Positions 1 through 56,372 of a stretch of 56,372 bases of DNA are shown piece by piece. The notes beneath the pieces are model-generated. The model did no database searches. It was given only the letters and a program-made list of their open reading frames with translations, and was not told the origin of the DNA. The position numbers were made by a program, and so were the translations under genes. Source of the DNA: Natronohydrobacter sp. (GTDB lineage: Bacteria > Pseudomonadota > Alphaproteobacteria > Rhodobacterales > Rhodobacteraceae); the NCBI GenBank assembly GCA_030603695.1, contig JAUVXF010000018.1, positions 1 to 56,372 on the forward strand, written 5' to 3'. Position 1 is the stretch's first letter, and every line of letters starts with the position of its first letter.

Positions 1-121
1 AGCCGCCAGCTACATCGAAAGCGCGGCTGACTGGCCGCCGCCCACCGCGCGCGTCCCACACAAATACAAAGTGGCCCAGTTTTGCGCCGCCCCGTGGCTC
101 AATTTTACTCCGCCGTTGACA
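1..121. mobile_element. Probable IS21-family terminal remnant
   Basis: Two related motifs, one beginning GTGGCCCAGTTTTGCGCCGC and one beginning GTGGCTCAATTTTACTCCGC, lie in tandem and end in ...CGTTGACA at about 121. Repeated inner copies and a terminal CA next to the sequence GGCTCAATTTTACTCCGCCG are what I remember of IS21-type ends. A reading frame is open from base 2 to a TAA at 209-211, but I cannot match it to a transposase and it runs past the putative end. No complete transposase is in the window, so this is the right end of an element lying to the left, or a fossil. The assignment rests on motif memory only. Confidence 0.4.
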
Positions 122-282
122 CCAAGGGAGTTCCGGCGGCAGTTTATAGCCTATGGCGCGCCGCCGGCTTGTGGCCAAATACTTCAATCACATCCCACTA
201 ACGAACTGTAAGTGTCGCACCAGTCGTAGGCACTGACTAACTATTCGCGCCGTGCCCCCTTTCGAACCCGGTGCACCCAGTC

Positions 283-1257
283 CTATTGGGTCAGGTGCGA
301 GGGGATCGCGAAGCCATTTTCTGCAAACCATCGGGCAGCACCGGGATGGAAGGGCAAAAATGTGTTGTGAACATGGTTTCGTGGCAAGGTGTCCACACTC
401 GCGGGGTGAATCTGGCGCATGCGGGCATTGTTTTCCATCACAAGCTTGGTGATTTCATAGGCCAGGCTCTCTGGCATATCCGCATTCACGATTGCAAAAT
501 TCCACATGCCGAATGTGGTCTGATCTGCTTCTTGCGTGACATAGGTATTTGCAGGAACCTTTCCACCCGCCAATTCAGAGAATGCAGACAAGATTTTCTC
601 TTGCTCCTCGGCAGATACAGAAAACGGGCGCGCGCCAAGTTCATTGGCAAGGGTTGTGAAGGTAGAATTCGGCAGCCCCCCCGCGAATAAGAACGCATCC
701 AGATCGCCTGCTTTCAACTGCTCCGCCGCATCAGTTGCGTTTGTGTTGCTAATGGTAACAGATATGTCCAACGCGTCCAAAATGCGGGGCCAATACGTGC
801 CCGGCGTGCCACCAGCAGGGCCTACGCTGACGCGCTTCCCTGCCAAATCCGACAAAGACGTGATATTTGAATCGGCAAGCGCAATACCCTGAAAAACAGT
901 TTCATACATCGGGAACAATGCCCGCACGCTGTCATGGGGCACACCATTGGCCAACTCGCCTTGCCCCGTCAACGCCTCCAGCATAGGGCCCATTGTTACC
1001 AAACCGATATCATTCAGCGCCATCTGAACAAGGGTGGCATTATGTGCCGGCCCACCGGTTGCCTTCGGGCTTGTGGGCACACCCAGTTCAGTGGTGATAA
1101 GATCGGCCAGTCCCGCACCGAACACATAATACACGCCGCCCTCGCCGGCTGTTGCAAGGGTCATCGCATTTGGCCAACCCTCGCGGTCTTGGGCCTGAGC
1201 CATGTTCAGCGCGGCACAGGCCATCGCGGCAAACACCATATATTTACCAAATTTCAT
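283..1257 (-). CDS. TAXI family TRAP transporter solute-binding protein
   Basis: This 324-residue periplasmic protein has a signal peptide at about 1-22 ending in AQA. The mature N-terminus carries the family pattern TAGEGGVYYVFGAGLADLI, and the mid-region SVGPAGGTPGTYWPRIL is also typical of the NMT1_3/TAXI fold. Length is normal for the family. TAXI proteins deliver carboxylates such as glutamate or 2-oxoglutarate to a fused DctQM permease. No such permease lies on the visible side, and a 196-base gap separates it from the upstream ridA gene on the same strand. It is therefore an orphan binding protein within this window, and its partner may lie elsewhere. Family assignment is firm; the ligand is unknown. 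Confidence 0.85.
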   Translation of the reverse strand: MKFGKYMVFAAMACAALNMAQAQDREGWPNAMTLATAGEGGVYYVFGAGLADLITTELGVPTSPKATGGPAHNATLVQMALNDIGLVTMGPMLEALTGQGELANGVPHDSVRALFPMYETVFQGIALADSNITSLSDLAGKRVSVGPAGGTPGTYWPRILDALDISVTISNTNATDAAEQLKAGDLDAFLFAGGLPNSTFTTLANELGARPFSVSAEEQEKILSAFSELAGGKVPANTYVTQEADQTTFGMWNFAIVNADMPESLAYEITKLVMENNARMRQIHPASVDTLPRNHVHNTFLPFHPGAARWFAENGFAIPSHLTQ

Positions 1258-1453
1258 TTAATCGCACCCTCGGAATAACCGATCCATAACGCCACTTCAG
1301 ACATGAAGCGGCAGAATAGGATCCACCAGAAGGCCAATGATACGCGGGAATTGCTTACAGATGGTTGATGCGAGTGCGCAATATTGCGCCGCCCTGAAAA
1401 CCTCTGATACCCGGCCCGGCCGGATTAACGATTTTGTAGTCAGCATCTGCCCA

Positions 1454-1840
1454 TCACAGAGCGGCTGTGACTTCCACCTCCACCAGAAATTCCGGCCGTG
1501 TAAAGCCAGAGACAATCACCAATGTGGAGGCAGGTGGAATGTCGCACTGAGCAAAGAACGCGTCCCGTGCCGCCATATAGCCCGCCATATGGGCGCGGTC
1601 GGTGACAAAGGCGTTTACCCGCAGCACATCTGCCGCCCCTGCCCCGGCCTCTGCCAGAATGGCGGCGATGTTTTCGAAGCACAGCATTGCCTGAGCTTGG
1701 GCGCCCATGGGCACAGTGCCATCTTTGCGAATGGGCAATTGCCCCGATGTCACAATCAGGCGCGAAATATTTGCGCGGCTGCGACCATGGGCATAACGCG
1801 CAAATGGCGGGTGCAGGCTTTCGGGGTTCAGCAAATCCAT
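1454..1840 (-). CDS. RidA family protein (YjgF/YER057c/UK114), lacking the catalytic Arg
   Basis: This 128-residue protein has the YjgF fold: an N-terminal strand region followed by TSGQLPI, a helix with QAMLCFENIAAILAEAG, and the C-terminal block PPASTLVIVSGF...LVEVEV. RidA proper hydrolyses reactive 2-aminoacrylate imines through Arg105 in a PAR(S/T) motif. Here that position is Ser105 (PPAST), so it belongs to the Arg-less Rid subgroups, which include pathway-associated members such as RutC. A plausible RBS (AAAGGCGAG) precedes the ATG. It is divergent from the ABC/amidohydrolase operon starting at 2075 across a strong dyad, which suggests a role in the same pathway, but that link is inferred. 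Confidence 0.85.
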   Translation of the reverse strand: MDLLNPESLHPPFARYAHGRSRANISRLIVTSGQLPIRKDGTVPMGAQAQAMLCFENIAAILAEAGAGAADVLRVNAFVTDRAHMAGYMAARDAFFAQCDIPPASTLVIVSGFTRPEFLVEVEVTAAL

Positions 1841-1917
1841 CGGCGCTCGCCTTTTTCAATGGGGTTAGGGTGCTGTACCCCCTTTACGATGATTCTGCCG
1901 GCGCTTCTGCATACAAA

Positions 1918-1954
1918 GCGCATACTCTGCCCGATATTCGGGCAGAGTATGCGC
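1918..1954. promoter_or_regulatory. Perfect 37-bp dyad between divergent genes (candidate operator)
   Basis: Arm GCGCATACTCTGCCCGA (1918-1934), spacer TAT, and an exact 17-base inverted arm (1938-1954). It lies between the ridA start codon at 1840 and the binding-protein start at 2075, where no transcript ends, so an operator for a dimeric regulator controlling both directions is more likely than a terminator. The rest of 1841-2074 holds no gene that I can support. No cognate regulator gene lies next to it in this window. Confidence 0.65.
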
Positions 1955-2074
1955 ATAGTGCTGAATAAACATTCAAAGTTTTGCGCCAGCGACCTACAGC
2001 AAAGGCAACCCCTTGGAAACGGCTCGCGGGTAGAGAGGATGGGGCATCTGCGGTCTAGAACAGGATTTCCCCCC

Positions 2075-3061
2075 ATGCGTTCACTTGCCACTTGCTGCGC
2101 TGCCCTTCTTGCCCTCTCCACGCCTGCCTTTGCGCTAACGCCTGTCACATTTGGCACAAACTGGCTGCCTCAGGCAGAACATGGCGGGTTTTATCAATCT
2201 GTTGCAGATGGAACCTATGCCGCATGCGGCTTGGATGTGACCATCGTTTCAGGCGGGCCGCAGGTGAATAACCGCGCGTTGCTGATGGCAGACCGTATCC
2301 AGTTTCATATGGGGGGCGATCTGCTTCAAGCCTTTAACGCGGTTGCAGAGAATATCCCTGTTGTTGCGGTTATGGCCTCGTTTCAGAAGCACCCACAGGT
2401 CATTATTGCCCATCCCGGCGAGGCCGATACATGGGAAGAGTTGAAAGATCTGACGCTTCTTATCGGCGATGCGGGCTTTGCCTCTTATTATCAATGGATG
2501 ATCGAAGCATATGGTTTCACTGTCGAGCAGCGTGAACCATATACCTTCAATCCCGCCCCATTTCTGGCCGATAAGCGCAAGGGGATGCAAGGTTTTCTGT
2601 CATCCGAACCCTATGCAATCCTGAAAGAAGCGGGTTTCATGCCCAATGTCTTTCTGATCGCGGATGCAGGCTATTCCACCTATGCGACCACGGTGGAAGT
2701 CATGCAAAGCACCATAGACACCAAGCCCGAAGTGGTGGAGTGCTTTGTGAACGGGTCGATCCTTGGGTGGTATAACTACCTGTATGGCGACAATGCAGGC
2801 GCAAATGCGCTGATTTTGGAAGCCAATCCGGACATGACACAGGACAAGATCGATTTCGCCATCTCGATGATGATCGAGAATGGCATTGTCGATAGCGGTG
2901 ACTCACTGGAATTGGGGATTGGCGCAATGACGGCAGAAGCCGTGGAAGGGTTCTATACCTCTATGGTGGAAGCCGGGGTTGTGGCAGATGGGCTGGATTG
3001 GGCATCTGCGGTCAATTTTGACTTCGTGAATGCTGGTCTGGGTCTGGAATTGCGGCCCTAA
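2075..3061 (+). CDS. ABC transporter substrate-binding protein, NMT1/THI5-like
   Basis: This is the first gene of an eight-gene operon, 328 residues. The start at 2075 was chosen because it gives a signal peptide MRSLATCCAALLALSTPAFA with cleavage after AFA; the frame is open further upstream but without signal-like sequence. The mature start reads FGTNWLPQAEHGGFYQSVAD, characteristic of the NMT1/THI5 group that binds pyrimidines, riboflavin, taurine or nitrate-like ligands. Downstream genes encode the ATPase and permease of one importer and then catabolic enzymes, so the protein probably captures their substrate. Aromatic nitrogen heterocycles are a frequent ligand type in this branch; the actual ligand is unknown. 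Confidence 0.85.
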   Translation: MRSLATCCAALLALSTPAFALTPVTFGTNWLPQAEHGGFYQSVADGTYAACGLDVTIVSGGPQVNNRALLMADRIQFHMGGDLLQAFNAVAENIPVVAVMASFQKHPQVIIAHPGEADTWEELKDLTLLIGDAGFASYYQWMIEAYGFTVEQREPYTFNPAPFLADKRKGMQGFLSSEPYAILKEAGFMPNVFLIADAGYSTYATTVEVMQSTIDTKPEVVECFVNGSILGWYNYLYGDNAGANALILEANPDMTQDKIDFAISMMIENGIVDSGDSLELGIGAMTAEAVEGFYTSMVEAGVVADGLDWASAVNFDFVNAGLGLELRP

Positions 3062-3104
3062 GCCCCTCAGCCCACAGGTTTGCCCCCAAAACGACGGAGC
3101 CATC

Positions 3105-3884
3105 ATGCAAAGCTTACCCTTGGGGCAGCGCCCCGCCGTGCTGGACATGTCCAATGTGACAAAAACCTTCAACGGTGATGTGGTGGCACTGCGCGAGATG
3201 AACCTTGGCGTGAATGCCGGGGATTTCATCTCGCTTCTGGGGCCGTCTGGCTGCGGAAAATCCACAGCCCTGCGTCTGATCGCAGGGCTGTCCAGCCCCA
3301 GTTCGGGGCGGATAAGCTGGGCAGGCGGGCAATCTGAAAATGATCTGGGCGTGGTGTTTCAAGAGCCAACCCTGATGCCTTGGGCCACAGTCGCGCAAAA
3401 TGTCTGGCTGCCTTTCCGGCTGAAGGGCAAAAGCTATGCCTCTGTCAAAGACGAGATCATGGAAGCGCTGCGCCTTGTGGGGCTGGAGCGGTTTCTGGAT
3501 GCCTATCCGCGCGAATTGTCGGGCGGTATGAAAATGCGAGTCTCTATCGCGCGGGCCATGGTGACAAAACCCCGCCTTATCCTGATGGATGAACCCTTTG
3601 CCGCGCTGGATGAAATCACGCGCTTTCGGTTGAACAATGATCTGTTGAAGCTGAAGGCAAAGATCGGCTGCACGGTGATTTTTGTCACCCATTCGGTGTT
3701 TGAATCGGTGTTTTTGTCAGATCGGATCGTGGTGATGGCCGCCCGTCCGGGCCGGGTGATCCGCGAGGTGCAAGTCCCTGCCCCCTATCCGCGCGACGAG
3801 GAATTTCGCACCTCTGCCGAATATGCCGCGCTGTGCCGCCAAGCGTCTGAAGCGCTACAGGATGCAATGGGAGAGCACGCATGA
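3105..3884 (+). CDS. ABC transporter ATP-binding protein (TauB/SsuB/ThiZ type)
   Basis: This 259-residue ATPase has Walker A GPSGCGKST at 46-54, Q-loop region VVFQEPTLMPW, signature LSGGMKMRVSIARA, Walker B LILMDEPFAALDE and the switch histidine in VTHSVFE. It is the cytoplasmic motor of the importer formed with the genes on either side. The start at 3105 (MQSLPLG) follows a GGAG sequence and leaves 43 bases after the binding protein. Its last four bases overlap the permease start (ATGA), indicating translational coupling. Confidence 0.92.
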   Translation: MQSLPLGQRPAVLDMSNVTKTFNGDVVALREMNLGVNAGDFISLLGPSGCGKSTALRLIAGLSSPSSGRISWAGGQSENDLGVVFQEPTLMPWATVAQNVWLPFRLKGKSYASVKDEIMEALRLVGLERFLDAYPRELSGGMKMRVSIARAMVTKPRLILMDEPFAALDEITRFRLNNDLLKLKAKIGCTVIFVTHSVFESVFLSDRIVVMAARPGRVIREVQVPAPYPRDEEFRTSAEYAALCRQASEALQDAMGEHA

Positions 3885-4729
3885 GCATTGCCGACAACCA
3901 GCCGCTTTATGATGCCGAAGACCTCAAGCGCCTGCGCGCCGCGCGGTTTGAGCGCTTTGGCAAATGGCTGCTGCCTGTCGCCGTGATGATCGTTATGATC
4001 TGGTTTTGGGACAGGCTGGTGGTTTGGAACAACATCCCCCATTTCATCTTGCCGCGTCCGGGGTTGGTGCTGCAAACGCTGATCTCTGATTGGCCGATTC
4101 TGTTTGATGCACTGCTGGTCACGTTGCAGATTACCCTGATGGCGCTTGCAGTGGCGGTGATTGGCGGGGTGGGGCTGGCGGTTTTATTCACCCAAAGCCG
4201 CCTTGTAGAGATGTCTTTCTACCCCTATGCCGTGATCTTGCAGGTAACGCCCGTTGTCTCTATCGCGCCGCTGATCTTTATCTATGTCGATAGCCGCACG
4301 GCCGGGCTATTGATCTGCGCGTGGCTGGTGGCGTTCTTTCCCGTGCTGGCCAATACAACGCTTGGCCTGAATTCGGCCGATCACAACTTGCGCGATCTGT
4401 TTCGCATTTATGGCGCGACGCGCTGGCAAACCCTGCGCTATCTGCGCCTGCCCTCGGCCCTGCCCTATTTCCTTGGCGGTTTGCGGATTGCAGGCGGGCT
4501 GGCGCTGATTGGCGCGGTGGTGGCGGAATATGTGGCGGGCACAGGCGGCATTGGCTCTGGCCTTGCGTTCCGCATTCTGGAAGCGGGGTATCGGCTGAAC
4601 ATTCCGCGCATGTTTGCGGCCCTGATCCTGATCGCTGTAACAGGTGTGATTATCTTTGCGGGCCTGTCGTTCCTAAGCCATATGTTGTTGCGCAAATGGC
4701 ATGAAAGCGCCGTGAAACGAGAGACATGA
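3881..4729 (+). CDS. ABC transporter permease (BPD_transp_1, SsuC/TauC-like)
   Basis: This 282-residue inner-membrane protein has about six hydrophobic segments, the first near residues 25-47. The EAA-type loop reads RIYGATRWQTLRYLRLPSAL, where the ATPase docks, and is followed by the usual glycine-rich segment GGLRIAGGLALIGAVVAEY. It starts by ATGA overlap with the ATPase and ends overlapping the amidohydrolase by four bases. The domain type matches the taurine/sulfonate/pyrimidine-precursor importers, in agreement with the NMT1-type binding protein. Confidence 0.92.
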   Translation: MSIADNQPLYDAEDLKRLRAARFERFGKWLLPVAVMIVMIWFWDRLVVWNNIPHFILPRPGLVLQTLISDWPILFDALLVTLQITLMALAVAVIGGVGLAVLFTQSRLVEMSFYPYAVILQVTPVVSIAPLIFIYVDSRTAGLLICAWLVAFFPVLANTTLGLNSADHNLRDLFRIYGATRWQTLRYLRLPSALPYFLGGLRIAGGLALIGAVVAEYVAGTGGIGSGLAFRILEAGYRLNIPRMFAALILIAVTGVIIFAGLSFLSHMLLRKWHESAVKRET

Positions 4730-6000
4730 CAGATTTCAGAACCCTTCCCGCCTCTGGCCCGTTCCGGCTGGAAAACATCACTGTGCCCGCCTGCCTGTTG
4801 GGGCAGGAAGGCGGCTTGATCCGTCACAGCCTGACGATAGAAGGGGGCACAATATCCGCCAGCCCGGATGCGCCCGCTATAGATATGGGCGGGGCCATGG
4901 TGCTGCCCTGCTTTGTCGATATGCACACCCATCTGGACAAGGGCCATATCTGGCCCCGCGCGGCCAATCCCGATGGCAGTTTCATGGGCGCGCTGGAAAC
5001 TGTGGGCGCGGATCGTGAAATGAACTGGAGCGCGGGCGATGTGCGCGCGCGCATGGATTTTGCGCTGCGCTGCGCCTATACCCATGGAACCCGCGCCATC
5101 CGCACCCATCTGGACAGCCTTGCCCCGCAAGACGCCATTTCATGGCCCGTCTTTGCCGAAATGCGCGCGGCATGGGCGGGGCGGATTGATCTGCAAGCCG
5201 CAGCACTGGCGGGGGTGGATCGGATTGACATGTCGGGCGATTATGCCCGCACAGCCGATATTGTGGCCGAACATGGCGGCGTCTTGGGCCTTGTGACCTA
5301 TCCCATTCCGGGGCTGTCAGAACGGCTGCGCGCCTTTTTCGGGCTGGCCACAGCGCGCGGGCTGGAGGTGGATTTTCACGCCGATGAAACCGGTGATCCA
5401 AGCGCCGCCACCTTGCGCCTGATTGCCGAAACTGTGCTTGAGCTGGGCTATGACAAGCCTGTGACGGTGGGGCATTGCTGCTCGCTGGCGGTGCAGCCAG
5501 AGGCCGAGGCCCTCCACACCCTCGATCTGGTGGCAAAGGCGGGGCTGAACATCGTTTCTCTGCCCATGTGCAACATGTATTTGCAAGACCGCAACGCGGC
5601 GCGCACCCCGCGCTGGCGCGGTGTGACCTTGGTGCATGAAATGAAGGCGCGCGGGATCAATGTCAGTTTCGCATCAGACAACACGCGCGATCCGTTCTAT
5701 GCGTATGGTGATCTGGATATGATAGAAGTGCTGCGCGAAGCCACGCGCATCGCCCATCTGGATCATTCCGATCCTGATTGGATCACTGCTTTCCTAAACA
5801 ACCCCGCCCGCGCCTGCGGCTTTGCTGCCCCCAGCCTTGCGCCCGGTGCGCCTGCCGATCTGGTGATCTTGCGCGCGCGCAACTGGGGAGAGGCCCTGTC
5901 TCGCCCCCAATCAGATCGCGTCGTGCTGCGCCAAGGCCGCGCCATAGATCGCACCCTGCCCGATTATGCCGAACTTGACCATCTGATGAGGATATCATGA
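4726..6000 (+). CDS. Amidohydrolase, cytosine deaminase-like
   Basis: A 424-residue metal-dependent hydrolase of the CodA-like branch. Visible metal-site elements are HTHLDK (His67, His69), the mid-barrel FHADE, the VGHCCSL histidine, and SDNTRDPFYAYGDLDM with the catalytic Asp. CodA-type enzymes hydrolyse the exocyclic amine of cytosine, isoguanine or related rings. Its place directly after an NMT1-type importer suggests deamination or ring-amide hydrolysis of the imported heterocycle. It is coupled to both neighbours by 4-base ATGA overlaps. The exact substrate cannot be set from sequence; hydrolysis of another cyclic amidine is possible. Confidence 0.85.
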   Translation: MTDFRTLPASGPFRLENITVPACLLGQEGGLIRHSLTIEGGTISASPDAPAIDMGGAMVLPCFVDMHTHLDKGHIWPRAANPDGSFMGALETVGADREMNWSAGDVRARMDFALRCAYTHGTRAIRTHLDSLAPQDAISWPVFAEMRAAWAGRIDLQAAALAGVDRIDMSGDYARTADIVAEHGGVLGLVTYPIPGLSERLRAFFGLATARGLEVDFHADETGDPSAATLRLIAETVLELGYDKPVTVGHCCSLAVQPEAEALHTLDLVAKAGLNIVSLPMCNMYLQDRNAARTPRWRGVTLVHEMKARGINVSFASDNTRDPFYAYGDLDMIEVLREATRIAHLDHSDPDWITAFLNNPARACGFAAPSLAPGAPADLVILRARNWGEALSRPQSDRVVLRQGRAIDRTLPDYAELDHLMRIS

Positions 6001-7397
6001 CCCCCAATCTCGCCGCTGCCAAGGCCGCGCTCTCGCATCTGGAGCTGGATGAAAACCCGGTTTCCATCCGCGCCAAATCGCGTGATTTCTTCTGGTATTC
6101 GCCGGTTCTGAAACCGCGCATGGATCATCTGGAAGGGGATTTCGTGGTGGCCCCCCGCACAGAGGCAGAGGTGATAGAGGTGCTGAAAACCTGCTATGCC
6201 CATAATGTGCCCGTTACCACACGCGGCGCGGGGACAGGCAATTATGGCCAAGCCATGCCCATGGCGGGTGGGTGCATCCTGCATATGAAGAATATGGCGG
6301 CCGTAAAAGAGGTGCATCCGGGCCGGGTAATCGTGGAACCGGGCTGCCTGCTGAAAGATGTGGATGCCGCGTGCAAAGCCCATTCGGGGCAAGAATTGCG
6401 CATGTTCTCCAGCACATGGGCCACGGCCACGATTGGCGGCTTTGTCGCGGGTGGCTCTGGTGGGGTTGGGTCTTGCACATGGGGCAGTTTGCGCGATTTG
6501 GGCAATATCATCCGCCTGCGCGTTGTCACCATGGAAGAAACCCCCCGCGTGCTGGAATTTCGCGGCGAGGAATTGGCGCGCGTCAGCCATGCTTACGGCA
6601 CAAATGGCATTATCACCGAATTGGAAATGCCGCTTGCCCCTGCCTATGACTGGGTTGGCCTGTTCGTGGCCTTTGATGATTTTGACGCCGCTCTTGGCTA
6701 TGCGGAAGAACTGGCCAATCAGGATGGTATCCTGATCAAGATTGCCTCTGTCTATGAGGCCCCCACGGCGCATAGCTATTTCCAGCGCATTGCCCCCTAT
6801 GTATCCGAGGGCACGCATCTGGTGGGGCTGATGGTTGCGCCGCAGTCTATGGATGGGTTCAACACCTTTACCGCGCGCCGCCCCTTTGCAAAGGTCATCT
6901 ACCACTCTGGCGAAAGCGATTGGGCGCGCGATCCGGGGCCAGTGTTTGAATATGGCTGGAACCACACCACCTTGCGCGCGCTGAAGGTTGATCCAAGGAT
7001 CACCTATCTGCAAGTGCGCTATGGCTACCCCACCCATGCCGAGAAGGTGCGCGCCATGCGCGCCGCGCTGTCGCCCGAAGTGCTGCAACATCTGGAGGTG
7101 ATCCGCGAGCAAGGAAAGGTGATGTTCGCGGGGCTGAGCCTTGTGAAATTCACCACCGAAGAGCGGTTGGACGAGATTGTGCGCCTTCATGAAGAAGCCG
7201 GGTGCATGATCTTCAACCCCCATCGCTTCACGCTGGAAGAAGGCGGGCGCCAGACTGTCGATGACCGCCAGCTAAATTTCAAGCGCGAGGCAGACCCGAA
7301 GGGCTTGCTGAACCCCGGCAAGATGATCGCTTGGGATGATCCGAACTGGAAGTTTGACCGCATCTACAGCTATCCGGGTATGAAGGCTGCGCAATGA
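5997..7397 (+). CDS. FAD-binding oxidoreductase (FAD_binding_4 / VAO type)
   Basis: A 466-residue flavoprotein. The N-terminal PCMH-type FAD domain includes VPVTTRGAGTGNYGQ near residues 70-85 and VEPGCLLKDVD, followed by GGFVAGGSGGVGS. The C-terminus LNPGKMIAW is typical of the FAD-linked oxidase family (GlcD/VAO-like), which oxidise hydroxy acids, amines or heterocycles and pass electrons to O2 or a carrier. It overlaps the preceding amidohydrolase and following reductase genes by 4 bases each. In this operon it is likely to oxidise an intermediate of the deaminated substrate. It is distinct from DadA- and xanthine-dehydrogenase-type enzymes. The reaction is unknown. Confidence 0.85.
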   Translation: MTPNLAAAKAALSHLELDENPVSIRAKSRDFFWYSPVLKPRMDHLEGDFVVAPRTEAEVIEVLKTCYAHNVPVTTRGAGTGNYGQAMPMAGGCILHMKNMAAVKEVHPGRVIVEPGCLLKDVDAACKAHSGQELRMFSSTWATATIGGFVAGGSGGVGSCTWGSLRDLGNIIRLRVVTMEETPRVLEFRGEELARVSHAYGTNGIITELEMPLAPAYDWVGLFVAFDDFDAALGYAEELANQDGILIKIASVYEAPTAHSYFQRIAPYVSEGTHLVGLMVAPQSMDGFNTFTARRPFAKVIYHSGESDWARDPGPVFEYGWNHTTLRALKVDPRITYLQVRYGYPTHAEKVRAMRAALSPEVLQHLEVIREQGKVMFAGLSLVKFTTEERLDEIVRLHEEAGCMIFNPHRFTLEEGGRQTVDDRQLNFKREADPKGLLNPGKMIAWDDPNWKFDRIYSYPGMKAAQ

Positions 7398-7975
7398 CGC
7401 GCGCGCTTGTCCTCTTTGCCCATCCCTGCGCCGAAAGCTTTTCGGCCGCCTTGCATGAGAAAGTTGTCTCCACACTCTCTGGGCGCGGGTGGGAGGTGGA
7501 TGATTGCGATCTGAATGCCGAAGGCTTTTCGCCCGTGCTGACCGAAGAAGAAAGGCGCGGCTATCACGAGGTTGGGCCAAATCTGGCCCCTGTCCAAGCC
7601 TATGTGGACAGGCTGCGCGCCGCGCAAGCTTTGGTGCTGGTGTTTCCGGTCTGGAATTTTGGCTATCCGGCCATTCTGAAAGGGTTTTTCGACCGTGTGT
7701 TTCTGCCCGGTGTCTCTTTTCGGTTGGAGAATGGCAAAGTGCGCCCAAATCTGACCCATATCCGCAAATTGGCGGCTGTCACCACCTATGGCGGCACGCG
7801 CCTGCGCGCGCTTCTGGCGGGTGATCCGCCGCGCCATGTCGTCAAGCGCGCTGTCTGGCATGTCACCCGCCCCGACAAGCTGCGATATCTGGCGCTCTAT
7901 GACATGAACCGCGCCAGTCAGGCGCAGCGCGCCGGTTTTCTGGCCCATGTCGGCCAAGAGATGGAGCGGTTTTGA
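7394..7975 (+). CDS. NAD(P)H-dependent oxidoreductase, flavodoxin-like fold (first of tandem pair)
   Basis: A 193-residue member of the Flavodoxin_2 / NQO1-MdaB-KefF family. The FMN/FAD phosphate-binding loop is in ALVLFAHPCAESFSAALH at the N-terminus, and the flavin-contact segment VFPVWNFGYPAILKGFFDRV falls near residues 78-97. Such enzymes reduce quinones, azo or nitro groups or free flavin with NAD(P)H. It is coupled by ATGA to the FAD oxidase and by TGATG to a paralogue. It could supply reduced flavin or reduce a quinoid intermediate in the operon's pathway; which one is not visible. Confidence 0.85.
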   Translation: MTRALVLFAHPCAESFSAALHEKVVSTLSGRGWEVDDCDLNAEGFSPVLTEEERRGYHEVGPNLAPVQAYVDRLRAAQALVLVFPVWNFGYPAILKGFFDRVFLPGVSFRLENGKVRPNLTHIRKLAAVTTYGGTRLRALLAGDPPRHVVKRAVWHVTRPDKLRYLALYDMNRASQAQRAGFLAHVGQEMERF

Positions 7976-8601
7976 TGCGCGCCCTTGTCATCTATTGCCA
8001 CCCAGACCCCGCCAGCTTTACCGCTGCCATCCGGGATGTGGTGGTGGACAAGCTGCGCTTGGCCGGCGCAGAAATACGGCTGCATGATCTTTATGCCCAA
8101 GGCTTCCAGCCCTGCCTGACACAGGCCGAATGGCTGGCCTATCTTGATAGCCCCGATAATCGCGCCCCTGTAGCCCATCTCGCGCAAGATCTGGAATGGT
8201 GCGATACTTTGATTTTTGTCTATCCGACGTGGTGGTATGGCCTGCCTGCCATGCTCAAAGGCTGGCTGGATCGCGTAATGCTGCCCGATCTGGCCTTTCT
8301 GATGCCAGACGGTGCGAATAGAACCATCCGCCCCGGCCTGACGCAGATTACCCGCATGGGGGTTTTTACCACCTGCGGCGCAAGCCGGTGGCTGACATTT
8401 CTGGTAGGCGCGCCGGGCAAGCGCACGCTCTTGCGCGGGGTGCGGCTGTTATGCGCCAAATCCTGCCGAACAGCCTTTGCGGCGCATTACCTGATGGACA
8501 GTTCTACCCCCGCCAGCCGCAAGGCGCATCTTGCGCGTGTGGGCCGTGCCATGGATAAACTGATTGGCACAGGCGCAAAACCGCAAGAGGCCACAGCATG
8601 A
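7975..8601 (+). CDS. NAD(P)H-dependent oxidoreductase, flavodoxin-like fold (second of tandem pair)
   Basis: A 208-residue paralogue of the preceding gene. It shares the N-terminal loop (ALVIYCHPDPASFTAAI) and the flavin-contact region FVYPTWWYGLPAMLKGWLDRV, but the middle and C-terminal halves have diverged strongly. The start at 7975 is the ATG inside TGATG, sharing one base with the previous stop; a TTG one codon upstream is less likely. The retained tandem copy suggests two different reductive steps or a heterodimer. It ends in an ATGA overlap with the dioxygenase gene. Confidence 0.83.
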   Translation: MRALVIYCHPDPASFTAAIRDVVVDKLRLAGAEIRLHDLYAQGFQPCLTQAEWLAYLDSPDNRAPVAHLAQDLEWCDTLIFVYPTWWYGLPAMLKGWLDRVMLPDLAFLMPDGANRTIRPGLTQITRMGVFTTCGASRWLTFLVGAPGKRTLLRGVRLLCAKSCRTAFAAHYLMDSSTPASRKAHLARVGRAMDKLIGTGAKPQEATA

Positions 8602-9509
8602 CATTTCCAATTCTGGATTGGGCCGAATACCAGAAAAACCCCGAAGGCTTTGCCAGCCAGCTTGGCGCGGCATGCCGGGAAACGGGGTTTTTCCTGCTCA
8701 AAGGCCATGGCCTGCGCGAGCACCAGATTGCCGATGTGTTCGCCGCCGCTGCCGATTTCTTTGCCCAAAGCGAAGCGGCAAAGCGCCCCCTGTCGATTAC
8801 CACCAACCCCCATAATCGGGGCTGGGCCTATCTGGGATCGGAATCGCTTGATGAACATTCCGGCAAGACCGACCGGAAGGAAGCGTTCAACATAGGGCTT
8901 GATCTGGCCGCCGATGATCCGCGCGTGCTGGCCGCAGAGCCGTTTCGCGGCGTCAACCTCTGGCCCGATCTGCCGGGCTTTCGGGAAACGATGCTGGCAT
9001 ATTTCACCCATGTCTGGGCCTTGGGGGTGGGGTTGTTGCAGCCTGTGGCGCGTGATCTCGGTTTGCCACCAGATCATTTCGCCCCATCCTTTGATGCGCC
9101 AATGGCCACGCTGCGCCTGTTGTCCTACCCCGCCGCAAGCGGGGCTGCGGGGGAAATCGGCGCAGGCGCGCATACAGATTACGGCGCTCTGACACTCTTG
9201 CTTACGGATGGCGCGCCGGGGCTGCAAGTGCGCCCGCGCGGGGGCGATTGGCTGGATGTGCCGCATGTGCCCGGCGCATTTGTCGTCAATATTGGCGATT
9301 GCCTGATGCGCTGGACAAATGATCTCTATGTCTCGACCCCGCATCGGGTGCTTCCGCCGCCGCGCCCGCGCCAATCTGTGGCGTTCTTCCTTGATCCGAA
9401 CCCGGATGCGCTGATTACCGCCCTGCCGGGGACTGGCCCGGCAAAATACCCTGCCGTGACAGGGGCCGAATATCTGCACATGCGCCTAAGCGCCACTTAC
9501 AAGACATGA
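8598..9509 (+). CDS. 2-oxoglutarate/Fe(II)-type dioxygenase, isopenicillin N synthase family
   Basis: A 303-residue enzyme with a DIOX_N domain at about 4-110 (GFFLLKGHGL) and the 2OG-FeII_Oxy core after it. Iron ligands are visible as His192 and Asp194 in AHTDYG and His249 in STPHRV. Arg258 in the RQSVAFF strand would bind the 2-oxoglutarate carboxylate. The family hydroxylates or desaturates small molecules; bacterial members include ethylene-forming enzyme and thymine-hydroxylase-like proteins. In this operon it probably hydroxylates the imported compound or an alkyl side chain. Coupled to the upstream reductase by ATGA. Substrate unknown. Confidence 0.87.
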   Translation: MTFPILDWAEYQKNPEGFASQLGAACRETGFFLLKGHGLREHQIADVFAAAADFFAQSEAAKRPLSITTNPHNRGWAYLGSESLDEHSGKTDRKEAFNIGLDLAADDPRVLAAEPFRGVNLWPDLPGFRETMLAYFTHVWALGVGLLQPVARDLGLPPDHFAPSFDAPMATLRLLSYPAASGAAGEIGAGAHTDYGALTLLLTDGAPGLQVRPRGGDWLDVPHVPGAFVVNIGDCLMRWTNDLYVSTPHRVLPPPRPRQSVAFFLDPNPDALITALPGTGPAKYPAVTGAEYLHMRLSATYKT

Positions 9510-9516
9510 GGGACTG

Positions 9517-10284
9517 ATGCGACGGCTGGATTGGGCGGAATACCGCACCACGGAATACACGCAGATTGACCCGATGCGCACCATCGCCATTCTGCCCACG
9601 GCCGCCATAGAACAGCATGGCCCGCATTTGCCTGTTGGCGTGGATACCATGATTGCCGAAGGTTTGCTGGCGCTTTTGCGCCAGCGCTGCCCGGAGGATC
9701 TGGATATCCGCATTCTGCCAGTCCAAGCCATCGGCAAATCGAACGAGCATCTTCACGCCCCCGGCACATTGACGCTAAGCGCGGAGAACGCGCTGCGTAT
9801 CTGGGTAGAAATTGGCCTGTCTGTGGCGCGTGCGGGGGTGAAGAAGATTGTGATCGTCAACAGCCATGGCGGCAATCTGGATCTGATTTCCATTCTCTCA
9901 CGCGAATTGCGGGTGCAGGCGGGCATGCTGGCAGTAAAATGCCAATGGGGCAGTTTTGGCCAGCCGCAAGGCCTGTATCCGCCCGAAGAACTGGCGTTCG
10001 GCATTCACGGGGGTGATGTGGAAACCTCGCTCATGCTGGCGCTGCGCCCGCAATTGGTGGATATGGCCGCTGCCGCAAATTTCCGCTCCAGCGCGGAAAC
10101 AGGCAGTATATCCCCCATTGGCCCCATTTCTTATGGCTGGATATCGAGCGATCTGAACACAGATGGAACAGTCGGGAACGCTGCCAATGCAACCGCGGCC
10201 AAGGGGCACGCCACGGCCGAGCATTATGTGGCCGGTCTGATCGGGCTGTTGCAAACGGTTGCCGCGCACGCCTTGCCGGGATAA
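9517..10284 (+). CDS. Creatininase family amidohydrolase
   Basis: The last gene of the operon, 255 residues. Metal-binding and fold motifs are AAIEQHGPHLPVGVDT near 28-43, then KSNEHLHAPGTLTLS, the loop NSHGGNLDL, and HGGDVETSLML. Creatininase-family enzymes open cyclic or linear amides (creatinine, formamides in riboflavin and folate-type pathways, MftE peptides), so this protein fits ring opening or deformylation late in the pathway. It follows the dioxygenase after 7 bases with the stop-proximal RBS GAGGGAC. Lacking a creatinase or hydantoinase neighbour, true creatinine use is unlikely. Confidence 0.85.
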   Translation: MRRLDWAEYRTTEYTQIDPMRTIAILPTAAIEQHGPHLPVGVDTMIAEGLLALLRQRCPEDLDIRILPVQAIGKSNEHLHAPGTLTLSAENALRIWVEIGLSVARAGVKKIVIVNSHGGNLDLISILSRELRVQAGMLAVKCQWGSFGQPQGLYPPEELAFGIHGGDVETSLMLALRPQLVDMAAAANFRSSAETGSISPIGPISYGWISSDLNTDGTVGNAANATAAKGHATAEHYVAGLIGLLQTVAAHALPG

Positions 10285-10594
10285 TGCGCAGCCCTGCTGC
10301 CCATGGTCGAATCTGCGCCGGAACTGGCACGGGTAATGTCGCAGATCATGCATAAGCTTTGAATCGTAACATATTGAAATAATTATTTTCATCATAGTAT
10401 GTCACCGGGTGGGGCCTCCCTGTATCTGGCAAAAAGCACGCAGCACAGGGTTGCGCACGACAGCCCGCCAAATTCCTTGAAATCCCCAAATCGCCCACCT
10501 TGACATGGTAGCGGAAACGGCAGAACACTTGATGCAGTTCTCCGCTCAGAGAGACGGCTCCGATGCGGAGAGAAAACACAACAGGGAGACTAAG
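10285..10594. promoter_or_regulatory. Intergenic promoter region of the peptide-type ABC operon
   Basis: A 310-base gap without a supportable gene. GC-rich sequence gives way to an AT-rich stretch at 10355-10405 holding the near-dyad TGAAATAATTATTTTCA (10375-10391), which resembles the GAAA...TTTC operators of RpiR-type regulators. A related core, AAATAATTTTTCAT, lies at 21112-21125 upstream of the TRAP binding protein. GGGAG before 10595 is the RBS of the next gene. The exact -35/-10 cannot be chosen with confidence. Confidence 0.45.
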
Positions 10595-12193
10595 ATGTTT
10601 ACCAAACCAATCCTGCGCAGCGCGCGCCATGGGCTGATGATGGGTGTGGCAGCAACCGCGCTCGTCCTTTCGGGCGCCTTGGCCGAAGCCGAGACAATCC
10701 GCTGGGCCCGCGTAGCCGATGCGCTGACACTTGACCCCCACAGCCAGAACGAAGGCCCCACCCATACGCTGAACCATCATATCTATGAAACACTGGTGGG
10801 GCGCGAATTGGATGGCAGCCTGATCCCGCGCCTAGCCACCGAATGGGGCATCAGCGCAGAGGATGATTCTGTCTGGGTATTCCAGATCCGCGAAGGCGTC
10901 ACCTTCCACGATGGCACCCCCATGACCGCCGAAGATGTGGTTTTCTCGCTGGATCGTGCGCGCACCCCGCCATCAGGCATGGCAGCGCTTCATGCCGCTG
11001 TGCAAGAGGTAACGGCGGTGGATGATATGACAGTGCATGTGCGCATGTCCGGCCCCGCACCGCTTTATGTGCAAAACCTGACCAATACATTCATCATGTC
11101 CAAAGCCTGGGCCGAAGCGAATGGTGTGGTTACGGCCCCCAATTTCGCCGCTGGCGAAGAAGCCTATTCCGTGCGCAATACCAACGGCACCGGCCCCTAT
11201 ATGCTGGTAGAGCGTGACCCGGAAGTGCGCACAGTTCTGCGCGCCTTTGATGGGCACTGGGATGAAGCGCCTGCTGTAACCGAGATCATCTATACCCCGA
11301 TCTCTGAAGCAGCCACGCGCGTGGCCGCCCTGCTGTCGGGCGAGGTGGATATCGTGCAGGATGTGCCCGTCCAAGATATCGCGCGGCTGGAGCAGACAGA
11401 CGGCATAAAGGTTGTGCGCGGCCCGGAAAACCGCAACATCTTCTTCAGCTATGACATGGCGTCTGAAACGCTGCGCTCGTCCAATGCCGAGGGCAACCCT
11501 TTCGCGAATCCATTGGTGCGCGAAGCCATGTCGCTGGCGATTGATCGCAATGCCATCCAGCAAGTTGTGATGCGTGGCGAATCGCAACCCTCTGCCGCGC
11601 CGCTGCCGCCCTTCGTGAATGGCTGGACAGAAGAAATGGATGCCTTTGGTGATCCAGATCTGGCGCGCGCTGGCGAGTTGATGGCCGAAGCCGGCTTTCC
11701 CAACGGGTTTTCCGTGCAGCTGGATTGCCCGAATGACCGGTATCTGAATGATGAGGCGATCTGTCAGGCGCTTGTCGGAATGCTGGCGCGGATCAATATC
11801 GCGGTGGATCTGAACGCGCAGACACGGTCGCTGCATTTCCCGCTGATCGAAAATTGGGAAACCGATTTCTATCTGCTGGGCTGGGGCGTGCCAACATTTG
11901 ACAGCCAGTATGTGTTCGATTTCCTGGTTCACACCCGCGAAGGCAGCTACGGCTCGTTCAACGGCTCGCGCTATTCGAACCCGGAACTGGATGCCAAGAT
12001 CGAAGCCCTTGCCACGATGACAGATCTGGAAGCGCGTGATGCCTTGATCGCCGAGATCTGGGCCGAGGTGATGGAAGAGCGGATTTTCCTGAATGTGCAT
12101 AATCAGGTTCTGGCCTATGCCATGCGCGACGGGATCACGCTGGATGTGCACCCCGAAAACCAGCCGCGGATGACAACTGTCACCTTCGACTAA
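10595..12193 (+). CDS. ABC transporter substrate-binding protein, peptide/nickel type (SBP_bac_5, DppA-like)
   Basis: A 532-residue periplasmic binding protein of cluster C. The start at 10595 (MFTKPILRSARHG) follows GGGAG and gives a signal peptide ending near ALAEAE at about residue 30. SBP_bac_5 features include ADALTLDPHSQNEGPTHTLN at the start, the segment TPMTAEDVVFSLDRAR, and the lobe-2 region NPLVREAMSLAIDRNAI. It heads a five-gene importer locus with two permeases and two ATPases. Ligands of this class are di- and oligopeptides, opines or sugars; nothing here fixes which. A GC-rich hairpin directly follows the stop. Confidence 0.9.
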   Translation: MFTKPILRSARHGLMMGVAATALVLSGALAEAETIRWARVADALTLDPHSQNEGPTHTLNHHIYETLVGRELDGSLIPRLATEWGISAEDDSVWVFQIREGVTFHDGTPMTAEDVVFSLDRARTPPSGMAALHAAVQEVTAVDDMTVHVRMSGPAPLYVQNLTNTFIMSKAWAEANGVVTAPNFAAGEEAYSVRNTNGTGPYMLVERDPEVRTVLRAFDGHWDEAPAVTEIIYTPISEAATRVAALLSGEVDIVQDVPVQDIARLEQTDGIKVVRGPENRNIFFSYDMASETLRSSNAEGNPFANPLVREAMSLAIDRNAIQQVVMRGESQPSAAPLPPFVNGWTEEMDAFGDPDLARAGELMAEAGFPNGFSVQLDCPNDRYLNDEAICQALVGMLARINIAVDLNAQTRSLHFPLIENWETDFYLLGWGVPTFDSQYVFDFLVHTREGSYGSFNGSRYSNPELDAKIEALATMTDLEARDALIAEIWAEVMEERIFLNVHNQVLAYAMRDGITLDVHPENQPRMTTVTFD

Positions 12194-12209
12194 GCTATCT
12201 TGACCATTT

Positions 12210-12237
12210 GGCCCGCGCGGGATACCCCGCGCGGGCC
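12210..12237 (+). terminator. GC-rich hairpin between binding-protein and permease genes
   Basis: Arms GGCCCGCGCGGG (12210-12221) and CCCGCGCGGGCC (12226-12237) form an exact 12-bp stem with a 4-base loop, 16 bases after the dppA-like stop. Only a short T run follows (TTGGCATTTATG). In many importer operons such a stem protects the 3' end of the binding-protein message or attenuates read-through so that it exceeds the permease message. Confidence 0.7.
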
Positions 12238-12292
12238 TTGGCATTTATGGCAGCAAGTCTGACCAATTCCGCCATCAGACAGAGGTCTTGAC

Positions 12293-13279
12293 ATGATCGC
12301 CTTCATCCTGCGCCGCCTTGTGCAATCCGTGATTGTGATGCTGACAGTGGCGCTTGTGGCCTTCGCGCTGTTTCGCTTTGTGGGCGATCCCATTGCCTCC
12401 ATGGTAGGGCAGGAAACCACATTGGCCGAACGCGAGGCCCTGCGCGACATGCTGGGGCTGAATGATCCGTTCCTTTTGCAATTCTGGAATTTCGTAGCCC
12501 GCGCGGCTGTGGGGGATTTCGGCATTTCCTACCGGCTGCAACAGCCGGTCATGGAATTGATCCTCTCGCGCCTGCCCGCCACATTGGAACTGGCGCTTGT
12601 GTCTGGGATTCTGGCCTTTGTGTTTGGCGTGGGCTTTGGCGTCTATACGGCGCTGCGGCGGGGCAACTGGCTTTCAGGCTCTATCATGACGCTGTCGCTG
12701 ATTGGCGTGTCGCTGCCCACATTCCTGATCGGGGTATTGCTGATCTGGGTGTTTGCGGTGGAATTGCAGATGTTGCCCTCTTTCGGGCGCGGCGATGTGG
12801 TGCAGGTGGGTAGTTGGTGGCGCACAGGGCTATTGACGGAATCTGGCCGTGCCTCGCTTATTCTGCCCGCGATCACCTTGGGCCTGTATCAGATGACGCT
12901 GATCATGCGGCTTGTGCGCGCCGAAATGCTGGAAGTGTTGCGCACCGATTATATCAAATTCGCCCGCGCGCGGGGCTTGACCAACCGCGCGGTGCATTTT
13001 GGCCATGCGCTGAAAAATACGCTCGTGCCTGTTATCACCATCACCGGTTTGCAGATGGGCAGCATTATTGCCTTCTCCATCATTACGGAAACCGTGTTTC
13101 AATGGCCGGGCGTTGGGGCGCTGTTCATCAACTCTGTGCGCTTTGTCGATGTTCCGGTGATGGCTGCCTATCTGATGCTGATTGCGCTGGTCTTTGTTGT
13201 GATCAATCTGATCGTTGATCTGCTGTATTACGCCGTTGATCCGCGCTTGCGGATTGATCGTGCGAATGCGCGCCATTGA
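12293..13279 (+). CDS. ABC transporter permease, DppB-like
   Basis: A 328-residue inner-membrane protein with an N-terminal hydrophobic segment at about 10-30 and five further segments. The EAA loop IKFARARGLTNRAVHFGHAL precedes VPVITITGLQMGSIIAFSI, standard for DppB/OppB. It pairs with the DppC-like protein that starts 13 bases downstream. The gene lies 99 bases after the binding protein, beyond the hairpin, with AGAGG upstream of the ATG as RBS. Confidence 0.92.
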   Translation: MIAFILRRLVQSVIVMLTVALVAFALFRFVGDPIASMVGQETTLAEREALRDMLGLNDPFLLQFWNFVARAAVGDFGISYRLQQPVMELILSRLPATLELALVSGILAFVFGVGFGVYTALRRGNWLSGSIMTLSLIGVSLPTFLIGVLLIWVFAVELQMLPSFGRGDVVQVGSWWRTGLLTESGRASLILPAITLGLYQMTLIMRLVRAEMLEVLRTDYIKFARARGLTNRAVHFGHALKNTLVPVITITGLQMGSIIAFSIITETVFQWPGVGALFINSVRFVDVPVMAAYLMLIALVFVVINLIVDLLYYAVDPRLRIDRANARH

Positions 13280-13291
13280 AGGGGAAATCTG

Positions 13292-14233
13292 ATGCGTGAT
13301 ATGACAGACAAACCCCAACCCGGCGCTTTTGCGCGCACATGGGATAGCGATATTGCCTATTCCTTCCGCAAATCGCCCTTGGCCATCCTTGCGGCGCTGG
13401 TGTCGTTGCTGATCATTCTGGCGGCAGTTTTTGCACCATTCATCGCGCCGCATGATCCGTTCAACCCTGCCACTCTCAACCTGATGGATGGCTTCACCCC
13501 CCCGATGGAGCCGAACCAATTTACCGGCAATCTCTATTGGCTGGGCACTGATAATCAGGGCCGGGATGTGTTTTCCACCATCCTTTATGGCGCGCGGATT
13601 TCGCTATTCGTGGGCTTTATGGCAGTGCTTCTGGCGATGGTGCTGGGCATTACGCTGGGGCTGATTGCGGGCTATCGGGGCGGCTGGGTGGATAGCCTCT
13701 TGATGCGGGTTGCCGATGTGCAGCTTACCTTCCCGTCTATCTTGCTGGCCCTTCTCATCTTTGGCGTGGCGCGCGGATTCATCCCGCCTGCTTACCGCGA
13801 TGCCATGGCCATCTGGGTGCTGATCGTGGCAATTGGCCTGTCGGACTGGGTGCAATATGCCCGCGTGGTGCGCGGTGCGACAATGGTGGAAAAGAGTAAG
13901 GAATATGTACAGGCCGCGCGCGTGATCGGGGCGCACCCGGCCAAGATACTCTTGCGCCATATCCTGCCCAATGTGATGGGGCCTGTGCTGGTGATTGCCA
14001 CGATCGGGCTGGCATTGGCGATCATTGCCGAAGCAACGCTGTCATTTCTGGGGGTTGGCGTGCCGCCCACGCAACCCTCGCTGGGAACGCTGATCCGAAT
14101 TGGCCAGGGGTTCCTATTCTCTGGGGAGTGGTGGATATTGCTTTTCCCCTCAATTACGCTTCTGGCGCTGGCGCTCTCGGTCAACCTGTTGGGTGACTGG
14201 CTGCGCGACGCCCTGAATCCAAGGTTGCGCTGA
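13292..14233 (+). CDS. ABC transporter permease, DppC-like
   Basis: A 313-residue partner permease. It has the OppC_N segment near residues 28-50 (LAILAALVSLLIILAAVFAP) and the loop YWLGTDNQGRDVFSTILYGARISL typical of DppC, then an EAA motif in YVQAARVIGAHPAKILLRHI. GGGGAAATCTG precedes the ATG; an internal ATG at codon 4 is also possible. The stop overlaps the start of the DppD-like ATPase by one base (TGATG). Confidence 0.92.
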   Translation: MRDMTDKPQPGAFARTWDSDIAYSFRKSPLAILAALVSLLIILAAVFAPFIAPHDPFNPATLNLMDGFTPPMEPNQFTGNLYWLGTDNQGRDVFSTILYGARISLFVGFMAVLLAMVLGITLGLIAGYRGGWVDSLLMRVADVQLTFPSILLALLIFGVARGFIPPAYRDAMAIWVLIVAIGLSDWVQYARVVRGATMVEKSKEYVQAARVIGAHPAKILLRHILPNVMGPVLVIATIGLALAIIAEATLSFLGVGVPPTQPSLGTLIRIGQGFLFSGEWWILLFPSITLLALALSVNLLGDWLRDALNPRLR

Positions 14234-15222
14234 TGGCTGAACCGCTTCTCTCTGTTCGTGATCTGGTGGTGGAATTTCCCACACGGCGCGGCACACTGCG
14301 CGCGCTGGACAAAGTATCTTTTGACATTGCCGAGGGCGAGGTTCTGGGCATGGTGGGCGAATCCGGGGCGGGCAAATCGCTGACCGGCGCGGCCATCATC
14401 GGGCTGCTGGAACCACCGGGCCGCGTGGCAGGCGGTGAAATCTGGCTGCGCGGCCAGCGAATAGACAATCTGCCGCGCGAAGCAATGCGCCGCATTCGTG
14501 GGCGGCGGATTGGCATGGTATTTCAAGACCCGCTTACCAGCCTGAACCCGCTCTACACTGTTGCGCAACAGTTGATAGAGACGATCCGCACACATATGGA
14601 TGTCTCGGAGAAAGAGGCGCGCACACGCGCTGTGGCGCTGTTGGATCGCGTGGGGATACCGGCCGCCGCGCGGCGGATAGATGACTATCCGCATCATTTC
14701 TCTGGAGGTATGCGCCAGCGCGTTGTCATCGCCCTTGCCCTTGCCGCAGAGCCGGAATTGGTGATAGCAGACGAGCCGACAACCGCGCTCGATGTGTCTG
14801 TTCAGGCGCAAATTATTGATGTGTTGAAAGAAATCTGCGCCGAACGTGGCGCATCTGTCATGTTGATCACACATGATATGGGCGTGATAGCTGAAACGGC
14901 AGATCGCGTGGCGGTTCTTTATGCGGGGCGTTTGGCCGAAATTGGCCCGGTGCGCGATGTCATTCAGGCCGCAGAGCACCCTTATACTGTGGGGCTGATG
15001 GGGTCTATCCCGACACTGACACAAACCGCAGACAGGCTGACGCAGATTCCCGGCTCCATGCCCCGGCTGAACGCCATCCCGCAAGGCTGCGCCTTTAACC
15101 CGCGCTGCACCCGCGTGATGGAAAAATGCCGCCATGACAGGCCGGAACTGATCGCGCGCGACGGTGCACGGCACGTGGCATGCTGGCTTTATGAACGCAC
15201 AGAGGAGATTGCAGATGTCTGA
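14233..15222 (+). CDS. ABC transporter ATP-binding protein, DppD-like
   Basis: A 329-residue ATPase with Walker A GESGAGKS near 40-47, Q-loop [17 protein letters not shown], signature [16 protein letters not shown] and Walker [13 protein letters not shown]. The C-terminal oligopeptide/dipeptide transporter extension carries the cysteine motif [15 protein letters not shown], as usual in DppD/OppD. It energises the importer with the DppF-like protein. The gene ends 8 bases inside the next one, so translation is coupled. Confidence 0.92.
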
Positions 15223-16210
15223 TGTGCTTTTATCTGTATCCGGGCTGACACGGCGCTTTGATGTGTCAAAACCCTATCTGAACCGCTTGTTAGAGCGCGA
15301 AGAAAAGCAGTTTCTGACGGCCACGGCAGATGTGAATTTCGAAATCCGGCGCGGAGAGACATTTGCACTGGTGGGCGAAAGCGGGTCTGGCAAATCCACC
15401 ATTGCGAAGATGATCGTGGGGTTGCTGGAACCATCGGCGGGGGAAATCCGCTTCGATGGCGCGCGGATGGATTTTGCCTCTGGTGCGGCCATGCGCCAAT
15501 TGCGCCGCCGCTTTCAGATGATCTTTCAAGACCCGTTTGCAAGCCTCAATCCGCGCTGGCGCGTGGGGGATATCATTGCAGAACCGATCCGCACCTTTGG
15601 CTTGCTGCAAGGACAGGAAATAACCAACGAAGTGGGGCGCCTGCTGGAATTGGTGGGCCTGTCACGCCATGATATCGAAAAATTCCCGCATGAATTTTCG
15701 GGCGGGCAGCGCCAGCGCATAGCGATTGCGCGCGCGCTGTCCTCCAAGCCCGAATTCATTGTTTGCGACGAACCCACATCGGCGCTGGATGTATCGGTTC
15801 AGGCGCAAATCCTGAACCTGATGCGCGATTTGCAAGATGAATTCGGCCTGACCTATCTCTTGATCAGCCATGATCTGAGTGTGGTGCGCCATATGTCAAA
15901 CCGCATTGGCGTTCTCTATCTGGGCCGATTGGTAGAGGTGGCTGATGCCAAGCGCCTGTTTGTGGAACCACAGCACCCTTATACGCGCATGCTGTTGGAT
16001 GCCGTGCCCGATCTGGCCCTATCGGGCCGCAGACGGACACCTGTCACAGGCGAAATCCCCAACCCGATCAATCCGCCATCTGGCTGCGCCTTTCATCCGC
16101 GCTGCCAGCATGTGATGCCACGGTGCCGCAGCGACATCCCGCAAGCAACCGCCACAGCAACCGGCGAGGCGGCCTGCCATTTGCTTGTTCCAGAGAAACA
16201 GGGCGTATAA
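15215..16210 (+). CDS. ABC transporter ATP-binding protein, DppF-like
   Basis: A 331-residue ATPase that completes the importer. Walker A is GESGSGKST, Q-loop MIFQDPFASLNPRWRV, signature FSGGQRQRIAIARAL, Walker B FIVCDEPTSALD, and the C-terminal Cys motif GCAFHPRCQHVMPRC. The start at 15215 (MSDVLLSV) was preferred over earlier in-frame ATGs because AGAGGA precedes it at proper spacing. It is convergent with the polysaccharide gene that ends at 16237, with a hairpin between. Confidence 0.92.
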   Translation: MSDVLLSVSGLTRRFDVSKPYLNRLLEREEKQFLTATADVNFEIRRGETFALVGESGSGKSTIAKMIVGLLEPSAGEIRFDGARMDFASGAAMRQLRRRFQMIFQDPFASLNPRWRVGDIIAEPIRTFGLLQGQEITNEVGRLLELVGLSRHDIEKFPHEFSGGQRQRIAIARALSSKPEFIVCDEPTSALDVSVQAQILNLMRDLQDEFGLTYLLISHDLSVVRHMSNRIGVLYLGRLVEVADAKRLFVEPQHPYTRMLLDAVPDLALSGRRRTPVTGEIPNPINPPSGCAFHPRCQHVMPRCRSDIPQATATATGEAACHLLVPEKQGV

Positions 16211-16221
16211 CGCCGCCCTGT
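16198..16221. terminator. Hairpin between convergent genes (likely bidirectional terminator)
   Basis: Stem ACAGGGCG (16198-16205) / CGCCCTGT (16214-16221) with an 8-base loop overlaps the dppF-like stop codon and is followed by TTTG. It sits in the 26-base gap between two convergent coding regions, so it can serve both. The T run is short, which lowers confidence. Confidence 0.5.
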
Positions 16222-16236
16222 TTGTGGCAGATGACA

Positions 16237-18183
16237 TCAGGTTTTGACAACTTCCAGCCGGCGCGGCGGCAATGAGGCGTTGCGACGCGCCGCAATCCAC
16301 GCAGCATCATGCGCAGTTTCTTCATATGCGTGATAGTCAAGCGGCGCATATAGCAACACATTGCGGATCGTGGACATATCAAAAGCAAGGCAGGCCCGCC
16401 AAAGCCTGTCTAAAATCATATCCAGTTCCGCCCGAGAGACAGAAAGCTCTGTCGCGGTCAGAATGCGGGGATGGTCTGTGCCTTTGGGATTGTTGCCGAT
16501 CAGCAATTCCTCATACAGCTTTTCGCCTTTGTTCAGGCCCACAATCTTTATCCCGATATCACCACGGCTTGCGCCCTTCTGGTCGCCTGCCTCTATCATG
16601 TAGGGTTTCAGGCCATGAAGCCGGATCATGCTTTTGGCCAGATCAAGAATTTTCACAGGCTCGCCCATATCCAGCACAAAGACATCACCGCCCCGTGCCA
16701 TCGCGCCAGCCTGAATCACCAGCTGCGACGCCTCTGGGATAGTCATGAAAAAGCGCGTGATCTCGGTATGGGTAACAGTAACTGGCCCTCCGGCCTCTAT
16801 CTGCGCCCGAAACCGTGGGATGACAGAGCCAGAAGACCCCAGAACATTGCCAAAGCGCACCATGGAGAACACCGTCCTCCCGCTTTCAGGCGCAAGCGCC
16901 TGACAAACCAATTCCGCCAAGCGCTTTGACGCGCCCATGTAATTGGTGGGCCGCACAGCCTTGTCGGTGGAAATGAGGATAAAATTCTCTACCCCCAGAT
17001 CGCGCGCGGCCTCTGCCAGAACCTTGGTGCCGAAAACATTGTTGCGAATGCCCTCGACCACATTCTCCTCTACCAGGGCAACATGCTTATAGGCTGCGGC
17101 GTGGTAGATAGTCTGCACCTTGAAAGCACGCAACACATTGCGCACGCGGTCTGGGTTTTGAACAGAGCCAAGCAGCGCCTCGATGGGAAAAGCCCCTCCG
17201 TGCTGCGCAACGGTTTCACGCAACTCCATGGATATCTGATATAGGGCAAATTCCGAAACTTCGAACAAGATCAGCGCGGCGGGGTTTTGCGTTATGATCT
17301 GGCGGCACAATTCGCTGCCAATAGATCCTCCGGCACCAGTTACCATAACAACTTTGCCGGAAATATTCCGGCCCATCAAATCCGCAGAGGGCGGCACAGG
17401 GTCACGCCCCAACAGATCTTCGGGGCGCACCTCGCGCAAATCCCCAAAGGTTGCTTTGCCGGAAATCAGGTCTTCCACTCCGGGGATGGTTTTGATTTCT
17501 ACGCCCAATGGCTCCAGCCATGCGACAATTTCGCGCCGCCGTGCCCGGCTGGCACTGGGCATCGCAAGCAAAATGGATTGAACACCTTCTTCGGCCACCA
17601 GCCCTGCGACATGAGCGGGTGAAAACACGCGCTTGCCCCCCACAATGGCGCGCTGCAACTCTCTGTCATCGTCCAGAAAGGCGACAATTCTATATTCCTG
17701 CGCATGTTGCAGCGCATTCAGCAATTGGCGCCCGGCAGTGCCAGCCCCATAGATCAGAACAGGGGCGCGCAACCGCAATTTTGGCTGGCGCAACAAGGTT
17801 TGCACCAGAAACCGCACCCCGCCCAAAGAACAAAAGGCCAAAAGCGCAAATATGCCCGGCACGGAACGCGGCACTGGGGCGGCCTCGATATAGGCCAACA
17901 GGAACAATACCAGCGCCGAAACAGCCACACCAATGGCAACCGCCCCAAGCGCCTGTGCAGTGATGTAGCGGATGACTGTTTTATACAGCCCAAACAGCAT
18001 AAAAACGGCCACTGCCACGGGCAGCACTGGAACAAGCACCACCCAGACCTGTGACGAAAAGACGAAATCAACGCTTTCCAGCCTTAGCGCCATCGCCAAA
18101 GCGAAGCTTGCTGTCAACAGCACGCAATCGGTAAACACCTGTATCCCGCGCTTTGTTCTTCGGCGCGCAGAAAGAAGCTTCAT
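16237..18183 (-). CDS. Membrane-bound NDP-sugar 4,6-dehydratase, WbpM/CapD/PglF family
   Basis: A 648-residue protein starting at MKLLSARRRT (a longer start at 18225 is possible). Four hydrophobic segments fill about 20-150, a first Rossmann-like CoA-binding domain follows (LIYGAGTAGRQLL), and the catalytic Polysacc_synt_2 domain begins at VTGAGGSIGSELCRQI. The active-site region reads ISTDKAVRPTNYMGASKR, with Met in place of the usual SDR Tyr, as in the large WbpM-type enzymes (Ser-Met-Lys triad). They make UDP-4-keto-6-deoxy-HexNAc for O-antigen, capsule or glycan linkers. UDP-glucose dehydrogenase lies upstream on the same strand. Confidence 0.9.
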   Translation of the reverse strand: MKLLSARRRTKRGIQVFTDCVLLTASFALAMALRLESVDFVFSSQVWVVLVPVLPVAVAVFMLFGLYKTVIRYITAQALGAVAIGVAVSALVLFLLAYIEAAPVPRSVPGIFALLAFCSLGGVRFLVQTLLRQPKLRLRAPVLIYGAGTAGRQLLNALQHAQEYRIVAFLDDDRELQRAIVGGKRVFSPAHVAGLVAEEGVQSILLAMPSASRARRREIVAWLEPLGVEIKTIPGVEDLISGKATFGDLREVRPEDLLGRDPVPPSADLMGRNISGKVVMVTGAGGSIGSELCRQIITQNPAALILFEVSEFALYQISMELRETVAQHGGAFPIEALLGSVQNPDRVRNVLRAFKVQTIYHAAAYKHVALVEENVVEGIRNNVFGTKVLAEAARDLGVENFILISTDKAVRPTNYMGASKRLAELVCQALAPESGRTVFSMVRFGNVLGSSGSVIPRFRAQIEAGGPVTVTHTEITRFFMTIPEASQLVIQAGAMARGGDVFVLDMGEPVKILDLAKSMIRLHGLKPYMIEAGDQKGASRGDIGIKIVGLNKGEKLYEELLIGNNPKGTDHPRILTATELSVSRAELDMILDRLWRACLAFDMSTIRNVLLYAPLDYHAYEETAHDAAWIAARRNASLPPRRLEVVKT

Positions 18184-18291
18184 CAAAACTTCATTCACCT
18201 CAACACGCCCCCAGCAATTACCCAATGGCTAAAGCATCTTAAGTTTCTTTAATTATCTTTTTCGCAATAAATGCGCGATTGCGCAAGCTGT

Positions 18292-18323
18292 GATTGCGCC
18301 CTCTGCCAGAAACAGGCGCAATC
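18292..18323. repeat. Hairpin within a GATTGCGC repeat cluster
   Basis: GATTGCGC occurs at 18277-18284 and 18292-18299 and inverted at 18316-18323. The second and third copies form a 9-bp stem, GATTGCGCC/GGCGCAATC, with a 14-base loop. The cluster lies between the end of the UDP-glucose dehydrogenase gene (18378) and the start of the dehydratase gene (18183). It could end the upstream transcript or act in the dehydratase promoter, whose AT-rich part is 18235-18265. Confidence 0.4.
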
Positions 18324-18377
18324 GATGGACGATGTGCTGGAAAAATGGCATACCATGGCGGCGGCATGGGGCATTCG

Positions 18378-19727
18378 TCATTGTGCGGCATCCAACGCGC
18401 CCTGCGTTCCCACGGCCGCGCCTATGCGCCCAACGGCGTCATAGGCGACAAACCCTGCGGCCATAACGTCTGTAGCGGTATAGATGTTGCGCAAATCTGC
18501 CAGTCTGGGAACGGCCATGTTCCGCGCCATCCGCCTCAGATCAAGGGCGCGAAATTGATTCCACTCTGTCAGAGTCACAACACAGTCGGCCCCTTGGGCC
18601 GCGATATAGGGATCTGCTTCCCATACGACACCCGGTAACAGCGCCTCACCCTCTCTGCGGCCATGTGGATCAACCACGCGAACGCGCGCACCCCCGCCAA
18701 TCAACGCGGGAATGATGGTCAAGGCAGGGGCTTCGCGCATATCATCAGTTTCAGGCTTGAACGTCACGCCCAGCACAAGAACTGTCTTGCCGTTGACAGA
18801 CCCACCGCACAGATCCAGCACCTTAGCGATCATCCGCCGCTTGGTCTGGTCATTTACCGCAATCACCGTTTCTGTGATCCGCTGTGGCACACCATGCTCC
18901 TGCCCAATCCGGGCCAGTGCGGATGTATCTTTTGGAAAACACGACCCACCATAACCAGGGCCGGCATGCAGGAATTTGTTGCCAATGCGCCCATCAAGCC
19001 CCATGCCTTTCGCAACCGCTTTGACATCGGCGCCCACACGTTCACACAAGGCGGCAATTTCATTGATGAAACTTATCTTGGTGGCAAGAAAGGCATTGGC
19101 CGCGTATTTGATCATCTCGGCCGATTCCAGATCGGTATAGACAATGGGAAAATCGCGCAGGAATAGCGGGCGATAAATATCGCCCATCACCGCTTTCGCG
19201 CGGTCGCGCTCTACGCCCACCACAACGCGATCAGGCTTCATGAAATCATCAACCGCCGCCCCTTCGCGCAGAAATTCAGGGTTCGAGGCCACGTCAAATT
19301 CCACATCAGGCCGTGTGGCCCGGATGATATCCGCGACTTTGCGGTTCGTGCCCACGGGCACTGTGGATTTCGTGACAATCACAGCGTAACCTGTCAGCGC
19401 GTGCGCGATATCGACAGCAGCCGCCATCACATATGACAGATCAGCATGTCCATCGCCACGCCGCGTAGGCGTGCCCACGGCAATGAATACGGCATCAGCC
19501 CCCGCGACAGCCTGTGTGATATCGGTGGTAAACGTCAAACGCCCGGCAGCGGTATTGCGCGCCATGACAGCCTGCAATCCAGGCTCGTAAATGGGAATCT
19601 CTCCGCGCTCCAGCTGTGCGATCTTCTCTGGCAGCTTGTCCACGCAAACCACATCATGACCAAAATCCGACAGGCACACACCAGAAACAAGGCCCACATA
19701 GCCTGTTCCGATCATCGCAATTTTCAT
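18378..19727 (-). CDS. UDP-glucose 6-dehydrogenase
   Basis: A 449-residue cytoplasmic enzyme that oxidises UDP-glucose twice to UDP-glucuronate with NAD+, feeding exopolysaccharide or capsule synthesis. The N-terminal NAD motif is MIGTGYVGLVSGVCLSDFGH, the central domain holds the catalytic cysteine in GPGYGGSCFPKDT, and the C-terminal domain is complete. Length is as expected for the Ugd/RkpK family. It is transcribed toward the WbpM-type dehydratase 194 bases downstream, so both probably serve one surface polysaccharide locus, with no glycosyltransferases nearby. Confidence 0.93.
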   Translation of the reverse strand: MKIAMIGTGYVGLVSGVCLSDFGHDVVCVDKLPEKIAQLERGEIPIYEPGLQAVMARNTAAGRLTFTTDITQAVAGADAVFIAVGTPTRRGDGHADLSYVMAAAVDIAHALTGYAVIVTKSTVPVGTNRKVADIIRATRPDVEFDVASNPEFLREGAAVDDFMKPDRVVVGVERDRAKAVMGDIYRPLFLRDFPIVYTDLESAEMIKYAANAFLATKISFINEIAALCERVGADVKAVAKGMGLDGRIGNKFLHAGPGYGGSCFPKDTSALARIGQEHGVPQRITETVIAVNDQTKRRMIAKVLDLCGGSVNGKTVLVLGVTFKPETDDMREAPALTIIPALIGGGARVRVVDPHGRREGEALLPGVVWEADPYIAAQGADCVVTLTEWNQFRALDLRRMARNMAVPRLADLRNIYTATDVMAAGFVAYDAVGRIGAAVGTQGALDAAQ

Positions 19728-20141
19728 CGTTCAATATCTCTTTGCAAATATGGGCCAGACAGCGCGCACACTGCCCTTCATCGGTGTTTCAGATCACAAG
19801 GCAAACGGCACCTTTGCCCACGGGCATAGCCATCGGGGGGCAACCGTCCCAAGCTCATCAGCCTTGTTTTTCCAATCCGGCACAGCGCTTCATGCTGCCG
19901 CACAAGCGCGGCTTCAAAGCCCGCCTGCCCTTACCCTGTGATTTGTGACATGCCAAAATTCACATTCCGCCGGCAAACAGACTATCAGGGCACATATCCC
20001 CGATAGTTATAATCTTACCTCTTTAGTTGTATCCTTGGCGCAGTTTTCAATGCAAGCAGAAAATCCCGCAGGGCCTGTGCAATTGCAAAAGCACAATCTT
20101 TGATCTGGCGTTTGGCCCGAAACCTCGGCTATGTCTGTGTT
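19728..20141. promoter_or_regulatory. Intergenic region upstream of the RpiR regulator, with dyad and -10
   Basis: This 414-base gap has no gene I can support. Near its right part, ACTATCAGGG (19981-19990) and CCCCGATAGT (19998-20007) form a dyad with one mismatch and a 7-base spacer, directly followed by TATAAT at 20008-20013. A dyad abutting a perfect -10 suggests a repressor site, possibly autoregulation by the RpiR protein or an effect on the divergent UDP-glucose dehydrogenase gene. The left part (19740-19960) holds nothing recognisable. Confidence 0.45.
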
Positions 20142-21014
20142 GTGACACAGACAGTTTCTGGCTCTTACATTGCGCGCATTCGGGCCGCCCTTCCCTCGCT
20201 GCATCCCAGCGAGCGGCGGCTTGCAGACACAATCCTGTCCTTCCCCGGAGAGATTGCCAGCTATTCCGCCACCGAACTGGCCCAGTTGGCGAATGTCTCT
20301 AATGCCACAGTTACGCGCTTTGTGCGCCGTCTGGGCTATGAAAACTTTGATCACGCCCGTCAGGCAGCGCGTGCCACGCAGCAAGCGGGCGCGGCGGTAT
20401 TTCGGGTGTCGGCCAGTGATCAGGGGCCAGAGGCCGCGCTGATGGCCCAGATTTCCCAAGGGCGGCAGAATGTGGAAAACAGTTTCACCGCTATCGCCTT
20501 GGCAGAGATTGACGATCTTGCAGATGCCATATTGCGCGCCAACCGGGTCTGGATTGTCGGGTTTCGCACCGCCCAGGCCTTTGCCGTTTATCTTGGGGCG
20601 CAGATTGGACAGATTGCGCCAAATGTAACGCTGTTGCCACAGGCCGGGCAAACCCTGGGGGAAAGCCTCGCCAGCCTTGGGCCAACGGATGTGGTGATCG
20701 TCTTTGCGCTGCGCCGCATCATCCGCCCCTTCCCTGCGCTGTGCCGGGATCTGGGGGCCAGCCCCGCGAAGATTGCCCTGATTACCGATGTCCTGTCAGA
20801 GCAGGGCACAGAGGCGCCAGCATTTGAACTGGCGCTTTCGCCCACTTGGCGGATGCGTGTCCAAACCGCAGCGCCGGGGCCATTATTCAACCATGCTGCC
20901 GTTCTGACCCTGTGCCATATCCTTGCCACGCGCACGCTGGAGCGGTCTGGTATAGCAGGACGCAAGCGGCTTTTGGCCATTGAAGCCTTGCACGATTCGC
21001 TGGACGAGCTGTAA
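20142..21014 (+). CDS. MurR/RpiR family transcriptional regulator
   Basis: About 290 residues from the GTG at 20142; a TTG at 20100 in the same frame would add 14, and neither has a clear RBS. The N-terminal HTH_6 domain reads LHPSERRLADTILSFPGEIA, then the recognition helix area NVSNATVTRFVRRLGYENF. The C-terminal SIS (sugar isomerase) domain, about 120-270, includes WIVGFRTAQAFAVYLG and DVVIVFALRR. Such regulators sense phosphosugars or other acidic metabolites. It directly precedes the TRAP genes on the same strand and is their likely regulator. Confidence 0.85.
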   Translation: MTQTVSGSYIARIRAALPSLHPSERRLADTILSFPGEIASYSATELAQLANVSNATVTRFVRRLGYENFDHARQAARATQQAGAAVFRVSASDQGPEAALMAQISQGRQNVENSFTAIALAEIDDLADAILRANRVWIVGFRTAQAFAVYLGAQIGQIAPNVTLLPQAGQTLGESLASLGPTDVVIVFALRRIIRPFPALCRDLGASPAKIALITDVLSEQGTEAPAFELALSPTWRMRVQTAAPGPLFNHAAVLTLCHILATRTLERSGIAGRKRLLAIEALHDSLDEL

Positions 21015-21108
21015 CGAAGCGTTCAAAAATCGCCTGTTCTTCCAGCAATCAGGGCCTGCTTGCCTACAAAATCCCCGATTTTGGCACAAAAAGCAGAATT
21101 CCTGATTG

Positions 21109-21126
21109 TGTAAATAATTTTTCATG
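21109..21126 (+). promoter_or_regulatory. AT-rich candidate regulator site upstream of dctP
   Basis: TGTAAATAATTTTTCATG lies 78 bases before the TRAP binding-protein start, in a gap of 190 bases after the RpiR gene. Its core AAATAATTTTTCAT resembles AAATAATTATTTTCAT at 10377-10392 before the peptide ABC operon. RpiR-family operators commonly have GAAA...TTTC form. The match is short and AT-rich, so this remains a suggestion. Confidence 0.35.
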
Positions 21127-21204
21127 TAATCGTATCAGGAAAAAATAATACCTTTTCCTTGCCCCCGTTCGGCACTCTGCCCACCCAACACAAGAGGTAA
21201 ACCG

Positions 21205-22185
21205 ATGACCTTCTCTTCCAGAATCGCCGCTCTCACCGCCTCTGTTGCGCTTTTCTTCCCGGCGCTGGCGCATTCCACAGTTTTGCAGATCAATTCTTCG
21301 CTGCCCGATGGCAGCTTTGCCCATGCCTTCCTGACCGAGTTCAAGACGCGCTTGGAAGCAGAGCTTCCCGGCCAGATCGATGTTCAGATATTCATGGGAA
21401 ATACGCTTGGCTCTGAAGAAGATGTGTTGCAGGGCCTTGGCTTTGGAACGCATCATGCATCCCTGTCTGCATCTGCCGTCGTGCAGATCAACCCGCGTGC
21501 GGCTGTGTTTGACTTGCCCTACCTGTTCGAGAACCGCGATCAGGTGCAGGCTTTCGCCGCCTCTGCGGCGTTTGATTTGCTGGCCGAAGGCTTTGCACAG
21601 AGTGGCATTGTGCTTTCGGCGCTATGGGATAACGGGTTTCGCGTGATCACCAATTCCGTGCGCCCCATTGTCACCCCCGCTGATCTGGCCGGGCTGAAAA
21701 TCCGCACCCCAACATCGCGCCAGCGCGTTGCCATGTTCAACACGCTGGGTGCCAATGCCACGCCGCTTTCCTTTGGCGAAGTGTATTCGGGGCTGGATCA
21801 GGGTGTGATTGACGGGCAGGAAAACCCCGCACAGATCACCGATAGCGCGCGGCTGTATGAAGTGCAAAGCTACATGTCTTTGTCCAATCATGTCTATTTG
21901 CCCACATTCATGCTGTTTGGCCAGGCTTGGCTAAACGCGCAAACCCCCGAAATTCGCGAAACCGTGCTGCGGGTTGCGGCTGAGACCGCGCCCTGGACAT
22001 TCGCTTGGGGCGAGGAAACCGATATCAAGGTGATTGCCGATCTGGCAGACAAGATCGCCATCAACGAGGTGGATTTCGAAGCCTTTCAGGCCGCAGCCCT
22101 GCCGCTTTATGACGATCCGCTTTTCGTAGATGCCATTGGCGCCGATATGATCGCCGTTACCCGCGAAGTGCTGGGGCTGGACTAA
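21205..22185 (+). CDS. TRAP transporter substrate-binding protein DctP family
   Basis: A 326-residue periplasmic protein. The signal peptide covers about residues 1-24 (SVALFFPALAHS) and the mature chain starts with VLQINSSLPDGSFAHAF. Family features are FMGNTLGSEEDVLQGLGFG, the conserved carboxylate-binding Arg region GLKIRTPTSRQRV, and YSGLDQGVIDGQENP. It captures a C4-type or sugar-acid carboxylate for the DctQM permease encoded next. AGAGGTAAACCG before the ATG is the RBS. The substrate is unresolved; RpiR control favours a sugar acid or amino-acid derivative. Confidence 0.92.
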   Translation: MTFSSRIAALTASVALFFPALAHSTVLQINSSLPDGSFAHAFLTEFKTRLEAELPGQIDVQIFMGNTLGSEEDVLQGLGFGTHHASLSASAVVQINPRAAVFDLPYLFENRDQVQAFAASAAFDLLAEGFAQSGIVLSALWDNGFRVITNSVRPIVTPADLAGLKIRTPTSRQRVAMFNTLGANATPLSFGEVYSGLDQGVIDGQENPAQITDSARLYEVQSYMSLSNHVYLPTFMLFGQAWLNAQTPEIRETVLRVAAETAPWTFAWGEETDIKVIADLADKIAINEVDFEAFQAAALPLYDDPLFVDAIGADMIAVTREVLGLD

Positions 22186-22248
22186 GCCCACTTGCGGGCC
22201 TTGCGCAACCTGTGCAAGGCCCCCTTCCCCAAGCCACAGGAGTTTGGA

Positions 22249-22770
22249 ATGGACAGTCTTGGAAAAGCCGTGCTTTGGCTAGACCGCTGGATGTGCCGCG
22301 CGCTGGATACATTCACAATACTTGTTTCTGGTATCCTTCTGATATTGCTGAACTATGCAGTATTTTCCCGCTTTATTCTGAACAGTTCCGTTTCTTGGGG
22401 CGAAGAACTGCCAGCACATATTCTTGCCATGCTCACCTTCATCGGCGCGGCCTATCTGACACGCACGAACGAGCATCTGGGCTTTGATTCCGCCGCGCGC
22501 AGCCTGAATCTGGGGATGCAGCGCGTGCTTGCCTGTATCAACCAAATCCTCATGGCAGGGTTTGGCGCGGCGCTGTTGTGGTTTGGCGGGCGCGCGGCAC
22601 TCAGCTTTGCCGGGCGCACTCTGATTTCAGTGGATTTGCCTATGATCCTGTTTCGCGGCGCTGTCCCTCTTGGCGGGGCTTTGATTATGGCGATCTGTCT
22701 TGTGCGCCTTGCGGGTCTGATCATGGGCCGGATCAACCCCGGCGAATTGCTGCCAGAAGGAGATGGCTGA
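22249..22770 (+). CDS. TRAP transporter small permease subunit DctQ
   Basis: A 173-residue membrane protein with four hydrophobic segments at about 20-45, 50-70, 90-115 and 130-155. The start at MDSLGKAVLWLDRW was chosen because AGGAG precedes it at 22237; an earlier in-frame ATG at 22192 overlaps non-conserved sequence. NSSVSWGEELPAHILAML is the family's conserved first loop with the WxEE motif. Its stop overlaps the large subunit start by one base (TGATG). Confidence 0.9.
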   Translation: MDSLGKAVLWLDRWMCRALDTFTILVSGILLILLNYAVFSRFILNSSVSWGEELPAHILAMLTFIGAAYLTRTNEHLGFDSAARSLNLGMQRVLACINQILMAGFGAALLWFGGRAALSFAGRTLISVDLPMILFRGAVPLGGALIMAICLVRLAGLIMGRINPGELLPEGDG

Positions 22771-24059
22771 TGTTTCTCGCCCCCGGTTATATCATTCTGA
22801 TCCTGCTGGTCGGCCTGCTGATAATGGGTGTTCCCATTGCCTTTGTGCTGGGCATTACGGCCACGGTAATGATCTTTCTTGATCCCGCCGTTGTGCCCAT
22901 GATCATCGGGCTTATCCCCTTTGGTGGGGCGAATAACTACCTTCTGGTGGCCGCGCTTTTGTTCATGATCGCGGGCGAAGTCATGAATCAGGGCAAAATC
23001 GCAGAAAAGCTGATTGCCTTCGCGTCTTCGCTTGTGGGCCATATCCGGGGCGGGTTGGCACATGTCAACATTCTGACATCCCTGTTTTTCTCCGAGATTT
23101 CGGGCACGGCCACATCGGATGCGGCGGCGATCGGGTCTGTCATGATCCCACAGATGAAGCGGCGCGGCTATTCCGCCGCTTTCGCGGCTGCTGTTACATC
23201 CACATCGGCCACGATGGCGATCATCGTGCCGCCGTCGCTGAACCTGATCCTCTATGCATATGTTGCCAATGCCTCTATTGCCGAACTCTTCGCGGCGGGC
23301 ATTTTGCCGGGCTTTCTGGTGTGTTTTCTGCTGTTGATGACAGCTTACGGGCTGGCTGTCTGGCGCGGTTTCCCGACAGAGGGCGCTTTCAGCTTTGCCC
23401 GCGTGATTGACACAGGCAAAGATGCAGCCCTGCCGCTTACCTTGCCCATCCTGATCCTGTTCGGCATTCTGGGCGGCATTTTCACGGCAACAGAGGCGGG
23501 CGCAGTTGCGGCGCTCTGGTCGATTGTGATGGCCACGGTGGTGTACCGCACGCTCAGCTGGGCCAGCTTCATAGATACGCTGCGCATAGCAGGCAAGCGC
23601 AGTGCGATGCTGATGTTCATTGTGGCCACATCCACGCTTCTGGGCTGGTATCTGACCAATCAGCGCATTCCGCAGGATATCGCCAATGCCATCTTGGGCA
23701 TTTCGGAAAATTACTGGGTGCTGCTGCTGGCAATAAATGTGTTCTTCCTGCTGGCGGGAACCATCGTGCATGGCACGCCCGCCATCCTGATGCTGGTTCC
23801 GATCTTTCTGCCATTGGCCGATCAATTGGGCATAGACAGGGTACATTTCGGGCTGATCATCACGCTTAATCTTGGCATCGGGCAGCAGACACCGCCTGTC
23901 GCCTCTGTGGTGCTGATTACCTGCTCGATTGCCAAAATCACGATCAGCCAGATCATCCCACCCTTGATGTGGTTCATCGGGGCGATGCTGGTGGCACTGA
24001 CATTGGTCAATGTCTTTCCGGCAATCTCTCTGTGGTTGCCCGCGATCCTGTTGGGATGA
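22770..24059 (+). CDS. TRAP transporter large permease subunit DctM
   Basis: A 429-residue integral membrane protein with about 12 hydrophobic segments. Typical motifs are the loop with EISGTATSDAAAIGSVMIP near 108-126, FAAAVTSTSATMAIIVPPS, and the C-terminal GIGQQTPPVASVVLITC. It drives sodium-coupled uptake with DctQ. The start at 22770 follows GAAGGAGATGGCTG. The gene is followed after 4 bases by the racemase-like gene, so the two are co-transcribed. Confidence 0.93.
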   Translation: MFLAPGYIILILLVGLLIMGVPIAFVLGITATVMIFLDPAVVPMIIGLIPFGGANNYLLVAALLFMIAGEVMNQGKIAEKLIAFASSLVGHIRGGLAHVNILTSLFFSEISGTATSDAAAIGSVMIPQMKRRGYSAAFAAAVTSTSATMAIIVPPSLNLILYAYVANASIAELFAAGILPGFLVCFLLLMTAYGLAVWRGFPTEGAFSFARVIDTGKDAALPLTLPILILFGILGGIFTATEAGAVAALWSIVMATVVYRTLSWASFIDTLRIAGKRSAMLMFIVATSTLLGWYLTNQRIPQDIANAILGISENYWVLLLAINVFFLLAGTIVHGTPAILMLVPIFLPLADQLGIDRVHFGLIITLNLGIGQQTPPVASVVLITCSIAKITISQIIPPLMWFIGAMLVALTLVNVFPAISLWLPAILLG

Positions 24060-24063
24060 TGCC

Positions 24064-24756
24064 ATGAAATTGCTGATCATCAATCCCAATTCCTCTGCCA
24101 CTGTCACGGCGCGGATAGATGCGGCCGCGCAGGCCGCGCGACAGGCGGGGGAAGACATACGCACCATCTGCGCCACTGGCGCGCCCGATCTGATTGTCAC
24201 CCCGGCAGATGCACAGGCCGCAGAAGCCGCCGTAACCCGGACATTGGCCGCACAACAGGGCCAGGTGGACGGGATAATCCTTGCCTCTTTCGGAGATACG
24301 GGGCTGGATGCGGTGCGCGCGCAAACATCGGTTCCAGTTGTGGGCATTGCGCAAGCGGCCTATGCCATGGCCTCTGTTCTGGGGCCGCGCATGGCGATTG
24401 TGTCTTTCGCCCCTGTCATGGCAGAGGCACTGCGCAAAACCGCACTGGGCTATGGGCATGGTGACAGGCTGGCGGCGATGCACATGGTCACGGGCGAAAC
24501 ATGGGGTGATCCCGGAGAGATACAGGAAACGCTTGCGCCACAGTTACTGGCGCTCTGTCAACATTCTGCGCAGGTGGACGGGGTAAGCAGTATCGTGCTG
24601 GGGGGCGGGCCACTGGCCGGGCTTGCCGCGCGGCTGCAAGAGGCGGTGCCTGTGCCGCTCATTGATGGCACAACGGCAGCGATTGCCACATTGCGCGTGG
24701 CGCTGGGTGCAGCCCCTAAAACTGCTGCCCCGATCCTGCCCGCCCTGCATGCCTGA
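24064..24756 (+). CDS. Asp/Glu/hydantoin racemase superfamily protein, catalytic cysteines absent
   Basis: A 230-residue protein with the superfamily N-terminus LLIINPNSSATVT and a clear hydantoin-racemase layout. Those racemases use two cysteines, in (A)CFGDPGL and LGCAGM. Here the first reads ASFGDTGL (Ser75) and the second LGGGPLAG (Gly181), so neither thiol is present. Cys36 and Cys165 exist but are not in the catalytic motifs. It may isomerise or cleave by another mechanism, or bind ligand only. Position after dctM and overlapping the MFS gene by 8 bases links it to the imported carboxylate. Confidence 0.8.
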   Translation: MKLLIINPNSSATVTARIDAAAQAARQAGEDIRTICATGAPDLIVTPADAQAAEAAVTRTLAAQQGQVDGIILASFGDTGLDAVRAQTSVPVVGIAQAAYAMASVLGPRMAIVSFAPVMAEALRKTALGYGHGDRLAAMHMVTGETWGDPGEIQETLAPQLLALCQHSAQVDGVSSIVLGGGPLAGLAARLQEAVPVPLIDGTTAAIATLRVALGAAPKTAAPILPALHA

Positions 24757-25930
24757 ACTGACGCCCAAAGCACGCGCAAGGCTGCAATTCGCCCTTATCT
24801 TCATGGCCCATGCGCTTGGGGCCATGTCGGTTCTGGCGGTTTTGACAGCTGGCCCGCAACTGGTGGCAGCGCTTGGGCTGTCCCCTTTGCAACTGGGCGG
24901 GTTGGCAAGCATCTATTCCGCAGCGCTTGCAGCGGCATCTTTGCCGGCGGGTTTGATAACAGACAGGCTGGGCACGCGCGCCGCATTGACAGCGGCGGCC
25001 TTCATCATCGCTACAGGCTTGGGCATATCTGCAAGCGCTACAGGGTTTGTGCAGCTCAGCGCAGGAATGGTTTTTTGCGGCGCAGGCTATGGGCTGATAA
25101 ACCCCGCCGCAGGGCGCGCAATTACCCTGTGGTTTACGCCCAGATGGCGCACAACACTTCTAAGCCTGAAACAAACCGGCGTGCCCGCTGGTGCAGCACT
25201 TGGCAGCGCAACCGCAGTTTTGGGGCCGGTCTGGGGGTGGCAGGCCGGGATTTTTGCCGCCGCAGGGCTGACATTCTTGGCCGGGATCGCCTTTTTGCTG
25301 CTTCTGCCACGCGAGAACCGCGATCAGCCGATCACACCTTCCCGCACAGGGCAACTGGGTGCAGTGCTGACATTGCCGCGCCTTGGCCGCGCTGCCCTGG
25401 CGGCAGGGATAACAAATGGCCTTCAATTCGCGCTCTGGGCGCATTTGGCCGATATATTGCAACGCGCACAGACCAATGGTGCCGCGACAGTGGCCTTGTC
25501 CCTTGGTGCGCTGCATTTGGGAACCTTTCTGGGCCGCGTGCTGTGGGGCGCGCTGACAGACCGGTTCTTGCAGGGAAACGCCACCCAAGCGCTGCACCTG
25601 CTTTTGGGGCTGGGTTTGATTGGCGCGGGAGCAATGGCCGCGCTTCCGCTAGGGGGCGGCGCACCCCTGGCCGTGGCCGCAAGCTTTGCACTTGGGTTCA
25701 GCGTTTGCGCGGCTGTGGGGCTGCATCTTGCCATGATTGTCAGCATTGCGCCGCAACCGCTGATAGGTGGCGCCTTGGGATATACAATGCTGATCACAAA
25801 TCTGGGCGGTGTGGCAGTGCCGCTGATGCTGGGGCTGGCTGTCGCTCTGGGCGGCACGGTGGGCGCTGCACTGGCAATTGCGGCACTGGTTGGGGCCGCC
25901 ATGGCGCTATTGCACAGCGCAAGCCGATGA
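24749..25930 (+). CDS. MFS transporter
   Basis: A 393-residue inner-membrane protein with about 12 hydrophobic segments. The loop between segments 2 and 3 reads LITDRLGTRAALTAAAF, matching the MFS motif GxxxDRxGRR in loose form. Start MPELTPKARARL at 24749 overlaps the end of the preceding gene by 8 bases, so it belongs to the same transcript as the TRAP genes. It resembles the CynX/NarK-type small-solute carriers in general form; substrate and direction are unknown. Confidence 0.85.
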   Translation: MPELTPKARARLQFALIFMAHALGAMSVLAVLTAGPQLVAALGLSPLQLGGLASIYSAALAAASLPAGLITDRLGTRAALTAAAFIIATGLGISASATGFVQLSAGMVFCGAGYGLINPAAGRAITLWFTPRWRTTLLSLKQTGVPAGAALGSATAVLGPVWGWQAGIFAAAGLTFLAGIAFLLLLPRENRDQPITPSRTGQLGAVLTLPRLGRAALAAGITNGLQFALWAHLADILQRAQTNGAATVALSLGALHLGTFLGRVLWGALTDRFLQGNATQALHLLLGLGLIGAGAMAALPLGGGAPLAVAASFALGFSVCAAVGLHLAMIVSIAPQPLIGGALGYTMLITNLGGVAVPLMLGLAVALGGTVGAALAIAALVGAAMALLHSASR

Positions 25931-25934
25931 TGTG

Positions 25935-26279
25935 CTAAGGGCAGGGCAAATCAAACTTGATATTGCGCAGCTTAAGCGCAGACAGAACACCCGCCAAAAC
26001 CTTATCCGCCCGAATGCCTTCTTGCAAAGCCGCGTCAATAACGCTGGCAGAGGCGGTCGGGTCTTTTATTGTCACGACAACCCGCTCGCCAGCAGCTGCA
26101 TCATAGACAACCTGATGGCGGCCATTGCGCATTAGCCGAAGGCCCAGAAACTCCCGGCCATTTTTGCTGTGGTAAAACATGCCAAATGCCCCAAGTATAA
26201 TGCCAAGCCATATGGCTACTACATGAGGGTATTTTTTGCATCTAAAAAGAAAAGAAATATAAAAATTTAAAAACAACAT
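25935..26279 (-). CDS. Hypothetical small membrane-anchored protein
   Basis: 114 residues. I do not recognise the family. One hydrophobic segment at about residues 19-35 (PHVVAIWLGIILGAFGMF) is followed by a soluble tail of about 78 residues. The tail reads like genuine protein (RHQVVYDAAAGERVVVTIKDP), with codon use like its neighbours. The N-terminal 18 residues are AT-rich and an internal start is possible. It is convergent with the MFS gene, 4 bases away, and otherwise isolated. Confidence 0.5.
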   Translation of the reverse strand: MLFLNFYISFLFRCKKYPHVVAIWLGIILGAFGMFYHSKNGREFLGLRLMRNGRHQVVYDAAAGERVVVTIKDPTASASVIDAALQEGIRADKVLAGVLSALKLRNIKFDLPCP

Positions 26280-26370
26280 GACGTAAATACATCACAACCA
26301 AAGGCGGGGCAGAGATTTTACCGCAGAAGCACTTGGCCTTGCCCTTACAGTTAAAACATTGAAGCAGGGC

Positions 26371-26460
26371 CTATAGCGCGGGCCGCACCACCAATTCGTA
26401 AGCGCAACCCACATTGGCAAACAAAGCCCAGAATACGGCAAGGGGCATTGTGATTTTCAC
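26371..26460 (-). CDS. Possible 29-residue small protein
   Basis: A GTG-start frame (KITMPLAVFWALFANVGCAY...) of 29 codons with AAAGGG six bases ahead of the GTG. It is hydrophobic in the middle, with a lone Cys after VG that could be a lipobox-like or single-span feature. It fills part of the 214-base gap between the hypothetical gene and purU, on their strand. Support is only the RBS, composition and open frame. Confidence 0.25.
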   Translation of the reverse strand: MKITMPLAVFWALFANVGCAYELVVRPAL

Positions 26461-26493
26461 AAACCCTTTGCCGTTTGTTCTTTCTGAAAAGGA

Positions 26494-27378
26494 TTAACCC
26501 ATACGCTCTGACGCATAGGAACCCGGAGAGGCCGGGAAAACCACCGTCTTATTGCCGTTCAAAAATACACGCCGGTGAATATGCGCGTGAATTGCCCGTG
26601 CAAGCACCTGACTTTCCACATCGCGCCCAAGGCTTACATAATCCGCGGGCGACTGGGCATGTGTCACACGGACTGTGTCTTGCTCTATGATCGGGCCTTC
26701 ATCCAGATCAGCGGTCACATAATGCGACGTTGCGCCAATAAGTTTTACACCGCGCTCGAATGCTTGTTTATAGGGGTTTGCACCTTTGAAGCTGGGTAGG
26801 AAAGAGTGGTGAATGTTGATAATCCGGCCCGACATTTTCTGACACATCTCATCAGACAAGACCTGCATATACCGCGCAAGCACAATTAATTCAGCGCCAG
26901 TCTGCTCTACAACTTCCATGATGCGCGCTTCGGCAACCGGTTTGTTTTCCTTGGTTACAGGAATATAGTGAAACGGGATATCATGGTTCACGACAACTTT
27001 CTGATACTCCATATGGTTAGAGATCACTGCGACAATATCTATAGGCAGTGCACCAATGCGCCAACGATACAAAAGGTCATTCAGACAATGACCAAAGCGT
27101 GACACCATGAGAATAACTTTCATACGCACACTTTCGTCATGAAAGGCATAAGACATTCCCAGTTCCGCGCCAACCGGGGCAAAACCCTTCTCCAGCGCAT
27201 TCAGATCCGTGCCAGTTTCGCTAACAAAGCTGACACGCATAAAAAACCGCCCCGTTTCGCGGTCATCAAATTGCGAACTATCGGTGATATTGCAGCCCTG
27301 TTGGGCCAAGAATGTGGCAATCGCAGCAACAATGCCCCGGCGGGTTTCACATGTCACGGTCAATGTATAACTTATCAT
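26494..27378 (-). CDS. purU: Formyltetrahydrofolate deformylase
   Basis: 294 residues from MISYTLTVTCETRRG. An N-terminal ACT domain at about 1-80 (GCNITDSSQFDDRETGRFFM) precedes a formyl-transferase-fold domain with NIHHSFLPSFKGANPYKQAF and GATSHYVTADLDEGPIIEQD, both diagnostic of PurU. It hydrolyses 10-formyl-THF to formate and THF, balancing the one-carbon pool. It stands alone between gaps of 115 and 131 bases on the same strand as the antiporter. A MetF-like gene at 47.7 kb is the other folate gene in the window. Confidence 0.93.
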   Translation of the reverse strand: MISYTLTVTCETRRGIVAAIATFLAQQGCNITDSSQFDDRETGRFFMRVSFVSETGTDLNALEKGFAPVGAELGMSYAFHDESVRMKVILMVSRFGHCLNDLLYRWRIGALPIDIVAVISNHMEYQKVVVNHDIPFHYIPVTKENKPVAEARIMEVVEQTGAELIVLARYMQVLSDEMCQKMSGRIINIHHSFLPSFKGANPYKQAFERGVKLIGATSHYVTADLDEGPIIEQDTVRVTHAQSPADYVSLGRDVESQVLARAIHAHIHRRVFLNGNKTVVFPASPGSYASERMG

Positions 27379-27509
27379 CACAGGTCTTTCAGGTTGCAGC
27401 GCCAGCCCCCTGCCCGGCAGCAAGGTGGGAACCAAAGCGCGTATGGATCAATATCGCGTCAGTTTTTCCATGATTTCCGGGAAATAGCCAAGCGCCAAAT
27501 TGCGCGCGT

Positions 27510-29198
27510 TCAGCCCAATCCCTTCGGTTCTTGTTCCTGAATCAATTGGCGAACCGCATAGTCCGCGGCGTCATCGAATGGCTTTAGCACCACACTGGCC
27601 CCCTGATGCAGCAATTCATCTGCTTCAGCCACTTTTTGCACCGAAAGAAACACGCGGCCTTTGTAATTGGCTGATTTCAGGCCATGCAGAAGCGCTTGTT
27701 GCGGGTCAGCCTCTGTCAGGGCGCCCCGATCGCGCGGCACGGCAGAAACCACCGCATTCACGCCGCCCAAGTCCAGATGCGCCACAAATTCCGGGTCTGT
27801 TGCATCACCATAGGTGGCATCCAGCCCCATGCGGCGCCAATTCGCCAAAGCTTCGGGATCGAAATCTATACCCAGCACGCGGTAGCCCTGTTCCTGCAAC
27901 CGCGCACCGATGCGGCAGCCATAGCGCCCAAGCCCAAAGATCACAAAATCATGCCCGCGCAACTCTGCCGCGCCTTCGGTATCATCCGCTTCCCGAAATG
28001 CGCGGCGGCGCTCGAACAGGCCAAGATATGGCTCGCAGATTTCAAACAGCTTGTGCGACCAAGTGATCATGTAAACCGATAGTGCAATCGTCACGAGGCC
28101 AACCAATGTGACCAACCCCATCGCCTCATTGCCGACATGGCCAATGGTAATGCCCATCGCCATAAAGATAAGCGAGAATTCAGAGATTTGCGCAACTGTC
28201 AGCCCGGCCAGAAAACCGGTTCTCTTGCGGTAGCCCATGTAGCCCATGATCGCCAAAACGATCAGCGGATTGCCGATCAGCACGAATAGCGAAAGCACAA
28301 CCGCCGGGCCAATCTGGTCGCCCAGGGTTGAAAGCTGCAATCCCGCGCCCAGGTTGATGAAGAAGAACAACAGCAGGAAATCGCGCAAGCTGGCAAGGCG
28401 CGAACTGATCGCCTCGCGGAACTCTGTCGAGGCCAGCGATACCCCCGCCAACAGCCCCCCCAGTTCTTTGCCAAAGCCCAGCACATCGCCAAGCGCGGCC
28501 AGGCTTGCCGCCCAACCCACTGCAAATATCACCATCAATTCAGAAGATCGCGCAATCTGGCGCAGCAAGGGGTCGGCCAGATAGCGGATAAACAGCACAA
28601 CCACGCCAACCATCACCGCACCGCCCAAAAACACCTGCACAACATCCCACAGCCCGCCGCTTTCTTCGCCCATTCCCACACCGATGGCAGACAGCGTAAC
28701 CATCGCCAAAACCACGAAAATATCCTGAACAATCAGAAACCCCAGCGCGATTTTGCCATGCAGCGCGCCGATTTCCTGCTTATCAGACAGCAGTTTTACG
28801 ATGATGATGGTGGAAGAAAATGTCAGGGCGATAGCGATATAAAGCGATGCCACCGCATCCAACCCCAAGGCCAGACAGATCAGAAACCCGAAAAACGCGG
28901 TGAATGTAACCTGCCCCAACCCCGTGGCCACTGCCACTTTGCCCAGATTGCGCACAAGGCTGACATCCAGCTTTAACCCCACCAGAAATAGCAGAACGGC
29001 AATGGAAATCTGGCTCAGCGTCTCGATAAACTCTACAGAGGAAACCAGCCCCAGCGCGTCCGGCCCCGCCAGCACGCCAACCGCGATAAACGCCACCACA
29101 AGCGGCTGTCGCAGCATCAGGCCCACAAAGCCCACCCCTGCGGCCAGCAGCACAAGCAGCGCAATTTCATAAAAGATAGAGGCAAAATTGGCGTCCAC
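27510..29198 (-). CDS. Monovalent cation:proton antiporter-2 (KefB/YbaL type) with TrkA-N domain
   Basis: About 562 residues from a GTG at 29198, which has GAGGAG six bases upstream; a longer ATG frame exists but lacks such an RBS. Residues about 1-380 are a Na+/H+ exchanger domain with 12 or so hydrophobic segments (VLAGPDALGLVSS, LLFLVGLKLDVS). The C-terminal Rossmann TrkA-N (RCK) domain begins FVIFGLGRYGCRIGARLQEQ. Such proteins exchange K+ or Na+ for protons and are gated by nucleotide binding. No KefF/KefG-type ancillary gene is adjacent. Confidence 0.9.
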   Translation of the reverse strand: MDANFASIFYEIALLVLLAAGVGFVGLMLRQPLVVAFIAVGVLAGPDALGLVSSVEFIETLSQISIAVLLFLVGLKLDVSLVRNLGKVAVATGLGQVTFTAFFGFLICLALGLDAVASLYIAIALTFSSTIIIVKLLSDKQEIGALHGKIALGFLIVQDIFVVLAMVTLSAIGVGMGEESGGLWDVVQVFLGGAVMVGVVVLFIRYLADPLLRQIARSSELMVIFAVGWAASLAALGDVLGFGKELGGLLAGVSLASTEFREAISSRLASLRDFLLLFFFINLGAGLQLSTLGDQIGPAVVLSLFVLIGNPLIVLAIMGYMGYRKRTGFLAGLTVAQISEFSLIFMAMGITIGHVGNEAMGLVTLVGLVTIALSVYMITWSHKLFEICEPYLGLFERRRAFREADDTEGAAELRGHDFVIFGLGRYGCRIGARLQEQGYRVLGIDFDPEALANWRRMGLDATYGDATDPEFVAHLDLGGVNAVVSAVPRDRGALTEADPQQALLHGLKSANYKGRVFLSVQKVAEADELLHQGASVVLKPFDDAADYAVRQLIQEQEPKGLG

Positions 29199-29369
29199 GC
29201 TGGTCTCCTCAGTCCTTGGGCAGTCTCCGTGTGATAGCGGGTTGAACAGGTGCAAGCCAGCCTTGTACTGCAGTTTGGTGAAAAACCCATGGAACCCATG
29301 GTCTTGAAGCGTTAGCCTGCGTGGCGCATATGCCCCTAGCCGCTGTGGCCCAGAAAGGAACCCCGTGTC

Positions 29370-30884
29370 ATGCCAAACCCGCTATATGACGCCCTGTTCG
29401 CACCACTGGTAGGGCAGGACAGGCCCTTTCTGACAGTCCCAGACCAAGGCCAGATCAGCGCAGGCGCGTTTCATGATATGCTCGCGCGCTTTGCCCATGC
29501 ACTGCACGCAGCAGGGGTGCGCCCCGGTGACAGGGTTGTGCTGCAAGCCGCCAAAACCCCGCAAATGCTGGCGCTTTATGGCGCGGCTGTGGCTTGCGGC
29601 GCAGTGTTCTTGCCCCTGAACACCGCATACACCCCGCAAGAGCTGGAATATTTCATCTCGGACAGTGCGGCGTCGCTCTTGCTGGTCGATCCGGGCGCGG
29701 AACTGGCGCTTGGCCCTTTGGCCGCGCGCTTGGGTGTGCGGCTGGAAACCCTTGGGCCGGGGGGCAGCCTGGATGCGCTGGCGCAAAGCCTGAGCACGGA
29801 TTTCACCCCAATCCCGCGCAGCCCCGATGATCTGGCGGCCTTGCTCTACACCTCTGGCACGACCGGCCGCTCCAAAGGCGCGATGATGAGCCAGCGCAAT
29901 CTTCTCTCCAATGCGCAAACGCTGGTGGGATTGTGGCGCTTCACCCCGGAAGATGTGCTGCTGCATGCCCTGCCCATTTTCCATACGCATGGGCTGTTTG
30001 TGGCCAGCAATGTGGTGCTTCTGGCAGGCGCACAAATGATATTCCTGCCAAAATTCGATCCCGATGCCGTGCTGGCCGCCCTGCCCCATGCCAGCGCGAT
30101 GATGGGGGTTCCCACATTCTACACAAGGCTGTTGGATGATCCCCGCCTGAACCATGACGCAACGGCGCATATGCGGCTGTTCATCTCCGGCTCTGCGCCG
30201 CTGCTGGCGGAAACGCACAAAGCATGGTCTGCGCGCACGGGCCATGCGATCCTGGAACGCTATGGCATGACCGAAACCAATATGCTCACCTCCAACCCCT
30301 ATGACGGCGCGCGCCGCCCCGGCACTGTTGGCCCGCCCCTGCCCGATGTGGAACTGCGCATCACCCAGCCCGAAACGGGTGCCCCCCTGCCGCAGGGCGA
30401 AACCGGCATGATTGAAGTGCGCGGGCCGAATGTGTTTCAGGGCTATTGGCAGATGCCCGAAAAAACCGCTTCGGAATTTCGCGCAGACGGGTTTTTCATG
30501 ACCGGTGATCTTGGGCTGATAGATGATCAGGGTTATGTGCAGATCGTGGGCCGGGCCAAGGATCTGATTATCTCTGGCGGGTATAACATCTATCCCAAAG
30601 AGGTTGAACTGGTGTTGGATGATATGCCCGGCGTGCTGGAAAGCGCGGTGATTGGGCTGCCGCATCCTGATCTGGGTGAAGGGGTGGTTGCCGTTTTGGC
30701 CACTCTGAGCCAAGGCCCCGACATATCGGTCATAAAAGCGGCCCTGTCAGAAAAGCTTGCGCGCTACAAACACCCAAAAGCATATATTGTTTTGCCAGAG
30801 CTTCCGCGCAATACCATGGGCAAGGTGCAAAAGGCGGCATTGCGCCAGCAATATGCCGCACAGTTTACGGAGAATGCCGAATGA
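29370..30884 (+). CDS. matB: Malonyl-CoA synthetase
   Basis: A 504-residue ANL-superfamily ligase that makes malonyl-CoA from malonate, CoA and ATP. The P-loop motif LLYTSGTTGRSKGAM falls near 157-171. The segments FLPLNTAYTPQELEYF, HALPIFHTHGLFVASNV and RYGMTETNMLTSNPYDG closely follow the MatB proteins I know from rhizobia and Rhodopseudomonas. The catalytic lysine lies in the C-terminal RNTMGKVQK. No malonyl-CoA decarboxylase or malonate carrier is nearby. ATGA overlap couples it to the next gene. Confidence 0.88.
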   Translation: MPNPLYDALFAPLVGQDRPFLTVPDQGQISAGAFHDMLARFAHALHAAGVRPGDRVVLQAAKTPQMLALYGAAVACGAVFLPLNTAYTPQELEYFISDSAASLLLVDPGAELALGPLAARLGVRLETLGPGGSLDALAQSLSTDFTPIPRSPDDLAALLYTSGTTGRSKGAMMSQRNLLSNAQTLVGLWRFTPEDVLLHALPIFHTHGLFVASNVVLLAGAQMIFLPKFDPDAVLAALPHASAMMGVPTFYTRLLDDPRLNHDATAHMRLFISGSAPLLAETHKAWSARTGHAILERYGMTETNMLTSNPYDGARRPGTVGPPLPDVELRITQPETGAPLPQGETGMIEVRGPNVFQGYWQMPEKTASEFRADGFFMTGDLGLIDDQGYVQIVGRAKDLIISGGYNIYPKEVELVLDDMPGVLESAVIGLPHPDLGEGVVAVLATLSQGPDISVIKAALSEKLARYKHPKAYIVLPELPRNTMGKVQKAALRQQYAAQFTENAE

Positions 30885-31861
30885 CAACTGCAAGGGTTAT
30901 CATCTTTGAACAGCCCGGCGGGCCAGAGGTTCTGAAACTGGAACACCGCGAGGTTGGCGAACCGGGGCCGGGGCAAGTTCGTATCCGCCAACAGGCTTGC
31001 GGGCTGAATTATATCGACATCTACCAGCGTTCGGGCGTCTATCCCATGGCGCTGCCGCATGCGCTGGGCATGGAAGCGGCTGGCATTGTCGAGGCCGTGG
31101 GCGATGGTGTGACCCATCTGCGCACGGGCGACCGCGTAGCCTATGCCGCAGCCCCGCCCGGCGCTTATTGCGATTTGCGCGTCATGTCTGCCGCGCAGGT
31201 TTGCCGCCTGCCAGACGGGATTGACCTGCGCACGGGTGCGGCAATGATGTTGCAGGGCCTGACCGTGCAATACCTCTTTCACCGCACAGTGCCCTTGAAA
31301 GCGGGTGATACGGTTTTGTTTCACGCCGCCGCCGGGGGTGTGGGGCTGATTGCCTGCCAATGGGCGCGCGCCTCGGGTATCCGGCTGATCGGCACTGCCG
31401 GAACAGATGAAAAATGCGCGCTGGCGCTGGAACATGGGGCAGATGCCGCCATCAATTACGAGCGCGAGGATTTTGCCGCACGGGTGCGCGACTTGACCAA
31501 CGGGCGCGGGGTGGATGTGGTGATGGATTCCATCGGCGCGGCCACGTTTGAACGCTCGCTGGATTGCTTGCGCCCTGTGGGCATGTTGATCAGCTTTGGC
31601 AATGCTTCAGGCAAAGTGCCACCCTTTGATCTGGGGATATTGGGGGCAAAAGGCTCATTGCAGATCACGCGGCCGACACTGTTCAGCCATATCGCCCAGC
31701 ACGACACCTGCCAGCAGATGGCCGCACAATTGTTCGGGATGGTAGAAAGCGGCAAGGTGAAAATCCTCATCGGGCAAGAATTTGGCTTGGAAGATGTCGC
31801 AAACGCCCATCGCCAGATGGAAGCGCGCGCAACCACCGGCAGTTCTATCCTGCTGTGCTAA
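30881..31861 (+). CDS. NADPH:quinone oxidoreductase, zinc-independent MDR family
   Basis: A 326-residue medium-chain reductase with a GroES-like N-terminal domain (CGLNYIDIYQRSGVYP) and the NADPH-binding Rossmann motif AAAGGVGLIACQWA near 150-163. It lacks the structural zinc cysteines of alcohol dehydrogenases, as in Qor. Members reduce quinones or enones by one- or two-electron transfer. It overlaps matB by 4 bases; the functional link to malonyl-CoA synthesis is not obvious. A strong hairpin follows the stop. Confidence 0.9.
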   Translation: MTTARVIIFEQPGGPEVLKLEHREVGEPGPGQVRIRQQACGLNYIDIYQRSGVYPMALPHALGMEAAGIVEAVGDGVTHLRTGDRVAYAAAPPGAYCDLRVMSAAQVCRLPDGIDLRTGAAMMLQGLTVQYLFHRTVPLKAGDTVLFHAAAGGVGLIACQWARASGIRLIGTAGTDEKCALALEHGADAAINYEREDFAARVRDLTNGRGVDVVMDSIGAATFERSLDCLRPVGMLISFGNASGKVPPFDLGILGAKGSLQITRPTLFSHIAQHDTCQQMAAQLFGMVESGKVKILIGQEFGLEDVANAHRQMEARATTGSSILLC

Positions 31862-31913
31862 GGCCGCGCTTGCGTTTTTAGCGAAAATGTCCTGCTGCGC
31901 GCGAGAAAAACTT

Positions 31914-31940
31914 AGGGGTATATCACCATGATATACCCCT
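31914..31940. terminator. Bidirectional terminator hairpin
   Basis: AGGGGTATATCA (31914-31925) and TGATATACCCCT (31929-31940) form an exact 12-bp stem with a 3-base loop. It lies 53 bases past the quinone reductase stop and 17 bases past the convergent Stealth gene's stop. On the minus strand it is followed by AAGTTTTTCTCG, giving a modest T run for that gene. Confidence 0.75.
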
Positions 31941-31956
31941 CACTGTTTGGCCCGCC

Positions 31957-32913
31957 TCACGCTCCGATTGCGCGCTCTATCCAGGCCCGCGATTCCGGCA
32001 AGGCGGCTTCCAACTGCGGAAAATCATTCACGCATAGAAACTTGGTTCCCCCGGTTGCCGCGCGGTGCAGATGGGCGCGCAACTCTTCATGCGGGAAATC
32101 TATGACTGCGCCCGTGCGCATATGCATGTAATCCTTCACGGGCGCAGGCGCATAGCACCCGGCCCGAATGGCTGCGTGGTTATGCAGGCTCATCGGCTGG
32201 AACTGCGCCAGATCGCGGAAGGGCTTGGATATGGTAGCGATGAAAGCGGCGGTATTGCGCGCGAACAGATCAGCCAGCAGCGAGCGGCGCAAAGGATGCA
32301 CAACATGCGCACTGGCCCACATATGCGCCGGACTGAACCCCACCATTTGCGCAGCCGTGATCTGCGCATAATGGTTGAACAGCGCCGGGTCTTGGCGTTT
32401 GGCCTCGTCTTGCGCCAGCGCGCTGTAATCCACCCATTTGCCACGCAGCACAGGCGCATCCTTGCGAAACACATCGTCCCGCTGCAAGGGCGCTGTCAGG
32501 AACACATCATCATTGAAATACAGAAATGCCTCTGCCAGATCAGGAATGCGCCACAGCATTGCTTCTATGGAAAGCGAGTTGAAGGTGGGCAACACAGCCT
32601 CATGGCCCGCAAAGATTACCCGGTGATCGATCACAGTCAGCCGAGCGCGCAAATCTTGCGGAATGGCCGAAAGATCGGGGGTTTGCGCATCTGTCACCAG
32701 CCAGACATGGCGCAGCCATGGCGCGTGATTGGCAATGCTTGTCAGGCAATAGGTCAATTCATCGCTGCTGCCCCAGCGGTGCGGATTGATCCCATTGGGA
32801 TGCAAACGCCCCCCGGCGGCCAAAAGCCGCGCCTGCCGTTTGGCGATATGCACCGGGTCTGAACCGTCCACCCATGTGATTACGGCATCAATCGGCGCGG
32901 CAGTGGCTGTCAT
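31957..32913 (-). CDS. Stealth family sugar-phosphate transferase
   Basis: A 318-residue protein. The N-terminal Stealth CR1 motif is IDAVITWVDGSDP (residues 8-20) and CR2 begins RWGSSDELTYCLTSIANHAP. The segment YFNDDVFLTAPL holds the conserved acidic pair, and a later H/N region (MSLHNHAAIRAG) matches the family's remaining blocks. Stealth proteins transfer hexose-1-phosphate in cell-wall phosphoglycan or capsule synthesis; the GNPT relatives act in eukaryotes. The start at 32913 has AAAGGG six bases upstream. No other glycan gene is adjacent. Confidence 0.85.
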   Translation of the reverse strand: MTATAAPIDAVITWVDGSDPVHIAKRQARLLAAGGRLHPNGINPHRWGSSDELTYCLTSIANHAPWLRHVWLVTDAQTPDLSAIPQDLRARLTVIDHRVIFAGHEAVLPTFNSLSIEAMLWRIPDLAEAFLYFNDDVFLTAPLQRDDVFRKDAPVLRGKWVDYSALAQDEAKRQDPALFNHYAQITAAQMVGFSPAHMWASAHVVHPLRRSLLADLFARNTAAFIATISKPFRDLAQFQPMSLHNHAAIRAGCYAPAPVKDYMHMRTGAVIDFPHEELRAHLHRAATGGTKFLCVNDFPQLEAALPESRAWIERAIGA

Positions 32914-33044
32914 CCATATCCCTTTCGGCAATAAGGCAAACCCGTGCTTCAGGGCAGCGGTGAAGGCCTTTGATCATGCCCTTAGCGGCGGCGGATGGAA
33001 AAGCCTAGCCAAATCAGACCAAAGGAAAACAGAGCGTGGCGAAG

Positions 33045-33824
33045 TTACAGCACTTCGGCGACATGCACATCCTGATAAACAGGGGTTGCAGGCTGGGCCG
33101 TTTCCATGAAGGGAATATCCCCCGCATCGCGCCCCGTCCCGATAATCGCCAGATCCCGGGCCGTGCTCATGCCTGTTGCATCGGCAATATGCCAGGCCTG
33201 CCCCAACCACACTTCGGCAACCGCATGAAAATCAGGCGGAGAGACATTGACACCGTATCCTGTTGTATAGCGGGCCGGAATTCCGGCAGCGCGGGCCAGC
33301 GTGCAAACCATATGCGCATAATCCCGGCACACCCCCTGCCGTGTCAGGAACGTATCAATCGCAGTTGTTCCGGCATTGGAACTGCCGGGCACATAAGACA
33401 AGGCTTGCGCCGCCCATGCCACAATCGCATCCATCTTTTCGCCGCCGCGCAGATGGCCAAATTCACTGCCCACGAAAGAGGCGAACATATCAGACTGGCA
33501 AAAGCGCGATGGGCGAAGATAGGGCAAGACATCGGGGGGCAGCGTTTCCCAGGCATCCATTTCCAGCCCGCGCCACGGCACAGCGCAGCGGTGAACATCT
33601 ACCAGCGCGCACAGCCGCAGGCGCAACCGCTCAGAGCCTGTTACAACCCAAACGCGCTGCCCCACCCCGCCTGCATCATCGATCCAAGTCAGGGCGGCAT
33701 TATCTACCGACAAATCACTCTGAATCACAGTCTGGCTTTCAGCCCATACTGGCGCAATCGCCAGCAAAACAGGGTCGGAAAACTGGATTATATACTCCAT
33801 GCTCAGATCAATTTTCAGCTTCAT
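33045..33824 (-). CDS. Transglutaminase-like cysteine protease family protein
   Basis: About 259 residues. An N-terminal beta-rich region (about 1-140) precedes the transglutaminase-like core. The catalytic triad is visible as Cys166 in RQGVCRDYAH, His200 in PPDFHAVAEVWL and Asp215 in IADATG. The cytoplasmic bacterial members act as peptidases or amidases on unknown proteins. No signal peptide is seen. It stands alone between the Stealth gene and pcaQ, with 120-130 base gaps on both sides. Confidence 0.85.
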   Translation of the reverse strand: MKLKIDLSMEYIIQFSDPVLLAIAPVWAESQTVIQSDLSVDNAALTWIDDAGGVGQRVWVVTGSERLRLRLCALVDVHRCAVPWRGLEMDAWETLPPDVLPYLRPSRFCQSDMFASFVGSEFGHLRGGEKMDAIVAWAAQALSYVPGSSNAGTTAIDTFLTRQGVCRDYAHMVCTLARAAGIPARYTTGYGVNVSPPDFHAVAEVWLGQAWHIADATGMSTARDLAIIGTGRDAGDIPFMETAQPATPVYQDVHVAEVL

Positions 33825-33944
33825 CCGCATCCTCTGCACATGGCTTCGTCCTTTATGGACATTGCCCGCGTTGGGCGGGGCCTATTACAATTGCGCCGCA
33901 GCCTAAAGGGGAAAGCGCCCATATTCTTCCGGCGCGCGCCTCTG

Positions 33945-34874
33945 TCATGATGCAGGCGCGCGCAACACGGCCCCGATATCACAGATCTCGCGCAGCACTT
34001 TGACAAAGGTATCAGCTTCTGTCGTCGTTTCAGAATTGGCGCGCTGGCAAATCCCCACGGCACCCATCGGCAATTCGTTGTCAGGTTCCAACTTGGCCAG
34101 AGTGCCCGCGGCCAGTTCATCTGCCACCACACCTTCCGAAATGAACCAGACGATATCAGATTGCATCACCAGTTTACGCCCAAAGGCCAGCGACACGGCC
34201 TCGAAGGCTGGCTCCAGATGCGCAAGGCCAACGCTGACCAGCCAGGCCCGCACACCGGGCAGGATAAGCGCTTGCGCGGGCGGCAGCATCAGCTTGTATT
34301 GGGCCAGAGCAGGCGTGAAATGCGCCATCTTGCGCAAAGGGTGTTCCGGGCGCACCACAATGGCAACACGTTCCATATAAAGCTGGCGAAAGGTCAGGCC
34401 CGTCATCTGCTCTGCGCCAGGTGCGCGCCCCACCATCAAATCCGCCGTGCCTTCGCGCAATTGCGCCAAAAGCAGCCAATTGGGGCCAGTTGTCACATGC
34501 AATGTGCAATGCGGCAGCAACTGATTAAACCGCAGCGCCGCGCGCGGCAGTAAATCCGTGGCCACTGTGGGCAGCACACCCACATTAAGTTTAGTCACCC
34601 GTTCCGGCGCATCGCGCACAGCGCTTTGCGCAGCGTCCAGCGCGCGCATGGCCGTTCCTGCATGTTGCTGAAAGACCCGCCCCGCCGGCGAAAGCACCAA
34701 GCGCCGCGCACTGCGATCAAACAGTGCAACACCCAGAATCTCTTCCAGTTCGCGCAGCGTTTTGGAAGCGGCAGGTTGCGAGACAGACAAAGCCTCTGCC
34801 GCGGCCGACAGCCCGCCAAGGCGGGCCGTTTCCAGAAAGCAGCGCAAATGGCGCAGGCGCAAACGGGGATCCAT
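33945..34874 (-). CDS. pcaQ: LysR-type regulator of the protocatechuate pathway, PcaQ-like
   Basis: A 309-residue LysR-type protein. The N-terminal winged helix (LRHLRCFLETARLGGLSAAA, then VSQPAASKTLRELEEILG) is followed by an effector-binding domain from about residue 95 (LNVGVLPTVATDLLPRA). PcaQ activates pca genes in alphaproteobacteria with 3-carboxymuconate or carboxymuconolactone as co-inducer. It is divergent from pcaD, and a PcaQ-type box starts 3 bases before its start codon, so it probably also represses itself. A second box lies at 39461. Confidence 0.88.
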   Translation of the reverse strand: MDPRLRLRHLRCFLETARLGGLSAAAEALSVSQPAASKTLRELEEILGVALFDRSARRLVLSPAGRVFQQHAGTAMRALDAAQSAVRDAPERVTKLNVGVLPTVATDLLPRAALRFNQLLPHCTLHVTTGPNWLLLAQLREGTADLMVGRAPGAEQMTGLTFRQLYMERVAIVVRPEHPLRKMAHFTPALAQYKLMLPPAQALILPGVRAWLVSVGLAHLEPAFEAVSLAFGRKLVMQSDIVWFISEGVVADELAAGTLAKLEPDNELPMGAVGICQRANSETTTEADTFVKVLREICDIGAVLRAPAS

Positions 34875-34877
34875 GAA

Positions 34878-34915
34878 ATAACCCTCAAGTTATAGGATTG
34901 GGATAAAAATATAAT
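34878..34915 (+). promoter_or_regulatory. PcaQ box plus -10 element upstream of pcaD
   Basis: ATAACC-CTCA-AGTTAT (34878-34893) matches the known PcaQ site ATAACC-N4-GGTTA with one change in the right arm. TATAAT follows at 34910-34915, 32 bases from the box start. The pcaD start is at 34950. The same 10-mer ATAACCCTCA and the same 32-base spacing recur at 39461. This is a shared PcaQ-dependent promoter design. Confidence 0.8.
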
Positions 34916-34949
34916 TTAACAATCTTTAAAACTGTGCAACCCTTTTGCC

Positions 34950-35759
34950 ATGAAAACATTTCGCCATCTTGGAAACATGCTGCATTATGCAGATCAGGGG
35001 CCAGCACAGGGCCAGCCGGTTTTCTTTGCCAATTCGCTGGGAACCGATTTGCGGGTCTGGGATCTGCTTTTGCCCCATTTGCGCCCCGGCCTTCGCCTTA
35101 TCCGCTATGACAAACGGGGGCACGGCCTCTCAGACGCCGTGCCCGCCCCTTATACCATAGACGCCCTGACAGAAGAGGCCGCAGCCCTGCTGGATCATTT
35201 GGGCTTGCGCGATGTGACAGTGGTCGGGCTGTCGATCGGGGGGATGATTGCGCAGAATCTGGCTGCAAAGCGGCCAGATCTGGTGGCCGCGCTGGTTTTG
35301 ATGGATACTGCCGCCAAAATCGGCACCGCCCAGATGTGGCAAGACCGGATAGACGCCATCCGAACACAGGGCATTGCGGCACTGTCCCAACCCATTCTGG
35401 AACGCTGGTTCGGCCCCGACTTTCACCGCACGCGGCCAGACGATCTGGCATTGTGGCGCAATATGCTGTGCCGCACCACGCTGGACGGATATCTGGGCTG
35501 TTGCGCGGCGATAGCAGACGCAGATCTGACACAGCAAACGCGCAGTCTGCGCGTGCCTGCCATTGCCATGGCGGGCAGCGCAGATGGTGCAACTCCGCCC
35601 GATCTGGTGCAGCAGACAGCCGAATATCTGGGGGCTTCGTTTTCGATCATCGCGGGCGCAGGGCATCTGCCTTGCGTCGAGGCGCCCCAAGAAGTTGCCG
35701 CGCGGATAAACCAGTTGCTTGCCAATGCGCCCCCTGCCCTGCCGCTTGCAGAGGGGTGA
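34950..35759 (+). CDS. pcaD: 3-oxoadipate enol-lactonase
   Basis: A 269-residue alpha/beta hydrolase that opens 3-oxoadipate enol-lactone to 3-oxoadipate. The nucleophile elbow GLSIGG places the catalytic Ser at 95. The oxyanion region FANSLGTDLRVWD and the late His segment AGAGHLPCVEAP complete the family pattern. It stands alone as a single plus-strand gene, whereas in many relatives it heads pcaDCHGB; here the rest of that operon begins 3.8 kb away. Gap 35760-35890 to the convergent galD-like gene holds no gene I can support. Confidence 0.92.
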   Translation: MKTFRHLGNMLHYADQGPAQGQPVFFANSLGTDLRVWDLLLPHLRPGLRLIRYDKRGHGLSDAVPAPYTIDALTEEAAALLDHLGLRDVTVVGLSIGGMIAQNLAAKRPDLVAALVLMDTAAKIGTAQMWQDRIDAIRTQGIAALSQPILERWFGPDFHRTRPDDLALWRNMLCRTTLDGYLGCCAAIADADLTQQTRSLRVPAIAMAGSADGATPPDLVQQTAEYLGASFSIIAGAGHLPCVEAPQEVAARINQLLANAPPALPLAEG

Positions 35760-35890
35760 TTGGCGGGTTTGGGCATGTTCCAGCTTTGCCAGCGCAACGC
35801 CGCATCGGGAAAAACATAGCGCAGCGCTTGGTCGCCGGGATGCGCTTCGCGCCATCATGCAGCGCAAGCCAGATAGGCAGCGTTTTTGCG

Positions 35891-36937
35891 CTATGAGAAC
35901 ACATGCCCATCCATCAATTTGCGCGCCGTGCGCAAAAACCCGGCAGAGCGGATATCAGCCCCCGTGTGATCCAACAGGATTTCGGTTTGCCCAGAGGGAT
36001 GCTCTACCCGGAAACACCCGTCAGATGGCAGGGCTGCCAGCCCATATGCCGTGCTGTCGGGGATCACACAGGCCGCCGCCACGCTGACAGCGGCCAGTAC
36101 CCCAATCCCGCTATGCACCCTGTGTGGGATAAAAGACCGCGTTGCAATGACACCGCCGCCAATGGCGGGCGCGACAAGCGCCATCTTGGGCACGCTAGAG
36201 GCAGCAACATCGCCCAAACCCATCAAAGGCCCGGCTTGCAGGCGGATCGCTTCCAGCCGGGTTTTCACCTCGGCCATGCCTTCCAGTTCGTCCGGGCGTT
36301 CATATCCAGTTAGCCCCAGATCCGCGGCGCGCAAAACCACCACAGGCATTCCATGGTCAATCAGGGTGCATTCCACCCCGTCAATCACATCCACCGCCTG
36401 CCCGCTTGGCAATACAGCGCCGCACACAGTCCCGGCGATATTTTCAAACATCAGGCGCACAGGCGCATGCGTGCCGGGCACGCCATCGATATGGGCATCG
36501 CCATCATACACCACACGCCCCCCCGGCGTCTGGATATGGGCCAGCGCAATTTCGCCTGTGTTGCGCATATGGATGCGCAGGGCGGTTTCCCCCATCTGCG
36601 CGGCGACAAGTCCGCGCTCTATCGCGGCAGGGCCAACAGCGGCAAGAATATTGCCGCAAGGCTGGGCCGCACTGATGCGCGGTTGATCGACAAACACTTG
36701 CAAGAACAGGTAATCCAGATCGGCATCGTTGCGGCTGGGCGGCGAGAGAATTGCCACCTTGGAACTGAGCGGATCGCCCCCGCCAATGCCGTCAATCTGG
36801 CGCGGATCGGGGCTGCCCATGATCCGCAGCAACAGCGCATCACGCGCCCTGGGATCACGCGGCAAATCCGTTTCCAGAAATATCGCCGCCTTGGAGCTTC
36901 CCCCCCGCATCCACAGGCAGGGTATGCCCTCAGACAT
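35891..36937 (-). CDS. galD: 4-oxalomesaconate tautomerase, PrpF family (GalD-like)
   Basis: A 348-residue PrpF/DapF-fold isomerase. The start motif [18 protein letters not shown] and [15 protein letters not shown] near 50-64 are the GalD/PrpF signatures; [20 protein letters not shown] holds the conserved catalytic Cys. GalD interconverts keto and enol forms of 4-oxalomesaconate in gallate breakdown, and PrpF proper isomerises aconitate. The neighbouring CHA aldolase and GalB homologues favour the gallate assignment. It overlaps the upstream aldolase gene by 8 bases. Confidence 0.85.
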
Positions 36938-37601
36938 ATTTCAACCCTTTGGCCGCCAGTCTTGGGCGCATGTCATATATGTCCAACCCCAACTCTCCGG
37001 CAGCAAGGCGCTGGCGCCGCGCCTCTTCTGAGGCCATGCGCGCTTCGGCCTTTTGCGCCACCTCTGCCGCGCGCTGCGTGGCCACAACCACCACCCCATC
37101 GCCATCTGCAACAATAACATCGCCCGCATTCACCAACTGGCCCGCGCAGACAATCGGCACATTTACCGAACCCAGCGTTTCTTTCACGGTGCCTTGCGCC
37201 GAAATCGCGGTCGACCAGACAGGAAAGCCCATCTCTTCCAGTTCCAGAATATCGCGCACACCTCCATCAATCACCAGCCCCGCGCAGCCCCGCGCCATGG
37301 CCGATGTGGCCAGCAAATCGCCAAAATAGCCCATGTCACAGGGGCTGGTCGGGGCAAGAACCATAAAATCACCGGGGCGCAGCTGCTCTATCGCCACATG
37401 CAGCATCCAGTTATCCCCCGGCGGGGCAGAGATTGTAACGGCACTGCCCGCAAGGCGCGGGCCGCGCCAGACCGGGCGCATTTGCGCATGCATACAGCCA
37501 GTGCGCCCCTGTGCTTCATGCACCGTGGCCACACCGGCCGCGGCCAAACGCGCAATCACCTCTGCGGGGGCGCGGGGGATATTCTGAACAACAACACCCA
37601 T
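36930..37601 (-). CDS. galC: 4-carboxy-4-hydroxy-2-oxoadipate (CHA) aldolase / oxaloacetate decarboxylase, RraA fold
   Basis: 223 residues from [12 protein letters not shown]. The RraA-like class II aldolase core shows GTGCM-type start [12 protein letters not shown], the pocket sequence [25 protein letters not shown], and the metal/substrate segment [22 protein letters not shown] with the catalytic Arg and Asp pair. LigK/GalC enzymes cleave CHA to pyruvate and oxaloacetate and also decarboxylate oxaloacetate. It lies between galD-like and dioxygenase genes, 5 bases from the latter, in a four-gene minus-strand operon. Confidence 0.88.
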
Positions 37602-37606
37602 CCTTG

Positions 37607-38563
37607 TTATCCTTTGGCTACAGGCGGTGTGCCATGGGTATGAAATGTCTCTATTGTTTTCAGGCCCCAGGCCTGGCCCTTCTTGCGGTCTGTCTCTGTC
37701 CAGCGCACAGGCTGCCAATCCGGCGCAAGGATCAGGCGCGCACCGGCATTGGCCAGTTCTACCCGGTTGCCTGCCGGTTCCCAGACATACAGAAAAAACG
37801 TGCCCTGAATGGCGTGTTTATGCGGGCCGGTTTCGATATGCACCCCGTTTTGCAAAAAGATATCGGCGGCGCGCAGGATATCTTCGCGCTGGTCTGTGGC
37901 ATAGGTGACATGATGCAAGCGCCCATGGCCGCCCCCGTGATCTTCGGTGCAGGCCAGATCGTAGGTTTTGTTGTTGATGGTAAACCAGCACCCGCCAATG
38001 CGGCCATTATCCAACTGGATGTATTCTGTCACCCGGCTGCCAAGGCAGGTTTCCATAAAACGGCGGAATTCGGACACATCAGCCGCCAGAAGATTGAGGT
38101 GATCAATCCTGCGCGGCGCGGCACCCGTAAAGGCGCTGGCAGTGTTTTTCAGCGCCGGGCGATCCGCGCCAACGGCTTCGGCGCGGCGCGTGTCATAATA
38201 TATCTCAAACATATGGCCGAAAGGATCTTCAAACCGGAAGGCGCGGCCATGCCCCAAATCCCCATCCTGCCAGCCATGCACCTTGTAGCCTGATCCCTCT
38301 ATCACCGCCACACGCCGGGCCAATGCATCTTCGCTGGCAGCACGGTAGCCGATATGGCCCACGCCCGTGGTGTGGTGGCGCGTCAGTTTGAGCGAGTGAA
38401 ACTCGTAATCGTCCCAAGCCCGCAGATAGGCGCTTGTTTCATCCTGCCCCGACAGTTTCAGGCCATAAATGCGGGTGAAAAAATCAAGGCTTTCGTCAAA
38501 CTTGTCGGTAAACATCTCGACATGGCCCAGATGGGCGATATCAAAACTGGGGGGGATGGTCAT
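37607..38563 (-). CDS. Extradiol ring-cleavage dioxygenase, VOC superfamily (type I)
   Basis: 318 residues from [19 protein letters not shown], with GAGGAGG 8 bases before the ATG. Two VOC modules at about 10-125 and 145-290. The iron ligands appear as His in RIDHLNLLA, His in RLHHVTYAT and Glu in [10 protein letters not shown], the pattern of catechol 2,3-dioxygenase. Type I enzymes meta-cleave catechols with Fe(II) and O2. Its neighbours are GalD-, GalC- and GalB-like, so it probably cleaves gallate or a close trihydroxylated acid, although known gallate dioxygenases belong to the unrelated LigAB class. No ferredoxin or LigAB gene is present. Confidence 0.87.
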
Positions 38564-38576
38564 GGAACACGCCTCC

Positions 38577-39308
38577 TCAAAGCTGATCGACTGTGCGCGG
38601 GAAAATGGATTGGAAAGCTTCGGCATATGTGCAATCCCGCCCGCCGGATTGCCCGCCCGAATTACGCTTGAAATGGTTGGCACGCTGCTGGGCGACGCGG
38701 GTGTAATAGTCCCACAAATGCACCTGCCCGCCCATCTGTTCCATCGCGGCGCGCTTTTTCTCCCAAACAGGCGTGATGTCCAGAAATGTATCGGGCTTCC
38801 AGCCCATCTGCTCTGTTTGATGGGGTTCAAACAGGTAAAGTTGCGGCGCGCCAAGCACTTTTTCACCGGGGTTATGGCCCCAGGCCTGCGCGATCATCCG
38901 CGCTTCCAGCGCGATCTGGGTGGTGTACATATGATCGGTGTTATAGGGGTCATACTGGCTATGGCTCAGCATGAATGACGGCTGCACCGCGCGGATCAGA
39001 TCCACCAGCCGCATTTTGTCGGCCTGCTCCAGATGCAAGGGGTAATCCCCCAGATCAAAGCATTCCAGACGGTGAACACCCAGCGCCTGTGCCGCACCCT
39101 CGGCCTCGGCGCGGCGGATGGCTTTCACCTGCTCCAGCGTCTTGCCTTCTTTCCACAGTTTGGCACTTTCGCCCCGCTCGCCAAAAGACAGGCAGGCAAC
39201 AGTAATCTGATAGCCCATCTGCGCATGCAGCGCGATTGCCCCGCCACAGCGCCAGACGAAATCTGCGGCATGGGCGGAAATCACAAGGGCGGTTTTGGGG
39301 CTGGACAT
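38577..39308 (-). CDS. galB: 4-oxalomesaconate hydratase, PIG-L/LmbE fold (GalB-like)
   Basis: 243 residues from MSSPKTALVISAHAADF, with AGGAG before the ATG. LmbE-fold zinc elements are the opening SAHAADFVWRCGG and CLSFGERGESAKLW, then HSQYDPYNTDH and LFEPHQTEQMGWKPDTFLD. These follow the Pseudomonas GalB sequence as I remember it more closely than sugar deacetylases. GalB hydrates 4-oxalomesaconate to CHA. It is the first gene of the minus-strand cluster and is divergent from pcaC across the second PcaQ box. Confidence 0.83.
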   Translation of the reverse strand: MSSPKTALVISAHAADFVWRCGGAIALHAQMGYQITVACLSFGERGESAKLWKEGKTLEQVKAIRRAEAEGAAQALGVHRLECFDLGDYPLHLEQADKMRLVDLIRAVQPSFMLSHSQYDPYNTDHMYTTQIALEARMIAQAWGHNPGEKVLGAPQLYLFEPHQTEQMGWKPDTFLDITPVWEKKRAAMEQMGGQVHLWDYYTRVAQQRANHFKRNSGGQSGGRDCTYAEAFQSIFPRTVDQL

Positions 39309-39460
39309 AAGAACTCCTGTCTGCGGCTGTCTGGCGTTTGTGCCAAACCGGGCCTGCACACTCAAATCATAAAGCGGCGCAAGGTCATAAGTGAATGGAA
39401 CAGAAGCTGCCTGCACTGGGGCGTTGCTTCGGCGCCAGGTCTGCATGGCTTTGAGATTAC

Positions 39461-39498
39461 ATAACCCTCAGGATATGCAAATCGCACAAGAATATAAT
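39461..39498 (+). promoter_or_regulatory. Second PcaQ box plus -10 element upstream of pcaC
   Basis: ATAACC-CTCA-GGATAT (39461-39476) with TATAAT at 39493-39498, again 32 bases from box start to -10. It differs from the ideal PcaQ dyad by one base in the right arm, at another position than the first copy. pcaC starts at 39584. The box is also 153 bases upstream of galB on the other strand, where TTCACT and TATGAT with 18-base spacing (39390-39395 and 39366-39371 on the minus strand) could form a promoter. Confidence 0.8.
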
Positions 39499-39583
39499 TT
39501 ATCCTGATTGCATTTCGTGTCATCACAGCCATACTCAACTGTCATGCAGCAACACCATGGGGCGAGAGAATGAGCGAGGGGGC

Positions 39584-39976
39584 ATGAGCGAGCGCTATTC
39601 GGAGGGGATGCGCGTGCGGCGCGCGGTGCTGGGCGATGCCCATGTTGAACGCGCCGAAGCCCTGCGCAACGGGCTGGACACGCCCTTTCAAACCCTGATC
39701 ACAGAGGCCGCATGGGGCACTGTCTGGGCCTCTGACGCACTAACCCTGCGCGAGCGTTCAATGCTGACGCTGGCCATTCTGGCGGCAACCGGCAATTTTG
39801 AAGAAATCCCGATGCATATCCGCGCGACCCAGCGCACCGGGGCAAGCCCGCGCGATGTGATGGAAGCCTTTCAGCATGTGGCAATCTATGCAGGCGTCCC
39901 AAAAGCCAATCACGCCATCAAACTCGCCAAGGCGACATTTGCCGAAATGGAGGCGGCAAAAGATGATGACCAATAG
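39584..39976 (+). CDS. pcaC: 4-carboxymuconolactone decarboxylase
   Basis: A 130-residue AhpD-like CMD protein of the usual PcaC length. MSERYSEGMRVRRAVLGDAHVERA, the mid-block ITEAAWGTVWAS, and IPMHIRATQRTGASPRDVMEAFQHVAIYAG are the family pattern. It decarboxylates gamma-carboxymuconolactone to 3-oxoadipate enol-lactone. The start at 39584 follows GAGGGGGC; an upstream ATG at 39557 lacks an RBS. It begins the second pca transcript and overlaps pcaH by 14 bases. Confidence 0.93.
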   Translation: MSERYSEGMRVRRAVLGDAHVERAEALRNGLDTPFQTLITEAAWGTVWASDALTLRERSMLTLAILAATGNFEEIPMHIRATQRTGASPRDVMEAFQHVAIYAGVPKANHAIKLAKATFAEMEAAKDDDQ

Positions 39977-40691
39977 CCCCCTTATCCCGCGCAACCGCGC
40001 ATTGCACCCTGTGCCGTATGACCCTGACTATAAAACCACAATGGCGCGCGCGCCTCTTCTGCCGCTTTTGTCGATGGATTCCAGCGCGTCAGAGGAAACT
40101 GGCCCAACCTTCGGCCATAACCAGTTTGGGGCGCTGGATAACAATCTTATCCTGAACTGGACACGCGGCGCGGCCCCTGCCGTGGGCGAGCGCATCTTGA
40201 TGCATGGCCGCGTGGTGGATGAATTCGGGCGCGGCGTGCCGCATACGCTGGTGGAAATCTGGCAGGCCAATGCAGGCGGGCGCTACCGCCACAAGAAAGA
40301 CGGCTATCTTGCCCCGCTTGACCCCAATTTCGGCGGTGCCGGGCGCACTCTTACAGATGCCGAGGGGCGTTATCAGTTTCTTACCATCCGCCCCGGCGCT
40401 TACCCTTGGCCCAATCGGGGCAATGACTGGCGGCCCATGCATATCCACATATCCGTCTTTGGCCACAGCTTTGGCCAGCGCCTGATTACCCAGATGTATT
40501 TTGAAGGCGACCCTCTGATCCCGCTTTGCCCGATTGCCGCAACTGTGAAAAACCGCGCCAGCCTTGAGCAACTGGTCGCGCCGCTGGACATGGCTAATTC
40601 CAAACCGCTGGATTACATCGCCTACAAGTTTGATATCGTGCTGCGCGGCCGCCGCCAAAGCATGTTTGAAAACAAGCCAGAGGGAATGTGA
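39963..40691 (+). CDS. pcaH: Protocatechuate 3,4-dioxygenase beta subunit
   Basis: A 242-residue intradiol dioxygenase subunit that carries the Fe(III) site. Ligands visible are Tyr108 in GRYRH, Tyr147 in GAYPW, and His160 and His162 in MHIHISVFG. With PcaG it ortho-cleaves protocatechuate to 3-carboxy-cis,cis-muconate. Two tandem ATGs (39963 and 39966) are possible starts inside the pcaC end. Three bases separate it from pcaG. Confidence 0.95.
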   Translation: MMTNSPLIPRNRALHPVPYDPDYKTTMARAPLLPLLSMDSSASEETGPTFGHNQFGALDNNLILNWTRGAAPAVGERILMHGRVVDEFGRGVPHTLVEIWQANAGGRYRHKKDGYLAPLDPNFGGAGRTLTDAEGRYQFLTIRPGAYPWPNRGNDWRPMHIHISVFGHSFGQRLITQMYFEGDPLIPLCPIAATVKNRASLEQLVAPLDMANSKPLDYIAYKFDIVLRGRRQSMFENKPEGM

Positions 40692-40694
40692 GCC

Positions 40695-41294
40695 ATGGTT
40701 CAGAAACTGGAAATGCTGTCCGAGACCGCCTCGCAAACCGCAGGCCCCTATGTGCATATCGGGCTGATGCCGTCTTACACTGGCAATGGCCAGATATTTG
40801 ATCTGGAACTGGGGCAAAGCCCGGTTGCAGAGGGCGCAAAGGGCGAGATCATCGAGATCACAGGCTCTGTCTATGATGGCACAGGCTGGGCCATGCGCGA
40901 TGCGCTGATTGAAAGCTGGCAACCCGATGCACAGGGCCTTTTTGCAGGCGAAGCAGGCGCAGACCCCAAGGTATCGGGGTTTTGCCGCTTTGCCGCCAAT
41001 GCCGACAGCGGCGAATTTACCTTGCGCACTGTCAAACCGGGCCGCGTGGCCTTGCGCGACGGGCGGATGCAAGCGCCCCATATCTCGCTTTGGATTGTGG
41101 CGCGCGGTATCAATATCGGCCTGCAAACCCGGATATATTTCGAGGATGAGGACAACAGCGCAGACCCGCTTCTTGCCAGAATAGAACAGCGCCCACGAGT
41201 GGACACCTTGATCGCCAAGAAAACAGGGCCGGGCCGCTACCGCTTTGATATTCGCTTGCAGGGGCCGGGCGAAACGGTTTTTCTGGATATCTGA
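40695..41294 (+). CDS. pcaG: Protocatechuate 3,4-dioxygenase alpha subunit
   Basis: A 199-residue subunit, homologous to the beta chain but lacking the iron ligands. ETASQTAGPYVHIGLMP near 10-26, then EITGSVYDGTGWAMRDALIE and HISLWIVARGINIGLQTRIYF follow PcaG. It shapes the substrate pocket of the (alpha-beta)12-type enzyme. The gene is followed by a 38-base gap to the BKACE gene on the same strand. Confidence 0.95.
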   Translation: MVQKLEMLSETASQTAGPYVHIGLMPSYTGNGQIFDLELGQSPVAEGAKGEIIEITGSVYDGTGWAMRDALIESWQPDAQGLFAGEAGADPKVSGFCRFAANADSGEFTLRTVKPGRVALRDGRMQAPHISLWIVARGINIGLQTRIYFEDEDNSADPLLARIEQRPRVDTLIAKKTGPGRYRFDIRLQGPGETVFLDI

Positions 41295-41332
41295 CCACCC
41301 CGCATGCGCCCACCCATACAGGAACATCACCA

Positions 41333-42166
41333 ATGACAAACCCCTGCATCATTGCCGTGGCCATTACCGGATCGGTTCCCACCAAGGCCAATAACCCTGC
41401 CGTGCCCATCACTGTGGCAGAGCAGATTGAAAGCACGCAGGCCGCGTTCGAGGCAGGGGCCGCAATCGCGCATTGCCATGTGCGCAATGACGACGGCACG
41501 CCCAGTTCCGACCCGGACAAATTCGCCGCGCTCAAAGAGGGCTTGGAAAAGCACTGCCCCGGCATGATCATCCAGCTGTCCACCGGGGGGCGCTCTGGTG
41601 CGGGGCAGGCGCGCGGCGGCATGCTGCCGCTCAGGCCCGATATGGCCTCGCTCTCTGTGGGGTCGAACAACTTCCCGACACGGGTGTATGAGAACCCGCC
41701 TGATCTGGTGGATTGGCTGGCCGCGGAAATGCTGACATACGGGGTCATGCCGGAAATCGAAGCCTTTGACCTGAGCCATATCATTCAGGCGTGCAAAATG
41801 GCCGAAGATGGCCGGCTGAAGCGCCCGCTTTATGTGCAATTCGTGATGGGCGTGAAAAACGCCATGATCGCGGATGAACGCATTCTGGATATCTATATCG
41901 AAACCTTGCACCGCTTTGCGCCAGATGCCTTGTGGTGTGCGGCGGGGATTGGCCCCAATCAGATCGTGGTCAATGAATGGGCCATTGCCAAAGGTGGCCA
42001 TACCCGCACGGGGCTGGAAGATAATGTGCGGCTGGATCGTGACAGGCTGGCCCCGTCCAATGCGGCCCTTGTCGCGCGCACCGTGGCCCTGTGCGAGAAA
42101 TACGAGCGGCCTGTGGCAACATGGGCGCAGGCGCGCGCCATTTTGGGGCTACAGGGCAAGGCATGA
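41333..42166 (+). CDS. BKACE family (DUF849) beta-keto acid cleavage enzyme
   Basis: A 277-residue TIM-barrel protein. Zinc-binding His residues show in AHCHVRNDDG (about 46-55), the barrel strand in GMIIQLSTGGRSG, and the metal Glu in VVNEWAIAKGG with the downstream HTRTGLEDN. BKACE enzymes condense a beta-keto acid with acetyl-CoA, giving acetoacetate and a new CoA ester. Placed between pcaG and pcaB, it probably acts on 3-oxoadipate and would yield succinyl-CoA and acetoacetate in one step. It overlaps pcaB by 4 bases. Confidence 0.88.
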   Translation: MTNPCIIAVAITGSVPTKANNPAVPITVAEQIESTQAAFEAGAAIAHCHVRNDDGTPSSDPDKFAALKEGLEKHCPGMIIQLSTGGRSGAGQARGGMLPLRPDMASLSVGSNNFPTRVYENPPDLVDWLAAEMLTYGVMPEIEAFDLSHIIQACKMAEDGRLKRPLYVQFVMGVKNAMIADERILDIYIETLHRFAPDALWCAAGIGPNQIVVNEWAIAKGGHTRTGLEDNVRLDRDRLAPSNAALVARTVALCEKYERPVATWAQARAILGLQGKA

Positions 42167-43491
42167 CGCCCGCACCCTTCACCAGCGCATTGACAGCGCC
42201 GTTACTGGGGGATCCAGAGGCCGCGGACATCCTGTCAGATGCGCGCTTTATCGCGCAAATGATCGCGGTGGAGGGGGCTTTTGCGCGCGCTTGCGGCACA
42301 GTCGGGCTGATCATGCCAGAGGTGGCGCAAGAGATTTGCGCGCGGCTGGACGGGCGAATGCTGGAGCCACAAGACCTTGGCGCAGGCATGGCCAGTGCCG
42401 GGGTTCCCGTGCCCGCGCTTGTGGCCAGACTACGCGCCGAAATGGGGCGCGCGGGCGACGGGCTGCATTGGGGCGCGACATCGCAGGATATTGTCGATTG
42501 CGCGCATGTGCTGCAATGGCGCGATCTGCTGGCGCTGCTGGAAGGGCGGCTGGCACGGCTGCTGGATGCGCTGCGCGCGCGCAGCGATGCACAGGCCCAA
42601 ACCCTGATGGCCGGGCGCACCCGCAGCCAGAGTGCAACGCCCATAACCCTTGGCCTGCGCATAGCCACATGGGCGCAACCGCTGATCGCGCTGGAAGCTG
42701 AAGTGCCGCATCTGCGTGCGCAGGTCTTGCGCGTGCAATATGGGGGCGCATCGGGGGCAGCCAGCGCCACAGGCGCGCAATCCGAAGCCCTTGGCGCCGC
42801 ACTTGCCCAGCACCTTGGCCTGTCGCCTGCCCCGTGCTGGCATCTGGATCGCACGGGGCCGCAGGCGCTTGGGGCTTGGCTGGTGCGGCTGACAGCCGCA
42901 TTGGGCAAGCTTGCGCGCGATCTGATACTATCAGGGCGTTCGGAAATTGGTGAAATCCGCGCAGGCAAAGGCGGCGGGTCTTCCACCATGCCGCAAAAAT
43001 CCAACCCTGTCGGGGCAGAGGCCATTTTAACGCTGGCACACTATGCCGCCTGCCTGCACCCGTTGCTGGCACAAGCCGCCATGCCACTGGAAGAACGCGA
43101 CGGCGCGGCTTGGGCGCTGGAATGGCTGGCCCTGCCCCAGATGGGCATCGCCGCGGCGGCTTGCCTGCGCCAAGCAGCACAGCTTATCGACAGCCTACAG
43201 CCAGATTCAGAACGCATGCGCGCGCAACTGAACGCAGGAAACGGGGCTATCATGGCAGAGGCCGCAAGCTTTGCGCTTGCACGCCACATGGCGCGCGACA
43301 CTGCAAGCGCACATGTCAAAGACGCCCTCGCCACGGCGCGGGTCAAAGGGCTGACACTTGCGCAAGCGCTGGCCCAAAACCCCAGTTTGGGGGGCTTGGA
43401 AGATTGGGATATTTGCCTCTCTCCGCAAAACGCCGCTGCCCCGTCAGAGGCGATGCGCCTGCGCATTTGGGCCTTGCGCAAGGGCGCCTAA
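42163..43491 (+). CDS. pcaB: 3-carboxy-cis,cis-muconate cycloisomerase
   Basis: 442 residues from MTPAPFTSALTAPLLGD. Fumarase/aspartase superfamily with the signature GGGSSTMPQKSNPVG near 290-304 and the conserved LHWGATSQDIVD near 124-135. It makes gamma-carboxymuconolactone from the PcaHG product. The start ATG overlaps the BKACE stop (ATGA). It is the last gene of the second pca transcript and is followed by convergent pobR. Confidence 0.92.
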   Translation: MTPAPFTSALTAPLLGDPEAADILSDARFIAQMIAVEGAFARACGTVGLIMPEVAQEICARLDGRMLEPQDLGAGMASAGVPVPALVARLRAEMGRAGDGLHWGATSQDIVDCAHVLQWRDLLALLEGRLARLLDALRARSDAQAQTLMAGRTRSQSATPITLGLRIATWAQPLIALEAEVPHLRAQVLRVQYGGASGAASATGAQSEALGAALAQHLGLSPAPCWHLDRTGPQALGAWLVRLTAALGKLARDLILSGRSEIGEIRAGKGGGSSTMPQKSNPVGAEAILTLAHYAACLHPLLAQAAMPLEERDGAAWALEWLALPQMGIAAAACLRQAAQLIDSLQPDSERMRAQLNAGNGAIMAEAASFALARHMARDTASAHVKDALATARVKGLTLAQALAQNPSLGGLEDWDICLSPQNAAAPSEAMRLRIWALRKGA

Positions 43492-43522
43492 GCGCCTGCG
43501 AAACAGGCGCGCGGTGCAGGCG

Positions 43523-44377
43523 TCAGGGCTGCTCCAGCCGCTGCCGATAAGCGCGCGGAGAGAGGCCCGCGAAAATCCGAAAGCGGCGGCTGAAATAGCT
43601 GGCATCTTCAAACCCCAAAGCATGCGCAACTGATTGCGCGCTCATTTGCGTATAGGCCAGAAGGCGAGAGGCCTCGCGCATGAGATGCGCCTCTATTAGC
43701 GCTTGAGGGCTTAGCCCTGTCTGGGCCTTGCACAACCGCGCAAGATTGCGCTCTGACATGCCCAATTGCGCGGCATACCACGATACCGGCCAATGCCCGC
43801 TGGCATGGGATGCAATCACATCCTGAAAGCGGGCAAACCGTTCATCCGTAGCCGCAGCACCACCATCCGCAGTGCGCGGCAGATCGTGCAACATCTCGGC
43901 CAGGATCAAGGCAAGCCGCGCGCGCAACTGCATCCGCCGCAACCGCCCCTGCCCCGACCAGACCGCGTGCAACGCGGCCACGCTTTGCCCCATATCGGCG
44001 GTAACGGCCATAACACGCGGCGCAGCCAAGGCCGCCGCCAATTCTGCGCCCGTTCCAAAGAAGTCTGGATAATGCTGGACGGGCAAGCTGATCACCCAAC
44101 CCTCGGTATCTGACGAAAAGCGAAATCCATGCACCGCACCGGGCGGCAGACACAGGGCCACAGGCGGAACCAGCCCGTCATGCGCCCCATCTGCCTGAAA
44201 GCTGATCTGGCCAGAAAGCAAAACAAAAATTTGGAAAAGATGCGTGTGACGATGCGGCTTTATCACCCAATCCAGCCCCGCTGCCCGATCGCGAATTTGC
44301 TCCATATGCAAAATATCGGGAAAGGCGACATCTTCGCCATAAAGCTGGAAAGCAGGGATCTGGGGCATGGCTGACAT
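43523..44377 (-). CDS. pobR: AraC family regulator, likely controlling pobA
   Basis: About 284 residues. An N-terminal cupin-like sensing domain (WVIKPHRHTHLFQIFVLLSG) and a C-terminal AraC double HTH (WPVSWYAAQLGMSERNLARL and QSVAHALGFEDASYFSRRFR). It is divergent from pobA with 96 bases between, and PobR proteins of the AraC type activate pobA with 4-hydroxybenzoate. Two starts 9 bases apart (44377, 44368) are possible. The name rests on position and family rather than on direct motif identity. Confidence 0.82.
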   Translation of the reverse strand: MSAMPQIPAFQLYGEDVAFPDILHMEQIRDRAAGLDWVIKPHRHTHLFQIFVLLSGQISFQADGAHDGLVPPVALCLPPGAVHGFRFSSDTEGWVISLPVQHYPDFFGTGAELAAALAAPRVMAVTADMGQSVAALHAVWSGQGRLRRMQLRARLALILAEMLHDLPRTADGGAAATDERFARFQDVIASHASGHWPVSWYAAQLGMSERNLARLCKAQTGLSPQALIEAHLMREASRLLAYTQMSAQSVAHALGFEDASYFSRRFRIFAGLSPRAYRQRLEQP

Positions 44378-44412
44378 GGCGGAAAAATACCACCTTTGGG
44401 GCAATGCGTCCA

Positions 44413-44440
44413 TTCCCGAAAATGGGGAAAACCCTATCAT
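44413..44440 (+). promoter_or_regulatory. Candidate pobA/pobR control region
   Basis: In the 96-base divergent gap, TTCCC (44413-44417) and GGGAA (44425-44429) form a short dyad, followed by the AT-rich TATCATATAT beginning at 44435, which could hold the pobA -10. GGGAGGGG before 44474 is the pobA RBS. The dyad is short, so the assignment is tentative. Confidence 0.35.
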
Positions 44441-44473
44441 ATATGCCAGACTGAGATTTAGGGAGGGGCGCGG

Positions 44474-45643
44474 ATGCGCACACAAGTAGCCATCATCGGC
44501 GGCGGGCCTTCGGGGCTGTTGCTGTCACATTTACTCAACCGCGCGGGGATAGAGACTGTGGTTCTGGAACGCCAAAGCCGGGACTATGTGCTGTCGCGCA
44601 TTCGCGCGGGCGTGCTGGAAAGCGGCACAGTCGCCTTGCTGAACCGCGCGGGCGTTGGCGCGCGCATGGCGCGCGAAGGGCATCGGCATTCGGGCTGCTA
44701 CCTGACCCATGATCAGCAGATGATCCGCATGGATTTTGCCGCCGCCTGCGGGGCAGAGGTGATGGTTTACGGCCAAACCGAAGTCACGCGTGATCTGTAT
44801 GATGCCCAGGACGCGATTGGCGCGCAGCATATTCACGGGGTCGAAGCCGTGACGCTGCATGATCTGGACAGCGCCCGCCCGCATGTCACCTATACACGCA
44901 ATGGCGAAAGCCACCGACTGGAGTGTGATTTCATTGCCGGATGCGACGGGTTTCATGGTGTGAGCCGCGCAGCCATTCCCGCAAATCTGCGGCGCGAATA
45001 TGAGAAGGTTTACCCGTTTGGCTGGTTGGGTGTGCTGTCGGAAACACCACCTTTGCATGAGGAATTGATCTATGCCAATCACCCGCGCGGCTTTGCGCTG
45101 GCCTCTATGCGCAACCCGATGCTGTCGCGCTATTATATTCAGGTGCCGCTGAGTGATAGGGTTCAGGATTGGTCTGATGCGGCGTTTTGGGAAGAGTTCC
45201 GCGCGCGCATGCCCGAAGACATGGCGTCAGGGCTGATCACCGGCCCCTCGATCGAGAAATCCATCGCACCCTTGCGCAGTTTTGTCAGTGAACCAATGCG
45301 TTACGGCGCGTTGTTCCTTTGCGGCGATGCAGCGCATATCGTGCCGCCCACAGGCGCAAAGGGGCTTAATCTGGCGGCATCTGATGTGCATTATCTAAGC
45401 ACGGGATTGATTGCACATTACAGTGAAAAAGACAGTGCGGGCTTGGATGACTATTCCCAAAAAGCGCTTGCACGGGTTTGGCAGGCGATGCGGTTTTCCT
45501 GGCAAGTAACCACGATGATGCATCATTTCCCGGAGCATTCCGACTATGACCGCCAGATGCAACGGGTTGAATTGATGCAGCTTGCCATAAACCCGGCCGC
45601 GCAACGGATGTTTGCGGAGAATTACACGGGCCTTCCGTATTGA
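44474..45643 (+). CDS. pobA: 4-hydroxybenzoate 3-monooxygenase
   Basis: A 389-residue flavoprotein that hydroxylates 4-hydroxybenzoate to protocatechuate with NADPH and O2. The FAD GXGXXG motif is IIGGGPSGLLLSHLL at the N-terminus. The DG motif lies in GCDGFHGVSR, and the second FAD motif is GDAAHIVPPTGAKGLNLA near 288-305. Length matches the Pseudomonas enzyme (394). Its product enters the adjacent pcaHG route. A double hairpin and a Rhodobacterales-type intergenic sequence follow the stop. Confidence 0.94.
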   Translation: MRTQVAIIGGGPSGLLLSHLLNRAGIETVVLERQSRDYVLSRIRAGVLESGTVALLNRAGVGARMAREGHRHSGCYLTHDQQMIRMDFAAACGAEVMVYGQTEVTRDLYDAQDAIGAQHIHGVEAVTLHDLDSARPHVTYTRNGESHRLECDFIAGCDGFHGVSRAAIPANLRREYEKVYPFGWLGVLSETPPLHEELIYANHPRGFALASMRNPMLSRYYIQVPLSDRVQDWSDAAFWEEFRARMPEDMASGLITGPSIEKSIAPLRSFVSEPMRYGALFLCGDAAHIVPPTGAKGLNLAASDVHYLSTGLIAHYSEKDSAGLDDYSQKALARVWQAMRFSWQVTTMMHHFPEHSDYDRQMQRVELMQLAINPAAQRMFAENYTGLPY

Positions 45644-45658
45644 AATTCCGGCCGGGCA

Positions 45659-45696
45659 AGGGGGCGCTCGCGCCCCCTCTTGGGCCTTTGGCCCAA
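45659..45696. terminator. Tandem hairpins after pobA
   Basis: AGGGGGCG/CGCCCCCT (45659-45666 and 45671-45678, 4-base loop) is followed at once by TTGGGCC/GGCCCAA (45680-45686 and 45690-45696, 3-base loop). They lie between the convergent pobA and GNAT genes and can terminate both transcripts. Confidence 0.65.
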
Positions 45697-45699
45697 TTC

Positions 45700-45731
45700 A
45701 CCCCCTGAGGATATTTGAGCCAAGATGAAAG
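45700..45731. repeat. Rhodobacterales-type intergenic sequence
   Basis: The sequence CCCCCTGAGGATATTTGAGC followed by CAAGATGAAAGA directly after the two hairpins resembles a motif (GAGGATATTT...AAGATGAA) that I remember next to many gene ends in roseobacter-type genomes. Only one copy is seen here, so its repeat nature is from memory. Its right end touches the GNAT stop codon. Confidence 0.4.
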
Positions 45732-45732
45732 A

Positions 45733-46230
45733 TTACAGCGCCGGATGACGCCAGACCTGCAACAGGCCGAAATGGGGATGGATGAAATCCGCTTCATGGG
45801 TGCAGTCAAGGCGGCGCGCAAGCCTGGCAGAGCGGTGGTTGTCGGGCGCAATCAGGCTGGCGGGGCGCGTCCAGCCGAGGGATTGGCGGGCATGGGTGCG
45901 GACAGCAAGAACGGCCTCTTGGGCATAGCCTTTGCCCTCGTAGGCGCCCTCCCAGATTTGCCAGGCGATTTCAGGTTCTGGCCAGCCTTCGGGGAAAAAG
46001 GGGCCGGCGGCGCCTATTGCGGTATGGGTGGCACGATCCAGGATCGTGAACACGCCATAGCCGCGCATCACATGATGGCCAAGCGTGACGCAAAAACGGT
46101 TCCAGGCAAGGATCTGATCGGGCTGGCCGCCGGTGAATTCTGCACGGGGCGACATGAAATAGGCTTTGAACGCGGGATAATCCGCCGGGCATGGGGCGCG
46201 CAGGACAAGACGGTCTGTGTGCAGCTCCAT
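45733..46230 (-). CDS. GNAT family N-acetyltransferase (RimJ/RimL type)
   Basis: A 165-residue acetyltransferase. N-terminal TDRLVLRAPCPADY and the acetyl-CoA region EGKGYAQEAVLAVRTHARQSLG with the Q/RxxGxG/A-like turn are typical of Acetyltransf_3 proteins. It transfers acetyl groups to an amine or protein N-terminus; the target is unknown. It is the last gene of a minus-strand unit with the aldehyde dehydrogenase 5 bases upstream. Confidence 0.85.
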   Translation of the reverse strand: MELHTDRLVLRAPCPADYPAFKAYFMSPRAEFTGGQPDQILAWNRFCVTLGHHVMRGYGVFTILDRATHTAIGAAGPFFPEGWPEPEIAWQIWEGAYEGKGYAQEAVLAVRTHARQSLGWTRPASLIAPDNHRSARLARRLDCTHEADFIHPHFGLLQVWRHPAL

Positions 46231-46235
46231 CGCGT

Positions 46236-47699
46236 TTAGCCTGCCATATGCACGGTCTTGACCTCCAGGTAATTCTCCAATCCCTCGCGCCCGCCTTCGC
46301 GGCCCATACCGGATTGGCGATAGCCGCCAAAAGGGTGTTTGGGATCGACGATCAGGCCGTTCACTGTCAGCCCGCCGGTGCGCATCCGCCGCGCGAAGGC
46401 GAAGGCGCGCTCTGGATCGGCGGAATAGACAGCGCCATTCAGCCCATAGGGCGTGGCATTGGCCTTGCGCGCGGCGTCATCCTCGTCGCTATAGCCGATG
46501 ACAGAGACGACAGGCCCGAAGATTTCTTCTTGTGCGATTGTCATATCGGGGGTGACATCGGAGAAGATGGTGGGTTCGATATAATAGCCCTTGTCCAATC
46601 CGCGCGGCCTGTTGCCACCGCAGACAAGCCGCGCGCCCCCGGCCCGGCCCGCAGCGATATAGCCTTCCACCCTGTCGCGCTGGCGCGCCATGGCAAGCGG
46701 GCCCATTTGGGTGGCGGTATCTGCGGGATTACCCACCTTGAGTGCCTGAACCGCTGGCGCGAACATATCCAGAAATTCGCGCTTGCGGGCTTCGGGCACC
46801 AACAGCCGTGTCAGCGAGAAACACACTTGCCCTGTGATCGGCATGGAATAGACCATCAGCGAGGGCAGCGCCTTTGCGAAATCGGCGTCAGGCAGCAAGA
46901 CGGCGGCGGATTTCCCCCCCAGTTCCAGAGAGACCCGCGCCAGCCTGTCGGCGCAAACGCGCATGATATGCTTGCCCACAGGGGTAGAGCCGGTAAAGGC
47001 CACTTTTTCCACATCCCGGTGGCGCACAAGGTAATCGCCCCCGTCGCGCCCGGCGGGAACAAGGTTGAACACCCCGCGCGGCAGGCCCGCGGCCTCTATG
47101 CACTCGGCCAGGATATAGGCCTCTAGCGGGGTTTCGGGCGAGGGCTTGGCAACCATCGTGCAGCCCGCCGCCAGCCCTGCCGCAATCTTGTAGCTGAGCA
47201 GAACCATCGGCGCATTCCAGGGCGCAATGGCCGCACAAACGCCCACAGGCTCGCGCAGCACCCGCACCTCTCCGCCATCATCGCGGTGGCGGATATCAGT
47301 GAAGGGGTAGCCTTCTATCAGATCGGCGTAATGGGAAAAGAGCGTGGCATTTTGCGGCACAAGCTTGCGCGTCAGGCTGATGGGCGCGCCAACCTGTGTT
47401 GTCCAGGCCCAGGCGATTTCCTCCAGCCTCTCTGAGATGAGTGTCGCAACACGGCGCAGGCAGGCGGCGCGCTCGCGCGCGGACATGCGCGGCCATGGCC
47501 CTTCGTCAAAGGCCATGCGCGCGGCAGAAACCGCGCGATCGATATCAATATGCGTGGCTTCGGGATAGCTGATAAGCTTTTCTTCTGTCACGGGCGAGAT
47601 GACATCTATCCGCTTGTCTGATGCGGGTTTGACCCATTCGCCATTGATGAAAAACCGCTCTGGGGCCTTGAGGATCGCACTTTGCTGCATTGTAACCAT
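46236..47699 (-). CDS. Aldehyde dehydrogenase family protein
   Basis: A 487-residue NAD(P)+-dependent dehydrogenase. The NAD-binding helix region VAFTGSTPVGKHIMRVCA is followed by the general base Glu in SLELGGKSAAVLL and the catalytic Cys in TGQVCFSLTRLLVP. EEIFGPVVSVIGY completes the pattern. It belongs to the group that oxidises aliphatic or aromatic aldehydes. The start at 47699 (MVTMQQSA) or at 47690 is possible. It sits 25 bases after the MetF-like gene, suggesting joint expression. Confidence 0.9.
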   Translation of the reverse strand: MVTMQQSAILKAPERFFINGEWVKPASDKRIDVISPVTEEKLISYPEATHIDIDRAVSAARMAFDEGPWPRMSARERAACLRRVATLISERLEEIAWAWTTQVGAPISLTRKLVPQNATLFSHYADLIEGYPFTDIRHRDDGGEVRVLREPVGVCAAIAPWNAPMVLLSYKIAAGLAAGCTMVAKPSPETPLEAYILAECIEAAGLPRGVFNLVPAGRDGGDYLVRHRDVEKVAFTGSTPVGKHIMRVCADRLARVSLELGGKSAAVLLPDADFAKALPSLMVYSMPITGQVCFSLTRLLVPEARKREFLDMFAPAVQALKVGNPADTATQMGPLAMARQRDRVEGYIAAGRAGGARLVCGGNRPRGLDKGYYIEPTIFSDVTPDMTIAQEEIFGPVVSVIGYSDEDDAARKANATPYGLNGAVYSADPERAFAFARRMRTGGLTVNGLIVDPKHPFGGYRQSGMGREGGREGLENYLEVKTVHMAG

Positions 47700-47724
47700 A
47701 TCGCCCCCTAAGAAGTGCTGACTA

Positions 47725-48612
47725 TCAACCTACGACGCGGCGCAGATGGCCTGCGCCCTGCCTGCTGGCCCATTCGGCGCAGGTTTGAATACCGCCCAGC
47801 GGAAAAAGATGAAGCTGCGCAGGCGTGGCCTCTGGCCGGATCTGTGCCTCTTGGGCCAGCGCCGCGATCAGGTCATCAGGCTCGAAGGGAAGCAGCAATT
47901 TGCTCAGATCACGGGCGCGCTTTTTCAGCACTGTCAGCGATGGCCCAACACCGCAGGCAATGGCGAATTTCAGCAGCGTTTGCAGCTTTGCTGGCCCCGC
48001 AAGGCCCAGATGCACCGGCAAGCCGATATCCTCTTGGCGCAAACGGGCAATCCAGTCTGTGGCCGTTTTAGCATCGAACAGAAACTGCGTGACAATCGCC
48101 ATCTCGACCCCAGTCTCGGCCGCGTGCCGCGCCTTCCAGCGCAGCGCGTCATCCAACGGGGTGTGGCTGCCATCAGCGGCAATATCACGGTTGCCCTCCG
48201 GGTGGCCAGCCACATGCAGGCGGGCGAACCCGGCCTTGTGAAAGGCGCCGGTTTGCAACATGTCGATCGAAGAGGTGAATTGCCCGACAGGCCGCGCATT
48301 GCCCCCCGCCAGCACAAGCGCCTGATCCACCCCGGCCTCGCCCTGATAGCGCGCGATCCAATCTTGCAGCGTGGCCAGATCGGGGATGGAGCGTGCCGGG
48401 AAATGGGGCATCACCTCAAAGCCATCCTGCGCCAAGCGCTTTGCAGTTGCCACCATCTCTTCAATCGGCGTGCCATCGATATGGGCGATGTAAACGCGCG
48501 TCCCCGCAGGCAGCAGGGCTTTGAAATCGGCAATCTTGGCGGCCGTGCGCGGCATTACCTCTATCGAATAGCCCTGCAACATCTGGGCTGCGGAAATGCT
48601 GGGATATGTCAT
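47725..48612 (-). CDS. Methylenetetrahydrofolate reductase-like protein
   Basis: A 295-residue TIM-barrel protein of the MetF family. SIEVMPRTAAKIADFKALLP at the start stands for the usual FEFFPP motif, and VDQALVLAGGN and GFARLHVAGHPEGNRD for the FAD-site strands. EMAIVTQFLFDAKTATDWIARL is the classic MTHFR QxxFD segment. Divergence in the first motif suggests a paralogue of the housekeeping MetF, working in a specific methyl or one-carbon route. It is first in the operon with the aldehyde dehydrogenase and GNAT genes. Confidence 0.82.
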   Translation of the reverse strand: MTYPSISAAQMLQGYSIEVMPRTAAKIADFKALLPAGTRVYIAHIDGTPIEEMVATAKRLAQDGFEVMPHFPARSIPDLATLQDWIARYQGEAGVDQALVLAGGNARPVGQFTSSIDMLQTGAFHKAGFARLHVAGHPEGNRDIAADGSHTPLDDALRWKARHAAETGVEMAIVTQFLFDAKTATDWIARLRQEDIGLPVHLGLAGPAKLQTLLKFAIACGVGPSLTVLKKRARDLSKLLLPFEPDDLIAALAQEAQIRPEATPAQLHLFPLGGIQTCAEWASRQGAGHLRRVVG

Positions 48613-48634
48613 GTGGCCTCCTCCATCTTACCTT

Positions 48635-48707
48635 ATGTATACGCTATTTTGCGATTAAGGCAAATAATCATCCGATTTTGGCCATAACATTCCCACTATG
48701 TATACAT
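48635..48707. promoter_or_regulatory. Paired GTATAC sites upstream of the metF-like operon
   Basis: ATGTATAC occurs at 48635-48642 and, as the full palindrome ATGTATACAT, at 48698-48707. Their GTATAC centres are 63 bp apart, six helical turns, in the 104-base gap between metF-like and flotillin genes. GTATAC-centred palindromes are typical of GntR/FadR-type regulators such as VanR. No regulator gene is adjacent in the window. Confidence 0.5.
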
Positions 48708-48716
48708 TTAACCCGA

Positions 48717-50258
48717 TCAATCCTCACGCTCGCGCCGGCGGCGGGTATCATCCAGACGCATGTCATCGCGCGCGCGTTCCAGAAGGCGGTTCAGGCCGGG
48801 GGCGTGGACGGTCTGTTCCAGAACCGATTCCAGCGCCTGCAACACCGCCCCGCGAGAGCCTTCTACCGTGCCAACTTGCGTGACATTGATATTGCCGATC
48901 TTCTCGGCAGGTTTGACCATTTCTGCCACGATCTTTGGCATGGCTTCCAGCCGGGCAAGCTCTGCCTCATGGGCAAGGGTTTCGGGGCTGCGGGCGTTTT
49001 CTGCTGCGATCCGCGCGCGCAGCGCTTCAATCTGGGCCTGCTCGCGCTTCAGATTGGCTGCCACCTCTATTTCGGTGGTCTGTGCCTGTGCCTCGGCGGT
49101 GTTGCGTGCGGCATTTGCCCCAATCTCTGCGCGGCGGGCGCTGGCCTCTGCCTCTGCCTCGGCGGCGATGCGCGACAGGATGCGGCGACGCTCTGCCTCT
49201 GCCTCGGCGCGCGCGGTTTCAACGGCTTCTTGCGCGCGAACGGCCTCGGCGCGGGCCAGATCAGCCTCGGCCATGGCGCGGCTTTCATCCTGGCTTTTGG
49301 CGGCAATCATTACCGCGCGTTCCTGTTCTGCCAGTTCCAGCGCACGGGCACGGGCGATTTCCGCCTCGCGGATAGCTTGCTCGCGGGCAATATCGGCAGT
49401 CTGGATTTTTTGCTCCATCTCTATACGCGCCTCTGCCGCCGCGCGCTCCGCCTCGGCTTTGCCGCGGGCCACTTCGGCCAACTGCGCCGAGATCAAAGCT
49501 TCCACCTGTTGCGCCTGCGCTATTTCGGCGCGGCGCTCTTCCAGATCAATATCCAGACGCTGGCGCGCGGCCTCCATTGCGGCGCGGCGCACGCTGACTT
49601 GGGTTTCGCTTTCAATCTCGGCGCGTTCCCGTTTGGATTGGGCAATCACCTGCGACAGTTTGCGCAACCCTTCGGCATTGAAGGCGTTGTTTTCATCCAG
49701 CGCCGAAAACGGGGTCTGATCCAGCGCGGTCAGGGCCACTGCATCCAGTTGCAACCCATAGCCCGATACTTGCGGGCCAACAGCCTCGCGGATGCGGGCC
49801 ATGAATTCGGCGCGCCCCTCGTGCAATTCATCCATGCTGCGCGTGGCCGCGACAGAGCGCAGAGCGTCAATGAAAATCCCCTCCAGCAAATCGCGCAGTT
49901 CTTCGGCCTGAAAGCTGCGCCGCCCCAGTGCTTGCGCCGCGCGCGCAACGGGGCCTTCTTGCGGCGGAACAGACAGGTAGAATTCCGCGCCAACATCTAT
50001 GCGCAGCTTGTCACGGGTAATCAGGGCCTTGTCGGCGCGGCGCTCTACATCCAGACGGATGGTTTGCATATTCACCCGCGCCACATCATGAAACCACGGC
50101 AGCGCCAGCAAGCCCCCCTCGATCGCGACACGCCGCCCGCCAATGCCTGTGCGCACCAGCGAAACGGCATTGCTGCCACGCTCGTAAAAGGCCGCCGCAA
50201 GGGCGATCACCACGGCTATCAGCACAATCAGCGCGATGATCCAGAAAATCGATGTCAT
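48717..50258 (-). CDS. Flotillin/SPFH family protein
   Basis: A 513-residue membrane-associated protein. One N-terminal hydrophobic segment at 5-27 (FWIIALIVLIAVVIALAAAF) anchors it. The SPFH/band-7 domain follows at about 40-230 (RVNMQTIRLDVERRADKALI). From about 230 to 440 lies a long Ala/Glu-rich coiled-coil region (AEAERAAAEARIEMEQKIQ). Such flotillins form membrane microdomain scaffolds. The next upstream gene (SDR) ends 33 bases away, so it may be read with the liv operon. A partner NfeD protein is not seen. Confidence 0.9.
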   Translation of the reverse strand: MTSIFWIIALIVLIAVVIALAAAFYERGSNAVSLVRTGIGGRRVAIEGGLLALPWFHDVARVNMQTIRLDVERRADKALITRDKLRIDVGAEFYLSVPPQEGPVARAAQALGRRSFQAEELRDLLEGIFIDALRSVAATRSMDELHEGRAEFMARIREAVGPQVSGYGLQLDAVALTALDQTPFSALDENNAFNAEGLRKLSQVIAQSKRERAEIESETQVSVRRAAMEAARQRLDIDLEERRAEIAQAQQVEALISAQLAEVARGKAEAERAAAEARIEMEQKIQTADIAREQAIREAEIARARALELAEQERAVMIAAKSQDESRAMAEADLARAEAVRAQEAVETARAEAEAERRRILSRIAAEAEAEASARRAEIGANAARNTAEAQAQTTEIEVAANLKREQAQIEALRARIAAENARSPETLAHEAELARLEAMPKIVAEMVKPAEKIGNINVTQVGTVEGSRGAVLQALESVLEQTVHAPGLNRLLERARDDMRLDDTRRRRERED

Positions 50259-50291
50259 CCTCTTTGTCCTTTTCGGCCAAGTTCGAGAGTA

Positions 50292-51056
50292 TTACAGCCC
50301 ATCATGGCGGCACCTCATCTGCGCCGACAGGCCACCATCCGAGGCCAGATTGGCCCCTGTCATCCCCGATGACAGATCGGACAGCAAAAACAGCGCCGCT
50401 TGCGCGGCATCCACAATCCCGCGCGCGCCATCATGGCCACGCGCGGCAGAAATTTCAGGGGGCAGATAGCCGTCCATACTGGCCGGGATCAGCGCATTGA
50501 TGCGGATATCGCGCGCGGCCCATCGCCAGCGCTGCGCCATTGCAAAACCCAGCATCGCCCAGCCCGCCACGCGCGGCGCGCGCGCGGGTTCGGCATCCAG
50601 CCCCCAGCGGGTAACAAAGCCCGCAATCCCGGAGGGGCGCAGCGCCATGGCCGCGCGGGTTTCTGGCAGGCACTCGGCCCAATGGTGCGTAACCGGCGCG
50701 CCGCGCACCACGATACTGGCGCGCGGCGCCAGCTTTGCCCCAAGCGCCAGCGCCAGATCACGCGGCGCAATCAGCCCCTGCGCCAGAATATCGGCCGGGC
50801 GTGTATCTGGCAGCGCCGGAAACAGAACCAGCCCGTCCAGACCATCGGGCAGGCTATGGGCCAGCGCCTCTGGCGTTGCCGGATCAGACAGATCAGCGCG
50901 GTAAAAGGCTGAAAGCCCCTCGAAATTGCGCACACCGTCAATGCCATGCACTTCGGCCCCCGCCGCCTGCGCCGCGCGCACCACGGCCAAGCCCAGCCCA
51001 GAGGCAGAGCCAAGCACCGCGATACGTTTGCCAGCCAGAATTGCGGGAATAGCCAT
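50292..51056 (-). CDS. SDR family protein lacking the Ser-Tyr-Lys triad
   Basis: 254 residues. The N-terminal Rossmann motif VLGSASGLGLAVVRAAQA is intact in form. The middle and C-terminal layout (HHWAECLPETRAAM..., RWRWAARDIRINALIPASM) matches the 3-alpha-HSD/coniferyl-alcohol dehydrogenase group. The protein has only two Tyr and two Lys, and none forms YxxxK. The expected catalytic region reads RVAGWAMLGFAMAQRW, with Pro/Gly at the Tyr and Lys places by my alignment, and the Ser is Ala. It is probably not a normal oxidoreductase. It follows the aldehyde dehydrogenase gene by 3 bases. Confidence 0.8.
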   Translation of the reverse strand: MAIPAILAGKRIAVLGSASGLGLAVVRAAQAAGAEVHGIDGVRNFEGLSAFYRADLSDPATPEALAHSLPDGLDGLVLFPALPDTRPADILAQGLIAPRDLALALGAKLAPRASIVVRGAPVTHHWAECLPETRAAMALRPSGIAGFVTRWGLDAEPARAPRVAGWAMLGFAMAQRWRWAARDIRINALIPASMDGYLPPEISAARGHDGARGIVDAAQAALFLLSDLSSGMTGANLASDGGLSAQMRCRHDGL

Positions 51057-51059
51057 GGC

Positions 51060-52532
51060 CTAGAATACCGGCGGATAGGGCCGACCACCCCGATCAAGGG
51101 TAATCCAGCGGGTTTCGGTAAATGTCTCTATTGACCAGCGCCCCCCATGCCGCCCCAGACCAGAGGCTTTGGAACCGCCAAAGGGCACATGCGGTTCATC
51201 ATTCACCGAACTGCAATTGACATGGCACATGCCCGTTTCCAGCCGCCGCGCGATATCCAATGCGCGCGCTTCATCGCGGGTGAACACCCCGGCGGAAAGC
51301 CCGTATTCGGTGTCATTATTGATCGCTATCGCTTCGTCATCGGTGCGAAACGGGATGACAGGCACAACAGGGCCAAAGGTTTCATCCTGATACACCAGCA
51401 TATCGGGCGTAACGCCTGCCAATATGGTGGGTTCCACAAAGCGGCCCTGAATGCCGCCCCCCACCACCACTTTGGCACCTTTCGCAATCGCATCTTCCAG
51501 TTGCGCGCGCACACGCGCCACCTGGCGATCATTGATCAGGGGGCCAATGACATTGGCCTTGTCAGCCGTATCCCCCACTTTCAGCCGCGCGGCGCGGGCT
51601 GCGAATTTTTCCAGAAATTCGGGGTAAATGCTTTCCTGCACAAGCACCTTTTCCACGCTCATGCAGATCTGGCCCTGATGCATGAAACTGCCGAAATTCG
51701 CGGCCTGAGTGGCGCGCTCCATATCGGCATCTTCCAGCACGATAAGGCTGTCTTTGCCGCCCAATTCGACACAGCATTTCTTCAGATGCGCGCCTGCCTT
51801 GGCGGCAATCGCGCGGCCAACAGGGGTAGAGCCGGTAAAGGAAACGCCCTTTACCAGCGGGTTTTCAATCATCTCATCGCCCATCTCCGCCACCCGCTCG
51901 CGCGAGCAGGTGATGACATTGAACACCCCTGCCGGGATACCTGCCTCTTCCAGCACTTCGGCAAAGAAGATGCCGCCCAGATAGGGTGTATCCTCCGAAG
52001 GTTTGAGAACGATTGTATTGCCTGCCGCCAGCGCGAAGGCAAAGCCGCGCGCCGTCAGGATGCCGGGGAAATTCCATGGGCTGATGACAGAGATAACCCC
52101 CATCGGAAAGCGGATTGCGGTAGACAGTTTGCCGTAATCGCTGGGCAAAATCTCTCCCGATGCAGCGTAACAGATCGCCGCGGCAGAGCGGAAAACTTCG
52201 GGCACATAATGCGCCTCGAACGCGCCCTTGCCATACCAGCCGCCCCCCTCTGCCTGCACAGCCGCGATAAAATCGGGGGCGCGGCGTTCAAACACATCCG
52301 CAATCCGATGCATCAATTTCGCACGCTCGGTATATTTCAGCGCGGCCCAAGCGGGAAAGGCGCGATGCGCGGCCTCTATCGCGGCCGCGGCTTCTGTGCG
52401 GCCACCGTCCGGCGCTTCGGCCCAAAGGCTGCCATCATTCGGGTTGAGATCGGCAAAACTGCGCGCGCCCTGCCGCCACTGACCATCGATATACATGCCG
52501 CGCAGCGCGCGGGCGGGCTTTGTGTCTAGCAT
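51060..52532 (-). CDS. Aldehyde dehydrogenase, benzaldehyde/vanillin dehydrogenase-like
   Basis: 490 residues from MLDTKPARALRGMYIDGQW. The NAD site GVSFTGSTPVGRAIAAKAG, the Glu base in CCVELGGKDSLIVLED and the catalytic Cys in HQGQICMSVEKV are intact. ASGEILPSDYGKLSTAIRFP resembles the aromatic aldehyde dehydrogenases. It directly follows the livF-like gene with a single base between stop and start. It probably oxidises an aldehyde formed from the compound imported by the Liv system; the substrate is uncertain. Confidence 0.88.
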   Translation of the reverse strand: MLDTKPARALRGMYIDGQWRQGARSFADLNPNDGSLWAEAPDGGRTEAAAAIEAAHRAFPAWAALKYTERAKLMHRIADVFERRAPDFIAAVQAEGGGWYGKGAFEAHYVPEVFRSAAAICYAASGEILPSDYGKLSTAIRFPMGVISVISPWNFPGILTARGFAFALAAGNTIVLKPSEDTPYLGGIFFAEVLEEAGIPAGVFNVITCSRERVAEMGDEMIENPLVKGVSFTGSTPVGRAIAAKAGAHLKKCCVELGGKDSLIVLEDADMERATQAANFGSFMHQGQICMSVEKVLVQESIYPEFLEKFAARAARLKVGDTADKANVIGPLINDRQVARVRAQLEDAIAKGAKVVVGGGIQGRFVEPTILAGVTPDMLVYQDETFGPVVPVIPFRTDDEAIAINNDTEYGLSAGVFTRDEARALDIARRLETGMCHVNCSSVNDEPHVPFGGSKASGLGRHGGRWSIETFTETRWITLDRGGRPYPPVF

Positions 52533-52533
52533 C

Positions 52534-53712
52534 TCAGCTCTCCATCTTGTCAAACTGTGCGGAACCGGGCCGCCTGCGCCAGACATCCACCTTGCCCGCA
52601 ACAGGGGCCGGGGGGCTTTCTGCCTCTGGCGGGGGCGGCGTGTATGTTTTGGCAACGGGCGCGGCCCTGTCGCGGATCGAGGGGCGCAGCGGGGCCAAGG
52701 GTGCGCGCCCCGGCGCGCGGCTTTGGCGCGCGGCTGTCTCTATCTCTTCCAGCGCGCGGCGCAGCCTGTCACTTTGGGGGGCAGTCGCGGGCTGGTTCTG
52801 GGGCGTTGCGGCAGGCTGCGCCAGATGCACCGCGGCGCGGGGGCCGGGCTTTGCGCCTGCACGGCGCACCAGCGCGTCAATATCCAGCCCCACCACAGAG
52901 GCCGCAGAAACCGTATCTGTGGGGCGCGGGCGCAGGGTAACAGGCTGCGGCTTTGCCACAGGGGCAGGCGCTACGGGGCTGGCGCGGCCTTTGGCGCCGC
53001 CACCTCCCAGATAGGCCGCCTGCACCGCAGGATCATTGCGCAGCACGTCGGCACGATCTTCGCGCAGGATGGTTCCGTTTTCCAGCAGATAGCCCCGATC
53101 GGCAATCCCAAGGCTAAGCTTGGCATTCTGTTCTACCAGCAAAATCCCCAAGCCCGCCGCGCGCACGGCCTTGAGGTTTTGAAACAGCTCTTTCGAGAGC
53201 AAAGGCGACAGGCCAAGCGAAGGTTCATCCAGCATCAGGATAACGGGGTTGGACATCATGGCCCGGCCAATCGCCACCATCTGCTGTTCACCCCCCGACA
53301 TGGTGCGCGCCACCTGCCCCGCGCGTTCTGTCAGTTTGGGGAAAAGCCCCACCAGACGGTCATAAATCTGCGCCTGATCCTCGCGCGCGCGCTGCGGGTT
53401 TGCACCCAGCATCAGATTGTCACGCACATTCAGATCGCCAAATATGCCGCGCCCTTCGGGCACAAGGGCCACACCGCGCTCCACCACCTTATGGGGCGCA
53501 AGGCCGGTTATGGCCTCTCCCGACATGGTGACAGAGCCGCTGACGCGCCCCTCGCATATGCCCGCGATGGATTTCAGAAGCGTGGATTTCCCGGCACCGT
53601 TCGCACCCAGAATGACCACAATCTCGCCGGGTGCCACGCGCAGGCTGACCCCATCTAGCGCGCGGTGCTTGCCATAGCTGGCGCTTAATCCCTTGACCTC
53701 AAGCATCTTCAT
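52534..53712 (-). CDS. Branched-chain-type ABC transporter ATPase (LivF) with long C-terminal extension
   Basis: 392 residues. Residues 1-236 are a complete LivF: Walker A GANGAGKST at 36-44, signature MSGGEQQMVAIGRAM, Walker B VILMLDEPSLGLSP, ending QAAYLG. Residues 237-392 form an added tail rich in Pro, Ala and Arg (for example AKPQPVTLRPRPTDT), predicted to be disordered and basic; LivF proteins normally end near residue 235-240. The function of the tail is unknown. The start overlaps livG by 14 bases; MLEVKG at 53706 is an alternative. Confidence 0.9.
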   Translation of the reverse strand: MKMLEVKGLSASYGKHRALDGVSLRVAPGEIVVILGANGAGKSTLLKSIAGICEGRVSGSVTMSGEAITGLAPHKVVERGVALVPEGRGIFGDLNVRDNLMLGANPQRAREDQAQIYDRLVGLFPKLTERAGQVARTMSGGEQQMVAIGRAMMSNPVILMLDEPSLGLSPLLSKELFQNLKAVRAAGLGILLVEQNAKLSLGIADRGYLLENGTILREDRADVLRNDPAVQAAYLGGGGAKGRASPVAPAPVAKPQPVTLRPRPTDTVSAASVVGLDIDALVRRAGAKPGPRAAVHLAQPAATPQNQPATAPQSDRLRRALEEIETAARQSRAPGRAPLAPLRPSIRDRAAPVAKTYTPPPPEAESPPAPVAGKVDVWRRRPGSAQFDKMES

Positions 53713-54433
53713 CAGCCCCCAGATAGGCGCGGATCACTTCGGCATCGGCCAGAACATCCGCAGGCGTGCCCTCGGCTATCTTTGCGCCCGAAGACATCAC
53801 CACGCAGCGATCACACAGGCTGCGAATGGCATCCATCACATGCTCTACCAAGATAATGGTGCGCCCGTCATCGCGCAGGGATTTTATCAGGTCTATCCCT
53901 GTCTCCAACTCTGTCGGGTTCAGGCCGGCAAGCCATTCATCCAGTAACAGAACCTCTGGCTCGCAGGCCAAGGCGCGGGCCAGTTCCACACGCTTTGTAT
54001 TGATATAAGTCAGGCTGGACACAGGCATATTCACCTGACGGCCCATGCCCACGCGCTCCAGCAACTGGCGCGCGAAACTTTCCGCCTCTGCGCCCCAGCG
54101 CTGCCGATGGCCGAAGGCCGCACCCGCCACCACATTTTCCACCACGCTCAATTCCGGCAAAAGGCGCACCAACTGAAAGGTGCGCGCCACACCTTGGCGC
54201 GCAATGCGGTGCGCGGGCTTTCCCGCAATCTCTTGGCCGTTCAGCCGGATTGAACCGGCAGAGGGCGCAAATGTGCCAGAGATCATATTGATCATCGTGG
54301 ATTTGCCCGACCCATTGGGGCCGATAATGCCCAGAACCTCGTTCTGATGCACATCAAAAACCATGTCGCGCACCGCCACCAAGCCGCCGAAGCGCTTGGT
54401 GACATCGCGCACTTCCAAAACAACCCGCGCCAT
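53699..54433 (-). CDS. Branched-chain-type ABC transporter ATPase (LivG)
   Basis: 244 residues. Walker A GPNGSGKST near 37-45, then the LivG-specific long helix region and QGVARTFQLVRLLPELSVVENV. The signature is degenerate: SLTYINTKRVELARALACEP stands where LSGG(Q)xR is expected, as in many LivG relatives for aromatic or urea uptake (LSYGxQRxLEIARAL) but further changed. Walker B is VLLLDEWLAGLNP, with Trp in place of the usual Pro. Start and stop overlap neighbours. Confidence 0.88.
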   Translation of the reverse strand: MARVVLEVRDVTKRFGGLVAVRDMVFDVHQNEVLGIIGPNGSGKSTMINMISGTFAPSAGSIRLNGQEIAGKPAHRIARQGVARTFQLVRLLPELSVVENVVAGAAFGHRQRWGAEAESFARQLLERVGMGRQVNMPVSSLTYINTKRVELARALACEPEVLLLDEWLAGLNPTELETGIDLIKSLRDDGRTIILVEHVMDAIRSLCDRCVVMSSGAKIAEGTPADVLADAEVIRAYLGADEDA

Positions 54434-55362
54434 TACTGCCCCCCTGCCCCGAACCGGCGCCGCAGCCTGTCATATAGCCCAACAAAGCCCCCCGGCAGCA
54501 CATAGACGATCAGCAAAAACGCAACCCCCAACAGCAGCAGGGTTTGATTGGGCGCATGGCGCGAGATGAATTCCCACAGGATCGTGAAGGGGATAACCCC
54601 CGCCAAAGGCCCCCATAGCCGCCCCGTGCCCCCCAAAAGCGCCATGATCACCACCTGAAAAGACAGGATCGGGGCAAAGGCCGTGGAGGGTTCGATATAG
54701 ATATACCGCGGCGCCAGAAGCGCGCCCACCACTGCCGCCACGGCCCCCGAAATCATGAACAGCACAATCTTTGCCATGGCCGTATCAATACCCGAATGCT
54801 TGGCCACAGTTTCATCATTGCCAATGATGCGCAGCGCAAAGCCAAGGCGCGAGCGCCCGATCAGCCAGCCCACCAGAAACACCAGCGCCGCCAGCCCGAT
54901 CAACTGCCAGTAGATATCCCGCTCTGTGATCGAGGTGAGAACATACATGCCCCGTTGCCCGGTGCGGTTTTGAACCCATGTCACCACCTGCCGCACCAGC
55001 TCCGCCAGGCCCAGCGTGAAAATCACGAAATACACCCCGGACAGGCGCAGCGTAACCATGCCCACAAGTGCCGCCAGCACCGCGCCGATCCCTGCCGCGA
55101 TCAGCGGTAAAAGCCACATGGGCAAGGTTTGGAAGCCCAGGCCGGTCACAAATGTTCCCAGCCCGAAAAACGCAGCCGTCGCCAGCGAGATGTAATGCGT
55201 TGGCCCCGAAAACAGCGCCCAGCTGGTGGCGAGAACCGTAAACATGGCCATGGTTGTGGCAATGGACAGGATATAGCCACTATCATAAAAGGGCAGCAAT
55301 GCCGCAAGGCCAAGCGCTGCCGCCGCCAGCAGCAGATTGCGAATGTCGCGCGGGGTGATCAT
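54433..55362 (-). CDS. Branched-chain-type ABC transporter permease (LivM)
   Basis: A 309-residue inner-membrane protein with about nine hydrophobic segments. GPTHYISLATAAFFGLGTFV near 54-73 and RIIGNDETVAKHSGIDTAMAK near 187-207 are the LivM landmarks. ALLGGTGRLWGPLAGVIPF is the conserved late loop. It pairs with LivH. The stop shares a base with the livG start, and its own start overlaps the livH stop by 4 bases. Confidence 0.92.
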   Translation of the reverse strand: MITPRDIRNLLLAAAALGLAALLPFYDSGYILSIATTMAMFTVLATSWALFSGPTHYISLATAAFFGLGTFVTGLGFQTLPMWLLPLIAAGIGAVLAALVGMVTLRLSGVYFVIFTLGLAELVRQVVTWVQNRTGQRGMYVLTSITERDIYWQLIGLAALVFLVGWLIGRSRLGFALRIIGNDETVAKHSGIDTAMAKIVLFMISGAVAAVVGALLAPRYIYIEPSTAFAPILSFQVVIMALLGGTGRLWGPLAGVIPFTILWEFISRHAPNQTLLLLGVAFLLIVYVLPGGFVGLYDRLRRRFGAGGQ

Positions 55363-56228
55363 GTGGGCTTACTCCCGAACAGGCCCTGCGGGCGGAACAA
55401 CAAAACCCCCAGAAACAGCACATAGGCCGCCGCCAATGTCAGGCCCGGATCAATCACCCGCGCCACGAATGTTTCGGCAATCCCAAGAATAAGCGCCGCA
55501 ACAATCGTGCCGCGAATATCGCCCACCCCGCCCATGATCACGATGATCAGCGCCTTCATGGTGAACATCACACCCACAGAAGCATCCAGCGTGAAAAACA
55601 TGGATATCAGCGCCCCGCCAGAGGCCGTGACAGCCCCGCCAAGCCCGAATGCAAGCGCCGACACTGCCGGCACATCAATCCCCACCAGTCGCGCGGAATT
55701 CGGGTTCACGGCGACAGCACGCATCCGCAGGCCAGCGCGCGTATAGCTAAGCCATAGCCACAGCGCGAGAGCCATAAGCGAGGCGATGGAAAAGGCAACC
55801 ACCCGGTTTTGCCCATAGGATGCCCCCAGAATATCCACCCGCTGCGCAAGATAAGAGTAGTTGAAATACCCGCCCCCGAACATCCAGGTCATGATCCCCA
55901 CCAGCACGAAGGACAGCCCGAATGTGGCCAGAATACTGTCCACCTCCAAAGCACCGCGCGATTTGGCGCGTTTGACAAGGGGTTGCAACATCAGCCGATA
56001 GATCAGCCAATTCACTGCAAAGGCGAGAGGGGCCACCACCACAAGCGCGGCAATCGGGCTAACCTGCCCGGCGGTATAAACCCAAAAGGCCGCAAAGCCG
56101 CCCGCCACCAGCATTTCGCCATTGGCCAGATTCATGATGCGCGCCACGCCATATTGCAGGTTCAACCCCATGGCGATCAGCGCATAGGTTCCCCCCAGCA
56201 AAAGGCCGGTGATCAGGATGAAGGACAT
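55359..56228 (-). CDS. Branched-chain-type ABC transporter permease (LivH)
   Basis: A 289-residue inner-membrane protein with about eight hydrophobic segments. GGTYALIAMGLNLQYGVARIMNLANGEMLV near the N-terminus (shown as the LivH start pattern, positions 13-42), then YTRAGLRMRAVAVNPNSARL and the loop IVIMGGVGDIRGTIVAA. With LivM, LivG and LivF it forms an importer of the HAAT family, which in roseobacters takes amino acids, amides or aromatic acids. GAGAGAG precedes the ATG. The binding protein is absent in the window. Confidence 0.92.
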   Translation of the reverse strand: MSFILITGLLLGGTYALIAMGLNLQYGVARIMNLANGEMLVAGGFAAFWVYTAGQVSPIAALVVVAPLAFAVNWLIYRLMLQPLVKRAKSRGALEVDSILATFGLSFVLVGIMTWMFGGGYFNYSYLAQRVDILGASYGQNRVVAFSIASLMALALWLWLSYTRAGLRMRAVAVNPNSARLVGIDVPAVSALAFGLGGAVTASGGALISMFFTLDASVGVMFTMKALIIVIMGGVGDIRGTIVAALILGIAETFVARVIDPGLTLAAAYVLFLGVLLFRPQGLFGSKPT

Positions 56229-56296
56229 ATCTCTCTCATTCTCATGCGAAGGCGGAGCGGCAGGGCCCGTGCGCGCGCCCGGCCGCTCCCGGGTGG

Positions 56297-56372
56297 TTAT
56301 GACCCCCCGTCGGTCAGGATCACAACAGACCCCCCATCCCCCCCGCGTGCCGCAACGCCGCCGAACACCCCC
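56297..56372 (-). CDS. Partial open frame at the right edge
   Basis: A frame on the minus strand is open from the window edge to TAA at 56297-56299, with a last stretch reading GGDGGSVVILTDGGS. It lies 68 bases upstream of livH, where a binding-protein gene would be expected, but the visible end is Gly-rich and does not show a recognisable family. Only 24 residues can be read, so neither reality nor function can be settled. Confidence 0.25.
   Translation of the reverse strand, partial: GVFGGVAARGGDGGSVVILTDGGS

Follow-up and report, generated by a model that had tools for sequence, protein, structure and literature searches.

A VOC-type extradiol dioxygenase as candidate gallate-opening enzyme in a gal operon of Natronohydrobacter sp.

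Known gallate dioxygenases and the gal operon of Natronohydrobacter sp.

Gallate is a unit of the hydrolysable tannins, which are common in plants, and it also lies on the route from syringyl lignin. The gallate dioxygenases GalA of Pseudomonas putida KT2440 and DesB of Sphingobium SYK-6 carry out the same reaction as is proposed below for a protein of the VOC superfamily, and enzymes of the GalD, GalB and GalC kind act downstream of them (PMC12314914, available sections). For the gallate-opening step the same 2025 survey lists desB, ligAB and galA in these sections, while the available part of the AromaDeg description places the gallate dioxygenases in the LigB superfamily and does not have them among the listed VOC substrates (PMC4250580). 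GalA and DesB share the LigAB fold and are represented by the model NF009904. The dioxygenases of the LigAB and MgaAB type (for protocatechuate and 3-O-methylgallate) have this fold as well and deliver their products to the same final GalDBC steps; one such pair is encoded in the genome studied here. In the mga operon of Pseudomonas NGC7, which encodes MgaAB, the hydrolase MgaC and a GntR-type repressor, 3-O-methylgallate is opened and the product passed on to GalDBC (PMC12314914, available sections). A VOC-type gallate dioxygenase was not found in the open literature searched, subscription papers and preprints being outside that search.

The locus described here lies on contig JAUVXF010000018.1 of Natronohydrobacter sp., in a stretch of 56,372 nucleotides that was analyzed as a whole and is referred to as the window. 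The open reading frame at 37607–38563 (minus strand) encodes a VOC-fold (type I) extradiol dioxygenase of 318 aa, the proposed gallate dioxygenase, with H155, H218, E269 and Tyr201 in its active site. It is the second gene of a minus-strand operon with the order galB-VOC-galC-galD, in which the spacing is tight (13 bp between galB and the VOC gene, 5 bp between the VOC stop and galC, and an 8 bp overlap of galC and galD). The CHA aldolase gene galC/ligK (36930–37601, minus strand) scores 352.8 bits with TIGR02798 against a cut-off of 304.5, and galD (35891–36937, minus strand), encoding a 4-oxalomesaconate (OMA) tautomerase of 348 aa, scores 482.5 with NF033377 against a cut-off of 440. The candidate 4-oxalomesaconate/CHM hydratase at 38577–39308 (minus strand, 243 aa) belongs to the PIG-L family (PF02585); its open frame reaches 39446, and the start at 39308 was picked from relatives. 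No NCBIfam name was obtained for this protein at E 1e-20, and it is called GalB because of its PIG-L membership and its position in the operon. Genes for a hydratase, an aldolase and a tautomerase thus share one unit with the ring opener, as expected of a gal pathway cluster, and the GalD-, GalC- and GalB-like neighbors named in the initial annotation are borne out, the first two by curated models and the last at the level of the Pfam family.

The gal block is embedded in pca genes. On one side lie pcaQ for the LysR-type pca regulator (33945–34874, minus strand; TIGR02424, 304.4 against a cut-off of 303.8) and pcaD for the 3-oxoadipate enol-lactonase (34950–35759, plus strand; TIGR02427, 308.4 against 255.85). 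The other side has pcaC for the 4-carboxymuconolactone decarboxylase (39557–39976, plus strand; TIGR02425, 183 against 155.7), followed by pcaH and pcaG for the intradiol protocatechuate 3,4-dioxygenase (39960–41294, plus strand; TIGR02422, 332.8 against 296.4, and TIGR02423, 216.2 against 126.25) and further pca/pob genes. The VOC protein had been described as the only ring-cleaving enzyme here, which is incorrect, since both subunits of PcaH/PcaG are above their curated cut-offs. A frame at 31957–32931 (minus strand), unrelated to the aromatic genes, reads as Stealth-like from its VITWVDGSD motif, which we take to be that of the Stealth-type capsule phosphotransferases.

The divergent galB-pcaC intergenic region contains an imperfect dyad, ATAACCCTCAGGATAT (39461–39476), which is a possible LysR-type (PcaQ-like) site, and a dyad with the same core, ATAACCCTCAAGTTAT, is found between pcaQ and pcaD (34878–34893); both are consensus matches only, and the core common to them is ATAACCCTCA. 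The PcaQ-like pattern with up to three mismatches occurs 20 times in the window against 14.9 expected, with 15 of 100 shuffles reaching 20, i.e., without clear excess. The shared-core pattern was found twice against 0.32 expected (7 of 100 shuffles reach 2), a descriptive figure, since the pattern was derived from both sites. A dyad with at most three mismatches from ATAACC-N4-GGTTAT is present in the galB-pcaC gap of four of the five distinct relatives with a short gap, and 12 sites of this kind occur in the 68,429 bases that make up the five relatives' stretches (one strand, gaps included). The four distinct relatives that have both pcaQ and pcaD show no related dyad between these genes. A promoter scan of 33800–39700 was set aside; it gave four sigma-70-like sites where 2.5 are expected. 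From these sequence matches, joint control of the gal and pca genes by PcaQ appears possible.

Fold, metal ligands and Tyr201

The product of the VOC gene is a member of the VOC superfamily of type I extradiol dioxygenases, as first annotated, and its His/His/Glu ligands are in place. Pfam Glyoxalase (PF00903) is above its cut-off in two stretches of the protein, corresponding to two tandem glyoxalase-fold domains. The protein scores 292.3 bits with the catechol 2,3-dioxygenase model TIGR03211, which is under the cut-off of 320.2, and 205.2 bits with the HpaD model. Searches against Pfam and NCBIfam at E 0.001 gave no match to PF02900, PF07746 or NF009904 (cut-off 412), the models of the LigAB fold and of GalA/DesB, to which the VOC fold is unrelated. 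The residues H155, H218 and E269, the 2-His-1-carboxylate set of the C-terminal domain, are invariant in alignments of 30 and 16 rows and in the printed rows of a comparison of 133 loci (121 distinct homologs). Being a plain catechol 2,3-dioxygenase was rejected on the score under the TIGR03211 cut-off together with the gal genes as neighbors. Among annotated plasmid homologs with at least 80% identity, the labels are catechol 2,3-dioxygenase, 2,3-dihydroxybiphenyl 1,2-dioxygenase or VOC family protein.

The best sequence matches in the PDB are 9wgj, 3lm4 and 7q2a, followed by the homoprotocatechuate 2,3-dioxygenase HPCD. An AlphaFold2 model was built from 26 sequences, with a mean pLDDT of 78.8 and values below 50 for residues 297–318, and all 50 of the Foldseek matches listed for it are VOC extradiol dioxygenases. 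The best structural matches, the VOC catechol-type dioxygenases AphC (7q2a) and that of Rhodococcus RHA1 (3lm4), have the same fold and ligands (TM 0.82) and are 32–33% identical to the VOC protein, but carry His at the position of Tyr201. The plasmid proteins L118 and L119, which are more similar, also have His and adjoin genes for 4-hydroxy-2-oxovalerate aldolase, i.e., the catechol meta route. HPCD (1q0c and variants) has the VOC fold too, and equivalents of its residues H155, H214, E267, Y257, H248 and W192 are present in the VOC protein, the pairing being based on alignment columns counted by hand and on HPCD residue numbers that are presumed, apart from H200 and Y257, which stand in PDB titles. 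By the same hand count, Arg243 and Arg293 of HPCD align with Thr245 and Gly296.

Tyr201 takes the position of HPCD His200, which we take to be a second-sphere acid-base and O2-activating residue. Such a second-sphere His is common in the VOC dioxygenase fold family, yet it is no requirement for membership. Across the 133 compared loci, Tyr is found at position 201 in all 118 with at least 58% identity. The 15 more distant loci, which were hand-picked, the pWW0- and NAH7-encoded catechol 2,3-dioxygenases being part of the set, have His in 14 cases (among them L139, at 46% identity) and Ile in one. In a tree of 51 rows the Tyr set forms one side of a branch with support of 100/99, some of the outgroup branches being long. 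The swap from the second-sphere His to Tyr across the examined clade is a new observation here. His200Phe HPCD is reportedly able to cleave intradiol, and variants of His200 are among the PDB structures listed by Foldseek.

The closest solved sequence, 9wgj (347.5 bits; outside the tree and neighborhood counts), has Tyr at position 201 like the VOC protein. It can be aligned with VOC-type proteins along almost the entire sequence despite its title, ‘Catechol 1,2-dioxygenase’, and is either misnamed or an intradiol-acting VOC enzyme.

For gallate, the exchange of His for Tyr may be tolerated or selected, since intradiol and extradiol opening of its neighboring diols give the same skeleton. When three hydroxyls sit side by side on the ring (1,2,3-trihydroxy), the bond that is extradiol to one diol is intradiol to the other, and breaking it yields the same OMA skeleton in either mode, so the enzyme might not need the His that directs the chemistry toward extradiol cleavage. 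An intradiol-like enzyme in the VOC fold is therefore conceivable for the Tyr clade. The clade is not uniform in its gene setting. Three 61% homologs (L136, L137 and L145) have the same Tyr and no gal genes nearby; for L137 and L145, from a large-genome alphaproteobacterial genus, the neighbors were read by eye as molybdenum-hydroxylase-like and 6-hydroxynicotinate-reductase-like, and the substrate is perhaps another one. A 59% sister in Thermus oshimai is found near genes for a 4-hydroxybenzoate 3-monooxygenase, an aldehyde dehydrogenase, a DUF6282 protein, a PIG-L protein, a CHA aldolase and an NAD(P)-dependent oxidoreductase, a cluster that looks like one for protocatechuate. In view of L137, L145 and this sister, our claim is limited to the gal-linked part of the clade. 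A comparison of the pocket for gallate against protocatechuate gave 16 inspected residues that are identical in the VOC protein and the Thermus oshimai sister, and the pocket thus does not decide the substrate.

Co-occurrence with OMA tautomerase and with LigAB-type enzymes

In 62 of the 80 nearest relative loci (the best 80 of 561 matches), the four genes share a strand and follow one another exactly as galB-VOC-galC-galD. Taken singly, galB and galC are each present in 70 and galD in 66, and all three are absent from the stretch in nine. In two of these nine (L047 and L084) the contig ends just 3′ of the VOC gene, which puts any galC and galD out of view; galB is missing upstream as well.

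To have a fairer sample than these best matches, we took 398 genomes from across the phylum and searched them for the VOC protein, the OMA tautomerase (NF033377) and the gallate dioxygenase (NF009904). A VOC homolog of at least 67% identity is present in nine genomes, all nine of which have NF033377 over the cut-off, compared with 49 of the 389 others (Fisher p = 1.7e-8, or 1.1e-7 with the own genome left out). On the former value, a chance neighborhood was rejected. Ten genomes with 60–63% homologs have the tautomerase over the cut-off in one case (p = 0.80) and below it in two more, and the 23 genomes with only a distant homolog (28–47%, E 1e-25) have it in four (p = 0.44), i.e., without a link in either group. 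A match to NF009904 at E 1e-40 is missing in six of the nine genomes with a homolog of at least 67%. Since 21 of the 58 genomes with an OMA tautomerase in this sample have neither ring opener, the NF033377 model is not specific to gallate users. An 81% homolog on a plasmid of Pantoea sp. At-9b (L092, 9980–10960) has no gal genes around it; it is flanked by ABC transporter operons and by a flavin monooxygenase gene, and perhaps reflects a transfer into Enterobacterales.

Carriers of a VOC homolog of at least 70% identity number 18 among 100 relatives, the own genome included. Neither LigA (PF07746) nor LigB (PF02900) was found in 12 of them, nine of which are at least 90% complete, while the other six have both. 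The OMA tautomerase is present in 17 of the 18 carriers and in 11 of the 12 that lack LigAB, and in nine of these 12 the VOC gene stands beside galB, galC and galD. The genome G056 (L104) has the VOC gene (84%) and no OMA tautomerase, LigA or LigB, so its product must take another route there, or the VOC gene is not in use. In 13 further records behind hand-picked loci (11 genomes and two plasmids), PF02900 is missing in eight, namely both plasmids and six genomes including the two with a tannase gene (L062 and L073), and five genomes give a LigB match, which is strong in one of them (E 5e-53).

In the own genome, LigA and LigB are each encoded once (PF07746 and PF02900; G000:C19:76104-77199). 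They are part of a consecutive set of LigM, alpha/beta hydrolase, LigA and LigB on contig C19 (G000:C19:67000-86000; about 5977–10221 in L096), in which the LigM-type O-demethylase scores 623.3 with NF047885 against 580 and a frame upstream was named GntR-like by reading. With LigA, LigB, an alpha/beta hydrolase and the GntR-like frame, the set resembles the mga operon of Pseudomonas NGC7, LigM being a further member on C19. Because it adjoins the O-demethylase and the hydrolase genes, the LigA and LigB pair looks like a 3-O-methylgallate branch rather than a GalA. By analogy, this branch and the VOC enzyme would share the GalDBC enzymes of the window. The initial annotation had held that a LigAB-type gallate dioxygenase elsewhere in the genome that accounts for growth on gallate would speak against the VOC enzyme; in part this applies, since a LigAB-type pair does exist, but it appears to have this 3-O-methylgallate character, with a LigB that reaches 290–291 bits on the gallate dioxygenase model, for which the cut-off is 412.

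Two loci combine the VOC homolog with LigAB-fold genes. In L098 (G041:C12, 8373–13787) it shares its strand with TRAP transporter genes and with a genuine gallate dioxygenase fusion of the GalA type (720 bits with NF009904), so the two enzymes of this genome may differ in substrate. In L087 (1465–8948) it adjoins, on the opposite strand, a set of LigB, alpha/beta hydrolase, galC, galB and galD genes.

Substrate of the VOC enzyme and alternative explanations

Comparative evidence indicates that the VOC protein is probably a gallate 4,5-dioxygenase and a non-orthologous replacement of GalA/DesB. The enzyme, dependent on Fe(II) or Mn(II), would open gallate between C4 and C5 to give OMA, which GalD would tautomerize. 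The PIG-L hydratase GalB would then hydrate the tautomerized OMA, and GalC would split the resulting 4-carboxy-4-hydroxy-2-oxoadipate into pyruvate and oxaloacetate. The VOC enzyme would thus occupy the place that the LigAB-fold enzymes GalA and DesB have in Pseudomonas putida and Sphingobium. We infer substrate, metal and product alike; gallate is favored because its opening gives the OMA skeleton directly. Protocatechuate and 3-O-methylgallate fit less well, since the former calls for a pyrone hydrolase in addition to an aldehyde dehydrogenase and the latter for an esterase, and the four conserved operon genes encode none of these (our derivation, drawing on PMC8091115 and PMC12314914).

Neighbors in the relatives give further clues to the substrate. 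Tannases release gallate, and a tannase gene is found 3′ of galC in L062 and of galD in L073 (two of the 80 loci). On a conjugative plasmid of Agrobacterium tumefaciens from walnut (pAt; L091, 9252–14623), galB-VOC-galC-galD is followed by a tannase gene as well. This tannase, the only one of the three that was scanned with Pfam, matches PF07519 with 437.9 bits, and identity to it is 57% for the L062 protein and 60% for that of L073. Among the listed carriers of the VOC gene are 19 walnut records of A. tumefaciens, of which L091 was the one inspected for tannase. The tannase linkage points to gallate as the substrate. The LigM of contig C19 could feed gallate in the own genome. TRAP transporter genes are near the VOC gene in 33 of the 80 loci.

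Three other explanations were weighed against gallate opening by the VOC enzyme. The enzyme could be a VOC-type protocatechuate 4,5-dioxygenase whose product reaches OMA by the long route, through a semialdehyde dehydrogenase and a pyrone hydrolase encoded elsewhere. This would suit the position of the cluster inside a pca/pob region and the setting of the Thermus oshimai sister with its 16 identical residues, and it is somewhat favored by a DUF1932 dehydrogenase-like gene near the VOC gene in 38 of the 80 loci (in 36 of them on the other strand), which could be the dehydrogenase serving the semialdehyde. We nevertheless consider it unlikely: no DUF1932 match was found in the window, where PcaGH already serves protocatechuate, a LigI-type hydrolase is not among the listed frequent neighbors, the genome's single PF04909 amidohydrolase (the expected place of LigI) has no NCBIfam name at E 1e-10, and the tannase linkage speaks for gallate. 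Least probable of the three is that the substrate of the VOC enzyme is 3-O-methylgallate, formed first when syringate is demethylated, instead of gallate. A LigM-like O-demethylase gene within the stretch (up to 8 kb on each side) in eight of the 80 loci would agree with it, two of these at only 41–45% identity, whereas the ring-opening product of 3-O-methylgallate, CHMOD, is a methyl ester and has to be processed by an esterase (PMC12314914, available sections), which the four-gene operon does not contain. A separate mga-like set is moreover present on C19, and both systems stand side by side in L087.

It is also conceivable, and to us improbable, that gallate is opened by the LigA and LigB pair of C19 while the VOC enzyme acts on another catechol whose product likewise passes through GalBCD. 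The presence of the pair in the own genome and the coexistence of GalA and VOC in G041 are in line with this, as is the partial in vitro cleavage of supplied gallate by LigAB enzymes from Novosphingobium (PMC8091115, available sections). Against it stand the 12 of 18 carriers that have no LigAB match, with the VOC gene mostly beside galB, galC and galD, and the low score of the own LigB on the gallate dioxygenase model. Of the proposal in the initial annotation, a non-orthologous gallate dioxygenase, the reading as such is strengthened by the conserved operon, the co-occurrence in nine of nine genomes, the carriers devoid of LigAB and the adjoining tannase genes, and it is weakened by LigA and LigB in the own genome. 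Against gallate also count the nine loci with the VOC gene but none of galB, galC and galD, the carrier G056, the coexistence with GalA in G041, the frequent DUF1932 neighbor, the Thermus oshimai sister and the rarity of the tautomerase in the ten genomes with 60–63% homologs.

More tentatively, the VOC enzymes of this kind may form a second, independently evolved class of gallate dioxygenases, with the VOC fold and with the usual catalytic His replaced by Tyr clade-wide, a proposal that we regard as possible rather than probable. If gallate is indeed the substrate, this would be a non-orthologous replacement in which a naturally occurring exchange of His for Tyr affects a catalytic position that has received much study. 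Surveys based only on GalA, DesB and LigAB would score carriers of the VOC gene as unable to open gallate, and the VOC enzyme would fill the pathway hole in the carriers without LigAB. It would also explain how some marine and soil bacteria might use gallate without the textbook enzyme, and in many Rhodobacterales and Rhizobiales gallate would then be opened mainly by the VOC enzyme with Tyr.
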